Below, piece after piece: positions 1-59,407 of a DNA stretch of 59,407 nt (positions are counted from its first letter, which is position 1; every line of letters starts with the position of its first letter). A program made the translations under genes and the position numbers. Source of the DNA: an uncultured Lachnospiraceae bacterium (GTDB lineage: Bacteria; Bacillota; Clostridia; Lachnospirales; Lachnospiraceae); assembly GCA_902778165.1 (NCBI GenBank), contig CACYWQ010000010.1, forward strand, positions 1 to 59,407, read 5' to 3'. The notes below the pieces were generated by a model. That model was not told the DNA's origin and ran no database searches. It was given only the letters and a program-made list of their open reading frames with translations.

Positions 1-28
1 GCCTGTCCTTCCACTTAATCATATGCAT
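1..28 (-). CDS. 5' end of a divergently transcribed gene (partial, unidentified)
   Basis: The reverse strand reads a strong ribosome binding site (GGGAGGAG, about positions 38-45), then ATG at 28-26 and nine codons, MHMIKWKDR, before the window ends. A second in-frame ATG at 22 is also possible. A TGnTATAAT extended -10 element on the same strand sits 27 bases upstream, which supports a real gene start. Nine residues are too few to name a family. Confidence 0.5.
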
Positions 29-54
29 AGTTATTACTCCTCCCACTTTCACTA

Positions 55-63
55 ATTATATCA
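55..63 (-). promoter_or_regulatory. Extended -10 promoter element for the left-edge gene
   Basis: The reverse strand reads TGATATAAT, an extended -10 (TGnTATAAT), about 27 bases before the first ATG of the left-edge gene. No good -35 hexamer is present at 17 bases, which extended -10 promoters tolerate. The same nonamer occurs at 3487-3495 in front of the diguanylate cyclase gene. Confidence 0.5.
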
Positions 64-197
64 CCAGCCGAAGTCAGATAAAACAAAATTGGTAAATATT
101 ATTGACGGAAAATATCGATTTAGTAGATAAAAAGTGATAGAATCTTGATGGTTCGTCAGTTTGACTGAAATAATAGAGAAAGGATGGTTAAAGACCA

Positions 198-1346
198 TTG
201 TTAGTTGCGGTTATATATTTGGTTTTTGTTAGTCTCGGACTTCCCGATTCGCTATTAGGCTCGGGTTGGCCGACTATGCAGGTTGCACTTAACGTTCCTT
301 CTTCTTATGCGGGATATGTATCCATGGCAATATCTTTCATGACGATCATATCTGCGCTTGTCAGTGCAAAGATGATGAGGAGATTCCATACGAAGTGGAT
401 TGTTATAGTGTCTGTATTATTAACCGTTATTGGTCTTATGGGTTTCTCTGTCTCACCGACTTATGCAATGTTATTTGTATTTGTTGTCCCTTACGGATTA
501 GGAGCCGGAGCAATTGATGCGGCATTAAATCACTATGTTGCCAATAACTATTCGGGAGCCGTAATGAATTTCCTGCATTGTTTCTATGGATTGGGAGCGA
601 TGATAAGTCCCAATATCATGGCCATGGCGCTTAGACGAGCAAGATGGAATGAAGGCTATAAATGGACGGCATATATTCAGTTGGGAATTCTTATCATATG
701 CATATTATCGTTGCCGTTATGGAAGCAGAATGATGTTAAGGCAGAAGATAAGAATGCGGAAAGTGCGGGAATAAGAGAAACACTTAAAAGGCCCGGTGTA
801 ATACTTACAATGATCGCATTCTTCTCATATTGTTCCGGAGAACTTACAAGCTTCTTATGGACACCGAGTTACTTCGCCGGAGTTAAGCAGGGACTTAGCG
901 ATGACCTGGTTGCTTCCTTCGGCTCATTGGTATTCGGCGGACTTATGTTAGGAAGACTTATATCGGGATTTGTATCGGATAAATTAGGAGACAGGCTGCT
1001 TATAAGAATAGGTATTGCAATAGAAATTATCGGAATCATAATGGTGGCTCTGCCCATTGCACATTACCTTCCGGCAGCGATTGGTTTCGTGGTCATAGGT
1101 ACGGGAATGGGTCCTGTATATCCTGCCATACAGCACATGGCTCCAATCAATTTCGGCAAGAAGTACAGCGCATCCGCAATAGCACTTCAGATGGCTTCAG
1201 CCTATATGGGCAGCACATTTATGCCTATGGTGTTCGGTGGATTGCAGCAGGTAGTCGGAATCGGAATAATGCCTGTGTATCTTCTTGTTTTTGCATTGCT
1301 TAATATAGTATTAATCGAAAGGACCTACATCGTTATCAGGAAATGA
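198..1346 (+). CDS. Major facilitator superfamily transporter
   Basis: Predicted inner-membrane secondary transporter of 382 residues, close to the usual 12-helix MFS length. Hydrophobic helices alternate with short basic loops, for example KMMRRFHTKW after helix 2 and a repeat of this pattern in the second half (RLISGFVSDKLGDRLLIR, the loop 8-9 copy of the MFS signature). The central cytoplasmic loop (about residues 180-195) is charged and Lys/Glu-rich. The start is TTG at 198: an in-frame TAA lies just upstream at 189, and an AAAGGATGG purine run precedes it by about 12 bases. The stop overlaps the start of the EamA transporter gene by 4 bases, so the two are probably translationally coupled. 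The substrate cannot be told from sequence; the N-terminal half resembles sugar-type MFS proteins, but that is only an impression. Confidence 0.85.
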   Translation: MLVAVIYLVFVSLGLPDSLLGSGWPTMQVALNVPSSYAGYVSMAISFMTIISALVSAKMMRRFHTKWIVIVSVLLTVIGLMGFSVSPTYAMLFVFVVPYGLGAGAIDAALNHYVANNYSGAVMNFLHCFYGLGAMISPNIMAMALRRARWNEGYKWTAYIQLGILIICILSLPLWKQNDVKAEDKNAESAGIRETLKRPGVILTMIAFFSYCSGELTSFLWTPSYFAGVKQGLSDDLVASFGSLVFGGLMLGRLISGFVSDKLGDRLLIRIGIAIEIIGIIMVALPIAHYLPAAIGFVVIGTGMGPVYPAIQHMAPINFGKKYSASAIALQMASAYMGSTFMPMVFGGLQQVVGIGIMPVYLLVFALLNIVLIERTYIVIRK

Positions 1347-2206
1347 AAGACAGTATTAAAGGAATAGTATGTATCGTTATTGCGGCGGTCGGATTCTCAT
1401 TCATGACTTTCTTTGTGAGGTTATCAGGAGACCTTCCGACGATGCAGAAGGCGTTCTTCCGTAATGCATTTGCGCTTATCATCGCAGTTGCAACGATGCT
1501 TATCAAAAGAGAAAGATTTATCATAACCAAGGAATTCGGGACGGATATACTGTTTCGATGCTTATTCGGAACTACGGGGCTTATAGCCAATTTCTATGCA
1601 ATAGACAGGCTTGTCCTCGCTGATTCCAATATGCTTAACAAGTTATCGCCTTTCTTTGCGATACTTATATCGATTCCGTTGCTTAAAGAGAAACCGTCTA
1701 AAAACGATATTATAGCCACGATCATAGCATTTACCGGAGCACTGTTTATCATAAGGCCGACCCCCGGAAATATGGAACTTGTTCCTGCGCTTATCGGATT
1801 ATACGGCGGATTCGGAGCGGGAACGGCATATGTGTTTGTCAGAAGAGCCACAGGCAAAGGTGCGGCAACACCCGTAATAGTCATATGTTTCTCTCTTTTC
1901 TCATGTATGCTGACATTGCCTTTCATGATTACAGGCTATGTGCATATGACCCCGTTGCAGTTGTTTATTCTTATTGCCGCAGGATTGTCCGCAGCAATCG
2001 GACAGTTTGCCATAACCACTGCATATAAGTATGCGCCGGCCAAGAAACTGTCGGTATTTGATTATCTTCAGGTCATATTTGCAGCACTCTGGGGAATTCT
2101 GTTCCTTCATGAAGTTCCGACGGCATTAAGCATCATCGGATATGTGATAATAATCGGAGTGGCGGTTATAAGATGGCGAGTAACATTAATGAAAGAGAAT
2201 ATATGA
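1343..2206 (+). CDS. EamA/DMT-family permease
   Basis: A 287-residue integral membrane protein with about ten hydrophobic segments and the internal two-fold repeat typical of drug/metabolite transporter (EamA) proteins. The first repeat begins with GIVCIVIAAVGFSFMTFFVR and ends near PSKNDIIATIIAFTGALFII; the second begins at LIGLYGGFGAGTAYVFVRR and ends with LHEVPTALSIIGYVIII. The family exports metabolites or amino acids; the substrate is unknown here. The start ATG overlaps the preceding stop (ATGA) and its own stop overlaps the next gene in the same way, so 198-3429 reads as a three-gene operon. Confidence 0.88.
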   Translation: MKDSIKGIVCIVIAAVGFSFMTFFVRLSGDLPTMQKAFFRNAFALIIAVATMLIKRERFIITKEFGTDILFRCLFGTTGLIANFYAIDRLVLADSNMLNKLSPFFAILISIPLLKEKPSKNDIIATIIAFTGALFIIRPTPGNMELVPALIGLYGGFGAGTAYVFVRRATGKGAATPVIVICFSLFSCMLTLPFMITGYVHMTPLQLFILIAAGLSAAIGQFAITTAYKYAPAKKLSVFDYLQVIFAALWGILFLHEVPTALSIIGYVIIIGVAVIRWRVTLMKENI

Positions 2207-3429
2207 TTATGAAACAAATATCCGAGAATAAAAATGACAAACCGTATACAGAGCTTCGTCTAAATGTTCTTGCTGTCGGATGTGTGCTGTTGATCCTGTT
2301 TTTAATATCAACGGCGGCATATTCAGCCAGGCTTATAGCGGCGATGGCGGGAAACGGTTTTGCGGAGACGCTTGGGTCCGATTGGCCACAGATACTCCTT
2401 GCAGTGATACTGGAGAGCATATTGTTCTGGCTTGGGATCATGGCGGTATATGTAACTTCGGTTCAGCTCGGGATCAGATTACGGATCATAGGGATCATTT
2501 GCGGATGGATACCTGTAATTAATATCATCGTTCTTCTTGTAATTATCAAAGTGTCGGTAAGCGAGGCTGTCTTTGAAAAGCACAAGTATAAGATCAATAA
2601 AAAAAGAGCCGGTGATAAGGTGTGTAAGACCAAGTATCCCATTCTCATGGTTCACGGTGTTTTCTTCAGGGATTTTAAGTACCTTAACTACTGGGGAAGG
2701 ATACCTGATGAACTTATAAGAAACGGTGCTACGATATATTACGGAGGGCATCAGTCTGCTGCAGCCGTTGCAAACAGTGCAAAGGAACTGGCTGATAGAA
2801 TTAATGAGATTGTAAGTACGACAGGATGTGAGAAGATCAATGTCATTGCGCATTCCAAAGGCGGATTGGATATTAAGACGGCGATCGTTAAACAGGGTAT
2901 TGCCGATAAGGTTGCTTCGGTTGTAACCGTTAACACACCTCATAGAGGATGTGAGTTCGCTGAGTATTTACTTAATAAGGCTCCTGAGCCATTCAGGCAG
3001 AAGGTTGCATCTGCATATAACAATACGCTTAAAAAACTGGGAGATTCTGACCCTGATTTTATAGCGGCAGTAACTGACCTTACTGCGTCGGGCTGTAAGA
3101 TCATATGGGATGAGACAGCTGATTATGATTATAAGGGACACGGAATCTACACAAGAAGCATAGGCTCTTGCATGAAGAAAGCAGGAAGCGGAGCCTTTCC
3201 GTTAAATATGAGTTACCATCTGGTTAAGATGTTTGACGGCAGAAATGACGGACTTGTGGGTGAGGCATCATTTAAGTGGGGAGAGGATTATCAATTCCTT
3301 GAGAATAAGAGGACAAGAGGCATATCACACGGAGATATGATCGACCTTAACAGGGAGAATATCCCCGGATTTGATGTCAGGGAATTCTATGTTTCCCTTG
3401 TATCCGATCTTAAAGTCCGTGGTCTGTAA
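2203..3429 (+). CDS. Membrane-anchored lipase-like alpha/beta hydrolase
   Basis: A 408-residue protein with three N-terminal hydrophobic helices (about residues 20-40, 63-85, 95-117), then an alpha/beta-hydrolase domain. The strand-HG oxyanion motif PILMVHG is near residue 150, the nucleophile elbow is AHSKGG with Ser218, the acid is probably Asp349 in RNDGLV and the histidine His376 in ISHGDM. This Ser/Asp/His layout is that of triacylglycerol lipases/esterases; AHSKGG replaces the usual GHSxG. The start at 2203 was chosen over 2173 because it gives an ATGA overlap with the previous gene and has AAAGAGA 7-13 bases upstream. The substrate and the side of the membrane carrying the catalytic domain are uncertain. 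Confidence 0.8.
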   Translation: MIMKQISENKNDKPYTELRLNVLAVGCVLLILFLISTAAYSARLIAAMAGNGFAETLGSDWPQILLAVILESILFWLGIMAVYVTSVQLGIRLRIIGIICGWIPVINIIVLLVIIKVSVSEAVFEKHKYKINKKRAGDKVCKTKYPILMVHGVFFRDFKYLNYWGRIPDELIRNGATIYYGGHQSAAAVANSAKELADRINEIVSTTGCEKINVIAHSKGGLDIKTAIVKQGIADKVASVVTVNTPHRGCEFAEYLLNKAPEPFRQKVASAYNNTLKKLGDSDPDFIAAVTDLTASGCKIIWDETADYDYKGHGIYTRSIGSCMKKAGSGAFPLNMSYHLVKMFDGRNDGLVGEASFKWGEDYQFLENKRTRGISHGDMIDLNRENIPGFDVREFYVSLVSDLKVRGL

Positions 3430-3465
3430 GCGGTCTTATACCAAAGGAATCTTATCCTAAGCAGA

Positions 3466-3495
3466 TTGTACTATTATGCAAAATTTTGATATAAT
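3466..3495 (+). promoter_or_regulatory. Sigma-A promoter for the diguanylate cyclase/ABC operon
   Basis: TTGTAC at 3466-3471 and TATAAT at 3490-3495 are separated by 18 bases, and the -10 is extended (TGATATAAT). Transcription should begin near 3502, about 55 bases before the preferred start codon at 3556. Confidence 0.65.
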
Positions 3496-3555
3496 GTACT
3501 GACTATCCTGCCTGAATTGCTTATCGGGTACAGGCATTTGAGAGGGAAATACACC

Positions 3556-4719
3556 ATGTATTATGCCAGTTTCGGGCTCTTAGCCATTGTTATACATATT
3601 ATTATCAATTTCGAGGCAGCCAGGAAATATAACGCAGACAGTGAGATTCCCGGTAAGAAGCAATACCGTTTATTTCTGTTTGGCCTGTTGTTTTACTATG
3701 TATCTGATGTCCTGTGGGGATTTATGTATGATACAGGTATAGTCGCATTGGCTTATGCGGATACGGTGCTGTATTTCTTCTCCATGGGCTTATCTATTCT
3801 GCTGTGGACCAAATTCACCGTCGCATACTTAGACAGGCAGAACGTATTTAGCAGAATCTTAACATATGCGGGTTGGGGCATATATTTATTCGAAATCGTC
3901 ACGCTAATTGTAAACATTTATGTTCCGATAATGTTTGCGTTTATGCCGGACGGCGAATATATCCCGGGTAGCGCCAGATATATAAATCTGGGAATTCAGT
4001 TCATCTTATTTGTTATTCTGGCCGCATATACGACGTTTATCTCGTTAAGAACGGAAGGCCAGACCAAACTCCATTACAGAGCGATCAGCTTCTCGGGCAT
4101 AGTAATGTCGATATTCATTGTCCTTCAGACATTGGACCCGTTCCTTCCCTATTATGCGATAGGCTGTCTTATTGCCAATTGCCTGGTTCACACGTTTGTT
4201 GAGGTGGATGATAAGGTCAATCGAGATAAGGAGTTGGGATCTGTAAGAAAGATTGCGTATAAGGATGCCCTTACCAATGTCAAGAATGCCAATGCTTACA
4301 AAGAAATCAAGAATGATTACGACGAACGCATAAGGAATAAAGAGATAAATGAACTCGGAATAGTTGTGTTCGACCTTAATAATCTTAAGATGGTCAATGA
4401 TAATCTGGGGCATGAAGCCGGTGACAGATGCATTCGCGAATCGGGCAAGTTAATCTGCAGGATATATAAGCACAGTCCGGTATTCAGGATAGGCGGCGAT
4501 GAATTCGTTGCTCTTCTTGAAGGAGAGGATTACACCAACAGGGAAGCGCTGCTTAGCGTATTCAATGCGCAGATTGATTACAATGTCAAGAAAGGCGGAG
4601 TGGTCGTAGCAAGCGGAATGGCAATATACAATCCCGAGAGGGATATGGGATTTGATAAGGTATTTGAAAGAGCGGATATCAGAATGTATGACCGCAAGAA
4701 AGCCCTTAAGGGCGAGTAG
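3556..4719 (+). CDS. Membrane diguanylate cyclase (GGDEF)
   Basis: A 387-residue protein predicted to make cyclic di-GMP from two GTP. The first ~215 residues hold about seven hydrophobic helices with few charges, a likely membrane sensor module. The GGDEF domain follows (about 228-387): DALTNVKN near 238, FDLNNLK near 272 with the metal-binding Asp273, and an intact RIGGDEF motif at 313-317. The product-inhibition site RxxD, expected at -9 to -6 before GGDEF, is absent (YKHS instead), so feedback inhibition of the usual kind is unlikely. The start was moved to ATG 3556, which has GAGAGGG 9 bases upstream, from an in-frame TTG at 3517. It lies 2 bases before the ABC exporter pair. Confidence 0.87.
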   Translation: MYYASFGLLAIVIHIIINFEAARKYNADSEIPGKKQYRLFLFGLLFYYVSDVLWGFMYDTGIVALAYADTVLYFFSMGLSILLWTKFTVAYLDRQNVFSRILTYAGWGIYLFEIVTLIVNIYVPIMFAFMPDGEYIPGSARYINLGIQFILFVILAAYTTFISLRTEGQTKLHYRAISFSGIVMSIFIVLQTLDPFLPYYAIGCLIANCLVHTFVEVDDKVNRDKELGSVRKIAYKDALTNVKNANAYKEIKNDYDERIRNKEINELGIVVFDLNNLKMVNDNLGHEAGDRCIRESGKLICRIYKHSPVFRIGGDEFVALLEGEDYTNREALLSVFNAQIDYNVKKGGVVVASGMAIYNPERDMGFDKVFERADIRMYDRKKALKGE

Positions 4720-4721
4720 AT

Positions 4722-6476
4722 ATGAGAAGGTTATTGGTATATCTAAAAGAATACAGATTACAGTGCGTTCTTGCTCCGCTTTTTAAGATGCTTGAAGCGA
4801 GCTTTGAACTGATTGTACCCCTCGTAATAGCAAGCCTTATAGACAAGGGCATAGGAGGGAATGACACCCGTCATATTTATTTGATGACCGTCATCCTGGG
4901 GGTATTGGCTGTTATCGGACTTACGGTATCCTTAACCGCTCAGTTTTTTGCCGCCAAGGCTGCAATAGGATTCTCTACCAAACTTCGCAGTGAACTGTTC
5001 AGACATCTGCTTAATCTGTCATATTCGGAAGTCGATACCATAGGAACTTCCACAATGATCACCCGAATGACTTCTGATGTGAATCAGGCGCAGAACGGTG
5101 TTAATATGTTCCTGCGACTCTTCCTTCGAAGCCCCTTCGTGGTATTCGGCGCCATGATCATGGCATTTACCATCGATGTACATACAGCACTTATATTTGT
5201 TGTGACCATAGCCGTACTATTTGCGGTTGTGGGTCTTATAATGTCGCGCAATATCCCTGCTCTTATTAAGGCACAGGCAAGTCTTGATAAGGTAACTCAT
5301 TCGGTAAGAGAGGGACTTAACGGTGTAAGAGTAATCCGCGCATTCAGACTGGAGAAGGATGAGATAGAATCATTTGATAATACAACGGATGAACTTACGA
5401 ACAGATTAAAAAACGCGGGACATATATCAGCATTAATGAATCCCCTTACTTATGTGCTTATTAATCTCGGAATCATACTGGTCATATATTCGGGAGGAAT
5501 GAGAGTATCAGCGGGCATCCTTACGCAGGGACAGGTGATTGCCTTATATAACTATATGTCGCAGATACTGGTCGAACTTGTTAAGTTGGCCAATTTGGTT
5601 GTGACGCTTAATAAGGCCTTAGCAAGTGCGGACAGAATATCGGATGTATTTGCAATATCTCCTTCCATGAAAGAAGGTATGGGAGTTGAACCGGATATGG
5701 ATGTTGATGATGATGCCCTTGAAAGTGACACGGATGTCGGTAAGGAGGCGGTAAGTTTTAGAGATGTGTCATTTACTTATCCGGGTTCTTCTGAAGATTC
5801 ACTTGAAGATATTAATTTCGTTGCATATAAAGGACAGACGATAGGTATTATAGGCGGTACGGGAAGCGGTAAGAGTACCGTGGCGAACCTTATTGCGAGA
5901 TTCTATGATGTGACCGGAGGCGGAGTGTATCTGTTTGGTCATGATATAAGAGATTATTCATATGATCAGTTGCATGAACTTGTGGGTGTCGTAATGCAGA
6001 AGGCCGTGCTATTTAAGGGTGATGTTAAGAGCAATCTTATGATGGCCGCAGCCGATGCGACCGGGGAAGAATTGGTAACCGCACTTAAGATGGCACAGGC
6101 TGAAGAGATCGTTAAAGATAAGGGCGGTATGGATTCAGAGGTAGAACAGGGCGGACGCAACTATTCGGGCGGTCAGAGACAGAGACTGTCTTTAGCTCGT
6201 ACCCTTGCGATGCATACACCCATACTTGTATTGGATGACAGCTCATCGGCACTTGATTATGCCACGGATCTTAAGCTTAGAAGAGCACTTAAGGAACTTG
6301 ATAAGAATACTACGGTATTTATCATCTCCCAGAGAACTTCTTCCATTAAGCATGCGGATAAGATATTGGTGCTTGATGACGGAAGATTAGAAGCTATTGG
6401 TACACATGAAGAATTGTTGTTAAGCTGCGAACTGTATCGTGAGATACATAACAGCCAGTTACATAAGCAGGAGTAG
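4722..6476 (+). CDS. Heterodimeric ABC exporter, subunit with degenerate ATP site
   Basis: A half-transporter of 584 residues: a six-helix transmembrane domain (about 1-310), an acidic linker (about 322-342) and an ATPase domain. Walker A is GGTGSGKST (378-386), the signature is canonical (YSGGQRQRLSLARTL), but after Walker B the catalytic glutamate is replaced by aspartate (LVLDDSSSALD). In heterodimeric exporters such as BmrC/BmrD, LmrC/LmrD and TM287/288, one subunit has exactly this pattern and pairs with a subunit that keeps the glutamate. It is followed one base later by such a partner. The likely role is export of drugs or hydrophobic compounds. Confidence 0.9.
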   Translation: MRRLLVYLKEYRLQCVLAPLFKMLEASFELIVPLVIASLIDKGIGGNDTRHIYLMTVILGVLAVIGLTVSLTAQFFAAKAAIGFSTKLRSELFRHLLNLSYSEVDTIGTSTMITRMTSDVNQAQNGVNMFLRLFLRSPFVVFGAMIMAFTIDVHTALIFVVTIAVLFAVVGLIMSRNIPALIKAQASLDKVTHSVREGLNGVRVIRAFRLEKDEIESFDNTTDELTNRLKNAGHISALMNPLTYVLINLGIILVIYSGGMRVSAGILTQGQVIALYNYMSQILVELVKLANLVVTLNKALASADRISDVFAISPSMKEGMGVEPDMDVDDDALESDTDVGKEAVSFRDVSFTYPGSSEDSLEDINFVAYKGQTIGIIGGTGSGKSTVANLIARFYDVTGGGVYLFGHDIRDYSYDQLHELVGVVMQKAVLFKGDVKSNLMMAAADATGEELVTALKMAQAEEIVKDKGGMDSEVEQGGRNYSGGQRQRLSLARTLAMHTPILVLDDSSSALDYATDLKLRRALKELDKNTTVFIISQRTSSIKHADKILVLDDGRLEAIGTHEELLLSCELYREIHNSQLHKQE

Positions 6477-6477
6477 T

Positions 6478-8241
6478 ATGGCGGGAAGATCAGAATCCGG
6501 ATCAACTGCATACAGATTAAGCGCAGGCAGGATGCTTCTTAAGTATCTAAGGAAGCACTGTCTTCTTGTGGTGTTATCAATTGTGCTTGCACTTGCATCA
6601 AGCTTAACGGCATTGTTTGTACCCGTATTGTTCGGTCAGGCAATAGATAACATCATGGTTGATATTAACTATGTTGTCAGATGCCTTATACAGGTCGGAA
6701 TCGTTATAGGGATAACGGCATTTATGCAGTGGCTTATGGCTATGGTCAATAATAAAGTGACTTATGAGGTGACACAGAATATACGTAATGATGCTTTCCG
6801 TAAGATACAGCAGCTTCCGCTAAGTTATCTTGATTCACATTCAACAGGTGAGACGGTCAGCAGAATGGTAGCCGATGTAGATACGTTGGCAGACGGATTG
6901 TTAATGGGATTTACTCAGGCATTTACGGGAATAGTGACCATAATCGGAACCATATATTATATGTGGACGTTAAGTAAGATGACGACGATAGTGGTCGTGT
7001 GTGTGACACCGCTGTCTTTATTTGTGGCCCATTTTATTGCCAAGCATACTCACGATATGTTTGTGACACAGTCGGTTACGAGGGGAGAGCAGACTGCTCT
7101 TATAGATGAGATGATAGGCAATGAGAAGGTCGTTAAGTCATTCGGCTATGAAGATGAGGCACTGCAGAGATTCAATGAGGTTAATGACAGACTGGCAGAG
7201 TGCTCGCTCAAGGCGCTGTTCTATTCATCAACAGTCAATCCCGCTACCAGATTTGTTAATGCAACGGTATATGCACTTGTTGCTTTGGTAGGTGCATTCA
7301 GAGTTATTACCGGACATATTACAGTGGGAAGTCTCTCGGCGTTGCTTGCATATGCAACACAGTATACCAAGCCTTTTAATGAGATATCGGGAGTTGTAAC
7401 CGAACTTCAGAATGCATTTGCCTGTGCATCCAGAGTATTTGCTCTTATAACGGAAGATGCGGAGAGCGATAATGACATATATGACAGTTCGCTTAAGGGT
7501 GTGGAAGATGTTAAGGGACAGGTAGACATAGAAGCGGTCAGTTTTGCATATGATAAGAATAAACCGCTTATAGAGAACTTCAATCTCTCGGTTAAGCCGG
7601 GACAGACGGTGGCCATTGTAGGACCAACAGGCTGCGGTAAGACAACGCTTATTAATCTGCTTATGCGTTTCTATGACGTGGACGGCGGTAAGATATATAT
7701 AGACGGAGAGGATATTTCTGTATTAAGTCGTCAGGAGCATCGAAGCAGATTCGGAATGGTGCTTCAGGATACATGGATCCGCAAGGGAACAGTGCTTGAT
7801 AATATCAGAATCGGCAGGCCTGATGCCACAAGGGAGGAATGTATCGAGGCTGCCAAGGAAGCGCATGCCCACAGTTTCATAAGAAGGCTGCCTCAGGGCT
7901 ATGACACCGTGCTTGCAGAAGACGGAGGAGACTTAAGTGTCGGCCAGAAGCAGCTTCTGTGTATCACAAGAGTCATGTTGGCGTTGCCGCCGATCCTTAT
8001 ACTTGACGAGGCTACATCAAGCATTGATACGCGAACGGAGATCCGTATTCAGAAGGCATTCCATACGATGATGGAGGGCAGGACGGGATTTATCGTGGCC
8101 CACAGACTCTCTACCATAATGGATGCCGATATAATTGTCGTAATGAAAGACGGACATATCATAGAGCAGGGTGATCATAAGACATTGCTTGATAAGGGCG
8201 GATTCTATAAGGAACTGTTCGAGGCGCAGTTTGCTCATTAA
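6478..8241 (+). CDS. Heterodimeric ABC exporter, subunit with consensus Walker B
   Basis: Partner half-transporter of 587 residues with six membrane helices, then an ATPase domain. Walker A is GPTGCGKTT, and Walker B with catalytic Glu is intact (ILILDEATSSID), but its own signature is altered to LSVGQKQ. Together with the preceding subunit this yields one catalytic site (this Walker A/B with the partner's SGGQ) and one non-catalytic site, the arrangement known for heterodimeric exporters. ATG 6478 with GCAGGAG 8 bases upstream is preferred over an in-frame ATG at 6439 that would overlap the previous gene by 38 bases. Confidence 0.9.
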   Translation: MAGRSESGSTAYRLSAGRMLLKYLRKHCLLVVLSIVLALASSLTALFVPVLFGQAIDNIMVDINYVVRCLIQVGIVIGITAFMQWLMAMVNNKVTYEVTQNIRNDAFRKIQQLPLSYLDSHSTGETVSRMVADVDTLADGLLMGFTQAFTGIVTIIGTIYYMWTLSKMTTIVVVCVTPLSLFVAHFIAKHTHDMFVTQSVTRGEQTALIDEMIGNEKVVKSFGYEDEALQRFNEVNDRLAECSLKALFYSSTVNPATRFVNATVYALVALVGAFRVITGHITVGSLSALLAYATQYTKPFNEISGVVTELQNAFACASRVFALITEDAESDNDIYDSSLKGVEDVKGQVDIEAVSFAYDKNKPLIENFNLSVKPGQTVAIVGPTGCGKTTLINLLMRFYDVDGGKIYIDGEDISVLSRQEHRSRFGMVLQDTWIRKGTVLDNIRIGRPDATREECIEAAKEAHAHSFIRRLPQGYDTVLAEDGGDLSVGQKQLLCITRVMLALPPILILDEATSSIDTRTEIRIQKAFHTMMEGRTGFIVAHRLSTIMDADIIVVMKDGHIIEQGDHKTLLDKGGFYKELFEAQFAH

Positions 8242-8326
8242 GCAGTATTTGCAGCGCCTGACAGGTCGCCCTGTGCGTGTACAATCTAAATAATTTATAA
8301 AAAATTAAAATTCAGTGATTTTCCCC

Positions 8327-8354
8327 TTGCAAAATTACAAAAAGTGACTAAAAT
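8327..8354 (+). promoter_or_regulatory. Sigma-A promoter of groESL
   Basis: TTGCAA (8327-8332) and TAAAAT (8349-8354) are separated by 16 bases, with an A/T-rich stretch (8287-8310) upstream. The predicted start near 8361 puts the CIRCE operator at the beginning of the transcript, as usual for HrcA-controlled groE operons. Confidence 0.7.
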
Positions 8355-8374
8355 AAATAATTGTGCAGAGATTG

Positions 8375-8401
8375 TTAGCACTCGAAGTTGATGAGTGATA
8401 A
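8375..8401 (+). promoter_or_regulatory. CIRCE operator (HrcA binding site)
   Basis: TTAGCACTC, a 9-base spacer and GAGTGATAA. This matches the CIRCE inverted repeat (TTAGCACTC-N9-GAGTGCTAA) at 17 of 18 arm positions; the right arm has A instead of C. It lies between the promoter and the groES ribosome binding site. HrcA repressor would bind here and release on heat stress. Confidence 0.9.
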
Positions 8402-8443
8402 TCAAGTGGCAACCAATAAAGAATAATGTTAGGAGGCAGTAAT

Positions 8444-10374
<1,931 letters not shown>

Positions 10375-10433
10375 AACTAACAAGTTCTGACAGCTCACTG
10401 CATAGGCAAACGGACGATATAGTAATTATTACG

Positions 10434-10460
10434 AAGCCGGCTCTTTGGAGCCGGCTTTTT
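10434..10460 (+). terminator. Intrinsic terminator of groESL
   Basis: A perfect 10-bp stem (AAGCCGGCTC / GAGCCGGCTT) with a TTTG loop, followed by a run of T. It lies 60 bases after the groEL stop. Confidence 0.93.
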
Positions 10461-10513
10461 ACATTGACGATGAATTGTCAGAAGAGTATAATATTTAGGT
10501 AGTTTTGCAGGGT

Positions 10514-10541
10514 TTGACACAAGATATTGTGCAGGTATGTT
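10514..10541 (+). promoter_or_regulatory. Probable sigma-A promoter of apt-rel
   Basis: A perfect -35 TTGACA (10514-10519) with TATGTT (10536-10541) after 16 bases. TTATAA just downstream is an alternative -10 at poorer spacing. A short inverted repeat CACAA-GATA-TTGTG (10518-10531) lies between the two hexamers and could be an operator. The leader to the apt start is about 75 bases. Confidence 0.6.
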
Positions 10542-10621
10542 ATAAGTCAGACAAGACGAAGCGCAGGGCAGACATATCCGGCGAAACGACCTATATAAGC
10601 AGAATGTGATGGAGGTTACAG

Positions 10622-11149
10622 ATGATCAAGGAAAGACTTGAAGACTATGTTGTGAGCATTCCGGATTTCCCGGAGCCGGGTATCATTTTCCGTGATATCA
10701 CAAGCGTGCTCCAGGATGAGGACGGCTTACATATGGCTATAGATGAGATGCAGAAGCTTGTGCAAGGGCTTGAGTTCGACGTGATTGCAGGTGCGGAGTC
10801 GAGAGGATTCATATTCGGTACTCCGATAGCTTACAATCTGCATAAGCCGTTCGCTCTTGTACGTAAGAAGGGTAAGCTTCCCAGAGAGACCATAGAGACA
10901 TCCTATGAACTTGAGTACGGTACTGCTACGATCGAGATGCATAAGGACAGCATAGCGCCCGGCCAGAAGGTGTTGGTTGTGGATGATCTTATTGCAACGG
11001 GCGGTACGCTTGAAGCCACGATCAGGCTTGTTGAACAGCTCGGTGGTGAAGTCGTAGGTGTGCTTGTTCTTATGGAACTGCAGGGATTAAACGGCAGAGA
11101 TAAGATTAAGTGCCCGGTATATTCGGCTATTAAGTACGAGGGTAAGTAA
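10622..11149 (+). CDS. apt: Adenine phosphoribosyltransferase
   Basis: Salvage enzyme joining adenine and PRPP to give AMP. At 175 residues it is the normal length. It carries the family start (LEDYVVSIPDFPEPGIIFRDI), the GAESRGFIFG segment and the PRPP-binding motif VLVVDDLIATGGTL near residue 120. The ribosome binding site GGAGG lies 7 bases before the ATG. The bifunctional (p)ppGpp enzyme follows, an order found in many Bacillota. Confidence 0.96.
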   Translation: MIKERLEDYVVSIPDFPEPGIIFRDITSVLQDEDGLHMAIDEMQKLVQGLEFDVIAGAESRGFIFGTPIAYNLHKPFALVRKKGKLPRETIETSYELEYGTATIEMHKDSIAPGQKVLVVDDLIATGGTLEATIRLVEQLGGEVVGVLVLMELQGLNGRDKIKCPVYSAIKYEGK

Positions 11150-11203
11150 TTAAGTACTTCGAGTTTGGCGCAAGGTAGTGAGGGATTGTTAGAAGGTGGA
11201 TGT

Positions 11204-13534
11204 ATGACAGAGAAGAAACTTGTAACATCTACATCTGAAGATCACAGCATAGTATTCGACGACGGACGTATTGAGTCGTTGGGTGAGTTTCTTGCGCCCG
11301 AACAACTGTATAATGACCTTATTGAACGTGTTCGTAAATACCATCCTTCGGATGATATAAGCCTTATTGAGAAGGCATACAAATTAGCCGGAGAAGCACA
11401 TGAAGGACAGGTACGTAAGTCGGGTGAGCCGTATATAGTTCATCCCTTATATGTTGCCAATATTCTTGCCGATCTTGAGATGGACAAAGAGACCATCGCG
11501 GCAGGATTGCTTCATGATGTTGCGGAAGATACGGACTGGACGATAGAAGATATTGCCAAGGAATTTGGTGAAGACGTTGCGCATCTGGTCGACGGCGTTA
11601 CCAAACTCAATGATCTTCAGCTTGCAGCCAATGTGGGAGCGGATAAGGCTTCGGACAGAGCAGAGATGCAGGCTGAGAATCTGCGTAAGATGTTCCTTGC
11701 AATGGCCAAGGATATAAGAGTCATCATTATCAAACTTGCCGACAGGCTGCATAATATGAGAACTCTTAAGCACATGCCGGTTGACAAGCAGCAGCGTATT
11801 GCGCGTGAGACACTTGATATATACAGTCCCATAGCACAGAGACTCGGTATATCCAAGATCAAGGTTGAACTTGATGACTTAAGCCTTAAGTATCTTCAAC
11901 CGGATATATACTATGACCTTGTTGATAAGATCGCGATCCGCAAAAGTGAGCGTGAGAAATACATCGAAGGCATAGTTCTAAAGGTTAAGAAACACATAGA
12001 TGATGCCGGCATCAAAGCTGAAGTTGACGGCAGAATCAAGCATTTCTTCTCAATCTATAAGAAGATGAAGAATCAGAATAAGACACTTGAAGAGATATAC
12101 GATCTCTTTGCGGTGCGCATAATAGTTGATTCGGTTAAGGACTGCTATGCGGCACTGGGTGTTATTCATGAACTCTATACCCCGATTCCGGGACGTTTCA
12201 AAGATTATATAGCCATGCCCAAGGCCAATATGTATCAGTCTATTCACACGACTCTTATCGGTGAATCCGGACAGCCTTTTGAGATACAGATTCGTACATG
12301 GGAGATGCATAAGGCTGCTGAATACGGTATCGCAGCTCATTGGAAGTACAAGGAAGCATCCGACGGTAAGAAGAGTAATTTCGGAGAAGAAGAGAAGCTT
12401 ACATGGCTTCGTCAGATTCTTGAATGGCAGAGAGACATGTCGGATAACAAGGAGTTTATGCAACTTCTTAAGAGCGATCTTGATCTGTTCTCTGACAGCG
12501 TATACTGTTTCACACCAAGAGGTGAAGTTAAGAATCTGCCTGCAGGAAGTACACCTATAGATTTCGCTTATGCAATTCACAGTGCCGTGGGTAATAAGAT
12601 GGTCGGAGCCAGAGTCAACGGCAGGCTTGTGACCATAGATTATGAGATACAGAACGGTGATAAGATAGAGATCATCACTTCGCAGAATTCCAAAGGCCCC
12701 AGCAGAGACTGGCTTAATGTGTGTAAGTCTACCCAGGCCAAGAATAAGATCAACCAGTGGTTTAAGGCTGAGCGTAAGGACGATAACATAGTCAAGGGTA
12801 AGGAACTTCTGTCGGCATATTGTAAGGCGCATGGTATAGATGTGAATACCATCAAGACGCCTGAGTATGAGACTCGTATTATGCGCAAGTACGGCTTCAG
12901 AGATTGGGAGAGCATACTTGCAGCCATAGGACACGGTGCGCTTAAGGAAGGCCAGATAGCCAACCGAATGGTGGAGATGTATGAAGAGGATCATAAGAAG
13001 GAGATAACGGATGCCGAGGTTGCATCCGAGATAGCCGAAGCTGCAGCTAAGACCGACAGACAGTTTAATAAAGCAGGTAACGGAATCATTGTTAAGGGCG
13101 TACATGACGTATCTGTCAGGTTCTCTAAGTGCTGTAATCCTCTGCCGGGTGATGAGATAGTGGGCTTTGTTACAAGAGGAAGAGGAATATCCATACATCG
13201 TAATGACTGTATCAATGTCTTAAGTTTATCCGATACGGAGAGAGCGAGGATAATAGAGGCAGAGTGGCAGGAAGATCAATCCGAGACGGACAGCATCTAT
13301 CAGGCAGAGATCGTAATATATGCCAACAACCGTACAGGACTGTTGGTGGATGTTTCAAGGACACTTACAGAGAAGAATATCAATATAATGTCGGTTAATA
13401 CGAGAGTCAGCAAGCAGGGTGTATGTACCATGTTGCTGTCGTTTGAGACAACCGGAAGAGAACAGCTTAGCAGAATAATCGATAAGCTTAATTCCATTCA
13501 GGGTGTGATCGACATAGAGAGAAGGACAGGATAA
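11204..13534 (+). CDS. rel: Bifunctional (p)ppGpp synthetase/hydrolase (Rel family)
   Basis: A 776-residue stringent-response enzyme. In order: an HD hydrolase domain with GLLHDVAEDT and RLHNMRTL (about 75-175), a RelA/SpoT synthetase domain with KANMYQSIHTTL and EIQIRTWEMH (about 230-400), a TGS domain (FTPRGEVKNLPAGSTPIDFAY) and a C-terminal region with the conserved-Cys segment CCNPLPGDEIVGF and an ACT domain. Both catalytic halves look intact, so it should both make and degrade (p)ppGpp. The start was set at ATG 11204 (AGAAGGTGG upstream) rather than an in-frame TTG at 11165. Confidence 0.95.
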   Translation: MTEKKLVTSTSEDHSIVFDDGRIESLGEFLAPEQLYNDLIERVRKYHPSDDISLIEKAYKLAGEAHEGQVRKSGEPYIVHPLYVANILADLEMDKETIAAGLLHDVAEDTDWTIEDIAKEFGEDVAHLVDGVTKLNDLQLAANVGADKASDRAEMQAENLRKMFLAMAKDIRVIIIKLADRLHNMRTLKHMPVDKQQRIARETLDIYSPIAQRLGISKIKVELDDLSLKYLQPDIYYDLVDKIAIRKSEREKYIEGIVLKVKKHIDDAGIKAEVDGRIKHFFSIYKKMKNQNKTLEEIYDLFAVRIIVDSVKDCYAALGVIHELYTPIPGRFKDYIAMPKANMYQSIHTTLIGESGQPFEIQIRTWEMHKAAEYGIAAHWKYKEASDGKKSNFGEEEKLTWLRQILEWQRDMSDNKEFMQLLKSDLDLFSDSVYCFTPRGEVKNLPAGSTPIDFAYAIHSAVGNKMVGARVNGRLVTIDYEIQNGDKIEIITSQNSKGPSRDWLNVCKSTQAKNKINQWFKAERKDDNIVKGKELLSAYCKAHGIDVNTIKTPEYETRIMRKYGFRDWESILAAIGHGALKEGQIANRMVEMYEEDHKKEITDAEVASEIAEAAAKTDRQFNKAGNGIIVKGVHDVSVRFSKCCNPLPGDEIVGFVTRGRGISIHRNDCINVLSLSDTERARIIEAEWQEDQSETDSIYQAEIVIYANNRTGLLVDVSRTLTEKNINIMSVNTRVSKQGVCTMLLSFETTGREQLSRIIDKLNSIQGVIDIERRTG

Positions 13535-13538
13535 TAAA

Positions 13539-14165
13539 ATGAAAATAGGGAGAATCGTTTTAAGCTCTTGTGCGACGAATTGCTATTTTGTATATCGTGA
13601 AGGCGAGAGTGATTGTATAGTTATCGATCCCGCTGATCGCGGTGATTACATATTTGAGGGTTTAAGAAGCAAGGGATTTAAAGTGACGCACATCCTTCTT
13701 ACTCACGGACATTTCGATCATATCTGGGGATGCTCGAAGTTAAGAAGTCTTACAAGCGCGCAGGTATATGCACTTGATGCCGAGCAGGAAGTTCTTGAGA
13801 ATGCAAGGCTTAACGTATCAGAAGATGCGGGAAGGGCATGCACGGTCAAGGTCAATAACTATGTGAAGGATATGGATGTACTTACGCTTAACGGATTTAG
13901 GATCCAGGTATTGGCAACGCCAGGACATACCAAGGGTTCATGTTGTTACTATTTCCCGGATGAAAATGTGCTTATAAGCGGAGATACACTGTTTGCCGAG
14001 AGCGTAGGTAGAACAGATCTTCCTACAGGCAGCATGAGTGAGCTGACACACTCAATAGAGACCAAGTTAGCTGTACTACCCGATGAAACGGCCGTATATC
14101 CCGGGCACGGTGAGCAGACGACAATAGGACATGAGAAGAACTATAATCCTTTCTGGCCGAGATGA
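13539..14165 (+). CDS. Metallo-beta-lactamase-fold hydrolase (glyoxalase II-like)
   Basis: A 208-residue soluble protein with the MBL signature THGHFDHIWG near residue 57, ATPGHTKGS (metal-ligand His) near 126, GDTLFAESVGRTDLP near 148 and the C-terminal YPGHGEQT. This matches the small YcbL/glyoxalase II-like hydrolases that commonly follow rel in Clostridia. The natural substrate is not certain; thioester hydrolysis of the S-lactoylglutathione type is the family activity. It starts 4 bases after rel, so it is probably cotranscribed. Confidence 0.85.
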   Translation: MKIGRIVLSSCATNCYFVYREGESDCIVIDPADRGDYIFEGLRSKGFKVTHILLTHGHFDHIWGCSKLRSLTSAQVYALDAEQEVLENARLNVSEDAGRACTVKVNNYVKDMDVLTLNGFRIQVLATPGHTKGSCCYYFPDENVLISGDTLFAESVGRTDLPTGSMSELTHSIETKLAVLPDETAVYPGHGEQTTIGHEKNYNPFWPR

Positions 14166-14246
14166 TATCGGTATGCGGAGTATATATATCAATAAAATGA
14201 CAGTATTAGGTATTTAAACATCATAATCTGCGAGGGGGTAGATTCT

Positions 14247-16433
14247 ATGAACGATGATGCTGATAAGAGGGAAATAGACTATAAGAGTGATAAATATCTG
14301 GCATTCCAGATGTGTTTCTTCGCTGCGGCGATTCTGATCAATTTCATTCTGCCGAGACTTGCGACCCATTACAACGTTCCGTTATATCTTGATAATGTAG
14401 GAACGCTTATGGCTGCGATCTTAGGCGGATATCTTCCCGGCATAGCCGTCGGATATCTCAATAATATTATCAATATGCAAGGTAATCCCGGCAATGCATA
14501 CTATGTGGTTCTCTCTACCATGATAGCCGCATGCGGAACGTATTTCGGCAGGAAGGGATATTATAAGAAATTCGGTAAGGCTGTGCTTACAATTCCGGTA
14601 TACGCTGTTATAGGCGGTGCATTGGGATCGGTGTTGACTTATCTTCTCTATGGCTTCGGAATGGGCGAGGGCATAAGTGCTCCGTTTGCCCGCAGACTGT
14701 ATGAACAAGGATACATGAACGTCTTCTGGGCGCAGTTTACATCCGATGTTGTGATCGATCTTATCGATAAAGCCATAACGGTAGTCCTTGCATATTTCAT
14801 AATCAAAGCAATCCCTGATAAGCTTAAGCCCGGTCTGTGGTTAACGGGTTGGCGTCAGGCACCTCTGTCTGAGGATGCGATCAAGGATGCCAAGAAGGGT
14901 AATACCAGATCGTTCTCTTTAAGAGGCAAGATCATTGCGATTATCACGGCTATTATGGTATGCGTGGCTGTTGTTACTACGATAATCAGTTATCTGTTAT
15001 TCCAGAATTTCGCAATGAAGCAGTATACATACAGCTGCTCAAGTGCTGCAAGGCTTGCGGCCAATGTTATAGATACCAAGAGGTTAGATGAATTCGTCGA
15101 TGTAGGTAACGGACATTCATCGTCCGAGTATCTGGCTGTAAGGAATAAGCTTGACGGAATTCGCAAGGCTAATCCCGATATAGAATATCTGTATGTATAC
15201 AGGATCACGGATGAAGGCGTTCAGGTGGTATTCGATCTTAATACATTCGATGTTAACGGACAGGCGCCGGGAACAATCATACAACTTGAAGATTATCTTA
15301 TGCCGTATAAGGATAAGATCATGGCCGGAGAGCCGATAGAACCAATCCTTGATAACACCATGTACGGACAGTTGTTAACCGTACTTGAACCCATCAAAGA
15401 TTCTACCGGTGAGAATATATGCTATGCCGGAGCGGATATCAAGGTTGAGGATATCAAGTTATCTACGCTTAACTATATGACCAAGGTATCATCGTTATTC
15501 ATGGGCTTTTATATATTCATCCTTGCACTTTGTATCTGGCTTGTGGATTATCATCTGATATATCCCATAACGGCCATGACGGTATCAGCAAGAAAGTTTG
15601 CATACGACAGTGAGGAAGCCAGAGAGATAAGCGTGGACAGATTGCAGCATTTGGATATATCCACGGGTGATGAGATAGAGAATCTGTATGATTCATTATC
15701 CAAGACCATAGCCGAGACGGTGGGCTATCTTGAAGATGTGGAAGCTAAGGGCGAAGAGATCGCTCATATGCAGAACGGACTTATCTATGTACTGGCGGAT
15801 ATGGTCGAGAGCAGAGATAAGAACACGGGTGATCACGTCCGCAAGACGGCGGCTTATGTTCGACTTATCATGAATAAGATGAAAGAGAAGGGCATATATG
15901 CCGATCAGCTGTCGGATGAATTCATGGAAGATGTAGCCAATTCGGCCCCGCTTCATGATGTGGGTAAGATAATGGTATCGGATACCATCCTTAATAAACC
16001 CGGCAAACTTACGGATGATGAATTCGCAATAATGAAGAGCCATACATCTGCCGGAAGCAAGGTTATCGAAAGCGCAATGAAACTTGTTTCCGACAGCGGA
16101 TATCTCAAAGAAGCCAAGAACCTTGCCACATACCACCATGAGAGGTGGGACGGCAAAGGCTATCCGAGCGGCAAGGCCGGTGAAGAGATACCTCTCTCGG
16201 CTCGTATAATGGCGATTGCCGATGTATTCGATGCCCTGGTATCCAAGAGAAGTTATAAGGAGCCTTTCACATTTGAGAAGGCTATGGATATAATCAAAGA
16301 AGGTGCGGGAACACAGTTCGATCCCAATATTGCGGCGATATTTGCGGAAGCCGAACCGGAAGTAAGGGCAGTAACGGCAGCGCATGAGTCCATGCTCGGT
16401 CAGGGAATAAGGAACTTTATGGACGAGGAATAG
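14247..16433 (+). CDS. Membrane HD-GYP sensor, predicted c-di-GMP phosphodiesterase
   Basis: A 728-residue multidomain protein. Residues 16-190 form about five to six membrane helices with LPLYLDNVGTL-type sequence (VPLYLDNVGT near 44) that resembles S-component-like sensor modules. One helix lies at 228-252, followed by an extracellular Cache-like region (about 255-410) and a return helix (412-440). A HAMP-like linker follows (441-500), then an HD-GYP domain with HDVGK (His570/Asp571) and HHERWDGKGYP near 632-642. The key HD-GYP residues are present, so hydrolysis of c-di-GMP is likely. The ribosome binding site is GAGGGGG. The next gene starts 4 bases after its stop. Confidence 0.85.
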   Translation: MNDDADKREIDYKSDKYLAFQMCFFAAAILINFILPRLATHYNVPLYLDNVGTLMAAILGGYLPGIAVGYLNNIINMQGNPGNAYYVVLSTMIAACGTYFGRKGYYKKFGKAVLTIPVYAVIGGALGSVLTYLLYGFGMGEGISAPFARRLYEQGYMNVFWAQFTSDVVIDLIDKAITVVLAYFIIKAIPDKLKPGLWLTGWRQAPLSEDAIKDAKKGNTRSFSLRGKIIAIITAIMVCVAVVTTIISYLLFQNFAMKQYTYSCSSAARLAANVIDTKRLDEFVDVGNGHSSSEYLAVRNKLDGIRKANPDIEYLYVYRITDEGVQVVFDLNTFDVNGQAPGTIIQLEDYLMPYKDKIMAGEPIEPILDNTMYGQLLTVLEPIKDSTGENICYAGADIKVEDIKLSTLNYMTKVSSLFMGFYIFILALCIWLVDYHLIYPITAMTVSARKFAYDSEEAREISVDRLQHLDISTGDEIENLYDSLSKTIAETVGYLEDVEAKGEEIAHMQNGLIYVLADMVESRDKNTGDHVRKTAAYVRLIMNKMKEKGIYADQLSDEFMEDVANSAPLHDVGKIMVSDTILNKPGKLTDDEFAIMKSHTSAGSKVIESAMKLVSDSGYLKEAKNLATYHHERWDGKGYPSGKAGEEIPLSARIMAIADVFDALVSKRSYKEPFTFEKAMDIIKEGAGTQFDPNIAAIFAEAEPEVRAVTAAHESMLGQGIRNFMDEE

Positions 16434-16436
16434 ACA

Positions 16437-17924
16437 GTGATATGTGTAAGAGTCAATGATGAAAGTTATTCATATGACATTCATTCATTAATCAAGGCGT
16501 TCTATCCTGAGGAGGATATTAAGATTACGCCTATGGATACGGATAAGAACTCCGACAGTGACATGCCGGAGTTCTTAGTATGTGCGAATAAGAATAATAT
16601 AAGCATAGATCTGGAAGGAAGAAGCATCCGCAATATTCCCACAGATAACTCCTTATATGAGGACAGGGCGGCATACAAAAGTGAGCTTAAGAGGCAGATA
16701 TATCTTGCGTTGTCGGAGCATACGGGTAAGGAACTTCCCTGGGGAACGTTGACCGGAATAAGACCTACCAAGCTTGCCAAGACCTGTCTTGATAACGGAA
16801 TGAATTCGAATGATGCGATCAATCACATGAAGGAGTTCTATCTCTGTTCGGATGAGAAGGCATGCCTTGCAACAGAGATAGCGATAAGAGAGAAGAAGGT
16901 CATCGATGATATCGGTGCCGATGCATCCGGATACAGTCTGTATATAGGCATTCCTTTCTGTCCGAGCAGATGTCTGTACTGTTCGTTTATGTCTTATCCC
17001 ATCGCCGCTTATAAGAAAGAGGTCGCCCGGTACACGGATTGTGTTAAGAGGGAGATAGACTATGTTGCCTCTGCTTTTGCCGGAAGACGGCTTGACAGTA
17101 TATACATAGGCGGAGGAACGCCTACAACTCTTGATGCGGATTCAATGGTCGACCTAATAGGGTATCTTAAGAACAGGCTGGACATAACAAGTATAAGGGA
17201 ATTCACGGTGGAGGCAGGGAGAGCCGATTCAATCGATGAGGGCAAACTCAGGGCGATTAAGTCAATGGGCGTTGACAGGATATCCGTCAATCCGCAGACA
17301 TTTAATGAGGACACTCTTAGATTAATAGGCAGGAAGGCCACGGCCGCGGAGACAATCAGAGCATATAAGCTTGCAAGAGAGATCGGATTTGACAACATCA
17401 ATATGGACATAATCCTGGGACTGCCGGGCGAGACCATGGATGATATAAAGTATACCCTTGATAATATAGCGGACCTTAAGCCTGATGATCTTACGGTTCA
17501 TTCCCTTGCGGTTAAGCGGGGAAGTAAACTTGCGGAGATGCTAATGGACGGCGGCAAGATAACTGACACAGATGTCATGTTAAGGAATAACGTCATTGAT
17601 TATGATGAAGCAATGAGATTAACGCAGGAGACAGCCGCATCGATAGGACTGCATCCGTATTATCTCTACAGACAGAAGAATATAAGAGGTAATCTTGAGA
17701 ATACGGGATATGCGGCAGAGGGTAAGGCCGGTATATATAATATCCTTATGATGGAAGAGGTGCAGGATATCGTGGCACTCGGCGCCGGAACCGTCTCTAA
17801 GCGTGTATACAGAGGAGATATGGCAGGCAGGATAGAGAGGTGCGACACACATAAGGACCTTATGTTGTACATGGATAATATCGATGATATGATAGAGAGG
17901 AAACGCAGATTATACGACGCATAG
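16437..17924 (+). CDS. hemZ: Coproporphyrinogen dehydrogenase-like radical SAM protein HemZ
   Basis: A 495-residue radical SAM enzyme. The 4Fe-4S motif CPSRCLYC (CX3CX2C) lies near residue 180 after IGIPF, followed by YIGGGTPTTL, the family pattern of HemN/HemZ proteins. The N-terminal ~160 residues carry the HemZ-specific region ending in LPWGTLTGIRPTKLA. HemZ homologues are annotated as oxygen-independent coproporphyrinogen III oxidases, but the true reaction in heme-poor Clostridia is uncertain. The start is GTG at 16437 with GGACGAGG about 9 bases upstream. Confidence 0.88.
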   Translation: MICVRVNDESYSYDIHSLIKAFYPEEDIKITPMDTDKNSDSDMPEFLVCANKNNISIDLEGRSIRNIPTDNSLYEDRAAYKSELKRQIYLALSEHTGKELPWGTLTGIRPTKLAKTCLDNGMNSNDAINHMKEFYLCSDEKACLATEIAIREKKVIDDIGADASGYSLYIGIPFCPSRCLYCSFMSYPIAAYKKEVARYTDCVKREIDYVASAFAGRRLDSIYIGGGTPTTLDADSMVDLIGYLKNRLDITSIREFTVEAGRADSIDEGKLRAIKSMGVDRISVNPQTFNEDTLRLIGRKATAAETIRAYKLAREIGFDNINMDIILGLPGETMDDIKYTLDNIADLKPDDLTVHSLAVKRGSKLAEMLMDGGKITDTDVMLRNNVIDYDEAMRLTQETAASIGLHPYYLYRQKNIRGNLENTGYAAEGKAGIYNILMMEEVQDIVALGAGTVSKRVYRGDMAGRIERCDTHKDLMLYMDNIDDMIERKRRLYDA

Positions 17925-17953
17925 AAGGATTCTGACTATGCAGGGAGCAAGTT

Positions 17954-18127
17954 ATGGCAAGATGTGATGAATGTGCATATAACGAATATGATGAAGAGGA
18001 TGAGGAATACTATTGCTCGGTAGATATGGATGAAGATGAGTACGGACGATTCATATCAAGCGGATATAAAGATTGCCCGTATTACAGAAACGGCGATGAA
18101 TATGCCGTGGTTCGTCATCAGATTTAG
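17954..18127 (+). CDS. Small Cys-containing acidic protein (DUF6472-like)
   Basis: A 57-residue protein starting MARCDECAYN and ending CPYYRNGDEYAVVRHQI. Four cysteines (residues 4, 7, 21, 41) suggest a small metal site (CxxC plus two more). About a third of the residues are Asp, Glu or Tyr. I recognise the layout from small proteins following hemZ in Lachnospiraceae, which I believe are called DUF6472; that name is from memory. The ribosome binding site is CAGGGAG, with AAGTT before the ATG. It is followed after 9 bases by another small gene. Confidence 0.8.
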   Translation: MARCDECAYNEYDEEDEEYYCSVDMDEDEYGRFISSGYKDCPYYRNGDEYAVVRHQI

Positions 18128-18136
18128 GAGATATAT

Positions 18137-18343
18137 ATGGATGATAATAAGGCTGTAAGTGCAGAAGAGATCGATGATATTGTGAATATGTTAGACGGCT
18201 TCATAGACAAGGACGTATCAAGATTTAAGATCAAGACGTCGGATGAGCTTGAGGCGGGAGAAGTTAAGGAAGAATATCATCACGGACGTTGTGATGTGGG
18301 CAGCCCTTGGGCAAGAGGTTGTTCATTTGATGTATTGGAGTAA
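18137..18343 (+). CDS. Small acidic protein of unknown function
   Basis: A 68-residue protein, strongly acidic in its first 50 residues, with a single Cys pair near the C-terminus in HHGRCDVGSPWARGCSFDVLE. The ribosome binding site AGGAG overlaps the stop of the preceding small gene, which supports real translation. I recognise no domain. A hairpin terminator follows, so it is probably the last gene of the hemZ group. Confidence 0.7.
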   Translation: MDDNKAVSAEEIDDIVNMLDGFIDKDVSRFKIKTSDELEAGEVKEEYHHGRCDVGSPWARGCSFDVLE

Positions 18344-18363
18344 TCATGGGAATATGGTATTAT

Positions 18364-18390
18364 AATAAAGCGTCCTGTGGACGCTTTATT
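18364..18390 (+). terminator. Hairpin terminator after the hemZ group
   Basis: A perfect 12-bp stem (AATAAAGCGTCC / GGACGCTTTATT) with a TGT loop. The T-run is short (TTTATT), so termination may be partial. A TATAAT (18361-18366) overlaps the left arm, but no -35 hexamer is at usable distance. Confidence 0.7.
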
Positions 18391-18413
18391 GGGATGTATC
18401 GGAGAGAGATAAT

Positions 18414-19619
18414 ATGAATGAAATGATTGACCTTACTTCCATCTATATGACCAATGTTTTGGGCGGTTTATTGATGGTATCTTTGCTTGTGTGCGGAGGC
18501 TGGTATATTCACACAAGGAAACTTACAAGTATTATATTGCTTGTGCTTATGTTGGCCACATTGGTGGGCTGTATTGTTGACCCGCTCGTATTTAAGGCCG
18601 ACGGACAATTCGGACTGAATAATTATTTCATCGTTTATGTGGGCAATACTCTGTTGTATCTGCTTAATATCATAATCGGTCCCTCATTTATCACGATAAT
18701 CTATAAATATATCAATGAGAAGATATCCAAGATTCATGTCAATATAATCTACGTTCTCTGTGCCATAGAGACGATTTTGTTGCTTATTAACGTGTTCGTC
18801 CCGATCGTATTCTATGTGGATGATAACAATGTATATTGTCGCCGCATGTTTTTCTGGGTATATACGGTTGCGGAAGTCATCCTGTTATTCGACGGAATTG
18901 TCATATATCTCCATGCAAGATTTAAAGGCCGTATCAGACATTATTTCCCTGTATGGTTCTTTATTGTCCCCATCGGTGTAGGTACGATTATTCAGGGAAT
19001 GTCTTACGGAGTATCGATGATATGGCCCTGTGTCAGCATATCCGTGGCCTTCATGGTGGTATGCCTTAAGAATGAAGGAATATACATAGATAAGCTTACG
19101 GGAGTATATAACAGGAATTATCTGGATTCCGTCAAATCGTCGTTGCGCAAGAACCACGACGGCAATTTTGTTGCGTTGTTTGTGGATATTGTGGGCATTA
19201 ATTCCATTAACAATGAATACGGACGCAATGAAGGTGATGAGGCGATTTCGGATCTTGCAGAGATACTTTCCGATGTGGTTGCATCCAACGGTGCGGTAAT
19301 AAGACTCGGTGCGGACAAGTTCTTTATATTGCTAGATACTACTTCCAAGGAAGAACTGGATAATTGCAGATACGGAATAATGAATGAAGTAGAAACATAT
19401 AATTTCGAATCAGGCAAGGATTATAAGATTGAACTGTATATGGGCAGTAATGAATTCAATTTAAGAGACTGCAGTCTGCATGAAATATTCGGTTCGTTTG
19501 ACAAAGTTATGGCGGCGGTAAAGTACGGATACAAATCGCCGGTAGAAGCGGCGAATACAACAGAAGCTGCGCAGACATCAGATGCAGTAATGACGGCTAA
19601 GGCGGGAACGGATAAATGA
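18414..19619 (+). CDS. Membrane protein with degenerate GGDEF domain
   Basis: A 401-residue protein with seven or so hydrophobic helices in residues 15-218, then a GGDEF-family domain introduced by IDKLTGVYNRNYL (225-237). The catalytic loop reads GADKF at 299-303 in place of GGDEF: the second Gly is Ala and the Glu is Lys, and FVDIVGINSIN keeps Asp258. Such changes normally abolish diguanylate cyclase activity, so the domain is more likely a regulator, a nucleotide receptor or a partner for another cyclase. The C-terminus is an Ala/Thr-rich low-complexity tail. ATG 18414 follows GGAGAGAG. The next gene overlaps by 4 bases. Confidence 0.82.
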   Translation: MNEMIDLTSIYMTNVLGGLLMVSLLVCGGWYIHTRKLTSIILLVLMLATLVGCIVDPLVFKADGQFGLNNYFIVYVGNTLLYLLNIIIGPSFITIIYKYINEKISKIHVNIIYVLCAIETILLLINVFVPIVFYVDDNNVYCRRMFFWVYTVAEVILLFDGIVIYLHARFKGRIRHYFPVWFFIVPIGVGTIIQGMSYGVSMIWPCVSISVAFMVVCLKNEGIYIDKLTGVYNRNYLDSVKSSLRKNHDGNFVALFVDIVGINSINNEYGRNEGDEAISDLAEILSDVVASNGAVIRLGADKFFILLDTTSKEELDNCRYGIMNEVETYNFESGKDYKIELYMGSNEFNLRDCSLHEIFGSFDKVMAAVKYGYKSPVEAANTTEAAQTSDAVMTAKAGTDK

Positions 19620-20542
19620 CACTTGCAGAGTACTTAGAACACTACCTGGTCGCATCCAAGATGTTGACCTTCTTAGGACTTTCCCTTGTATGTACGCTGG
19701 TATCCGTGATGATAATCATTCTTGCGGCGTTATGTACTTCAAACGGTCGTAGCAGGGCTGACAGAAGACGTAGATTTCATAACAGAGCATACAAGCTTAC
19801 GGAACGATATTATGAGATGATATTCTCGGCGACCTCAATATTATCTTTTCTCTCGGCATATTACCTTATTGAGAGATTTATTACAGAGGGTGAATTCCAT
19901 GAATTCTGGTCTGATCATGCGGATATGCTCCTGCTTGTGATGATCATCGCATCATGTGTGATCAATTCAATATTTGACAGGGTACTCATACCCCTTAAGA
20001 GTGTCAATACCGAAGAGAAGGGATCAGTAAGACTGATCGGAATGTTATACATCATTCTGATCTTCATGTATATCAAGTTCATATACGAGAATAATAACTA
20101 TGACGGATTTATCATATATTTCCTCGGCCTGATGGTGGGACGATATGCATATTTTGATTCGTCATTTATGGATTTTGTCAATTCCATACGTAAGGCTGCT
20201 CACAATATTCCGCTTCTGTTACTTGGACTTGCCAATACGGCGGTCATGTGTCTGTACGGATTTACCACCAAGTATTTGCTTAAATCAAACGGTGTGCTTG
20301 TGAGTACGTTTTTTGCGCACTTATTCCTGGTAGTTGCGATATTCATTGTGTTCCATTCAAGGTTTATCCGCCTGTTTGTCAAAGTCAGTGCGACTGAGTC
20401 CGCTGCGGCGCTGAACAGATATGATAATTACGAGGATGATTATTACGAAGACCGCTATGACGATGCGGACTATGAGGATGATTATTCGGAGTACGATAAC
20501 GACGAAGAATACTACGATGATTATGATGGGGAAGAGTATTAG
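19616..20542 (+). CDS. Integral membrane protein with acidic Asp/Glu/Tyr tail
   Basis: A 308-residue protein with about seven predicted membrane helices, a basic cytoplasmic loop after helix 1 (RSRADRRRRFHNRAYK, residues 45-60), and a final ~40 residues made almost only of Asp, Glu and Tyr with a few Asn, Arg and Ser. I recognise no family. The start overlaps the previous stop (ATGA), so it is probably translated together with the degenerate GGDEF protein. The tail could bind cations or a basic partner; this is inference from composition only. Confidence 0.75.
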   Translation: MTLAEYLEHYLVASKMLTFLGLSLVCTLVSVMIIILAALCTSNGRSRADRRRRFHNRAYKLTERYYEMIFSATSILSFLSAYYLIERFITEGEFHEFWSDHADMLLLVMIIASCVINSIFDRVLIPLKSVNTEEKGSVRLIGMLYIILIFMYIKFIYENNNYDGFIIYFLGLMVGRYAYFDSSFMDFVNSIRKAAHNIPLLLLGLANTAVMCLYGFTTKYLLKSNGVLVSTFFAHLFLVVAIFIVFHSRFIRLFVKVSATESAAALNRYDNYEDDYYEDRYDDADYEDDYSEYDNDEEYYDDYDGEEY

Positions 20543-21110
20543 AAGAGCCTTCAGATTAATTACATATATCGCGCTTATATGCCTGTTATGCGCAGGCTGC
20601 GGCAAGAAGCAGGAACCGGTACAGCATGTAAGCGTTGTGCAGCCGCTTGTGACAGAGACCGAAGAAGCTGCAGAGCCTGCGACAGAAGAGGCGGCTGAAC
20701 CAGTAGCGGAAGAGGTAGCAGAGCCTGTAACAGAAGAGACATCTGAACCTGAGGCAGGTGTGATCGCCGAGGACGGAGTATATACGTCGGCATCTGATGT
20801 GGCCGAGTATATTAATACATACGGCAAGCTTCCCGGTAACTTCATCACCAAGAAAGAAGCAGGGAAACTCGGCTGGGAAGGCGGATCCCTTGAACCATAT
20901 GCGCCGGGAATGTGTATTGGCGGTGATTACTTCGGTAACTACGAAGGACTTCTTCCGGATAAACCGGGCAGGGAATATCATGAATGTGATATAGATACTC
21001 TGGGTAAGAGTAAGCGCGGTGCCAAGCGCATAATATATTCAAACGACGGGTTGATATATTATACGGGAGATCATTACGAATCCTTTACATTATTGTACGG
21101 GACCGAATGA
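20526..21110 (+). CDS. Lipoprotein ribonuclease, barnase family
   Basis: A 194-residue secreted protein. Residues 1-25 form a lipoprotein signal (basic start MGKSIRRAFR, hydrophobic core, LCAGC with lipidated Cys25). Residues 42-78 are a Glu/Ala/Pro/Thr-rich stalk with repeats of the form AEPxxEE. Residues 85-192 are a barnase domain: DVAEYINTYGKLPGNFITKKEA, LGW, IGGDYF, EGLLP. The barnase catalytic residues Lys27, Glu73, Arg87 and His102 correspond to Lys109, Glu153, Arg168 and His183, all conserved, so it should cleave RNA. It overlaps the previous gene by 17 bases; ATG 20523 is an alternative start. A barstar gene follows after 13 bases. Confidence 0.9.
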   Translation: MGKSIRRAFRLITYIALICLLCAGCGKKQEPVQHVSVVQPLVTETEEAAEPATEEAAEPVAEEVAEPVTEETSEPEAGVIAEDGVYTSASDVAEYINTYGKLPGNFITKKEAGKLGWEGGSLEPYAPGMCIGGDYFGNYEGLLPDKPGREYHECDIDTLGKSKRGAKRIIYSNDGLIYYTGDHYESFTLLYGTE

Positions 21111-21123
21111 ATGAGGAGATAAG

Positions 21124-21402
21124 ATGAACGACGAATATGATTATGAGATAGATTTGGGCCGAATATATTCGGTTGATGAATTTCAGGATGTGTTAAGAGA
21201 AGCGCTTCCGTTGCCTGAATACTACGGAGGCACATTGGATGCACTGTACGACGTATTTACCGATCAGGGCAGGAAATGGAGCATAAGATTTACGGGATGC
21301 GTTGAGGCTGAGGCAATACTCGGCAAATATATGAGAAATTTTAAGAAGATGTGTCAGAGAGCGGTCGGTGAGACTGAAATGACTGTCGAATTTGAAGATT
21401 AG
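21124..21402 (+). CDS. Barstar-family ribonuclease inhibitor
   Basis: A 92-residue cytoplasmic protein with the barstar core LPLPEYYGGTLDALYDVFTD. Barstar Tyr29, Asp35 and Asp39, which plug the barnase active site, correspond to Tyr33, Asp39 and Asp43. It is predicted to bind and block the RNase encoded immediately upstream, protecting the cell before export. The ribosome binding site is GAGGAG, 8 bases before the ATG. Confidence 0.9.
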   Translation: MNDEYDYEIDLGRIYSVDEFQDVLREALPLPEYYGGTLDALYDVFTDQGRKWSIRFTGCVEAEAILGKYMRNFKKMCQRAVGETEMTVEFED

Positions 21403-21423
21403 ATTATGATATGAGGTAGCAAC

Positions 21424-23850
21424 ATGGCAGACAGACCTATTGGCAGAAAGAAAAATGTTACCGAAGGAGGTGCCGGCGTTCACAGAAGAGGTGAAGGCTT
21501 AGGAAGCGGCTCTGTAGGAGGCGGATACAGCAGCTCGGGAAGTACCGGAAGCAGCGGAGGTAATGTAACAAGAGGCGGCAGAGGCGGAACTCTAATGTTC
21601 ATTATCATCGCAGCAGTGATCCTGCTTGGCGGAGGCGGAGGAATAGGTGCTCTGCTTGGTGGCGATGACACCTCTTATCAGGATCAGAGTTATACTTCTT
21701 CAGATAACCAGACAGGACAGACATCATCCGGTTCTTCAACGGGTTCTTTGTTTGATTCGTTATTTGGCTCTTCCGTATATACCGGCAACAGTTCTGCTGC
21801 ATGGAGCGGCAAGGCCAATACGGGTGTACTTGATACGACGGTAGCACCCGGAGCAAGAGATAAGAGAACAGTCATTAAGGGTAACGGCGATGACGTTGTG
21901 ACCATTATGATATATATGTGCGGAACGGATCTTGAGAGCAGGTCTGCGATGGCATCCAAGGATCTGCAGGAGATGTTATCCGCTAATGTCGGTGATAAAG
22001 TCAATCTGATCATCTATACCGGCGGTTGTAAGAAGTGGCAGAATAATGTAATAAGCAATTCCGTCAATCAGATATATCAGGTTAAGGGCGGTAAGCTTGT
22101 ATGCCTGGAAGATAATATGGGCAAGGCTGCAATGACGGCTCCCGATACGCTTACGGGATTTATTAAGTATGCTTCGGCCAATTTCCCGGCAAACAGATAT
22201 GAACTTATCATGTGGGATCACGGCGGAGGATCTACCGGCGGATACGGCTATGATGAGAAATATGCTTCATCGGGTTCGATGTCCTTATCGGGAATCAATA
22301 AGGCACTTAAGGCAAGCGGCGTGACATTTGACTTTGTCGGTTTTGATGCCTGCCTTATGGCTACGGTTGAGACTGCACTTGTTGTAGCTAATTACAGTGA
22401 TTATCTTATTGCATCAGAAGAGACTGAGCCCGGAATAGGCTGGTATTATACCGACTGGCTTAATAAGCTTAATGCCGATACTTCTATGCCTACGACGGAG
22501 ATCGGTAAGAATATCGTTGATACATTTACCGATGCATGTGCACAGGCGGCACAGGGCCAGAAGACTACGTTATCTCTTATAGATCTTGCGCAATTACAGG
22601 CGACGGTTCCCGAAGAACTGGCATCATTCTCCAAGGATACATCCGAGATGATACAGAACAAGGAGTATGCGACCGTATCTACGGCAAGAGGAAATACAAG
22701 AGAATTTGCGACATCATCCAAGATCGATCAGGTCGACCTTATCGACTTCGCTCAGAGAATGGGAACGGATGAAGGTAAGGCATTGGCGGATGCTTTGCTT
22801 GGATGTGTCAAATACAATAAGACGGGCAGCAATATGACCAATGCATACGGTCTGTCGATCTACTTCCCGTATAAGAAAGCGTCCAGGGTGGACAGCATGG
22901 TAGACACCTATGAAGCCATAGGTATGGACGAAGAATACTCTAAGTGTATTCAGAGCTTTGCATCCATGAATGTAGCCGGACAGGTAGCACAAGGCGGAAC
23001 CGCATCACCTGCAGGCTCAATATTCGGTGATATGGCAGAAAGCAGTACCGGTTCTTCTCTTGATTCAGCGGCCATGATAGGTCAGTTGCTCACAAGTTTC
23101 ATGGGAAGTGACTTCAGTTCCATCTCGGGATTATCGGCTGCCAATACGGCATTCCTCGGCAGAAGCCTTGACATAGATGCGGCTTCTGAATATATCGCAG
23201 CCAATCATTTCGATGAAAATGCCATAATGTGGACGGCTAATGAATACGGAGATACTGTTATCACTTTGCCCGAAGATCAGTGGGCACTTGTAAGTGATCT
23301 TGAACTCAATGTCTTCTATGATGATGGAACGGGATATGTGGATTTGGGTCTTGATAATGTATTTGAGTATGATGAGGAAGGTAATCTCTTAGCTCCTACG
23401 GACAGGACATGGCTTTCGATAGAGGGTCAGCCTGTGGTGTATTATCACTTGGATACACAGGGCGATGAGAATGATTATATAATAACGGGACGTGTTCCCT
23501 GTATGTTAAATGATGTCAGATGTGAACTCATTATTGCATTTACATCCGATAACGAAGACGGATACATTGCAGGCGCATGCTTTGATTATGTGGACGGTGA
23601 GACGGATACTATCGCCAAGAATCTTACGGAACTTGAAATCGGCGATAAGATAGATTTCCTCTGTGATTATTACGGATATGACAGAGAATACGAAGACAGT
23701 TATTATCTGGGGGAAGAATTCACGGTACAGAAGGATATGAAAGACATCTTAATAAGCAATACGGATGTCGGAGAGGGAACAGCGCTTATGACATATTGTT
23801 TCACTGATCTATACGGTCAGAAGCACTGGACCACAGCACTTAAGTATTAG
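21424..23850 (+). CDS. Membrane-anchored clostripain-like (C11) cysteine protease
   Basis: An 808-residue protein. Residues 1-55 are a basic, Gly/Ser-rich cytoplasmic segment, 57-79 form one membrane helix, and 80-150 are a Ser/Gly/Gln-rich linker. A clostripain (C11) domain follows: VTIMIYMCGTDLES near 160, the catalytic His266 in MWDHGGG and Cys310 in FDACLM. The last ~250 residues are Asp/Tyr-rich beta-type sequence without a family I recognise. A type II orientation would place the protease outside. C11 proteases cut after basic residues and often self-activate. It is the third surface-related gene in a row after the RNase and inhibitor. Confidence 0.87.
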   Translation: MADRPIGRKKNVTEGGAGVHRRGEGLGSGSVGGGYSSSGSTGSSGGNVTRGGRGGTLMFIIIAAVILLGGGGGIGALLGGDDTSYQDQSYTSSDNQTGQTSSGSSTGSLFDSLFGSSVYTGNSSAAWSGKANTGVLDTTVAPGARDKRTVIKGNGDDVVTIMIYMCGTDLESRSAMASKDLQEMLSANVGDKVNLIIYTGGCKKWQNNVISNSVNQIYQVKGGKLVCLEDNMGKAAMTAPDTLTGFIKYASANFPANRYELIMWDHGGGSTGGYGYDEKYASSGSMSLSGINKALKASGVTFDFVGFDACLMATVETALVVANYSDYLIASEETEPGIGWYYTDWLNKLNADTSMPTTEIGKNIVDTFTDACAQAAQGQKTTLSLIDLAQLQATVPEELASFSKDTSEMIQNKEYATVSTARGNTREFATSSKIDQVDLIDFAQRMGTDEGKALADALLGCVKYNKTGSNMTNAYGLSIYFPYKKASRVDSMVDTYEAIGMDEEYSKCIQSFASMNVAGQVAQGGTASPAGSIFGDMAESSTGSSLDSAAMIGQLLTSFMGSDFSSISGLSAANTAFLGRSLDIDAASEYIAANHFDENAIMWTANEYGDTVITLPEDQWALVSDLELNVFYDDGTGYVDLGLDNVFEYDEEGNLLAPTDRTWLSIEGQPVVYYHLDTQGDENDYIITGRVPCMLNDVRCELIIAFTSDNEDGYIAGACFDYVDGETDTIAKNLTELEIGDKIDFLCDYYGYDREYEDSYYLGEEFTVQKDMKDILISNTDVGEGTALMTYCFTDLYGQKHWTTALKY

Positions 23851-23866
23851 TTTATGGGAGAAGCAA

Positions 23867-26242
23867 ATGGCTGAATGGGTAATTGTAGTCGACGATCACA
23901 GTGAGAATCTTAAGATCGCCGGTCACATTTTGAGTAATGCAGGCATGCGTGTTACGGCTCTTAAGTCGGGACAGGCCATGCTTGATTATGTTGAGAATAA
24001 CGGAACGCCGAACCTTATTCTGCTTGATATTATGATGCCTGAGATGGACGGATTTGAGGCATTGGCCAAACTAAGAGCATATGAGCAGAAGTTAAGTCTT
24101 AATGAGACCCCCGTTGTATTCTTAACGGCGGAAGATGACGCTGACCTTGAGAGTAAAGGATTTGATGAGGGAGGCGCTGACTTTATCAAAAAGCCCTTCG
24201 ATCCGGATGTTTTGGTCAAGAGAGTACGAAAGGTAATAAGCACCACTGAACAGATCAATAAATTCGAATCTGAGGCCACACATGACAGTCTTACCGGTCT
24301 GCTTAATAAGGCGGAGGCCACTCATGAAGCGGCGGAAATGTGCGCATCCGGCCGCGGTCATTTACTTGTAGTGGATATAGATTCATTTAAACTTGTTAAT
24401 GATGTCTACGGACATGATGCAGGCGATAAGGTCCTTATAGGATTCTCCAAACTTCTAAGAGAGTCGATTACGCATAAGAGTCTTGTGGGAAGAATAGGCG
24501 GAGATGAGTTCTTAGTATTTATTGAGGGTGCGGACGATTCGGAATTACATGCGCTTGCAGATACTCTCAATGAGAAGATAGTAGCTTTGTCCAAGGATCT
24601 TCTCGGAGATCAGATGTCTATTCCCATCGGAATATCCATAGGTGCCGTTTCCGTTCCGGAGGCAGGAACCGTATTTGCCGAACTGTTCCGTATGGCGGAT
24701 AAGGCACTCTATATAGTTAAGAATAATGGTAAGCACGGACTTGAGATATATTCGGCGCAGCTTAAGGGAGATATGCCCGATGTGCCTGACGATATCAACC
24801 TGACAACTCTGTCACATATTCTTGAAGAGAGAAATGTTCCCCAGAGTGCCATGTGGATGGGTAAAGAAGCCTTCGGAAACGTATACAGATATATGATCCG
24901 TTATATGGATCGTTATCACGGAACGGCGTATAAACTCCTGTATAATGTCAACTTTGATAAGCCTGATCTGACGGATTCCGTTAAGGAAGATATCATTGAC
25001 CGAGTAAGAGAATTGCTTCAGAATTCACTTCGTAACAGTGATATTATGATGCAGGTCGGTCTAAATCACTTCTTCCTGTTATTGCCGGAGATTAGTGAAT
25101 ATAACGCACTCAGGGTGTCAGAACGTATCAGTACCGCATGGAGTACCGATGATTATAATTCCATGGCTACACTTCGTGTGGAAATGGACAGTGTAACCGA
25201 TGACCTTCATGACAATCCGCTTAGTAAAGAAAGAGAAGCGGATTGGGTTGTGGTTGTGGATGATGACAGGACCAATCTTATGATGGTCGGTAATATCTTA
25301 AGTAAGAACAATATCCGTGTAACAGCGCTTCAGTCCGGACAGGCATTCCTTGATTTCATGAAGGAGAATAAGCCCGATCTTATCCTTATGGATGTCAATA
25401 TGCCGGATATGGACGGATTTGAGACCTACAGCAAGTTAAGAGAGCAGGAGGCGAGCGCCGCCAAGATTCCTCTTATCTTCTTAACGGCCGATGAAAACGA
25501 ATCCACAGAGACCAAGGGACTTGAACTCGGAGCAATGGATTTTGTAAGAAAGCCTTTGGTTCCCGGCAACCTCATACTCAGAGTCAAGCATACGCTTGAA
25601 CTTGCACTTCTTCAGAATCATCTTATGGAAGAAGTTGAGCGTAAGACGGAAGAGAATAAGGACATGTCCATGCACATAGTTAAGGCCTTGGCTGAAGCTA
25701 TTGATGCGAAGGACACATATACCAACGGTCATTCCGGCAGAGTGGCGGAATATACGAAGATGATAGCCGGAAGATACGGATATACCGGAACTAAGCTTGA
25801 TGATATATACATGATGGGTCTTCTGCATGATGTCGGTAAGATAGGAATACCGGATGCAATCATCAATAAACCTGCCAAGTTAAGCGATGATGAATTCGAA
25901 GTAATAAAGACTCATCCGGTTATGGGTGCAAGAATACTTAACAGTATTACTGAGATGCCAGCACTGGCAATGGGTGCGAGATGGCATCATGAAAGATACG
26001 ACGGAAAGGGATATCCTGACGGACTTAAGGGTGAGGATATTCCGGAAGAGGCAAGAATAATAGCTGTTGCCGATGCATATGATGCCATGAGCAGCAGAAG
26101 AAGTTACAGGGGTATTCTGCCTCAGGAAGTGGTAAGGGAAGAGATAGCCAAGGGAGTCGGAACACAGTTTGATCCTAAGTTTGCCGAGATCATGCTTGCC
26201 ATGATCGATGACGATACGGATTATGATATGAAGGAGGAGTAA
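23867..26242 (+). CDS. REC-GGDEF-pseudoGGDEF-REC-HD-GYP bifunctional c-di-GMP regulator
   Basis: A 791-residue soluble protein. REC1 (4-125) has phosphoacceptor Asp54 (LLDIMMPEMDG). The GGDEF domain (137-297) has an intact RIGGDEF at 209-215 and no RxxD inhibitory site. A second cyclase-like domain (about 325-445) reads VGLNHFFLLLPE at 397-408 where an active copy would have GGDEF. REC2 (459-580) has Asp509 and is strikingly like REC1 (WVxVVDD, RVTALxSGQAxLD). HD-GYP (595-791) has HDVGK (654-658) and HHERYDGKGYP (707-717). The protein could therefore both make and degrade c-di-GMP under control of two receivers. Hybrid histidine kinase genes follow directly. Confidence 0.9.
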   Translation: MAEWVIVVDDHSENLKIAGHILSNAGMRVTALKSGQAMLDYVENNGTPNLILLDIMMPEMDGFEALAKLRAYEQKLSLNETPVVFLTAEDDADLESKGFDEGGADFIKKPFDPDVLVKRVRKVISTTEQINKFESEATHDSLTGLLNKAEATHEAAEMCASGRGHLLVVDIDSFKLVNDVYGHDAGDKVLIGFSKLLRESITHKSLVGRIGGDEFLVFIEGADDSELHALADTLNEKIVALSKDLLGDQMSIPIGISIGAVSVPEAGTVFAELFRMADKALYIVKNNGKHGLEIYSAQLKGDMPDVPDDINLTTLSHILEERNVPQSAMWMGKEAFGNVYRYMIRYMDRYHGTAYKLLYNVNFDKPDLTDSVKEDIIDRVRELLQNSLRNSDIMMQVGLNHFFLLLPEISEYNALRVSERISTAWSTDDYNSMATLRVEMDSVTDDLHDNPLSKEREADWVVVVDDDRTNLMMVGNILSKNNIRVTALQSGQAFLDFMKENKPDLILMDVNMPDMDGFETYSKLREQEASAAKIPLIFLTADENESTETKGLELGAMDFVRKPLVPGNLILRVKHTLELALLQNHLMEEVERKTEENKDMSMHIVKALAEAIDAKDTYTNGHSGRVAEYTKMIAGRYGYTGTKLDDIYMMGLLHDVGKIGIPDAIINKPAKLSDDEFEVIKTHPVMGARILNSITEMPALAMGARWHHERYDGKGYPDGLKGEDIPEEARIIAVADAYDAMSSRRSYRGILPQEVVREEIAKGVGTQFDPKFAEIMLAMIDDDTDYDMKEE

Positions 26243-26251
26243 TTGGGGGGT

Positions 26252-28858
26252 ATGGATAATAACAAACTTGATCAAAACGAACTGTTTAAGAGTTCACAGT
26301 TAATGATCCTTAATCTGTTCTCCATTCTGGCAGTGATTCTTATCGGTGAATCGCTGCTGCTTCATTGGGAGACATGGGCTTTGGTTCTTATTGCGGCAGG
26401 ACTGATAATCAGTTGGGCTCTGCATATAAGACAGAGCATTAATGACAATGCAAGATTATGGATCTATTCATTTCTAATGATGGCGACATTCTTCTTCTAC
26501 GGCGCTCATCAGACCAGCACATTCGATCTGGCCTTGGTCATGGTTGCGGTTATGTCCGTGTATACAATGACAGGTCAGAAGACACTGATCCTTCTGTGTC
26601 AGATTACGTTCTATATCACTTTCGCATACGAAATTATAATTATGTATTTAAACGGTGAGCAGTTTGACAGCCTTGTCATAACCCGCTCGCTACTTCATAT
26701 TGCACTTGTAACGGCCGTGGGCTGGGTGGCTCGTACCATTATTGAGAAGTGGAGCAAGGTTCTTAGCAAATCATCCGATGAGATCAGTGCGTTAAGGGAT
26801 GCAACCACAAGACTTAATGATTTCCTGGCCAATATCTCCCATGAGATCCGCACACCCGTTAATGCGGTTATCGGTCTTACGGGCGTGTGCATAGGCAAAG
26901 AGAAGGATGCGGAAGTTAAGAAGGATCTTCTTGCCATAGAGGAAGCCGGTAAGAGAGTGGGAGAGCAGATAAGCGATATCCTTGACTACTCCGAGATAGA
27001 CATGAATAAACTGGCCGTCAGCACCGAAGACTATATGATGTCATCGCTTCTTAACGACCTGGTTACGGAATTAACGCCGTATAAGCGTAACAATATTGAA
27101 CTTGTAATAGATGTGGATGCCAATCTTCCTTCGGTTCTTAATACCGATGTATCCAAGCTTAAGAAGATTATGTGGCATCTTGTTGTCAACGGCCTTAAAT
27201 ACACCAAAGAAGGCGGAGTGTATGTGCATATCACATCGGTTCCCCGTGAATACGGTGTTAATCTCTGCGTTGAAGTAACGGATACTGGAATAGGTATGAG
27301 TGAAGCCGAAATAGAGAGGATATTCGACAGATTCTATCAGGCCGATTCGGGCAGAAGTCGTGCAACAAGCGGTTTGGGCCTTGGCCTTACCATAGTCAAC
27401 GGGTTCGTTAGATCAATGGGCGGATTCCTAACGATAGAGAGTCAGTCCGGCAAGGGAACCACCGTAAGAATAAGCATTCCTCAGGGTGTTGCCGATGAAT
27501 CCCATTGTATGTCTGTAGAGTCTCCGGATAAGCTCGTCCTCGGTGCTTACTTGCATTTCGAGAAATTCGACAATCCTCATGTCAGAGATTTCTATAACGC
27601 TATGGTCAAGGACATTGTTCAGGGACTCAGGGTTACGATGCACCGTGTGGATAATATCGACGGACTTAAGAAACTGGCTTCAGGCATGAAATTCACCCAT
27701 CTGTTTGTGGGTAAGGAAGAGTACGAATCTGATGTTGAATTCATGGAGAATCTGGCAGAGGATACCGTGGTTGCCATCGTTGCCGATGACGCATTTGAAT
27801 TGCCTGAAGGTTCCAAGTCAAGGATCATGCGTAAGCCCTTCTTCTGTTTCCCTGTTATTGCAGTCCTTAATTCCAACCCGCATGAGCAGGCAAGAGAAGA
27901 AGAGAAACTGTATTGCAAAGGCGTTCGCGCACTCGTCGTTGATGATGAGCCCATGAACTTGACCGTTGCCATAGGAATATTCAGGCAATACGGAATGAAA
28001 GTAGAGACAGCACCTTCCGGAACAGATGCAATTGAACTTTGCAGAGAGAATAAGTATGACATCATTTTCATGGATCATATGATGCCCGGAATGGACGGTG
28101 TTGAGGCCATGAAGCGCATAAGAAGCGAGTGGTCACGCGATAAGAGCAGGATCAATGATGTTCCCATAGTTGCACTTACGGCCAACACGGTAAGTACGGC
28201 CAAAGAAATGTTTATAAGAGAGGGCTTCGACGGATTCATCGGCAAGCCCGTGGAGATCGCGGAACTTGAAAGAGTACTTCGCAAAGTCCTGCCCAAGTCG
28301 GCATTTGTAAGTGCTGATGATATTATCCCCGCCGATGAACCGATTCAGGATAAAGCGGCTGCGACTGAGACTATAAATATCTCTGAGGATAACAATGATA
28401 ACGGGGCGAACTGTCTAAACGAACTTAGGACCTTAGGCGTAGATACATCCGTGGGTCTTGGTTATTCACAGAATGATGTTGAATTCTATAAGACACTTCT
28501 TATGCAGTACGGAAGTGAAGGAAGCGATAAGAGAATCAAGGCAGAAGAGTTTAGAGATAAACAAGCCTATGATGACTATGCCATAGTTGTGCATTCGGTT
28601 AAGAGCACATCCAAGATGATAGGAGCCAAGGATCTGTCGGAGAAAGCAAGGCAACTTGAGATGGCAGCCAAGGAAGGCAGAATAGATGTGATAGATGAAC
28701 TCCATGATGAGACGATGGAGGAATATAAGGTATTGTCTGAAGGTATATTAAGTATTCTCGGCGCACCTGTAAGCGGTGAGGATAATAAGGACGAGGTAAT
28801 GGAATTCGGCCCCGGAGACGGGATGCTTGAATTCGCTCCGAAAGGCGGTGAAGCATAA
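26252..28858 (+). CDS. Hybrid sensor histidine kinase with receiver and Hpt domains
   Basis: An 868-residue membrane kinase. About five helices lie within residues 17-160. The HisKA domain has the phospho-His197 in ANISHEIRTPVN. The ATPase domain carries VVNGLKYT, DTGIGMS and SGLGLGLTIV. A segment at about 428-545 looks like a pseudo-receiver lacking the Asp. A true receiver follows with Asp608 (FMDHMMPGMDG), and a C-terminal Hpt domain has His781 (VVHSVKSTSKMIGA). This His-Asp-His chain could feed a separate response regulator. ATG 26252 is chosen, with AAGGAGGAG and a G-run upstream; an in-frame TTG at 26243 is possible. Confidence 0.9.
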   Translation: MDNNKLDQNELFKSSQLMILNLFSILAVILIGESLLLHWETWALVLIAAGLIISWALHIRQSINDNARLWIYSFLMMATFFFYGAHQTSTFDLALVMVAVMSVYTMTGQKTLILLCQITFYITFAYEIIIMYLNGEQFDSLVITRSLLHIALVTAVGWVARTIIEKWSKVLSKSSDEISALRDATTRLNDFLANISHEIRTPVNAVIGLTGVCIGKEKDAEVKKDLLAIEEAGKRVGEQISDILDYSEIDMNKLAVSTEDYMMSSLLNDLVTELTPYKRNNIELVIDVDANLPSVLNTDVSKLKKIMWHLVVNGLKYTKEGGVYVHITSVPREYGVNLCVEVTDTGIGMSEAEIERIFDRFYQADSGRSRATSGLGLGLTIVNGFVRSMGGFLTIESQSGKGTTVRISIPQGVADESHCMSVESPDKLVLGAYLHFEKFDNPHVRDFYNAMVKDIVQGLRVTMHRVDNIDGLKKLASGMKFTHLFVGKEEYESDVEFMENLAEDTVVAIVADDAFELPEGSKSRIMRKPFFCFPVIAVLNSNPHEQAREEEKLYCKGVRALVVDDEPMNLTVAIGIFRQYGMKVETAPSGTDAIELCRENKYDIIFMDHMMPGMDGVEAMKRIRSEWSRDKSRINDVPIVALTANTVSTAKEMFIREGFDGFIGKPVEIAELERVLRKVLPKSAFVSADDIIPADEPIQDKAAATETINISEDNNDNGANCLNELRTLGVDTSVGLGYSQNDVEFYKTLLMQYGSEGSDKRIKAEEFRDKQAYDDYAIVVHSVKSTSKMIGAKDLSEKARQLEMAAKEGRIDVIDELHDETMEEYKVLSEGILSILGAPVSGEDNKDEVMEFGPGDGMLEFAPKGGEA

Positions 28859-31530
28859 TGAAGAAATTGATTAATAACTATGTTGATCGTCTGTTATATT
28901 CGGACAAGGACTTTAAAGAGAAGATGTTTACGTTAATAACTATTATAGCTATTTCGTCAGTCTTCTTGGCATTCTTAGGAGATCTTCTTATCGGAGAACA
29001 CATAGGTGAGACGGTTTCTTTGGGAATACTGGTGTTATTGGCTACGTTGGTGGCATATATAACCATTAAGTATAAGAAACTTAAAGTAGGAGGAGTCTTA
29101 CTTGCCTTAGGTGTTGTGTTCGGAGCAATCCCCGCATCATTTTTCTTCGGCGGAGGACTTACGGGCGGTTCAGTGCTCTGGGTAGGTGTATGTTACCTGT
29201 ATATCGGACTTATTCTTGACGGCGTTCCGAGAAGAATACTGATGACCATACTTACGTTGCTTGTTATCGGGGAGATGATCTATTCGTATTTCAACCCCAA
29301 TATCATTCAATATCATGTCAGAGAGATGTGGTATATAGATATAGGCATATCGGTTATTCTGGTGGGATTTGTGATTTATTTGATGGTTTCTTTCCAGAAC
29401 AGACTCTTTAAGTTAGAGACCGAGAGAACCAGAGCGCAGGCTAAAGAGATTGAGGAACTTAATGAATCTCAGAACAGGTTCTTCTCAAGCATGAGCCATG
29501 AGATAAGAACTCCCATCAATACGATCATCGGATTAAACGAGATGATATTAAGGGAGAACGCATCCGATGAGATCAATGAGAATGCCGCCAATATTCAGGC
29601 TGCCAGCAAGATGTTGCTGCATCTTATTAACGATATTCTGGATATGTCCAAGTTTGAATCAGGACAGATGGAACTTACTCCTGTACAGTACCATACCGGA
29701 GATATGTTATCCGATGTGGTAAGTATGTTATGGATCAAGGCCAAAGATAAAGAACTTGATTTTACCATAGACGTCTCACCCGATCTTCCCGAGATGTTGC
29801 TTGGTGATGAAGTCAGGATCAAACAGATCCTTATTAACGTGCTTAATAATGCGATCAAATATACAAGCGAAGGTTCGGTCAAATTACAGATTCAGTGTGA
29901 ACGTAACGGTGATATGGCTAATGTCATGTATACCGTATCGGATACCGGAATGGGTATTAAGAAGGAGAACATTCCTTATCTGTTTACCGCATTTAAGCGT
30001 GTGGATGAAGACAAGAACCGTTATATAGAGGGTACGGGTCTTGGCCTGTCCATCGTCAAACAGTTCGTGGATCTGATGGGCGGTAAGATTACCGTTAACA
30101 GTGTGTATACCAAGGGCTCGACCTTTGTAATTGAGATACCTCAGAAGATCATAAGCGACAATCATCTTGGCGAGATAGACATGAAGAGAAGTCGAGGCGT
30201 GCATCGTAAATATGTGCAGAGTTTCGAGGCTCCGGAGGCAAGAGTACTTGTTGTTGATGATACTTTGGCCAATCTTATGGTGGTTCAGAAACTGCTCAGA
30301 GAGACTAAGGTACAGCTTGATACGGCTGAAAGCGGTAAGGAAGCTCTGCTTAAGACATTTGATACCGAATACCATGTCATATTCATGGATCATATGATGC
30401 CTGAAATGAGCGGTATAGAATGTATGCATAAGATAAGGGAACAGAAGGGCGGCCTGTGTAAGGAGTCCAAGATCGTTGCTCTTACTGCAAATGCAGGAAG
30501 TGATATGGAGATGTTCTACGCCAAGGAAGGCTTCGACGGATATCTTGTCAAGCCTATAAGCGGCGAAGGACTCGAAAATGAGTTATACAGATTGCTTCCC
30601 AAGGATATAGTGATAGTTACGGGAACCAATGATGTGCTTGCCAAGGAGAGTATGGCATGGATACGTAATCACCGTAAGAAAGCTCCGATTATGATCACTA
30701 CGGAGAGCGTAGCGGATGTACCGAATGGTCTGCTTGATAAGTACAATATATCCGTTTTGCCCCATATGGTAGTCACGCCTAAGGGTATATTCAGAGATGG
30801 TATAGAGATAGAGACCAGAGGCCTTCTGTCATTTATGGAGAGTGAATCAGGTGCAGTACAGACACTTGCTCCGGGAGTGAGTGAACATGAACTGTTCTTT
30901 GCGGAACAATTGCAGAATGCCAATAATATCATACATGTATCGATATCGAGTCATGTAGAACACAGCGGATGTCTGATAGCCAAAGAAGCGGCGGCGGATT
31001 TTGATAATGTTCACGTGTTTGATTCCGGACACTTATCAAGCGGCCAGGGCCTTATGGCGATCGAAGCTGCAAGACTTGCCTCTACGGGTATGAACGTTGA
31101 CGATATCATCAAACATCTTGATAAAATGAGAAGTCATGTTTATACAAGCTTTATAGTGGATACACTTGATTATCTTGCCAGAGCCGGTCAGATAGGTAAT
31201 AAGGTGGCTATATTATCCAAGGCATTGATGATACATCCGGTTCTTGCTCTTAAGAAGGGTAGGATGATGGTATCCAAAGTCTTCTTCGGTACAAGAGAGA
31301 GCGCCTGGGAGAAATATATTAAGACTGTATTCCGCGTGCCCGGCAAGATAGATAAGAGAATGTTGTTTGTGACATACGTTGGTATGTCTCAGAAAGAACT
31401 TGAATCCGTGGAGAAGATAATCAGTAGAAAAATGGAATTTGAACATATTTATTTCCAGAAGGCTTCTCCGGCCGTTGCTGTTAACTGCGGCCCCGGAACA
31501 TTCGGATTATTATTCTACACACAGTATTGA
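28858..31530 (+). CDS. Hybrid histidine kinase-receiver fused to a DegV fatty-acid-binding domain
   Basis: An 890-residue protein. Membrane helices lie in 22-180 and a short coiled coil at 185-205. HisKA has His214 (SSMSHEIRTPIN), and the ATPase has NVLNNAIKYT, DTGMGI and EGTGLGLSIV. The receiver (461-580) has Asp511. Residues 610-890 are a DegV domain: ITTESVADVPNGLLDKY, FRDGIEI, VQTLAP, ISSHVEHSG, LDYLARAGQIG (770-780) and the C-terminal GPGTFGLLF. DegV (EDD) proteins bind one fatty acid and, as FakB, present it to FakA kinase. Here the receiver sits between kinase and DegV, suggesting fatty-acid-dependent control or an output. Its ATG overlaps the previous stop (TAATG). Confidence 0.9.
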   Translation: MKKLINNYVDRLLYSDKDFKEKMFTLITIIAISSVFLAFLGDLLIGEHIGETVSLGILVLLATLVAYITIKYKKLKVGGVLLALGVVFGAIPASFFFGGGLTGGSVLWVGVCYLYIGLILDGVPRRILMTILTLLVIGEMIYSYFNPNIIQYHVREMWYIDIGISVILVGFVIYLMVSFQNRLFKLETERTRAQAKEIEELNESQNRFFSSMSHEIRTPINTIIGLNEMILRENASDEINENAANIQAASKMLLHLINDILDMSKFESGQMELTPVQYHTGDMLSDVVSMLWIKAKDKELDFTIDVSPDLPEMLLGDEVRIKQILINVLNNAIKYTSEGSVKLQIQCERNGDMANVMYTVSDTGMGIKKENIPYLFTAFKRVDEDKNRYIEGTGLGLSIVKQFVDLMGGKITVNSVYTKGSTFVIEIPQKIISDNHLGEIDMKRSRGVHRKYVQSFEAPEARVLVVDDTLANLMVVQKLLRETKVQLDTAESGKEALLKTFDTEYHVIFMDHMMPEMSGIECMHKIREQKGGLCKESKIVALTANAGSDMEMFYAKEGFDGYLVKPISGEGLENELYRLLPKDIVIVTGTNDVLAKESMAWIRNHRKKAPIMITTESVADVPNGLLDKYNISVLPHMVVTPKGIFRDGIEIETRGLLSFMESESGAVQTLAPGVSEHELFFAEQLQNANNIIHVSISSHVEHSGCLIAKEAAADFDNVHVFDSGHLSSGQGLMAIEAARLASTGMNVDDIIKHLDKMRSHVYTSFIVDTLDYLARAGQIGNKVAILSKALMIHPVLALKKGRMMVSKVFFGTRESAWEKYIKTVFRVPGKIDKRMLFVTYVGMSQKELESVEKIISRKMEFEHIYFQKASPAVAVNCGPGTFGLLFYTQY

Positions 31531-31547
31531 TCTTGGGATAAATAGCT

Positions 31548-32186
31548 ATGAATGATTTGCTTAATAAGATACACGATATAGGAATAGTGCCTGTTGTGGC
31601 GATAGAGAGTGCGTCAGATGCTGTACCGTTAGCCAATGCGCTTGTTAAGGGCGGATTGCCGATTGCGGAGATAACATTTAGGACTGATGCAGCGGCAGAT
31701 GCCATTAAGGCAATCACATCGGAAGTTCCGCAGATGATCGTTGGTGCAGGTACCGTGCTTACAAATGAGCAGATTGATAAGGCTGTAGCAGCCGGTGCAA
31801 GCTTCATTGTAAGTCCCGGATTTAATCCGAAGACTTTGGAGTATGCACTATCTCTGGGAGTATGTATGATTCCCGGTACCGCAACGCCGGGTGAGATGGA
31901 ACAGGCTATGTCTTACGGACTTGATGTGGTTAAGTTCTTCCCGGCTGAATTAAACGGCGGGCTTGCCATGCTTAAGGCTTTGGCAGGTCCTTACAGGAAT
32001 CTTAAATGGATGCCTACAGGCGGTATCAATGCAGGCAATATTACCGATTACCTGTCATTTGACAAGGTATTGGCCTGCGGCGGTACATGGATGGTGAGTA
32101 AAGATCTTATCGCCGGTAAGAAATGGGATGAGATTACGGCCCTTTGTGTTGAAGTCGTTAATAAGAAACGGACAATCGGAAGATAA
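31548..32186 (+). CDS. eda: KDPG/KHG aldolase
   Basis: A 212-residue class I aldolase that splits 2-keto-3-deoxy-6-phosphogluconate into pyruvate and glyceraldehyde 3-phosphate. Family hallmarks are VPVVAIES, GLPIAEITFRT, VGAGTVLT, the Schiff-base lysine in DVVKFFPAE and the phosphate-binding MPTGGIN. It directly precedes the KDG kinase and uronate isomerase genes, giving the lower part of uronate breakdown (KDG to KDPG to C3). The preceding DegV-kinase gene ends 17 bases upstream. Confidence 0.95.
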   Translation: MNDLLNKIHDIGIVPVVAIESASDAVPLANALVKGGLPIAEITFRTDAAADAIKAITSEVPQMIVGAGTVLTNEQIDKAVAAGASFIVSPGFNPKTLEYALSLGVCMIPGTATPGEMEQAMSYGLDVVKFFPAELNGGLAMLKALAGPYRNLKWMPTGGINAGNITDYLSFDKVLACGGTWMVSKDLIAGKKWDEITALCVEVVNKKRTIGR

Positions 32187-32202
32187 TACGAGGTAGATTA
32201 TA

Positions 32203-33225
32203 ATGAGCAGAGTGATAACTTTCGGCGAGATAATGTTGCGACTTGCCCCGGAAGGATATAACAGATTCTTTCAAAACGATACATTAAATGCCACATTCGG
32301 AGGCGGTGAAGCCAATGTTGCGGTATCACTTGCCAACTACGGATTAGACAGTGTATTTGTGACCAAACTTCCTTCACATGCAATAGGTCAGGGAGCGGTT
32401 AACGACTTAAGAAGATATGGTGTGGATACAAGCCTGATAGTCAGAGGCGGAGAGAGAATAGGCATATATTATCTTGAGAAGGGTGCTTCGGTAAGAGGAA
32501 GCGTTTGCATATATGACAGGGCTCATTCGGCAATCTCTGAGGCAGTATCATCTGATTTTGATTGGGATAAGATATTTGAAGGAGCGGATTGGTTTCATTT
32601 CACGGGAATCACGCCTGCCCTTGGCAGTAACGTTGCCGATATCTGCCTTGAGGCATGTAAGGCGGCTAAGTCTAAGGGAGTTAAGATAAGCCTTGATCTT
32701 AATTACAGAAGCAAGCTATGGACCAGAGAAGAGGCAGGACAGGCCATGGCCAAACTGTGTGAATATGTGGACGTATGCATATGCAATGAAGAAGATGCCA
32801 AGGATGTATTCGGTATTGAATCAGAACAAAGCGATATAACCGGCGGTAAGATAGATACCGAAGGATATAAGTCGGTTGCTAAGCAGTTACGCGACAGGTT
32901 CGGATTTGACAAAGTGGCGATTACTCTCAGGACATCCATATCGGCCAGTGACAATGATTGGCAGGGTATGCTCTATGACGGAAATGAGTGTTACTTATCC
33001 AAGAAGTATCATTTGCATATCGTTGACAGAGTGGGAGGTGGCGACAGCTTCGCAGGGGGGCTTATATATGCCATCCTTAACGGATATTCCCCGGCTGATA
33101 CCATAGAATTTGCCGTAGCGGCATCTGCACTTAAGCATACGATTGAAGGCGATTATAACAGAGTCAGTGTTGATGAGGTTAAGAAACTTGCAGGAGGAGA
33201 CGGATCGGGCAGGGTAGTAAGATAA
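32203..33225 (+). CDS. kdgK: 2-keto-3-deoxygluconate kinase (PfkB family)
   Basis: A 340-residue sugar kinase. The N-terminal TFGEIMLRLAPEG and GGGEANVAVSLANYG and the C-terminal catalytic motif RVGGGDSFAGG (Asp as base) mark the PfkB family. The start (LAPEGYNRF) and the context between KDPG aldolase and glucuronate isomerase make KDG the expected substrate, giving KDPG. A related specificity such as fructose is less likely in this place. Confidence 0.88.
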   Translation: MSRVITFGEIMLRLAPEGYNRFFQNDTLNATFGGGEANVAVSLANYGLDSVFVTKLPSHAIGQGAVNDLRRYGVDTSLIVRGGERIGIYYLEKGASVRGSVCIYDRAHSAISEAVSSDFDWDKIFEGADWFHFTGITPALGSNVADICLEACKAAKSKGVKISLDLNYRSKLWTREEAGQAMAKLCEYVDVCICNEEDAKDVFGIESEQSDITGGKIDTEGYKSVAKQLRDRFGFDKVAITLRTSISASDNDWQGMLYDGNECYLSKKYHLHIVDRVGGGDSFAGGLIYAILNGYSPADTIEFAVAASALKHTIEGDYNRVSVDEVKKLAGGDGSGRVVR

Positions 33226-33227
33226 TT

Positions 33228-34655
33228 ATGAGTTTGTTTATGGATGAAGATTTCTTATTGCATAATGATATTGCGAGACATCTGTACCATGATTATGCCA
33301 AGCCTCTGCCGATAATAGACTATCATTGTCATTTATCGGCTAAGGATATATTTATGGATGTTAAGTTTGATAATCTGGGACAGATATGGTTCGGCGGAAG
33401 GCAGGCTGACGGTTCGTATTCGGGTGACCACTATAAGTGGAGACTTATGCGAAGTGCGGGAGTGCCTGAAGAATCAATAACGGGAAGTGATGATGAACTT
33501 AGCCGTTTTAAGCAGTTTGCCGATGCACTCACACTTGCAATAGGCAATCCGATGTATCATTGGTGCAATCTTGAACTTAAGAGATATTTCGGCATAGATG
33601 AACCTTTATCACCCGTCAATGCGGAAGATATATGGAATAAGTGCAATGAGATACTTCGTGATGATGACATGAGTGTCAGGAATCTTATCAGACGCAGTAA
33701 TGTTGCGTTTATCGGAACAACGGATGACCCCACGGATGACCTTAAATGGCATATTAAGATAGGGGAAGACCATGAGTTTAAATGCGAGGTAAGACCGTCA
33801 TTCAGACCCGATAAAGCCATATCAATCGATAAGCCCGGATTTGCGGAATATATTGATAAGCTGTCCGATGTTACGGGAATTAAGATTGATTCTACAGCTG
33901 ATGTGATCGAAGCTCTTATGCAGAGACTTATATTCTTTAAACAGAACGGATGTGTTGCCGCAGATCACGGACTTGATTATATTCCGCATAAGGAGATTTC
34001 TGTAGAGGCCTGCGATAAGATATTTGTCAAGGCTATGGCAGGTGGTGCCATAACGGCGGATGAAGCCGACGGTTATAAGACGACTGTGCTTACGGCACTT
34101 GCGAAAGCCTATCATAAGAATGATATAGTGATGAAACTTCACTATTCAACACTTCGTAATGTCAATGCAAGGATGTATGACAGATTGGGGCCTGATACGG
34201 GATATGACGTAATGGCGCAGAATATGTGTGCAGGCAATCTTATCAGATTACTGTCCAAACTCGATGAGACGGATGAATTGCCAAGGACGGTCATATTCTC
34301 ACTTAATCCGACGGACAATGCACTTATAGATACGCTAATCGGAGCATTTCAGTCATCGGATGTACCGGGTAAGATACAACATGGTCCTGCATGGTGGTTT
34401 AACGATTCCAAGTACGGAATGGAAGAACAACTTAAGTCCATGGCAAGCCTTACGGTACTTGGTAATTTCATCGGAATGCTGACGGATTCCAGGTCGTTTC
34501 TCTCATATACAAGGCATGAATATTTCAGAAGGATATTGTGTAATCTGATCGGCAAATGGGTCTGTGACGGTGAATATCCGAATGATGATCTGATGCTTAG
34601 AAGATTAACTGAAGGAATATCATATTACAACGCCAAGAGATACTTCGGAATATAG
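33228..34655 (+). CDS. uxaC: Glucuronate/galacturonate isomerase
   Basis: A 475-residue cytoplasmic isomerase of the amidohydrolase-like uronate isomerase family, converting D-glucuronate to fructuronate or D-galacturonate to tagaturonate. It contains PIIDYHCHLSAKDI (metal-ligand HxH) near residue 24, KFDNLGQIWFGG-like text, FIGTTDDPTDDL and the late GPAWWFNDSKYGM. It begins 2 bases after the kinase gene and is followed by a terminator. The reductase and dehydratase (UxaB/UxuB, UxaA/UxuA) that would link it to KDG are not in this window. Confidence 0.95.
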   Translation: MSLFMDEDFLLHNDIARHLYHDYAKPLPIIDYHCHLSAKDIFMDVKFDNLGQIWFGGRQADGSYSGDHYKWRLMRSAGVPEESITGSDDELSRFKQFADALTLAIGNPMYHWCNLELKRYFGIDEPLSPVNAEDIWNKCNEILRDDDMSVRNLIRRSNVAFIGTTDDPTDDLKWHIKIGEDHEFKCEVRPSFRPDKAISIDKPGFAEYIDKLSDVTGIKIDSTADVIEALMQRLIFFKQNGCVAADHGLDYIPHKEISVEACDKIFVKAMAGGAITADEADGYKTTVLTALAKAYHKNDIVMKLHYSTLRNVNARMYDRLGPDTGYDVMAQNMCAGNLIRLLSKLDETDELPRTVIFSLNPTDNALIDTLIGAFQSSDVPGKIQHGPAWWFNDSKYGMEEQLKSMASLTVLGNFIGMLTDSRSFLSYTRHEYFRRILCNLIGKWVCDGEYPNDDLMLRRLTEGISYYNAKRYFGI

Positions 34656-34674
34656 CATATAACTTAACTCAACA

Positions 34675-34707
34675 AGTGGTCGGACTATTGTCCGGCCATT
34701 GTTATTT
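34675..34707 (+). terminator. Intrinsic terminator after uxaC
   Basis: A 9-bp stem TGGTCGGAC / GTCCGGCCA (one G-U pair) with a TATT loop, followed by a T-rich tail TTGTTATTT. It closes the long co-directional run that starts at 18.4 kb. Confidence 0.8.
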
Positions 34708-34723
34708 AATAAGCGGATTATCC

Positions 34724-34752
34724 TTGTGAAATCAGTCAAATAATAGTAAAAT
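34724..34752 (+). promoter_or_regulatory. Sigma-A promoter of hisS
   Basis: TTGTGA (34724-34729) and TAAAAT (34747-34752) with a 17-base spacer, 38 bases before the hisS start codon. No T-box or other leader structure fits in this short leader. Confidence 0.65.
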
Positions 34753-34790
34753 ATATAGGATTATGTGAATCTGATTAAAGGAGAGAAAAC

Positions 34791-36056
34791 ATGGCGCTTA
34801 GTAAGAAGCCGACTACGGGTATGAAGGACATTCTTCCCGCGGAGATGAAGATTAGAGATTATGTGATAAGAGTGATACAGGAGACATATGCAGACTTCGG
34901 ATTTACGCATATAGAGACTCCCTGTGTTGAGAATATCGCCAACCTTAACTGTAAGGCAGGCGGAGAGAATGAGAAACTGATATTCAGGATCCTTAAAAGA
35001 GGCGAGAAGCTTGATCTGTCGCAGGCCACCACGGAAGATGACGTGACGGACTTAGGACTTCGTTATGATCTGACCGTTCCTCTGGTTCGTTTCTATTCCA
35101 ACAACAGTGCAGCATTACCTGCACCATTTAAGGCGTTGCAGATAGGTCCTGTGTGGAGAGCGGACAGACCTCAGAGAGGACGTTACAGACAGTTCTATCA
35201 GTGCGATATAGATATTCTGGGCGAGCCTTCTAATCTGGCCGAGATAGAACTTATCACGGCTACTACAACAACACTGGGCAAGCTTGGATTTAACAACTTT
35301 GTCATCAGATTAAATGACAGAAGAATGCTTAAGGCCATGGCTGCCTTCGCAGGATTCCCTGAAAGCGATTATGACGATATATTCATTATCCTTGATAAGA
35401 TGGATAAGATCGGTACAGACGGAGTCAAAGAAGAGCTTATCGCTGCGGGTTATTCTCAGGAATCGGTTACCAAATACCTTAAGTTATTCACCATGGCAGA
35501 AGAGGATAAGGTAAATGCACTTGGTAATATCGCTTCCGAAATCAGTGAAGTCCTTGATCCTGAAGTAAGCGATGGACTTAAAGAGATAATCAAGAGTGTC
35601 AATGCGGCTAAGGCTGCTGATTTTACCGTAGAATTCGATCCCACGTTAGTCCGCGGAATGAATTATTATACAGGCCCGATATTCGAAGTATCCATGCCTG
35701 AATACGGCGGAAGTTGCGGCGGCGGCGGAAGATACGATGAAATGGTGGGCAAATTCACGGGAGCTAATGTTCCGGCCTGCGGATTCTCAATAGGATTTGA
35801 GAGAATCGTACTTCTTTTGCTTGAGAATGGCTATAAGATTCCCGATGAGAAGGAGAAAGTTGCATTCTTAATCGAGAAGGGTGTTGATTCAGACAGATTA
35901 AGTCAGATCATGAAGGAAACTGCAGCTCTTAGAGCAGAAGGCAAGCAGGTTCTGGTATCAAGAATGAACAAGAATAAGAAGTTCCAGCGTACGGGGCTTG
36001 AGGAACAAGGATATACACAGTTTAAGGACTATTACAGAGAGGAACTTAAGCACTGA
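34791..36056 (+). CDS. hisS: Histidyl-tRNA synthetase
   Basis: A 421-residue class II synthetase charging tRNA-His. Visible motifs are the N-terminal TTGMKDILPAEMKIRDYV, motif 2 GPVWRADRPQRGRYRQFYQCDID, the HisRS-specific LVRGMNYYTGPIFEV and motif 3 with GGGGRYDEMVGKF and GFSIGFERI. The C-terminal anticodon-binding domain is complete. The ribosome binding site AAAGGAGAG lies 9 bases upstream. A zinc-finger membrane protein gene begins on the last base of its stop codon. Confidence 0.95.
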   Translation: MALSKKPTTGMKDILPAEMKIRDYVIRVIQETYADFGFTHIETPCVENIANLNCKAGGENEKLIFRILKRGEKLDLSQATTEDDVTDLGLRYDLTVPLVRFYSNNSAALPAPFKALQIGPVWRADRPQRGRYRQFYQCDIDILGEPSNLAEIELITATTTTLGKLGFNNFVIRLNDRRMLKAMAAFAGFPESDYDDIFIILDKMDKIGTDGVKEELIAAGYSQESVTKYLKLFTMAEEDKVNALGNIASEISEVLDPEVSDGLKEIIKSVNAAKAADFTVEFDPTLVRGMNYYTGPIFEVSMPEYGGSCGGGGRYDEMVGKFTGANVPACGFSIGFERIVLLLLENGYKIPDEKEKVAFLIEKGVDSDRLSQIMKETAALRAEGKQVLVSRMNKNKKFQRTGLEEQGYTQFKDYYREELKH

Positions 36057-36442
36057 TGAAATCATCCGAAGGGCGCTTAACCCGAAGAAGAGGTATGAGC
36101 AAACGAACTGCAGGAATGGACTGCAAGGAGTTCATGCGACTGATTCCAATCTGGTTAGACGGCAAGTTGGACGGCAAGAGAGGAGTCAGATTCCTTGAGC
36201 ATATGAGCAGTTGCTCGGATTGTAACGAGGAACTCCATATACAGTATCTTGTCAAGGAAGGAACCGCCAGACTTGAGAGCGGAGGTAACTTCAATCTTGA
36301 TAAGGAGTTGTCTGATAAGGTTACGGCATACAGAAAGAAACTCGGACGCAAGCATACCGAGAATGTGATCATATACTGGATGGAGGCAATAGCCGCAGTT
36401 GCGATCATATTTATCCTGGTGCTTGTGTTTATGTGGATGTAG
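36056..36442 (+). CDS. Small zinc-finger membrane protein (anti-sigma-like)
   Basis: A 128-residue protein (or 115 if ATG 36095 is used). It has the zf-HC2/anti-sigma layout: MDCKEFMRLIPIWLDGKLDG, then HMSSCSDCNEEL (HxxxCxxC), a charged linker and one C-terminal helix (about 104-127). Proteins like this usually hold an ECF sigma factor at the membrane, but no sigma gene is adjacent; neighbours are hisS and polA. Both possible starts have usable Shine-Dalgarno sequences (GAGAGGAA, GAAGAGG). The role is therefore open. Confidence 0.72.
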   Translation: MKSSEGRLTRRRGMSKRTAGMDCKEFMRLIPIWLDGKLDGKRGVRFLEHMSSCSDCNEELHIQYLVKEGTARLESGGNFNLDKELSDKVTAYRKKLGRKHTENVIIYWMEAIAAVAIIFILVLVFMWM

Positions 36443-36452
36443 GTACGGATAT

Positions 36453-39110
36453 ATGAATAAACTGATGCTTATTGATGGGCACAGTATAGTGAACAGAGCG
36501 TTCTATGGTGTTCCGGAGTTATCAAATGCTTCGGGACTTCATGTTAATGCCATATACGGCTTCTTGAATATCTTATTTAAGTTATTGGATGATGAATCTC
36601 CGAATTATCTGTGCGTTGCATTCGATATGAGTGCTCCTACTTTCAGACATGAGAAATATCCGGAATATAAGGGTACACGTAAGCCCATGCCTGAGGAACT
36701 TCGTGAACAGATCCCCGTTCTTAAGGACGTGCTTAGGGCAATGGATATTACTATTGTTGAGCATGCCGGATGGGAAGCAGATGATATACTCGGTTCACTT
36801 GCCGTTAAGGCCGAGAGAGAAGGCATGGAAGTAAGCCTTGTGTCAGGCGACAGAGATTTACTTCAGATTGCCACGGATACGATCAAGATAGTATTGCCCA
36901 AGACCAAGGCTGGCAAGACTGAATATGAGATATATCATACACAGGACGTTATTGATAAGTATCAGGTAACTCCTGCGGGAATAATAGAACTTAAGGCTCT
37001 TATGGGTGATACATCCGACAATATTCCGGGAGTTCCTAAGGTGGGTGAGAAGACGGCCACGGCTCTGTTGGTAGAATACGGAACCGTAGCGAATGTATAT
37101 GACAATCTTGATAAGATCACCAAGAAGGGCTTGCGTGATACGCTTGAAGCCAACCGAGATAAGGCTGAATTAAGCCGATGGCTTGCAACGATCAAGACAG
37201 ATTGTGACACAAATGTCACATGGGATGAGATAGAACTTAAGAATATATATACGTATAAGGCATATGAATCCCTTAAGACCTTAGGCCTTAAGAAGATACT
37301 GGATCGTTTCGAGGGCAAAACAGGGGTGACTGAAAGTGCGGCTGCTTCCATGGATATCGTGACCATAAGCGATCAGTCCGAATGCAATAAGTTATTTGAA
37401 TCTCTTAAGGGTAATGTGGCTTTTGTCATCCATAAGTCTGATAAGAATAAGAATACCCGTGAAGAGTCCGACGGTCAGATGGGATTTGATCTTGAGGCAA
37501 TGACGGGAACAGAAGAGGACGTTGCAGACGGTAGCAAAGACGAATTCTCTGCGGTATCAATAACATATGGGAATAAGACATATGTGATTAGTCCCTCCGA
37601 TAAGCTTAAGAGTTCTTATATATCTGAATGCATCAAGTCGATGATAATAAGGCAGGATGTTAATCCCGTTACGTATGATGTTAAGGCTGCATACGGTTAT
37701 CTGTGTGATAAGGATGATGTTATAATTCTTGATGATAACGGACATTCGACTCCACGTATAGATGATATGATGCTTATATCATATCTTCTTAATCCCATTA
37801 AGGCTAAGGAGTATGATACTAAGCCCGGGATCATGACACATGAATTATATGCAGATTATGAGGCATCGGTTAAAGCACTTAAAGATGCCGGAATGTATAA
37901 GCTGTATGAAGATATAGAATTGCCTCTTGCTTATGTTCTCTATACATGTGAGAAGGCCGGAATAATCGCCGACAGAGAGAAACTCATCGAATACGGCAAG
38001 TCCTTGGAAGGACGTATTAACGAACTTGAAGAGAGTATCTGTGATAAGGCGGGTGAGAGATTTAATATCAATTCACCCAAGCAGCTTGGTGAGATACTGT
38101 TTGGCAAGATGGGTATTAAGGGCGGTAAGAAGACTAAGAGCGGTTACTCAACGGCAGCCGATGTGCTTGAGAAACTTGCGCCTGAATATCCAATAGTAAG
38201 CGAGATACTTGAATACAGAGGACTGACCAAATTAAAGAGTACCTATGCGGACGGATTGCAGGAGTGCATCGCAGCGGACGGAAGAATCCATACGACATTC
38301 AATCAGACAATAACCGCAACGGGCAGGATCAGTTCAACCGATCCCAATCTGCAGAACATACCCATAAGAACGGAATTGGGACGTAAGATCCGTAAGTGTT
38401 TCGTGCCTAAGGAAGGTTTCGTGTTCATAGATGCGGATTATTCGCAGATAGAATTACGACTTCTTGCACATATGTCACAGGATGCAGGATTGATAGAGGC
38501 TTACGGAACGGATGCTGATATTCACAGAATCACGGCAAGTAAGGTATTCCACATTCCCTTTGAAGAAGTGACAGCCGAGCAGAGAAGAGATGCCAAGGCG
38601 GTCAATTTCGGATTGGTATACGGTATCAGCTCTTTCGGATTGTCACAGGATCTGGGAATATCCAGGGATGAAGCCAAGAAATATATCGAAGAATACTTCG
38701 TTACATATCCGGGAGTTAAGAGATTCTTAGATGATCTTGTAACGCAGGCCAAGGATAAGGGTTATGCCACCACGATGTACGGCAGAAGAAGACCCATTCC
38801 CGAACTTAATAACAGCAACTATATGATGCGACAGTTCGGCGAGAGGGTAGCCATGAACAGTCCCATACAGGGAAGTGCGGCGGATATCATGAAGCTTGCG
38901 ATGATCCGCGTGTATGAGGCTCTTATAAGAGAGAAGATCAACGGCAGGATACTTATACAGGTTCATGATGAACTGTTGCTTGAGGTCAGTGAAGAAGAGG
39001 CGGCTAAGGCAGCTGATATTCTTAAGCGTGAGATGGAGAATGCGGTTACTCTGGCAGTTAAGCTTGAGGCCGATGTTCATGAAGGTAATAACTGGTACGA
39101 AGCCAAGTAG
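36453..39110 (+). CDS. polA: DNA polymerase I
   Basis: An 885-residue Pol I for Okazaki fragment processing and repair. The 5'-3' exonuclease domain is complete (LMLIDGHSIVNRAFYG, GWEADDILGSLA, VSGDRDLLQI, GDTSDNIPGVPKVGEKTA). The middle 3'-5' exonuclease region (about 300-480) lacks the Asp/Glu ligands and is probably inactive, as in other Bacillota. The polymerase domain has DADYSQIELRLLAHMS, AKAVNFGLVYGIS and the QVHDELLLEV catalytic motif. ATG 36453 is chosen because it starts the conserved MNKLMLIDG; an upstream in-frame ATG at 36399 lies inside the previous gene. Confidence 0.96.
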   Translation: MNKLMLIDGHSIVNRAFYGVPELSNASGLHVNAIYGFLNILFKLLDDESPNYLCVAFDMSAPTFRHEKYPEYKGTRKPMPEELREQIPVLKDVLRAMDITIVEHAGWEADDILGSLAVKAEREGMEVSLVSGDRDLLQIATDTIKIVLPKTKAGKTEYEIYHTQDVIDKYQVTPAGIIELKALMGDTSDNIPGVPKVGEKTATALLVEYGTVANVYDNLDKITKKGLRDTLEANRDKAELSRWLATIKTDCDTNVTWDEIELKNIYTYKAYESLKTLGLKKILDRFEGKTGVTESAAASMDIVTISDQSECNKLFESLKGNVAFVIHKSDKNKNTREESDGQMGFDLEAMTGTEEDVADGSKDEFSAVSITYGNKTYVISPSDKLKSSYISECIKSMIIRQDVNPVTYDVKAAYGYLCDKDDVIILDDNGHSTPRIDDMMLISYLLNPIKAKEYDTKPGIMTHELYADYEASVKALKDAGMYKLYEDIELPLAYVLYTCEKAGIIADREKLIEYGKSLEGRINELEESICDKAGERFNINSPKQLGEILFGKMGIKGGKKTKSGYSTAADVLEKLAPEYPIVSEILEYRGLTKLKSTYADGLQECIAADGRIHTTFNQTITATGRISSTDPNLQNIPIRTELGRKIRKCFVPKEGFVFIDADYSQIELRLLAHMSQDAGLIEAYGTDADIHRITASKVFHIPFEEVTAEQRRDAKAVNFGLVYGISSFGLSQDLGISRDEAKKYIEEYFVTYPGVKRFLDDLVTQAKDKGYATTMYGRRRPIPELNNSNYMMRQFGERVAMNSPIQGSAADIMKLAMIRVYEALIREKINGRILIQVHDELLLEVSEEEAAKAADILKREMENAVTLAVKLEADVHEGNNWYEAK

Positions 39111-39119
39111 ACAATAAAT

Positions 39120-39716
39120 ATGAATACTAAGATAATCGGCATCACCGGCGGAGTCGGATCCGGTAAGAGCAGAATACTTGAATACATCAGAAATAACTAT
39201 AATTGTAAGATAGTGACCGCTGATGATATGGCTAACGAAGTCAAGGAACCTGGGCAGGAGTGTTATGACAGAATAGTCGCTTTGCTTGGGGATGACATAC
39301 TGAATGAAGATGGTCACATCGATCATAACAGAATGGCAGCCAAGATCTACGGGGATAAAGATCTTCTTAAGAAAGTCAATTCCATCATTCACCCGGCCGT
39401 GATAGGTCGTATCAAGGCGATGGGTAATGAGGAGAGAGAAAGAGGCAGTCTTGATTATTTTTTTATAGAAGCGGCATTGTTAATAGAATGCGGATTCAAT
39501 GATTATGTTGATGAGATGTGGTACATATATTCTGACAAGGATGTCAGAAAGAAGAGGCTGAAGCAGTCCAGAGGATATGATGATGCCAAGACAGAAGCTA
39601 TAATGAAGAGCCAGTTAAGCGATGAAGAGTATCGTGCAGGTTCGGATGTAGTAATAGATAATGACGGTGAATTTGAACTCACCATGAAGCAGATAGATGC
39701 AAGGCTTGGAGGTTAA
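39120..39716 (+). CDS. coaE: Dephospho-CoA kinase
   Basis: A 198-residue P-loop kinase for the last step of coenzyme A synthesis. The P-loop is GITGGVGSGKSRIL, followed by ADDMANEVKEPGQECYDRIV and IIHPAVIGRI, typical CoaE segments, and a C-terminal VVIDNDGEFELT. It lies 9 bases after polA; polA-coaE is a common pairing in Bacillota. The Shine-Dalgarno sequence is weak. Confidence 0.93.
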   Translation: MNTKIIGITGGVGSGKSRILEYIRNNYNCKIVTADDMANEVKEPGQECYDRIVALLGDDILNEDGHIDHNRMAAKIYGDKDLLKKVNSIIHPAVIGRIKAMGNEERERGSLDYFFIEAALLIECGFNDYVDEMWYIYSDKDVRKKRLKQSRGYDDAKTEAIMKSQLSDEEYRAGSDVVIDNDGEFELTMKQIDARLGG

Positions 39717-39717
39717 G

Positions 39718-41787
39718 ATGGCAGATAGCGGTAATCCCAATCAGATGGTATTCGGACTGGATATCGGAACGAGAAGTATCGTGGGCACTGTGGGTTATAA
39801 GCGCGGTAATAAGTTCGTAGTTGTGGCTCAGTGCAACAAAGAGCATGATACACGTTCGATGCTTGATGGTCAGATACATGACATAGGAAGAGTCGCAGAG
39901 ACGATAAATGATGTCAAGAAAAGACTCGAGAAACAGATCGGCGGAGAACTTAAGAGAGTATGTATAGCGGCTGCCGGACGTGTGTTGCAGACAATGCAGA
40001 CACATTCCGAAGTGGACCTTGAAGAGGAGAGAACCGTAACGGCCGAAGATATATATACGCTTAATTCCGTTGCGATTGAAGATGCATATAAGAAGTTCCT
40101 TGATGAGAACAATACGGAACTGCATTTCTATTGTGTGGGAAGCAGCCCCGTAAGATATTATCTTAATGATTTCGTGATCTCCAATCTTGAGAATCACAAG
40201 GCTAAGGTGATCGGTGTTGATATGATCGCGACCTTCTTACCAGATGATGTTGTGGACGGTCTGTATAAGTCGGTTGAGATGGCGGGACTTGAAGTGGCCA
40301 ATCTTACATTGGAGCCTATTGCGGCTATTCAGCTTGCCATACCCGAGCGTTTCAGACTGCTTAATATCGCCCTTGTGGATGTGGGTGCCGGAACTTCGGA
40401 TATATCGGTTACCAAGGACGGTTCGATCATTGCATTTGGAATGATCCCCACAGCCGGAGATTCCCTTACCGAGCGTATAGCCAATCACTGCATGGTGGAT
40501 TTTAACGGAGCGGAAATAATCAAGCGTAAGGCTGATACCGATCAGGTGATCGAATATGAAGATATAATGGGCACCAAGATGACCATAACTCAGAAGCAGA
40601 TCAAGACTCTTCTGTCTAAGGATGTGGATGAGATGGCCAAACTTGCCTGCAACAAGATCAAGGAATTAAACGGCGGTAAGAGCGTGGGTGCCGTATTCGT
40701 GGTCGGCGGCGGCGGAATGGTGCCGGGTTATACCGACAGCTTAGCCAAGAAGCTCGGATTGCAGCCTGAGAGAGTTGCGCTTCGAGGCAAGGAAGTGATG
40801 CAGGATATTATATTCGAGAATACGGAGCTTAATATCGATTCACTTCTTGTAACTCCTATCGGAATATGCCTTAACTACTACGAAGAGAGCAATAACTTTA
40901 TCTTCGTTAATTTCAACGGATCTAAGGTTAAGTTATATAACAATAACAACTTAAGCGTTATGGATGCTGCAATGCAGACCGAATTCCAGGGCGGAGGATT
41001 CTTCCCTAAGAGTGGTCCTGAACTTGAATTTACCATAAACGGCAATAAGAGACTGATAAGAGGTAAGATGGGTGAGGCTGCTGTAATCAAGGTCAACGGT
41101 ACAGTTGCCAATCTTCATTCGCCCATTAAGGAGAATGATATCATAGAGGTGCAGGAATCAACGGCAGGTGAGGCTGCACATATGACTATAGGTGAACTGC
41201 CTGAATATAAGTCAATTCTTACCGTCAATGTCAACGGCAACAATGTGGACCTTCCCAAGTATGCTTCTGTCGGTGGGGAGTTACAGTCTGAATACTATGA
41301 CATTCAGAACGGCGATGTTATAGAGATACTTGATTACTATACGGTTGCTCAGATTGAGAAATTCATGGATATTACGGTTGCTCCCGACAGCGTATGTATG
41401 GTTAATAATGCGCCGGCGGATGATGATACCAAGGTATATGAGAACTTCTCCGTATCGTGGGAAGTAACGGACGGAACATTTGATTCAAGTGCCTATGTGG
41501 CAACCAATTATGTAGAAGAAGTTATAGAGACCAAGGATGAGGAAGAGGAACCCCAAGCAGCTGCTCCCACCGTTGAGATAACGGTTACGGTCAATGATAA
41601 GCCTGTTAACCTTAAGGGCAAGAATAAATATGTATTTGTGGATGTGTTTGATGAGATAGACTTCGACAGAACAAGAGCCAAGGGAACACTCATCACAACG
41701 ATCAACGGACATAATGCGGAATATATGGAAGAACTGCACGGCGGTGAGACCATAGAGATATATTGGGAGAAGGACAGACAATCATGA
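39718..41787 (+). CDS. FtsA-like ATPase with long C-terminal repeat extension
   Basis: A 689-residue protein. Residues 10-370 match the FtsA/PilM actin-like fold: VFGLDIGTRSIVGTVGY (phosphate 1), VCIAAAGRVLQT, VDVGAGTSDISV (phosphate 2) and FVVGGGGMVPGY (adenosine). The remaining ~320 residues hold three modules of the form beta strand-VNG-...-GDxIEI (near 41020-41150, 41217-41330 and 41575-41770) and a Glu-rich break before the last. It lacks the amphipathic membrane-binding helix expected at the end of classical FtsA. It may act in cell division or as an unrelated actin-like regulator. ATG 39718 follows GGAGG; an in-frame ATG at 39697 is inside coaE. Confidence 0.82.
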   Translation: MADSGNPNQMVFGLDIGTRSIVGTVGYKRGNKFVVVAQCNKEHDTRSMLDGQIHDIGRVAETINDVKKRLEKQIGGELKRVCIAAAGRVLQTMQTHSEVDLEEERTVTAEDIYTLNSVAIEDAYKKFLDENNTELHFYCVGSSPVRYYLNDFVISNLENHKAKVIGVDMIATFLPDDVVDGLYKSVEMAGLEVANLTLEPIAAIQLAIPERFRLLNIALVDVGAGTSDISVTKDGSIIAFGMIPTAGDSLTERIANHCMVDFNGAEIIKRKADTDQVIEYEDIMGTKMTITQKQIKTLLSKDVDEMAKLACNKIKELNGGKSVGAVFVVGGGGMVPGYTDSLAKKLGLQPERVALRGKEVMQDIIFENTELNIDSLLVTPIGICLNYYEESNNFIFVNFNGSKVKLYNNNNLSVMDAAMQTEFQGGGFFPKSGPELEFTINGNKRLIRGKMGEAAVIKVNGTVANLHSPIKENDIIEVQESTAGEAAHMTIGELPEYKSILTVNVNGNNVDLPKYASVGGELQSEYYDIQNGDVIEILDYYTVAQIEKFMDITVAPDSVCMVNNAPADDDTKVYENFSVSWEVTDGTFDSSAYVATNYVEEVIETKDEEEEPQAAAPTVEITVTVNDKPVNLKGKNKYVFVDVFDEIDFDRTRAKGTLITTINGHNAEYMEELHGGETIEIYWEKDRQS

Positions 41788-42581
41788 GAATGTGTCCGAT
41801 CGCCAGCGGAAGCAGCGGTAATTCCATATATGTAGGCAGTAACACCACGCACATATTGGTGGATGCAGGTATCAGCAAGAAAAGAATTGAAGAGGGCCTT
41901 AAGAGCGTAGGACTTAAGGGTGGAGATATCGATGCGATATTGATCACTCATGAGCATGCCGATCATATCCAGGGGCTCGGAGTATTCGTACGTAAATATC
42001 CGGTTCCGATATACGGAACGGCGGCTACCCTTAAACAGATTCAGTTAACGAATTCTTTGGGATATATACCGCCGGAACTGTTTATAGAGATCACACCGGA
42101 TAAGGAATTTACTTTGGGTGACATCTGTGTCAGTTCCATGCATATTTCCCATGATGCGGCAGATCCGGTGGCATACAGCTTCGCTAAAGGCGATAAGCAT
42201 ATGGCAATAGCCACGGACATGGGTGAATATACCGATTATACGATAGAACATCTTAAGGGAATGGACGCTCTGCTTCTTGAGGCTAATCATGATATAAGGA
42301 TGCTTCAGGTGGGCCCGTATCCCTATCAGCTTAAACAAAGAATATTATCAGAGCGCGGACATTTATCCAACGAAGCTGCAGGAAGACTGCTAAGCGACAT
42401 AGCCTGTGACAGATTACAGACAATAATTTTGGGACATTTAAGTAAGGAGAACAACCTTCCCGAACTTGCCTATGAGACGGTCAGACTTGAGATTGAGACG
42501 GGGGATCAGGAATATCATGCCGATGACTTCGAGATGATAGTGGCCAAGAGAAGTGAACCGACAAGAATCGTGGAAGTGTAA
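41784..42581 (+). CDS. walJ: WalJ/YycJ-like MBL-fold exonuclease
   Basis: A 265-residue metallo-beta-lactamase-fold protein. It begins with the family text CPIASGSSGNSIYVGS, then has ITHEHADHIQGLGVF (metal ligands) near 56-64, SHDAADPVAYSF, ATDMGEYT and LGHLSKENNLPELA. In Bacillus the relative YycJ/WalJ is a 5'-3' DNA exonuclease linked to cell-wall and replication phenotypes. The start is ATG 41784, overlapping the previous stop (ATGA), with GGGAGAAGGA upstream. Confidence 0.88.
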   Translation: MRMCPIASGSSGNSIYVGSNTTHILVDAGISKKRIEEGLKSVGLKGGDIDAILITHEHADHIQGLGVFVRKYPVPIYGTAATLKQIQLTNSLGYIPPELFIEITPDKEFTLGDICVSSMHISHDAADPVAYSFAKGDKHMAIATDMGEYTDYTIEHLKGMDALLLEANHDIRMLQVGPYPYQLKQRILSERGHLSNEAAGRLLSDIACDRLQTIILGHLSKENNLPELAYETVRLEIETGDQEYHADDFEMIVAKRSEPTRIVEV

Positions 42582-42611
42582 ATAATAAGGGAAAAGTTTA
42601 GGAGGATAGAA

Positions 42612-43328
42612 TTGGCTAAGAAATACAAAGCAATACTGTATGATATGGACGGCACTTTGGTGCCGATGGATATGAAGGAATTTACGGACGGGTACTTCAG
42701 GTTATTGGCTAAGAGACTTGCACCGTATAATATACCGACAGACACATTGATCGATTCAATATGGAAGGGAACTGCGGCCATGGTACGTAATGATGGAAGC
42801 CGCAAGAATATAGAAGCATTCTGGGAGACATTCTATAAGCTTACCGGAGTGACGGATGAAAGTATAGAGGCTGAATGCGATTCATTCTACGGGGAAGAAT
42901 TTAAGGGAGCCAAGGCTTTCACACAGGATAACCCCCTTGCAACAAAGGCCGTGAATATATCAAGGGATAAGGCCGATATAGTGGCACTTGCAACCAATCC
43001 TTTATTCCCATTACCCGGTCAGATAACAAGAATGGAATGGGTGGGCCTTAAGCCGGATGATTTCGACCTTGTGACTTCATATGAGTCGGATGTATATTGC
43101 AAGCCCAATCCCAAGTATTTCGAATCGGTATGTGAAAGGCTCGGTGTTAAACCTTCGGAATGTCTTATGATAGGCAATGACGAGGAAGAAGATATGTATG
43201 CTGCCTGTACCGTATGCGGGATGGACGGATTCCTTGTAACGGATACAATGATAGAGAGTAAGGAGCATCACTGGGGCGGACCTCGAGGGACATTTGCTGA
43301 GATGGTTGAGATGTTAAATTCTCTGTAA
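42612..43328 (+). CDS. HAD-superfamily phosphatase
   Basis: A 238-residue HAD hydrolase with motif I YDMDGTLVPMD (nucleophile Asp, then Asp), ALATNP as motif II, the Lys in YCKPNPKYF as motif III and GNDEEEDM as motif IV. The cap is helical (C1 type). The substrate is unknown; small phosphate esters are typical. The start codon is TTG at 42612 with AGGAGG 6 bases upstream; no ATG exists near it in frame. Confidence 0.85.
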   Translation: MAKKYKAILYDMDGTLVPMDMKEFTDGYFRLLAKRLAPYNIPTDTLIDSIWKGTAAMVRNDGSRKNIEAFWETFYKLTGVTDESIEAECDSFYGEEFKGAKAFTQDNPLATKAVNISRDKADIVALATNPLFPLPGQITRMEWVGLKPDDFDLVTSYESDVYCKPNPKYFESVCERLGVKPSECLMIGNDEEEDMYAACTVCGMDGFLVTDTMIESKEHHWGGPRGTFAEMVEMLNSL

Positions 43329-43364
43329 AGCATACATAAACGCACATAAGACGTAAGCCAGGCA

Positions 43365-43382
43365 CAACGATATGAATCGTTG
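43365..43382. repeat. Perfect inverted repeat before the ACT-domain gene
   Basis: CAACGAT-ATGA-ATCGTTG, 7-bp arms and a 4-base centre. It overlaps a possible -35 (TTGTCA, 43380-43385), with TATAGT at 43401 after a short 15-base spacer. It could be an operator or a small hairpin; there is no T-run, so it is not a normal terminator. Confidence 0.4.
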
Positions 43383-43423
43383 TCAGACAGTACATGATAA
43401 TATAGTCAGAATGGAGTGATAAG

Positions 43424-43696
43424 ATGAAGAAGACAATAATAACCGTAGTCGGACATGATGCGGTAGGAATAATCGCCAAGGTATGTACATATCTTGCAGA
43501 TAACGGCATTAACATATTGGATATATCCCAGACTATCGTTCAGGGGTGGTTTAACATGATGATGATCACGGATTTTACAGGAGCAACCAAGCCCTTCGGT
43601 GATATCGCGGATGAACTTGAGAAGCTGGGCGAAGAGATCGGAGTGCAGATCAAGTGCCAGAGCGAGGACATCTTCTCCGCTATGCACAGAATATAG
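43424..43696 (+). CDS. ACT-domain protein (UPF0237 family)
   Basis: A 90-residue protein made of one ACT domain: IITVVGHDAVGIIAKVCTYLADNGINILDISQTIV. ACT domains bind amino acids or similar ligands. It is followed by the UPF0210 gene, its constant partner in many Bacillota, and the two probably work together. The function of the pair is not established. The ribosome binding site is TGGAGTG, 8 bases before the ATG. Confidence 0.9.
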   Translation: MKKTIITVVGHDAVGIIAKVCTYLADNGINILDISQTIVQGWFNMMMITDFTGATKPFGDIADELEKLGEEIGVQIKCQSEDIFSAMHRI

Positions 43697-43771
43697 TCAG
43701 AGGAGAACGTGTCCGCGATGTAATATGCGTGTATCGTTCTTCAGTGAATATATTGTTGGAAGGAATGACAG

Positions 43772-45136
43772 ATGGTTAATATATTTGAAGTTGAAGAGAC
43801 AAATAAGATGATCGAGCAGGAGAACCTTGATGTGAGGACCATCACATTGGGAATCAGCCTGCATGATTGCATATCGGATGATATAGATAAGTTATGCGAT
43901 AATATTTATAACAAGATAACGACGGTAGCCAAGGACCTTGTTAAGACGGGTGAGGAGATATCCACGGAGCTGGGTGTGCCGATCGTCAATAAGAGAATAT
44001 CGGTAACTCCCATCGGACTCATAGGTGCAGCAGCATGCAAAAGCACCGATGATTTTGTGAAGATCGCCCTTACGCTTGATAAGGCGGCTAAGGCAGTGGG
44101 AGTTAATTTTATCGGAGGATATACTGCACTTGCGGCTAAGGGTATGACTAAGGCAGAGCAGCTGCTTATAAGATCCATTCCCAAGGCATTGGCATCAACA
44201 GAGAGAATCATGAGCTCGGTGGTACTCGGATCCACACGTACAGGCCTTAATATGGACGGCGTAAGGCTTATGGGAGATATAATCAAGGAGACAGCAGAGG
44301 CAACTAAGAATAATGATTCCATCGGTTGTACGAAGCTTGTTGTACTGTGTAACGCACCGGATGATAACCCGTTCATGGCGGGAGCATTCCACGGAGTGAC
44401 GGAGACTGATTCAATCATTAATGTGGGAGTCAGCGGCCCGGGCGTTGTTAAACATGTGCTTCAGAGTGTTCACGGAGAGTCTTTCGAAGTATTGTGTGAG
44501 ACAATTAAGAAGACTGCATTTAAGGTAACAAGAGTGGGTCAGCTTGTGGCCAAAGAAGCAAGTGAACGACTGGGTATACCTTTTGGTATCGTGGATCTGT
44601 CCCTTGCTCCTACACCGGCTATCGGTGATTCGGTTGCGGATATATTATGTGAGATGGGTCTTGAACAGACTGGCGCGCCGGGAACCACGGCAGCGCTTGC
44701 GCTTCTTAACGATCAGGTCAAGAAGGGCGGAGTAATGGCATCCTCATATGTGGGAGGCTTATCCGGCGCATTTATTCCCGTAAGTGAAGATCAGGGTATG
44801 ATAGATGCGGTAGAAGCAGGCGCGCTTACCATAGAGAAACTTGAGGCCATGACATGTGTATGTTCGGTGGGTCTTGATATGATAGCCATTCCCGGAGATA
44901 CACCCAATACTACAATATCAGGCATTATAGCCGATGAGCTGGCAATAGGTATGATCAATCAGAAGACAACTGCCGTTCGTATTATCCCCGTAATCGGTAA
45001 GGGAGTGGGAGATAATGTTGAATTCGGCGGATTGTTGGGACATGCGCCTATCATGCCGGTTAACTCGTTTGGCTGTGCGGATTTCGTTAATCGAGGCGGA
45101 AGAATACCTGCACCGATACATTCATTTAAGAATTAA
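43772..45136 (+). CDS. UPF0210 (DUF711, PFL-like fold) family protein
   Basis: A 454-residue cytoplasmic protein. It matches UPF0210 by [13 protein letters not shown] near the start, [36 protein letters not shown] and the C-terminal [14 protein letters not shown] with [15 protein letters not shown]. Structures of the family show a pyruvate-formate-lyase-like barrel, but no reaction is assigned. It is paired with the ACT-domain gene upstream. The ribosome binding site GGAAGGA lies near 43758. Confidence 0.9.
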
Positions 45137-45184
45137 TCATTTATAAGAGTTTATAAGAATAAATCTACTAACGGAGGTTACAGT

Positions 45185-46189
45185 ATGGGAGACTATATTG
45201 ACAAGATTAAAGAAAGAGCAAGAAGCGACATCAAGACGATCGTATTACCCGAGACAACGGATAAGAGAACCCTTATAGCGGCATCTCATATTCTTAAGGA
45301 GGGCATAGCCAATATCATCTTAGTAGGTAACGAAGAGAAGATACTTGACGGTGCCGGATGGCTTGATATCGAGCTTGACGGAGCTAAGATTATAGATCCC
45401 CATAAGAGCGAGAAACTTGATGAATATACCGATCTTCTCTATGAGGTTCGTAAGGCCAAGGGAATGACTCCCGAGAAGGCAAGAGAGACCCTTCTTGCCG
45501 ACTATCTTACATTCGGTGTAATGATGGTTAAGGCCAATGATGCAGACGGAATGGTGGCCGGTGCCTGCCATGCAACGGCAGATACCCTTCGTCCGGCGCT
45601 TCAGATACTTAAGACTGCACCCGGAACCAAGCTCGTAAGCGGTTTCTTTATTATGGATGTTCCGGATTGTGATATGGGATATAACGGTACGTTCTTATTT
45701 GCGGACTGCGGACTTAATCAGGATCCTAATCCTGAGGAATTGGCAGCGATTGCGGATACATCAGCCAAGTCATTTAAGAACCTTGTGGGTGCCAAGCCCA
45801 TAATTGCAATGTTGTCACATTCAACCAAGGGCAGTGCCAAGCATCCTCTCGTAGATAAGATGGTTGAGGCTACACGTATCGCTCATGAGGAGTATCCTAA
45901 TCTTGTTATAGACGGTGAATTGCAGACAGATGCGGCTATCGTACCCATGGTAGCCAAGGCTAAGGCTCCGGATTCGGAGATAGGCGGAAGAGCCAACGTG
46001 CTTATATTCCCTAATCTGGATGCCGGTAATATAGGCTATAAGCTCGTTCAGAGACTGGGTAAGGCAGAAGCCTACGGTCCCATGCTTCAGGGTCTTGCCA
46101 AGCCCGTTAATGACCTCTCAAGAGGTTGTTCGTGGGAAGATGTGGTGGGTGTTGTCGCACTTACGGCCGTACAGGCACAGCTTGTGTAA
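45185..46189 (+). CDS. pta: Phosphate acetyltransferase
   Basis: A 334-residue enzyme converting acetyl-CoA and phosphate into acetyl phosphate, the first step of acetate/ATP formation in fermentation. The length and motifs fit Pta: IVLPETTDKRTLIAA, GMTPEKARETLLADYLTFGVMMVKANDADGMVAGACHATAD, MLSHSTKGSAKHP and NVLIFPNLDAGNIGYKL. The usual partner ackA is not adjacent. The ribosome binding site GGAGG lies 8 bases upstream; before it is a tandem TTTATAAGA repeat (45140 and 45150). A terminator follows. Confidence 0.95.
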   Translation: MGDYIDKIKERARSDIKTIVLPETTDKRTLIAASHILKEGIANIILVGNEEKILDGAGWLDIELDGAKIIDPHKSEKLDEYTDLLYEVRKAKGMTPEKARETLLADYLTFGVMMVKANDADGMVAGACHATADTLRPALQILKTAPGTKLVSGFFIMDVPDCDMGYNGTFLFADCGLNQDPNPEELAAIADTSAKSFKNLVGAKPIIAMLSHSTKGSAKHPLVDKMVEATRIAHEEYPNLVIDGELQTDAAIVPMVAKAKAPDSEIGGRANVLIFPNLDAGNIGYKLVQRLGKAEAYGPMLQGLAKPVNDLSRGCSWEDVVGVVALTAVQAQLV

Positions 46190-46222
46190 CGATGTCAATC
46201 TAAGTCAGTTTAACAGAATATT

Positions 46223-46255
46223 AAAAGGCTCGCAGATGTGTCTGCGAGCCCTTTT
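46223..46255. terminator. Bidirectional terminator between pta and tmcAL
   Basis: A perfect 10-bp GC-rich stem (GGCTCGCAGA / TCTGCGAGCC) with a TGTG loop, flanked by AAAA on the left and CTTTT on the right. It lies between convergent genes and can serve both strands. Confidence 0.92.
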
Positions 46256-46266
46256 GATATAGCGGT

Positions 46267-47445
46267 CTAATCAACTATAACTATCTGTCGTTCATATTCG
46301 TTTCTTATCGGAATATGATATTTGTCAGTGACAGCAACTTCATATATATGTGCCGAAGCGATATCTATCTCAAGGCTTGAATGCATATCCGTATCGGCAA
46401 GCTTGGTGATAAGCGGTATACGGCTTCGCCGCTTGATCTCGCTTAACAGAGGCTCGGCTGATCTTCTAAATCCGAGGACTCTTGCATAAGGAGCCGTAAC
46501 AGGGGCATTACCGTGTATATTAAGCATAATGTGGGTAAGAAGCCTGTTAACACTTGTATGAGTTATATTCTTACTCTTTAATACACTAATGAAAGAATCA
46601 AAGTCGATAAACTGAGGAATACTTGATGTGATTCTGCTGCTAAAGGCGCTTGTCACATCCAAGAAGTCGACAAAATCAGTCTCATGCATAAGCTTATAAT
46701 GCAGATAAGAACTGAAATCATTTAAGAACATGAACTTGGATTCTCTTAAGACGTCAACGCATTCTGCCGGCATATGATCATATAATATACTGTCCACGAA
46801 GGCCTCACTTAATAGCAGCCTTATTGCGGAAGCAGAACTCATTCCGTCCACATCAAGTTCGGTTGCAGAATAATCAGCACCCTTACGTGTGATTGCCTGC
46901 GGTTTAATATCGGAATGAAGACTTCGTATTGCCTTACAGTATTCTATGGCAAGTATTGTGTTCGGCTTATCCAGATTCGATAACATGGATTGCGGAAAAT
47001 ACAGTTCCAGCGCTTTCTGACGTGCAAGGGGATAAGAGTAACCTTTACGTAAATATCCGTCCAGTGTCTCTTCGTATAAGGCCGGAGGGTCTGACAGAAA
47101 CTCGGCAAGCTTAAGGATAATCTGCTCATTGCCTGCTTCAACCCCAAAGGCAAGTTCATCCACAACACCGAGATTGTGAAGTATAGATACACCGCCTGAT
47201 GCAAATCGCTTGGCATCGGCAGTAGCATATATAACAGGCAATTCGATTACCAGATCCACGCCACCTAAAAGCGCCATCCTGGTCCTTGCATACTTATCGA
47301 CAATCGACGGTTCGCCCCGTTGCGTGAAGTCACCGCTTAATACTGCAATGACATAATCGCATTCATTTGCCTTGATCTCGTCTATCTGGTATTTGTGTCC
47401 GTTATGAAACGGATTGTATTCCGCAATTATTCCGGTTACTTTCAT
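46267..47445 (-). CDS. tmcAL: tRNA(Met) cytidine acetate ligase TmcAL
   Basis: A 392-residue enzyme that uses acetate and ATP to form N4-acetylcytidine at the wobble base of elongator tRNA-Met. The nucleotidyltransferase motif GIIAEYNPFHNGHKYQI is at the N-terminus, followed by VLSGDFTQRGEPSIVDKYARTRMAL and DLVIELPVIYATADAKRFASGGV. MKVTGII is taken as the start (ATG at 47445); an ATG at 47463 would add six residues. No Shine-Dalgarno sequence precedes either. It is the only complete minus-strand gene in the window. Confidence 0.93.
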   Translation of the reverse strand: MKVTGIIAEYNPFHNGHKYQIDEIKANECDYVIAVLSGDFTQRGEPSIVDKYARTRMALLGGVDLVIELPVIYATADAKRFASGGVSILHNLGVVDELAFGVEAGNEQIILKLAEFLSDPPALYEETLDGYLRKGYSYPLARQKALELYFPQSMLSNLDKPNTILAIEYCKAIRSLHSDIKPQAITRKGADYSATELDVDGMSSASAIRLLLSEAFVDSILYDHMPAECVDVLRESKFMFLNDFSSYLHYKLMHETDFVDFLDVTSAFSSRITSSIPQFIDFDSFISVLKSKNITHTSVNRLLTHIMLNIHGNAPVTAPYARVLGFRRSAEPLLSEIKRRSRIPLITKLADTDMHSSLEIDIASAHIYEVAVTDKYHIPIRNEYERQIVIVD

Positions 47446-47507
47446 ACAATTAATATAACACATTTGTTACACTTGATAGTATATTATTGATAACAGATAC
47501 GAATTTA

Positions 47508-47536
47508 TTGACATTTGCGTGTATCGGGCATAGAAT
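47508..47536 (+). promoter_or_regulatory. Sigma-A promoter of the flagellin-like gene
   Basis: A perfect -35 TTGACA (47508-47513), a 17-base spacer and TAGAAT (47531-47536). The leader to 47610 contains four GTAC tetramers (47541-47573). No sigma-28 (TAAA...GCCGATAA) box is present, unlike typical flagellin promoters. Confidence 0.75.
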
Positions 47537-47609
47537 AAATGTACATAAGTAGTACTTTGGTACATGATCGGTACGACTTCCTATAAGGACGGAAGGAGGA
47601 ATATTTGAT

Positions 47610-48290
47610 ATGGCAATCAGTGGATTAGGCGGATATAACAACAGCGTTAACAATAATTACAATAAGTCATTATATGGCAAGATCGCCAGCGGTAATAAGC
47701 TTCAGAGAGCTGCCGACGGCCCTTCAGAACTGGCTATTGCACAGAAGATGGAGAGCCAAATCAGGACACAGGAAGCCATGCAGCAGAATGCGGCTATGGA
47801 TCAGGCTTATCAGAATATCAAAGATTCGGGCCTTGCAGGGATGGTCGATTATGCTCAGAGCATCAACGAACTGTCTGTCAGACAGATGAACGGTACGATG
47901 TCGGCTTCTGATAAGATGGCTATCCAGAATCAGATTGACCAGTACAATGCGGGCATGAACGATATGACCACACAGACTAAGTATAATGAGTCTTATGTAC
48001 TTAAGGGCTTCAAGGCAGAAGGCACACCTTCCGAAGTTATCGGTCAGATAAGCAGTGCCAGAAGTGAAGTCGGTGCACAGACTAACGGTTTGGAGCACAG
48101 GATCAGATCAAGTAAGGTTGAGGCAGAGAATACGGTTGCAGCCAAGAGCCGTATAGCTGATACGGATATAGCTAAGGCGAGCTCACAGCTTAAGAAGAAT
48201 CAGGTACTTCGCGATTATCAGAACATGATGCAAAGACGCAGAATGGATGATGAGAAGAGGAAAGCCCAGGGATTGTTCATGGGTCTGTAG
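47610..48290 (+). CDS. Short flagellin-like protein
   Basis: A 226-residue protein with flagellin-type N- and C-terminal helices and no variable middle domain. The N-terminal half has NKSLYGKIASGNKLQRAADGPSELAIAQKMESQIR and later ELSVRQMNGTMSASDKMAIQNQIDQ and YNESYVLKGFKAEG, which follow flagellin D1. The C-terminal half has GLEHRIRSSKVEAENTVAAKSRIADTDIAK. The end differs: the hydrophobic D0 helix of flagellin is replaced by MQRRRMDDEKRKAQGLFMGL. It could be a minor filament or cap protein, or something else that reuses the fold. A GGAAGGAGG ribosome binding site lies 10 bases upstream; no other flagellar gene is nearby. Confidence 0.82.
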   Translation: MAISGLGGYNNSVNNNYNKSLYGKIASGNKLQRAADGPSELAIAQKMESQIRTQEAMQQNAAMDQAYQNIKDSGLAGMVDYAQSINELSVRQMNGTMSASDKMAIQNQIDQYNAGMNDMTTQTKYNESYVLKGFKAEGTPSEVIGQISSARSEVGAQTNGLEHRIRSSKVEAENTVAAKSRIADTDIAKASSQLKKNQVLRDYQNMMQRRRMDDEKRKAQGLFMGL

Positions 48291-48324
48291 TCCTTCTTAA
48301 GGAAGTGTATAAATGACATTTAAG

Positions 48325-48352
48325 GCGCTCACATTTAGGTGAGCGCTTTTTT
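48325..48352 (+). terminator. Intrinsic terminator after the flagellin-like gene
   Basis: An 8-bp perfect stem GCGCTCAC / GTGAGCGC with an ATTTAG loop, followed by TTTTTT. Confidence 0.92.
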
Positions 48353-48362
48353 AAAAAAATGG

Positions 48363-48392
48363 TTGACAAAGGGTGTCAAAGCACCATATAAT
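48363..48392 (+). promoter_or_regulatory. Strong sigma-A promoter of rpmF
   Basis: Consensus TTGACA (48363-48368) and TATAAT (48387-48392) with an 18-base spacer. Both hexamers are perfect, which suits a ribosomal protein gene. The leader is about 60 bases. Confidence 0.88.
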
Positions 48393-48460
48393 ACATAGGC
48401 GCGTGTGTAATGACTAAACAGCGCATAAAATGATTGTTAACTCTTAAAGGAGGTGTAGAT

Positions 48461-48640
48461 ATGTCAATTTGTCCTAAGAATAAATCTTCTAAGGGAAGAA
48501 GGGATAAGAGAAGAGCTAATTGGAAGATGACAGCTCCTACTCTTGTTAAGTGCAGCAAGTGCGGTGCTTTAATGGTTCCCCACAGAGTATGTAAGGCATG
48601 CGGTTCTTACAACAAGAAGGAAATCGTTGCTGTAGACTAA
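48461..48640 (+). CDS. rpmF: 50S ribosomal protein L32
   Basis: The 59-residue L32. It starts MSICPKNKSSKGRRDKRRAN and carries the zinc-ribbon pair CSKCGAL and CKACGSY, the zinc-binding (C+) form. ATG 48461 has AGGAGGTG 8 bases upstream. It stands alone between two terminators rather than behind a DUF177 (YceD) gene, its common partner in Bacillota. Confidence 0.96.
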   Translation: MSICPKNKSSKGRRDKRRANWKMTAPTLVKCSKCGALMVPHRVCKACGSYNKKEIVAVD

Positions 48641-48663
48641 TCATTACGAAATAGCATGAATTG

Positions 48664-48697
48664 ACGGCTATAGGTGTATCCTGTAGCCGTTGTTTTT
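48664..48697 (+). terminator. Intrinsic terminator after rpmF
   Basis: An 11-bp stem ACGGCTATAGG / CCTGTAGCCGT (one G-U pair) with a TGTAT loop and a TGTTTTT tail. It ends 21 bases before the proA start, leaving little room for a separate proA promoter, so read-through may express proA. Confidence 0.85.
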
Positions 48698-48718
48698 CTA
48701 TTCGGGAAGAGGAAGCTT

Positions 48719-49993
48719 ATGAGTATTAGAGATGATGCAAGGAAAATGAAACTTAAGGCACCTTATATGGCAAATGTGCCTGTAGATGAGCGTAATAAGG
48801 CACTTAAGTTAATAGCCGAATCGCTTAAGGCCAATGCGGATAAGATATTTGATGCCAATCATATTGATATGGCAGAGGCAGAGGCTAATGAAATACCCGG
48901 TTCCGTATTAAAAAGACTTAAGTTTGATGAAGGCAAATTAAAGGCCTCTGTTGACGGTATAGTAAGTCTTATTGGGCTGGATGATCCGATAGGTCGTGTA
49001 ACTCTGCACAGACAGCTCGATGAAGGACTTGTTCTCACACGTATAACCTGTCCCATAGGTGTTATAGGTGTCATATTCGAGGCAAGACCCGATGCCCTTA
49101 TCCAGATAGCTTCTCTGTGCATCAAAAGCGGTAATTGCGCTATATTAAAGGGCGGTAAAGAGACAGTGAATACCAATAAGGTATTGTTTGATCTTATTCA
49201 TGAAGCGGTTGTTAGCGCAGGATTGCCTTCGGAATGTCTCTTCCAGGCCACATCACACAGTGAAATAGATGAATTGCTTGATTGTTACGGAGATGTGGAT
49301 CTTATTATTCCCAGAGGTTCCAATGCCTTTGTCAGATATATCATGGATAATACAAGGATCCCCGTTATGGGTCATGCCGACGGAATATGTCATATATATG
49401 TTGATAAGGCGGCCGATATCGATATGGCAATTAAGATCATAACCGATGCCAAGATTCAGTACACGGCTGCATGTAATGCGGTTGAGACATTACTTGTTCA
49501 TAAAGACATTGCAGATGAATTCCTGCCTAAGCTTAAGGCTGCAATGGATGAGGTCGGAGTTACTCTTAAGGGAGATTTCGCCTCAAGAGGAATCATAACC
49601 ATAGACCCGGTGGGTGAAGAAGGATATGTAGAATACTTAAGCCTTATGGCTTCTGTCAAAGTGGTTGATGATATAGACGGAGCCATAACACATATCAATG
49701 CCCACGGCTCTCATCATACCGATGCGATAATAACTGATGATGATAACGCGGCGGATACATTTATGAGGTTAGTGGATTCGGCTGGTGTATACCGTAACTG
49801 TTCCACAAGATTCTCTGACGGATTCCGCTACGGATTCGGCGCAGAGGTCGGAATCAGCACGAGCAAATTGCACGCAAGAGGTCCTGTCGGATTGGACGGT
49901 CTTATGACATACAAATATATGCTTAACGGACAGGGTCAGACAGTCGGAGAATACGCTTCGGGAGCGAAGGAATTCAGATTCAGAGATTTGTAG
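48719..49993 (+). CDS. proA: Gamma-glutamyl phosphate reductase
   Basis: A 424-residue NADPH-dependent reductase making glutamate 5-semialdehyde in proline synthesis. Visible are ITCPIGVIGVIFEARPDALIQIASLCIKSGNCAILKGGKE, the catalytic Cys in YTAACNAVETLLVH and GPVGLDGLMTYKYMLNGQGQ at the end. The partner glutamate 5-kinase gene proB, usually next to proA, is not here. ATG 48719 with GAAGAGGAA upstream is preferred over an in-frame ATG at 48674 that lies inside the terminator hairpin. Confidence 0.95.
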   Translation: MSIRDDARKMKLKAPYMANVPVDERNKALKLIAESLKANADKIFDANHIDMAEAEANEIPGSVLKRLKFDEGKLKASVDGIVSLIGLDDPIGRVTLHRQLDEGLVLTRITCPIGVIGVIFEARPDALIQIASLCIKSGNCAILKGGKETVNTNKVLFDLIHEAVVSAGLPSECLFQATSHSEIDELLDCYGDVDLIIPRGSNAFVRYIMDNTRIPVMGHADGICHIYVDKAADIDMAIKIITDAKIQYTAACNAVETLLVHKDIADEFLPKLKAAMDEVGVTLKGDFASRGIITIDPVGEEGYVEYLSLMASVKVVDDIDGAITHINAHGSHHTDAIITDDDNAADTFMRLVDSAGVYRNCSTRFSDGFRYGFGAEVGISTSKLHARGPVGLDGLMTYKYMLNGQGQTVGEYASGAKEFRFRDL

Positions 49994-49999
49994 AAATAC

Positions 50000-50028
50000 T
50001 TGCTTTTTGCTGGTGTCTCTTGTATAGT
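50000..50028 (+). promoter_or_regulatory. Probable sigma-A promoter of the plsX operon
   Basis: TTGCTT (50000-50005), a 17-base spacer and TATAGT (50023-50028). It lies in the 64-base gap between proA and plsX. I see no FapR-type operator (TTAGTACCTGGTACTAA-like) here. Confidence 0.55.
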
Positions 50029-50057
50029 AATGAAGTAGTTGATTCGGAGAGGGAGAT

Positions 50058-51074
50058 ATGGCAGAATATACCAAAGTTGCCCTTGATGCCATGGGTGGAG
50101 ATAATGCCCCCGCATGTAATGTTACGGGAGCACTCAGGGCGCTTAAGGATAATGACAGACTCATTGTCAATCTTGTGGGCAGGAAGGCCGATATTGAGGC
50201 GGCTTTAGCTGATGAGAAGATCAATGAGGGAATAGTATATGACAAGAGCAGACTTAACATCGTAGATGCACCGGATGTTATAGAGAATGCAGAACCGCCT
50301 GTTATGGCTATCCGCAAGAAGAAGGATTCTTCCATAGTGGTTGCCATGAATATGGTCAAGGAAGGCAAATGTGATGCATATGTATCAGCCGGTTCAACCG
50401 GAGCGACACTTGTGGGAGGACAGGTGATCGTAGGACGAATCAAGGGTGTGGAGAGAGCTCCGTTGGCACCGCTTCTTCCCACCAAGAAGGGTATGTCACT
50501 TATCGTAGACTGCGGAGCCAATGTCGATGCAAGACCCTCAATGCTTGTACAGTTTGCCAAGATGGGTTCGATATATATGGAGAATGTGGTCGGAGTAAGC
50601 AGACCTAAGGTAGCCATAGTCAATATCGGAGCCGAAGAAGATAAGGGTAATAATCTGGTCAAGGAGACATTTCCGTTACTTAAGGCTTGTCCCGAGATCA
50701 ACTTCGTAGGAAGTGTTGAGGCTAGAGATATTCCCTACGGGGATGTGGATGTGGTTGTGTGCGATGCATTTGTAGGCAATGTACTGCTTAAGATGTATGA
50801 AGGCACCGGCAAGGTTCTTATGGGAGAACTTAAGGATGCAATGATGTCATCCACCAAGACCAAGATAGGAGCTCTGTTAGTTAAATCGGCACTCAAAGAT
50901 AAGCTTAAGAAATACGATGCATCGGAATACGGCGGAGCACCAATGCTTGGACTTAACGGTCTGGTGGTGAAGACGCACGGAAGCAGTACACCCAAGGAAA
51001 TAAGGAATACATTGCTTGAGTGTGTTAAATTTAAAGAACAGAACATCAGCGAGAAGATTAAAGCTGTATTATAG
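50058..51074 (+). CDS. plsX: Phosphate acyltransferase PlsX
   Basis: A 338-residue peripheral membrane enzyme converting acyl-ACP to acyl-phosphate for phospholipid synthesis. Hallmarks are [74 protein letters not shown] and the C-terminal [13 protein letters not shown]. It heads plsX-acpP-rnc-smc-ftsY, a conserved Bacillota order linking lipid synthesis with RNA and chromosome functions. Confidence 0.96.
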
Positions 51075-51091
51075 ACAGTAGGAGGAATAAT

Positions 51092-51322
51092 ATGGAACTT
51101 GAGAAACTGAAGAAGGTTATTGCAGAGGTATTAAGTGTAGACCCTGAAGAGATTACGATGGAGACAACCTTCGTAGATGATCTGGGAGCTGATTCGCTGG
51201 ATGTGTTCCAGATAATAATGGGATTGGAAGAGGAATTCGATATAGAGATTCCGCCGGAGAAGGCTGAGAAGATAACCACTGTAGGTGAAGCGGTTGAACT
51301 TATCAAGAACGAAGTTGACTAA
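51092..51322 (+). CDS. acpP: Acyl carrier protein
   Basis: A 76-residue acidic four-helix carrier protein. The phosphopantetheine attachment serine is in [18 protein letters not shown]. The ribosome binding site is TAGGAGG. It lies 17 bases after plsX, whose product uses acyl-ACP. Confidence 0.96.
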
Positions 51323-51325
51323 TGT

Positions 51326-51362
51326 CAAACAAAAAGCCCAATAATAAGGGCTTTTTGGTTTG
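51326..51362 (+). terminator. Hairpin between acpP and rnc (attenuator or processing site)
   Basis: AAAAAGCCC / GGGCTTTTT with an 8-base AATAATAA loop, extended outward by CAAAC / GTTTG with a one-base bulge. It has the A-stem-T shape of a bidirectional terminator and ends 1-2 bases before the rnc ribosome binding site. It probably lowers rnc-smc-ftsY expression relative to acpP. Confidence 0.65.
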
Positions 51363-51377
51363 TAAAGGAGTGCGCTT

Positions 51378-52085
51378 TTGGAGACGTTAAAATACGCAAA
51401 AGAGCAAACCGAACTGGAGAAAAAGATCGGATATTCATTTAAAGATGCGTCGTTACTTACGATGGCTCTGACCCATTCGTCATTTGCAAACGAGCGGACA
51501 AGGAGCGGACGTAAGGACTATGAGAGGCTTGAATTCCTGGGAGATGCGGTGCTTGAACTGGTATCAAGCGATTATCTCTATCACAAGCATGAAGACCTTA
51601 AAGAAGGTAAATTAACCAAATTAAGAGCTTCCATGGTATGTGAGCCGGCATTGGCCAAATGCGCAAGGAATATAGGATTGGAAGAGTATATTCTGCTTGG
51701 TAAGGGCGAAGAGATGACGGGTGGACGAGACAGAGACTCCATCATATCCGATGTCATGGAAGCCGTTATCGGAGCAATGTATTTGGACGGAGGCCTTAAT
51801 ACGGCCAAGGAGTTCATATATGATTACGTGCTTGATGAACTTGTTGAAGGTAAGTCGATTCAGGATTCCAAGACTGCTTTGCAGGAGCTGGTTCAGGCAA
51901 GTAACTATGATTCATTCGAATACAGAATGGCAGGGGAGAAGGGCCCCGATCATAATAAGACATTCATGGCGGAAGCCGTTCTTAACGGTGAAGTTATAGG
52001 TTACGGAGAGGGAAGAACCAAGAAAGCCGCGCAGCAGGCGGCAGCCGCTGAGGCGATAGACAGACTTAGAGGAGATAGTAAGTAG
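51378..52085 (+). CDS. rnc: Ribonuclease III
   Basis: A 235-residue double-strand-specific endoribonuclease. The catalytic signature ERLEFLGDAVLELVSS is near residue 49, DVMEAVIGAMYLDGG is the second acidic cluster, and the C-terminal dsRNA-binding domain ends GEGRTKKAAQQAAAAEAI. The start is TTG at 51378 with AAAGGAG 7 bases upstream. A hairpin directly before the ribosome binding site may reduce its expression. Confidence 0.95.
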   Translation: METLKYAKEQTELEKKIGYSFKDASLLTMALTHSSFANERTRSGRKDYERLEFLGDAVLELVSSDYLYHKHEDLKEGKLTKLRASMVCEPALAKCARNIGLEEYILLGKGEEMTGGRDRDSIISDVMEAVIGAMYLDGGLNTAKEFIYDYVLDELVEGKSIQDSKTALQELVQASNYDSFEYRMAGEKGPDHNKTFMAEAVLNGEVIGYGEGRTKKAAQQAAAAEAIDRLRGDSK

Positions 52086-52127
52086 TATTTAGTATTAAGG
52101 GAATATTAGATACGGCAACAGAACAAT

Positions 52128-55100
52128 ATGTATCTTAAGAGTATAGAAGTACAGGGATTTAAGTCCTTTGCCAACAAAATAAACTTTCAGTTTCATAACG
52201 GAATCACGGGCATAGTGGGCCCCAACGGCTCGGGCAAGAGTAATGTTGCGGATGCGGTTCGTTGGGTGTTAGGTGAGCAGAGAATCAAACAGCTTCGTGG
52301 TGCATCCATGCAGGATGTTATCTTTGCCGGTACAGAGATGCGTAAGCCCTTAAGTTATGCTTATGTGGCAATAACGCTTGATAATTCGGATCATCAGTTG
52401 GCAATTGATTTCGATGAAGTTACGGTAGCCAGAAGACTGTATCGTTCGGGAGAGAGCGAATACCTTATTAACGGAGCACCGTGCAGACTTAAGGATATCA
52501 GTGAGATGTTCTATGATACGGGTATCGGTAAGGAAGGATATTCAATCATAGGTCAGGGTCAGATCGATGCGATTCTTTCGGGTAAGCCTGAGGACAGAAG
52601 AGAACTGTTTGATGAAGCGGCAGGAATCGTTAAGTTTAAGAGACGTAAGATCGCTTCTGAGAAGAAGCTTGATGAAGAGCGTAATAATCTCGTTCGTGTA
52701 TCGGATATCTTAGGTGAACTTGAGAAGCAGGTAGGCCCCCTTGAGCGTCAGGCTTCCAAGGCAAGAATATATCTTGATAAGAAACAGGAACTTAAGACAC
52801 TGGATGTCAATATGTTCCTGCTTGAGAATAATTCGATCAAAGACCGCTTAAATGAGACTAACATCAATCTTCAGAATACCATCAAGGAGTATGAAGAAGC
52901 GGATGCTAAATATGAGAATACTAAGTCTGAATATGAGCAGACAATATTAGACATCGAAGAACTTGAGAAGGTGATCGAAGAAGAGAGAAAGGCCCTGGGT
53001 GAGACAGGAACAGTTCGCCAGCGTCTTGAGAATCAGATTGAACTTCTTAAAGAACAGATCAATTCAATCCGCGGTAATGAGGCACATCTGGGTACACGTA
53101 AAGAGAGCGTATCCGGCGAACTTGATGCCAAACTTAAGGAAGAAGAAGATTTAAATGCCAAGAAGTCTACCGTAGATGCAAGACTTAATGAGGCCAATGA
53201 TAAGAAGAACGAAGTACTTAAGCGACTTTCGGATGTTCAGGGTAATATCGAACAGATCAATTCGGATATAGAGAACTGCAAGAACGATATCATTGAAGCT
53301 CTGAATGAACGTGCCAATATCCGTTCGAGAGCCGAGCGTATAACTGCGATGCAGGAGCAGATCGATATCCGCAAGGCAGAACTTACAAGTAAGCTTGTTG
53401 CGGCAAGAACCGACGAAGCCAAGCAACAGGATGTTATCAAACAGTTTGAGGATGAATTCGAGAAGATCTCAGAGCAGATCAATGAATTAAATGCCACACA
53501 GAAATCCAAGGAAGAGAGTGTGGCTAAGTTAAAAGAAGAACTTACCCAGATGGATACCAAGCTTCGTGACGAGCAGGTTAAGTACCATCAGGATAAGAGT
53601 AAATTAGAGGCGCTGTCCAACATCACCGAAAGATATGAAGGATACGGCGGCTCCGTTAAGCGCGTAATGGAGCAGAAGGAGAAGCATAAGGGTATCATAG
53701 GTGTTGTTGCCGATATCGTTACGGCAGAGAAGAAGTATGAGACGGCTATCGAGACGGCTCTTGGCGGAAATATCCAGAATATCGTTACCGATGATGAAGA
53801 GACGGCCAAGAAGATGATCGCTTTCCTTAAGCAGGAGAGAGCCGGAAGAGCTACATTCTTACCCCTCACAAGTATTAAGAATCCTCAGGAATTCAAGACT
53901 CCGGAGGTACTTGATGAAAAGGGCGTATTAGGACTGGCAGACAGCCTTGTTAAGACCAAGAAAGAATATGTCAATGTTGCCAAGGCTATGCTTGGCAGAA
54001 TCGTTGTTGTAGATAATGTTGACAATGCCGTCAAGATCGCACGTAAGTATGATTACGGCATCAGAATGGTCACCTTGGAGGGTGAGTTACTTGTGCCCGG
54101 CGGTGCAATCAGTGGTGGTGCATTTAAGAATAACAGCAACCTCTTATCAAGAAGACGTGAGATGGATGAACTTGATAAGAGCATGAAGGATTCCTTAAAG
54201 GAGATCGACAGACTTCTATCAGCCATTGAAGAGACCAAGAATAAGCGTAATGAGGAAAGAGTTGAGATCGAGAAACTTAAGATGACTCTTCAGGAGAAGT
54301 TCATTGCGCAAAACACGGCGAGACTTAATCTTACAAGTGCCCGTAACAGACAGGAAGAGAATAAGGCGGACTATGACAGCCTTAAGAATGAGTCGGCAGA
54401 TCTTGAGAAGCAGGTAGCTGATAACAGCGCCGAGAAGGAGAATATCGAGAAAGAACTTAAAGCTTCAATGCAACTTGAGGCAGATAAGACCGCTCATATA
54501 GAGAAACAGCAGGGCCAACTCGATGCACTGCATAAAGATGAGAGCGATATATCCGAAGAACTTAAGACGGCAGAACTTGAAGCAGAGAAGATCATGCAGC
54601 AGGTTGGATTCGAACAGCAGAATCTGGATCGAATCAGAGCCGAGAGAGAACGCTTCGAGGCCGAACTTAAGGAGATAGAAGGAGAACTCGGCGGCGGTGC
54701 TAAGTTAATCGAAGAGAAAGAGAATAACATTCATGAGATAGAGGAGACCATTAAGGCCTCTCATACAACGGAAGCAAAGACAAGCGATAAGCTTAATGAG
54801 GACATCCGTAAGAAAGAAGAACTTGCCGAGAAACAGAAGAATTTCTTCGCTGTGAGGGAAGAATTAAGTGAAACAAGGTCAAGGCTTGATAAGGAGAGAT
54901 ATCGTCTGCAGGCTGCAACCGAGAAACTCACCGAATCGATTCAGGCGCAGATCGACTATATGTGGAATGAATACGAGATCACTCTTCGTGATGCGGAGAA
55001 CATGCGTGATCCTTCCATGAACGATTTGGCCGGAATGAAGGCAAGCGTGTCAACGCTTCGTGAGGACATACGTAAGTTAGGTGATGTCAATGTCGGTGCC

Positions 55101-55685
55101 ATCGAGGAATATAAGCAGGTATCCGAGAGATACACTTTCCTTAAGACTCAGCATGATGATCTGGTTGAAGCAGAGAAGACATTAATGGGTATAATCGAGG
55201 AACTTGATACTGCGATGCGTAAGCAGTTTAAGGATAAGTTCCATGCTATAGAGACGGAGTTTGATAAGGTATTTAAGGAATTGTTCGGCGGCGGACACGG
55301 AAGTCTAGAACTTATGGAAGATCAGGATATCCTTGAAGCCGGTATCAGAATAGAGGCACAGCCTCCGGGCAAGAAACTTCAGAATATGATGCAGTTATCC
55401 GGTGGTGAGAAGGCTCTTACGGCAATTGCGCTGCTATTTGCGATTCAGAATCTTAAGCCTTCACCGTTCTGTCTGCTTGATGAGATTGAGGCGGCGCTTG
55501 ATGAGAGCAATGTCGAGCGATTCGCCAAGTACTTACATAAGCTTACCAAGCATACTCAGTTCATAGTCATCACCCACAGAAGAGGTACTATGGAAAGAGC
55601 CGACAGATTGTACGGTATCACCATGCAGGAGAAGGGTGTATCGACGCTTGTAAGTGTCAATCTCGTAGAGGAGGCGCTTACGTAA
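52128..55685 (+). CDS. smc: Chromosome segregation protein SMC
   Basis: An 1185-residue SMC ATPase of the bacterial condensin complex. Walker A is GPNGSGKSNVADAVRWVLGEQ (about residue 32), and the Q-loop region includes GQGQIDAIL. Two long coiled coils (about 170-500 and 675-1010) flank the hinge near 515-660 (YEGYGGSVKRVM ... VPGGAISGGAF). The C-terminal head has LSGGEKALTAIALLF and Walker B FCLLDEIEAALDESN. The Shine-Dalgarno sequence is weak. Its stop overlaps the ftsY start (TAATG). Confidence 0.96.
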   Translation: MYLKSIEVQGFKSFANKINFQFHNGITGIVGPNGSGKSNVADAVRWVLGEQRIKQLRGASMQDVIFAGTEMRKPLSYAYVAITLDNSDHQLAIDFDEVTVARRLYRSGESEYLINGAPCRLKDISEMFYDTGIGKEGYSIIGQGQIDAILSGKPEDRRELFDEAAGIVKFKRRKIASEKKLDEERNNLVRVSDILGELEKQVGPLERQASKARIYLDKKQELKTLDVNMFLLENNSIKDRLNETNINLQNTIKEYEEADAKYENTKSEYEQTILDIEELEKVIEEERKALGETGTVRQRLENQIELLKEQINSIRGNEAHLGTRKESVSGELDAKLKEEEDLNAKKSTVDARLNEANDKKNEVLKRLSDVQGNIEQINSDIENCKNDIIEALNERANIRSRAERITAMQEQIDIRKAELTSKLVAARTDEAKQQDVIKQFEDEFEKISEQINELNATQKSKEESVAKLKEELTQMDTKLRDEQVKYHQDKSKLEALSNITERYEGYGGSVKRVMEQKEKHKGIIGVVADIVTAEKKYETAIETALGGNIQNIVTDDEETAKKMIAFLKQERAGRATFLPLTSIKNPQEFKTPEVLDEKGVLGLADSLVKTKKEYVNVAKAMLGRIVVVDNVDNAVKIARKYDYGIRMVTLEGELLVPGGAISGGAFKNNSNLLSRRREMDELDKSMKDSLKEIDRLLSAIEETKNKRNEERVEIEKLKMTLQEKFIAQNTARLNLTSARNRQEENKADYDSLKNESADLEKQVADNSAEKENIEKELKASMQLEADKTAHIEKQQGQLDALHKDESDISEELKTAELEAEKIMQQVGFEQQNLDRIRAERERFEAELKEIEGELGGGAKLIEEKENNIHEIEETIKASHTTEAKTSDKLNEDIRKKEELAEKQKNFFAVREELSETRSRLDKERYRLQAATEKLTESIQAQIDYMWNEYEITLRDAENMRDPSMNDLAGMKASVSTLREDIRKLGDVNVGAIEEYKQVSERYTFLKTQHDDLVEAEKTLMGIIEELDTAMRKQFKDKFHAIETEFDKVFKELFGGGHGSLELMEDQDILEAGIRIEAQPPGKKLQNMMQLSGGEKALTAIALLFAIQNLKPSPFCLLDEIEAALDESNVERFAKYLHKLTKHTQFIVITHRRGTMERADRLYGITMQEKGVSTLVSVNLVEEALT

Positions 55686-56659
55686 TGGCTGGTTTCTTCG
55701 GAAGGCTTAAGCAGGGCTTAACTAAGACAAGAGATAATATTGTAGGCGGAATAGAGAGCGTATTCTCGGGTCATGACAAGATAGACGAAGATTTCTATGA
55801 AGAACTTGAAGAAATACTTGTTATGGGTGATGTGGGAATACATGCCACACAGGAGATACTTGATAAGCTTCGTGACGATGTTAAGGCCAATCACATCAGA
55901 GTTCCGGCAGAGTGCAGGCAGTTCCTGATAGACGGCATTAAGGAACAGATGCAGGTATCCCGCGAGGATTATGATTTCTTATCCAAGCCGAGTGTTGTAA
56001 TGGTCATCGGAGTCAACGGTGTAGGTAAGACTACAACGATCGGTAAGTTGGCATCCATATATCGTAAAAGAGGCAAGAAGGTTCTTATAGCAGCAGCGGA
56101 TACATTCCGTGCCGCAGCTACGGAACAACTTGAAGAATGGGCCAAGAGAGCAGAGGTGGATATCATATCCGCAGGTGAGGGAGCAGATCCTTCAAGCGTA
56201 TTGTATGATGCAACCAATGCTGCAAGAAGCAGAGGCGCAGATGTTCTGTTGGTTGATACGGCAGGAAGGCTTCATAACAAGAAGAACCTGATGAATGAGC
56301 TTGAGAAGATGAATCGAATCATCGATAAGAATCTTCCGGATTATAAGAGAGAGAATCTGATCGTCTTAGACGGCACTACAGGACAGAATGCACTGGTGCA
56401 GGCAAGAGAATTCTCTGAAGTAGCTCCGTTATCAGGTATTGTGATTACCAAGATGGACGGTACGGCCAAGGGAGGTATTGCAATCGCGGTTCAGTCAGAA
56501 CTTGGTATTCCGGTTAAGTTTATCGGAGTGGGCGAGAGAATATCAGACCTTCAGGAATTTGATCCTGATGCATTTGTTAAGGCACTGTTTGCAAAGGGCG
56601 ATGAACCGGAAGAAGATATGGATGATAAGGACGACTACTTTAATTGGCCCCAGGACTAA
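55685..56659 (+). CDS. ftsY: Signal recognition particle receptor FtsY
   Basis: A 324-residue SRP GTPase that docks ribosome-SRP complexes at the membrane. The N domain starts at about residue 20, and the G domain has GVNGVGKTTTIGKLA (P-loop), DTFRAAATEQLEEWAKR (insertion box), VDTAGRLHNKKNLMNEL (DxxG), TKMDGTAKGG (TKxD) and GVGERISDLQEFDP. The acidic A domain seen in E. coli is nearly absent, and the acidic residues are at the C-terminus instead (EPEEDMDDKDD). Confidence 0.96.
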   Translation: MAGFFGRLKQGLTKTRDNIVGGIESVFSGHDKIDEDFYEELEEILVMGDVGIHATQEILDKLRDDVKANHIRVPAECRQFLIDGIKEQMQVSREDYDFLSKPSVVMVIGVNGVGKTTTIGKLASIYRKRGKKVLIAAADTFRAAATEQLEEWAKRAEVDIISAGEGADPSSVLYDATNAARSRGADVLLVDTAGRLHNKKNLMNELEKMNRIIDKNLPDYKRENLIVLDGTTGQNALVQAREFSEVAPLSGIVITKMDGTAKGGIAIAVQSELGIPVKFIGVGERISDLQEFDPDAFVKALFAKGDEPEEDMDDKDDYFNWPQD

Positions 56660-56669
56660 GGAGTAAAAA

Positions 56670-57881
56670 ATGTTAACACTTGATAAATTTGAAGAAGCCT
56701 GCGAGGCGGTAAATAAAGTCACACAGGAGACTAAGCTTATATACAGCGACTATTTAAGCGCTCAGACAGGCGGTAAGGTATATCTTAAGCCTGAGAATAT
56801 GCAGTTTACCGGAGCATATAAGTTAAGAGGTGCATATTATAAGATCAGCACCTTATCTGATGATGAGAGAGCGAAGGGATTAATAACCGCATCTGCCGGT
56901 AATCATGCACAGGGTGTTGCATATGCCGCCAAATGTTTCAAAGCCAAGGCAGTTATCGTGATGCCCACTACCACACCTCTTATTAAGGTTAACCGTACCA
57001 AGAGTTACGGAGCTGAGGTGGTATTATACGGCGATGTATATGACGAAGCATGCGCCCATGCACTTAAGCTTGCAGAGGAGAAGGGATATACATTTATCCA
57101 TCCTTTTGATGATGTTGCCGTAGCAACCGGCCAGGGCACAATCGCCATGGAAATATTTAAGGAACTTCCCCTTGTTGACTGCATACTTGTTCCCGTGGGC
57201 GGTGGCGGATTGGCTACGGGTGTATCCGTACTTGCCAAGCTTCTTAATCCCAAGATCAAAGTAATAGGCGTTGAACCTGCAGGAGCTGCATGTCTTAAGG
57301 CTTCCATTGAAGCAGGCAAGGTAGTTACACTTCCTGGTGTTAACACAATAGCCGACGGTACTGCGGTTAAGACACCGGGTAAGAACATATTCCCTTATCT
57401 TAAGGATAATCTTGATGATGTCATAACGGTTGATGATGAAGATCTGGTGGTTGCTTTCCTTGATATGGTTGAGAACCACAAGATGATAGTTGAGAATTCG
57501 GGATTACTTACGGTTGCAGCACTTAAGCAGCTTGATCTTAAGGATAAGAGAGTTGTATCGATATTATCCGGCGGTAACATGGATGTCATCACAATGTCAT
57601 CTGTTGTACAGCAGGGACTTATTATGAGAGACAGAATATTCACCGTATCAGTGCTTCTTCCGGATAAGCCGGGCGAGCTGACACGCGTGTCATCTGTCAT
57701 TGCCGCTGAGAACGGCAATGTAATCAAACTTGAGCATAACCAGTTCGTATCGATTAACCGTAATGCGGCCGTGGAACTGCGAATCACACTCGAGGCATTC
57801 GGTACAGAGCATAAGGATTCGATACTTAAGAGACTGGAAGAAGAAGGTTATAAGCCCAAGATAGTAAGAACCAATATTTAA
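56670..57881 (+). CDS. ilvA: Threonine ammonia-lyase
   Basis: A 403-residue PLP enzyme converting threonine to 2-oxobutyrate. The PLP lysine is in MQFTGAYKLRGA, the phosphate loop is in VPVGGGGLATG, and SAGNHAQGVAYAAK matches the family. Residues ~325-403 form an ACT-type domain (FTVSVLLPDKPGELTRVSSVIA), as in the single-ACT TdcB/IlvA-like group. Whether it is biosynthetic or catabolic is not settled by sequence. It begins 10 bases after ftsY. Confidence 0.92.
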   Translation: MLTLDKFEEACEAVNKVTQETKLIYSDYLSAQTGGKVYLKPENMQFTGAYKLRGAYYKISTLSDDERAKGLITASAGNHAQGVAYAAKCFKAKAVIVMPTTTPLIKVNRTKSYGAEVVLYGDVYDEACAHALKLAEEKGYTFIHPFDDVAVATGQGTIAMEIFKELPLVDCILVPVGGGGLATGVSVLAKLLNPKIKVIGVEPAGAACLKASIEAGKVVTLPGVNTIADGTAVKTPGKNIFPYLKDNLDDVITVDDEDLVVAFLDMVENHKMIVENSGLLTVAALKQLDLKDKRVVSILSGGNMDVITMSSVVQQGLIMRDRIFTVSVLLPDKPGELTRVSSVIAAENGNVIKLEHNQFVSINRNAAVELRITLEAFGTEHKDSILKRLEEEGYKPKIVRTNI

Positions 57882-57930
57882 GAGGCGTATTTAGTTGTTG
57901 TCATATGTGTAATAACGGAGATTATGTCAT

Positions 57931-58959
57931 ATGGATACAAGCGTAAGAATACAACTTGAAGAAATCGAGAAAGAAACATTAAGCCCTTATGCGACACTCA
58001 GTGTCAATACTAAGGGCAGACTTCGTGATGAGGAACAGTGTGATATCCGTCCGGTATTTCAGAGAGACAGAGACAGGATACTGCACAGTAAGTCATTCAG
58101 AAGGCTTAAGGATAAGACGCAGGTGTTCTTAACTCCTGAAGGAGATCATTACAGAACAAGACTCACCCACACACTTGAGGTGAGCCAGAATGCGCGTACT
58201 ATTGCCAAGGCACTTAGGCTTAACGAAGATCTGGTGGAAGCAATAGCTTTAGGACATGATCTTGGTCATACTCCTTTTGGACATTGTGGTGAAGCAGTGT
58301 TAAACGATATTTTGCCTAATGGTTTTGAGCATTGCAAACAAAGCCTAAGAGTAGTTGAATTACTTGAAAGACATGGTAAAGGTCTTAATTTAACAAAAGA
58401 AGTTCGTGATGGCATATTAAATCATAGAACTAGTGGCAAACCTTTTACTATGGAAGGCAAAGTAGTTAGGATTTCAGATAAAATTGCTTATATCAACCAT
58501 GATGTAGATGATGCGATTAGCGCTAAATTAATAAAAGAAGAAGATTTACCTATAGATATAAGAGAAGCTCTAGGTATGGATGTAAGAGAAAGAATCAATA
58601 CTTTGATATCTGATATAATAGATCAATCTCATAACAAACCAGAAATCATTCAATCAGAAAAAATCAAAGATGCAATGAATAATTTGAGAAAGTGGTTATT
58701 CGCAAATCTTTATAAAAATACAAAAGCGACTTCTGAAGAATCTAAAGCACAAGATTTAGTATACAAATTGTATGATTATTTCTTTAAGAATCCAGAGAAA
58801 TTAACTGAAGAATACAAAAATCTCATAGCTAGAGGCGAAAGCAAAGAACAAGTAGTTGCAGATTATATTGCTGGTATGACTGATGATTATGCTATATTTA
58901 CTTTTGAAAAATTATTTGTACCAGTTGGTTGGAAAATACAGTATGCTATGTCGGAGTAA
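57931..58959 (+). CDS. dgt: Deoxyguanosinetriphosphate triphosphohydrolase-like protein (hybrid sequence)
   Basis: A 342-residue HD-domain dNTPase. The N-terminal SFRRLKDKTQVF and THTLEVSQNARTIAKAL lead into GHDLGHTPFGHCGE (HD metal site), and the C-terminal half has ISDKIAYINHDVDDAI. The reading frame is intact and full length. However, base use changes sharply near 58230: before it, lysine codons are 5 AAG:1 AAA and leucine is mostly CTT; after it, 20 AAA:2 AAG and mostly TTA. The two halves therefore look as if they came from different genomes joined in the conserved HD motif. The ribosome binding site is CGGAG. Confidence 0.88.
   Translation: MDTSVRIQLEEIEKETLSPYATLSVNTKGRLRDEEQCDIRPVFQRDRDRILHSKSFRRLKDKTQVFLTPEGDHYRTRLTHTLEVSQNARTIAKALRLNEDLVEAIALGHDLGHTPFGHCGEAVLNDILPNGFEHCKQSLRVVELLERHGKGLNLTKEVRDGILNHRTSGKPFTMEGKVVRISDKIAYINHDVDDAISAKLIKEEDLPIDIREALGMDVRERINTLISDIIDQSHNKPEIIQSEKIKDAMNNLRKWLFANLYKNTKATSEESKAQDLVYKLYDYFFKNPEKLTEEYKNLIARGESKEQVVADYIAGMTDDYAIFTFEKLFVPVGWKIQYAMSE
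58225..58250. other. Compositional junction inside dgt
   Basis: Left of this point the DNA has the style of the rest of the window (AAG, CTT, GGA, ATA); right of it, it is AT-rich with AAA, TTA, GGT and AAT codons through the end of the window. The switch falls just before the conserved codons for GHDLGHTPFGH, a place where two unrelated dgt genes could share near-identical DNA. An assembly join is the simplest reading. Confidence 0.75.
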
Positions 58960-58961
58960 AG

Positions 58962-59407
58962 ATGACTATTAGCGAAGCAAAAGAAATCATAAGAGACAGA
59001 ATAAGCATAGTCGATTATATTGGTCAGTTTGTAGAATTAAAAAAGTCTGGATCAAGTTATCTTGGCAAATGTCCTTTTCATGATGATAAAAATCCATCAT
59101 TTTCTGTGAGTGATGATAAAAAATTATTTCGTTGCTTTAGTGGTAGTTGTGGTAAAAAGGGCGATATCTTTACCTTTGTTCAAGAATATGAGCATGTAGA
59201 TTTTTTGGAAGCAGTAAAAATGCTTGCAAAAATAGCAGGTATAGAGATAGACAATAAAAGTTCCGATTTCTCAAAAGTAGAATTAGAAAAACAACAATTA
59301 TATGAAATATATAAACTAGTTGCCAATGAGTATTTCAAGATTTTATTTTCAGATAAAGGCAAAGTTGGCAGAGAATATTTCAAAGAAAGAAATATAAGTT
59401 TTGACAC
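58962..59407 (+). CDS. dnaG: DNA primase, N-terminal part (runs off the window)
   Basis: The first 148 codons of a primase. The N-terminal zinc-binding domain reads IVDYIGQFVELKKSGSSYLG, then CPFHDDKNPSFSV and RCFSGSCGKKGDIFTF. The usual DnaG CHC2 zinc site is CPxH followed by CFxC; here the second half is CFSGSC, CX4C instead of CX2C. The start of the catalytic core follows near residue 110. ATG 58962 lies 2 bases after dgt; dgt-dnaG is a common order. The whole gene lies in the AT-rich part and may come from a different organism. Confidence 0.88.
   Translation, partial: MTISEAKEIIRDRISIVDYIGQFVELKKSGSSYLGKCPFHDDKNPSFSVSDDKKLFRCFSGSCGKKGDIFTFVQEYEHVDFLEAVKMLAKIAGIEIDNKSSDFSKVELEKQQLYEIYKLVANEYFKILFSDKGKVGREYFKERNISFD

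Follow-up and report, generated by a model that had tools for sequence, protein, structure and literature searches.

A DegV carrier-type domain fused to a hybrid histidine kinase in gut and rumen Clostridia: a candidate ligand-responsive part of a two-kinase phosphorelay

Introduction

The FakB fatty acid carriers of the DegV family (PF02645), such as FakB1 of S. aureus (PDB 5uto), are the closest described counterparts of the domain studied here. The accessible part of PMC8892158 describes Arg205 as the residue of FakA docking, conserved in FakB, and a FakB1 carboxylate network of Thr62, Ser95, Ser171 and His270, in which His270 appears to help balance the carboxylate charge; Arg173, likewise conserved in FakB, is required for the Fak reaction (accessible parts of PMC8892158 and PMC9136124). 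DegV domains also occur within multidomain proteins, and the text that reports this does not contain the term "histidine kinase" (PMC12288450). In the family described below, the carrier fold is instead fused to a membrane kinase, and Arg173, Arg205 and His270 are replaced. In the regulation of dihydroxyacetone kinase, DhaK-DhaR of E. coli and DhaQ of L. lactis bind dihydroxyacetone and act on transcription regulators, whereas the DegV fusion would act within a phosphorelay.

The rpfC and rpfG genes of Xanthomonas are neighbours. Their products establish that a fatty acid signal (DSF) can be relayed by a hybrid kinase and an HD-GYP regulator to c-di-GMP, and the accessible text of PMC5391125 gives that system a membrane hybrid kinase with receiver (REC) and HPt domains and a regulator carrying HD-GYP. 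The locus analysed here has the same parts, in that a TM-HK-REC-HPt kinase (26243-28858) lies beside a receiver-HD-GYP gene (23867-26242). RpfC senses through a short N-terminal segment in the periplasm, and the accessible text does not mention a DegV part (PMC5391125), whereas the present locus has an additional kinase whose DegV domain is cytosolic. We take the likeness to RpfC-RpfG to be one of architecture and parts only.

We analysed a 59,407-nucleotide stretch of DNA from an uncultured Lachnospiraceae bacterium (hereafter the window). An earlier note on this DNA had pointed to a kinase-receiver-DegV fusion as a candidate fatty-acid-linked sensor, stating that it knew of no described mechanism for such a protein. 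That statement holds for the literature searched in full text, judged by titles and abstract starts, in which no match described a kinase-receiver-DegV fusion; subscription journals are thinly covered by this search. Hybrid kinases and DegV domains are both already known, and it is for their fusion that we found no description in the literature searched.

Architecture and recurrence of the fusion

All features of the window described below lie on its forward strand. The gene at 28858..31530 is a single uninterrupted open reading frame encoding an 890-residue TM-HisKA-HATPase-REC-DegV hybrid histidine kinase. Four Pfam domains, all scoring above their curated cut-offs, were found in this protein: HisKA at residues 205-269 (29470..29664, 64.1 bits) with the phospho-acceptor His214, HATPase_c at residues 316-430 (29803..30147, 96.6 bits), a receiver domain (Response_reg) at residues 463-574 (30244..30579, 74.2 bits) with Asp511, and DegV at residues 611-888 (30688..31521, 151.4 bits). 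In the AF2 model, six long helices precede or run into HisKA; those predicted at about residues 19-180 (28912..29397) are taken as membrane helices, with membrane crossing suggested by their hydrophobicity, and a Pfam search at E<=1 brought no family to its cut-off for these N-terminal helices. AF2 and the spacing of the profile ends place a linker between receiver and DegV at about residues 581-608 (30598..30681), within which pLDDT falls below 50 at residues 590-606, and the model (pTM 0.53) leaves the arrangement of the two domains unfixed. The DegV part contains LDYLARAGQIG, ISS and GPGTFGLLF and belongs to PF02645 by profile and by fold, which is that of the fatty-acid-binding DegV carriers. 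Pfam and AF2 agree with the earlier reading of membrane helices, HisKA, ATPase and receiver in one 890-residue protein, and the full DegV domain that it had described with these motifs is there.

The same domain order recurs in 82 proteins at 80 loci of other genomes, which are the best 80 of 589 relatives in a search of genome contigs; each of these loci holds at least one fusion and two hold two. The window's own genome encodes two paralogous fusions, a 903-residue TM-HK-REC-DegV protein (L010, contig C15) and an 1148-residue TM-HK-REC-DegV-HPt protein (L009, contig C20), and together with the window protein these make up the set of 85 fusions used throughout. Three further fusions (L110, L114 and L115) were checked by domains and scored apart from the 85. 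Because the same order recurs in 84 other proteins, the fusion is not a frameshift artefact: the split into two separate genes that the earlier note had named as fatal to its reading is absent from the single frame, and the 84 further fusions likewise rule out an assembly fusion or chance.

The residues expected of a hybrid histidine kinase (H214, N327, D362 and D511) are invariant in all 85 aligned fusions, including the histidine and aspartate that had been singled out as key residues. Within HATPase_c, G364, G366, G392, G394, L395, G396 and L397 are invariant in all 85 alongside N327 and D362, as are D467, D468, T543 and K565 alongside D511 in the receiver; the DegV domain has two invariant columns, D620 and G811. 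The ends of the receiver and DegV profiles are 35-39 residues apart in 84 of the 85 fusions and 61 apart in the other. Set against the 37-101 residues between DegV and HPt, this near-constant spacing fits a coupling of DegV to the receiver, across a linker modelled with low confidence; it may also reflect mere descent, since the kinase-to-receiver spacing is equally constant in the same proteins (33-37).

A partner kinase and a putatively shared HPt

The start of the fusion gene overlaps by one base the stop codon of a hybrid kinase gene that lies upstream (TAATG) and that the earlier note did not mention. This partner, of the order TM-HisKA-HATPase-REC-HPt, occupies 26243..28858 when read from a TTG, and an ATG shortly after the TTG, behind a GGAGG, looks the likelier start. 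Its HPt (28556..28708) scores 22.5 bits in Pfam, just below the cut-off of 24.6, and also matches a purpose-built HPt profile. For 80 of the 85 fusions, the gene adjoining upstream encodes a kinase. No partner was scored for the other five: L014 starts 563 bases from the beginning of its contig and is preceded by a fragment that bears an HPt; at L065 and L085 the kinase and the receiver occupy different frames; L082 has a REC-HPt frame; and at L043 no partner kinase was seen within 2.5 kb. When strict motifs were applied to 78 upstream kinases, 76 matched the His box, 77 the receiver Asp, 60 the N box, 67 G1, 51 G2 and 31 the HPt motif; these patterns are narrow, so the low counts are no proof of loss. 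The kinases lacking a His box match were those of L063, which is cut by the contig end, and L032, which also lacks a receiver match.

Exactly one of the two proteins carries an HPt in 76 of the 77 pairs seen whole, with the domain found only in the upstream kinase in 43 pairs, only in the DegV protein in 33, in both in none and in neither in one. Three more pairs have the HPt in the upstream kinase and a DegV frame cut by the contig end. Among all 85 fusions, 35 continue past DegV into an HPt. The pair without one, L060, ends near a contig end; at about 9150-9447 its DegV frame terminates prematurely and is followed by HPt-like residues in a different frame, at the contig end. In the tree, the proteins with HPt behind DegV form a single clade of 36 (support 1.0), L060 included. 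Repeated, independent HPt switches are ruled out by this clade, and the placement of the HPt traces to one ancestral move, kept since; the pattern therefore counts as one observation kept by descent rather than as 76 independent ones. Gene order and domain content suggest that the pair would work as one relay, in which two kinases share one HPt.

Neighbouring genes and a candidate output

The proposed output of the relay is a REC-GGDEF-REC-HD-GYP protein, predicted to make and/or degrade c-di-GMP, whose gene (23867..26242) ends on the base before the partner kinase. A GGDEF or HD-GYP gene occupies the slot directly upstream of the pair, on the same strand, in 24 of 78 pairs, the window included (78 rather than 80 owing to a stricter choice of open reading frames). 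Such c-di-GMP genes account for 24 of 56 genes directly upstream and 3 of 56 directly downstream, versus 18 of the 401 other open reading frames of the loci. Neighbour families were scored for recurrence within four open reading frames upstream or three downstream, with domains determined for some representatives, and there we found REC-HD-GYP genes in 13 loci, REC-GGDEF genes in 10, single receivers in 6 and REC-GGDEF-REC-HD-GYP genes in 4, one of them the window. Because GGDEF and HD-GYP genes recur beside the pair, a receiver-bearing c-di-GMP enzyme likely takes the phosphate in some family members, including that of the window. Against such an output, 51 of the 78 pairs have a same-strand c-di-GMP gene in neither of the adjoining slots, upstream or downstream. 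The window's genome holds 29 GGDEF matches in 2.35 Mb.

Several other signalling genes were seen around the pair. In 27 loci the fusion is adjoined by a protein of roughly 255-290 residues with a receiver in its C-terminal half only (e.g., L048, 1373-2245), perhaps a dedicated regulator, and genes of related HK/REC/HPt or REC/HPt composition were found in 16 loci. At L068 (1123-4332) a kinase near the pair combines ferredoxin, Fe-only hydrogenase C-terminal, FeS, HK, REC and HPt domains, and at L009 (62-2182) a nearby kinase has an FeS match just below the cut-off in addition to HK, REC and HPt.

Fifteen neighbour families were present in at least three loci, and none of them was recognised as one of lipid metabolism; seven were run on Pfam (one being DUF6976), six more carry signalling domains only, as judged by purpose-built profiles, and two are without assignment. 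In 15 loci we found a gene of the sodium:alanine symporter (Na_Ala_symp) family (e.g., L009, 7729-9252), 14 of them one to three open reading frames downstream of the fusion. In the window, the DegV gene is followed on the same strand by genes for a KDPG/KHG aldolase, a PfkB-family sugar kinase and a UxaC glucuronate isomerase (31548-34655), with successive gaps of 17, 16 and 2 bases and a terminator-like hairpin at 34675-34700, after the UxaC gene. The kinase genes and these hexuronate genes may share one transcript. A search against plasmids returned one 59-base match and no plasmid copy.

The DegV domain compared with FakB carriers

In the window protein, Q778, F810 and N876 occupy the positions of FakB1 Arg173, Arg205 and His270. 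None of the 85 fusions keeps all three FakB residues, versus 22 of 23 standalone DegVs, a set made up of six from the window's own genome and 17 picked by top fusion-profile score (family, order and phylum) or from the same stretch, and leaving out L100, L101 and L111, which are fused to other domains or lie in a long frame. Taken singly, Arg205 is kept in 1 of 85 fusions versus 22 of 23 standalone proteins, Arg173 in 25 of 85 versus 23 of 23, and His270 in 2 of 85 versus 22 of 23, with Asn in its place in 71 of 85. None of L110, L114 and L115 keeps all three, and L114 keeps Arg205. Since the three residues are never kept together, the fused DegV domain is, by its residues, not a working FakB subunit, and with those of docking, catalysis and the carboxylate site replaced, fatty acid binding cannot be assumed. 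The alignment instead gives the family a recast polar site, with Thr/Ser at position 62 (74 of 85) and Asn at 270, without the residue set for the fatty acid kinase reaction. Ser is present at position 95 in 56 of 85 fusions; the window protein has Glu there, or His by another placing of gaps, in a stretch where the alignment is uncertain. Of the fused lipid-binding sensor that the earlier note had proposed, a real kinase-receiver-DegV fusion with a carrier fold stands, but not as simply a FakB-type carrier placed on a kinase.

Five tunnel positions are named in the accessible part of PMC8892158 (121, 158, 162, 191 and 271); they are L, T, V, L and C in the window protein and mostly small or apolar across the fusions. 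A pocket filled by bulky side chains, named beforehand as a finding that would sink the lipid sensor, was thus not seen at the positions that this source allows to be named. Two apparent peculiarities of the fusions did not hold up: alignment with closer standalone DegVs puts the invariant Gly one residue after position 205, rather than in place of the arginine, and the standalone sister clade shares both Leu121 and Cys271. Foldseek/VIA scores against open and closed FakB1 structures gave no discrimination.

These residues bear on what the domain might do. One alternative, which we consider somewhat unlikely, is that DegV has become a structural or docking module that positions the two kinases or the HPt, its tunnel no longer binding anything. 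The mostly hydrophobic residue at position 205 (74 of 85) could then be a new protein contact; the invariant columns, D620 and G811, are not among the pocket residues named in the accessible text of PMC8892158; and in one large clade DegV sits between receiver and HPt (35 proteins). The small or apolar tunnel positions, together with Asn270 in 71 of 85, suggest instead a binding site that was kept and recast.

A site of this kind need not take a fatty acid, and DegV might be the sensor of another ligand, for example an uncharged lipid, an isoprenoid or a small metabolite. The exchange to Asn of a histidine belonging to the FakB1 carboxylate network (PMC8892158, in the part accessible), the lack of a recognised lipid gene among the recurrent neighbours and the Na_Ala_symp transporter in 15 loci are consistent with this reading, which we nevertheless regard as improbable. 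We also give little credence to DegV as the output, loading, releasing or sequestering fatty acids upon receiver phosphorylation as a response-regulator effector domain would: it does follow the receiver directly at a near-fixed distance, the usual place of an output domain, but the loss of Arg205 (84 of 85) and Arg173 (60 of 85) means that it could not serve FakA by the known route, and the 35 proteins that continue into an HPt would pass phosphate on rather than be end points.

Proposed mechanism

The reading that we favour, while holding it tentatively, is that a carrier domain which no longer takes part in fatty acid phosphorylation has been given a new role in the cytosol, as the ligand-responsive part of a two-kinase phosphorelay that feeds into the control of c-di-GMP. 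Its footing is observed directly in the architecture, the pairing, the conserved catalytic residues and the loss of FakB residues; from these we infer that a ligand is bound, what it is, in which direction the signal runs and what the output would be. The 890-residue protein would be the second kinase of the relay, with a DegV domain that presumably no longer supplies FakA and that would bind a hydrophobic ligand, for which an acyl chain or a related lipid from the inner leaflet or the cytosol is the likeliest candidate. The loaded, empty or membrane-docked state of DegV would alter how phosphate passes between the adjacent receiver and the HPt that the two kinases share; this HPt may in turn hand the phosphate to a receiver of the c-di-GMP enzyme (23867-26242 in the window), and the membrane part of each kinase would form a second, separate input. 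Against a lipid sensor stand the only partial retention of the FakB1 carboxylate network, recurrent neighbours among which no lipid gene was recognised, the hexuronate-use genes downstream in the window, and an AF2 model whose low-confidence linker does not fix the receiver-DegV arrangement.

It is possible, though rather doubtful, that the family is a widespread undescribed phosphorelay class of gut and rumen Clostridia, with several paralogues in some genomes, in which a former carrier, cut off from fatty acid kinase because the residues for docking and catalysis are lost, senses lipids in the cytosol for a relay of paired kinases that sets c-di-GMP, as an intracellular counterpart of Xanthomonas Rpf. 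If so, cellular or dietary lipids would be linked directly to behaviour under c-di-GMP control, such as surface attachment and motility, in gut and rumen bacteria, by way of a carrier fold of well-known structure whose ligand mass spectrometry could reveal, and fatty acid sensing by two-component signalling would be directly testable in Gram-positive gut bacteria. The family would also offer a clear example of a metabolic carrier that became a sensor, in which the altered residues are identified and a closely related standalone clade can serve for comparison.

Distribution and related DegV genes

Fused-length frames were found for at least 29 proteins in at least 19 of 100 genomes of the window's family, its own included, counting open frames of 876 residues or more, with domains confirmed for the own genome's three. 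Of 196 genomes drawn from the order, 6 had fused frames, as did 3 of the 398 drawn from the phylum, all from the window's family; these counts refer to frames of more than 700 residues at E<=1e-60, with at most 12 (order) or 6 (phylum) candidates scored per genome and three domain-checked (L110, L114 and L115). The best 80 of 589 relatives are labelled mostly as Lachnospiraceae, Butyrivibrio and related taxa, with rumen or gut as the origin of many, and their labels, as deposited, also include Ruminococcus, Oscillospiraceae and one Alistipes.

Split forms of the pair were also found. In two genomes of the family (L092 and L093), a standalone DegV gene overlaps the end of an HK-REC-HPt gene, and its product has Asn270 and a hydrophobic residue at position 205. 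These two DegVs group with the fusions in the tree with a support of 0.66 only, and all the FakB residues are present in the eight standalone sister sequences. Judged by gene overlap and residues, L092 and L093 represent a natural linkage of the same DegV type and the same kinase type without fusion. At L103 (5961-8843), a standalone FakB-like DegV gene overlaps that of a receiver-Trans_reg_C response regulator, with a HAMP histidine kinase gene after the latter.

Of the nine DegV matches in the window's genome, six are standalone and three lie in long frames. One standalone DegV, L004, is FakB-like and is encoded close to the FakA gene. Another (L005, 1486-2334, contig C29) departs from the FakB set in a second way, with Ile at position 205 and Tyr at position 270. 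DegV is likewise one domain of a larger protein in a Dak2-FakA_M-DegV fusion (L100, 4117-5901) and a HAD hydrolase-DegV fusion (L101, 5160-6830), where its partner is a FakA-like part or a hydrolase rather than the kinase-receiver of the family described here.
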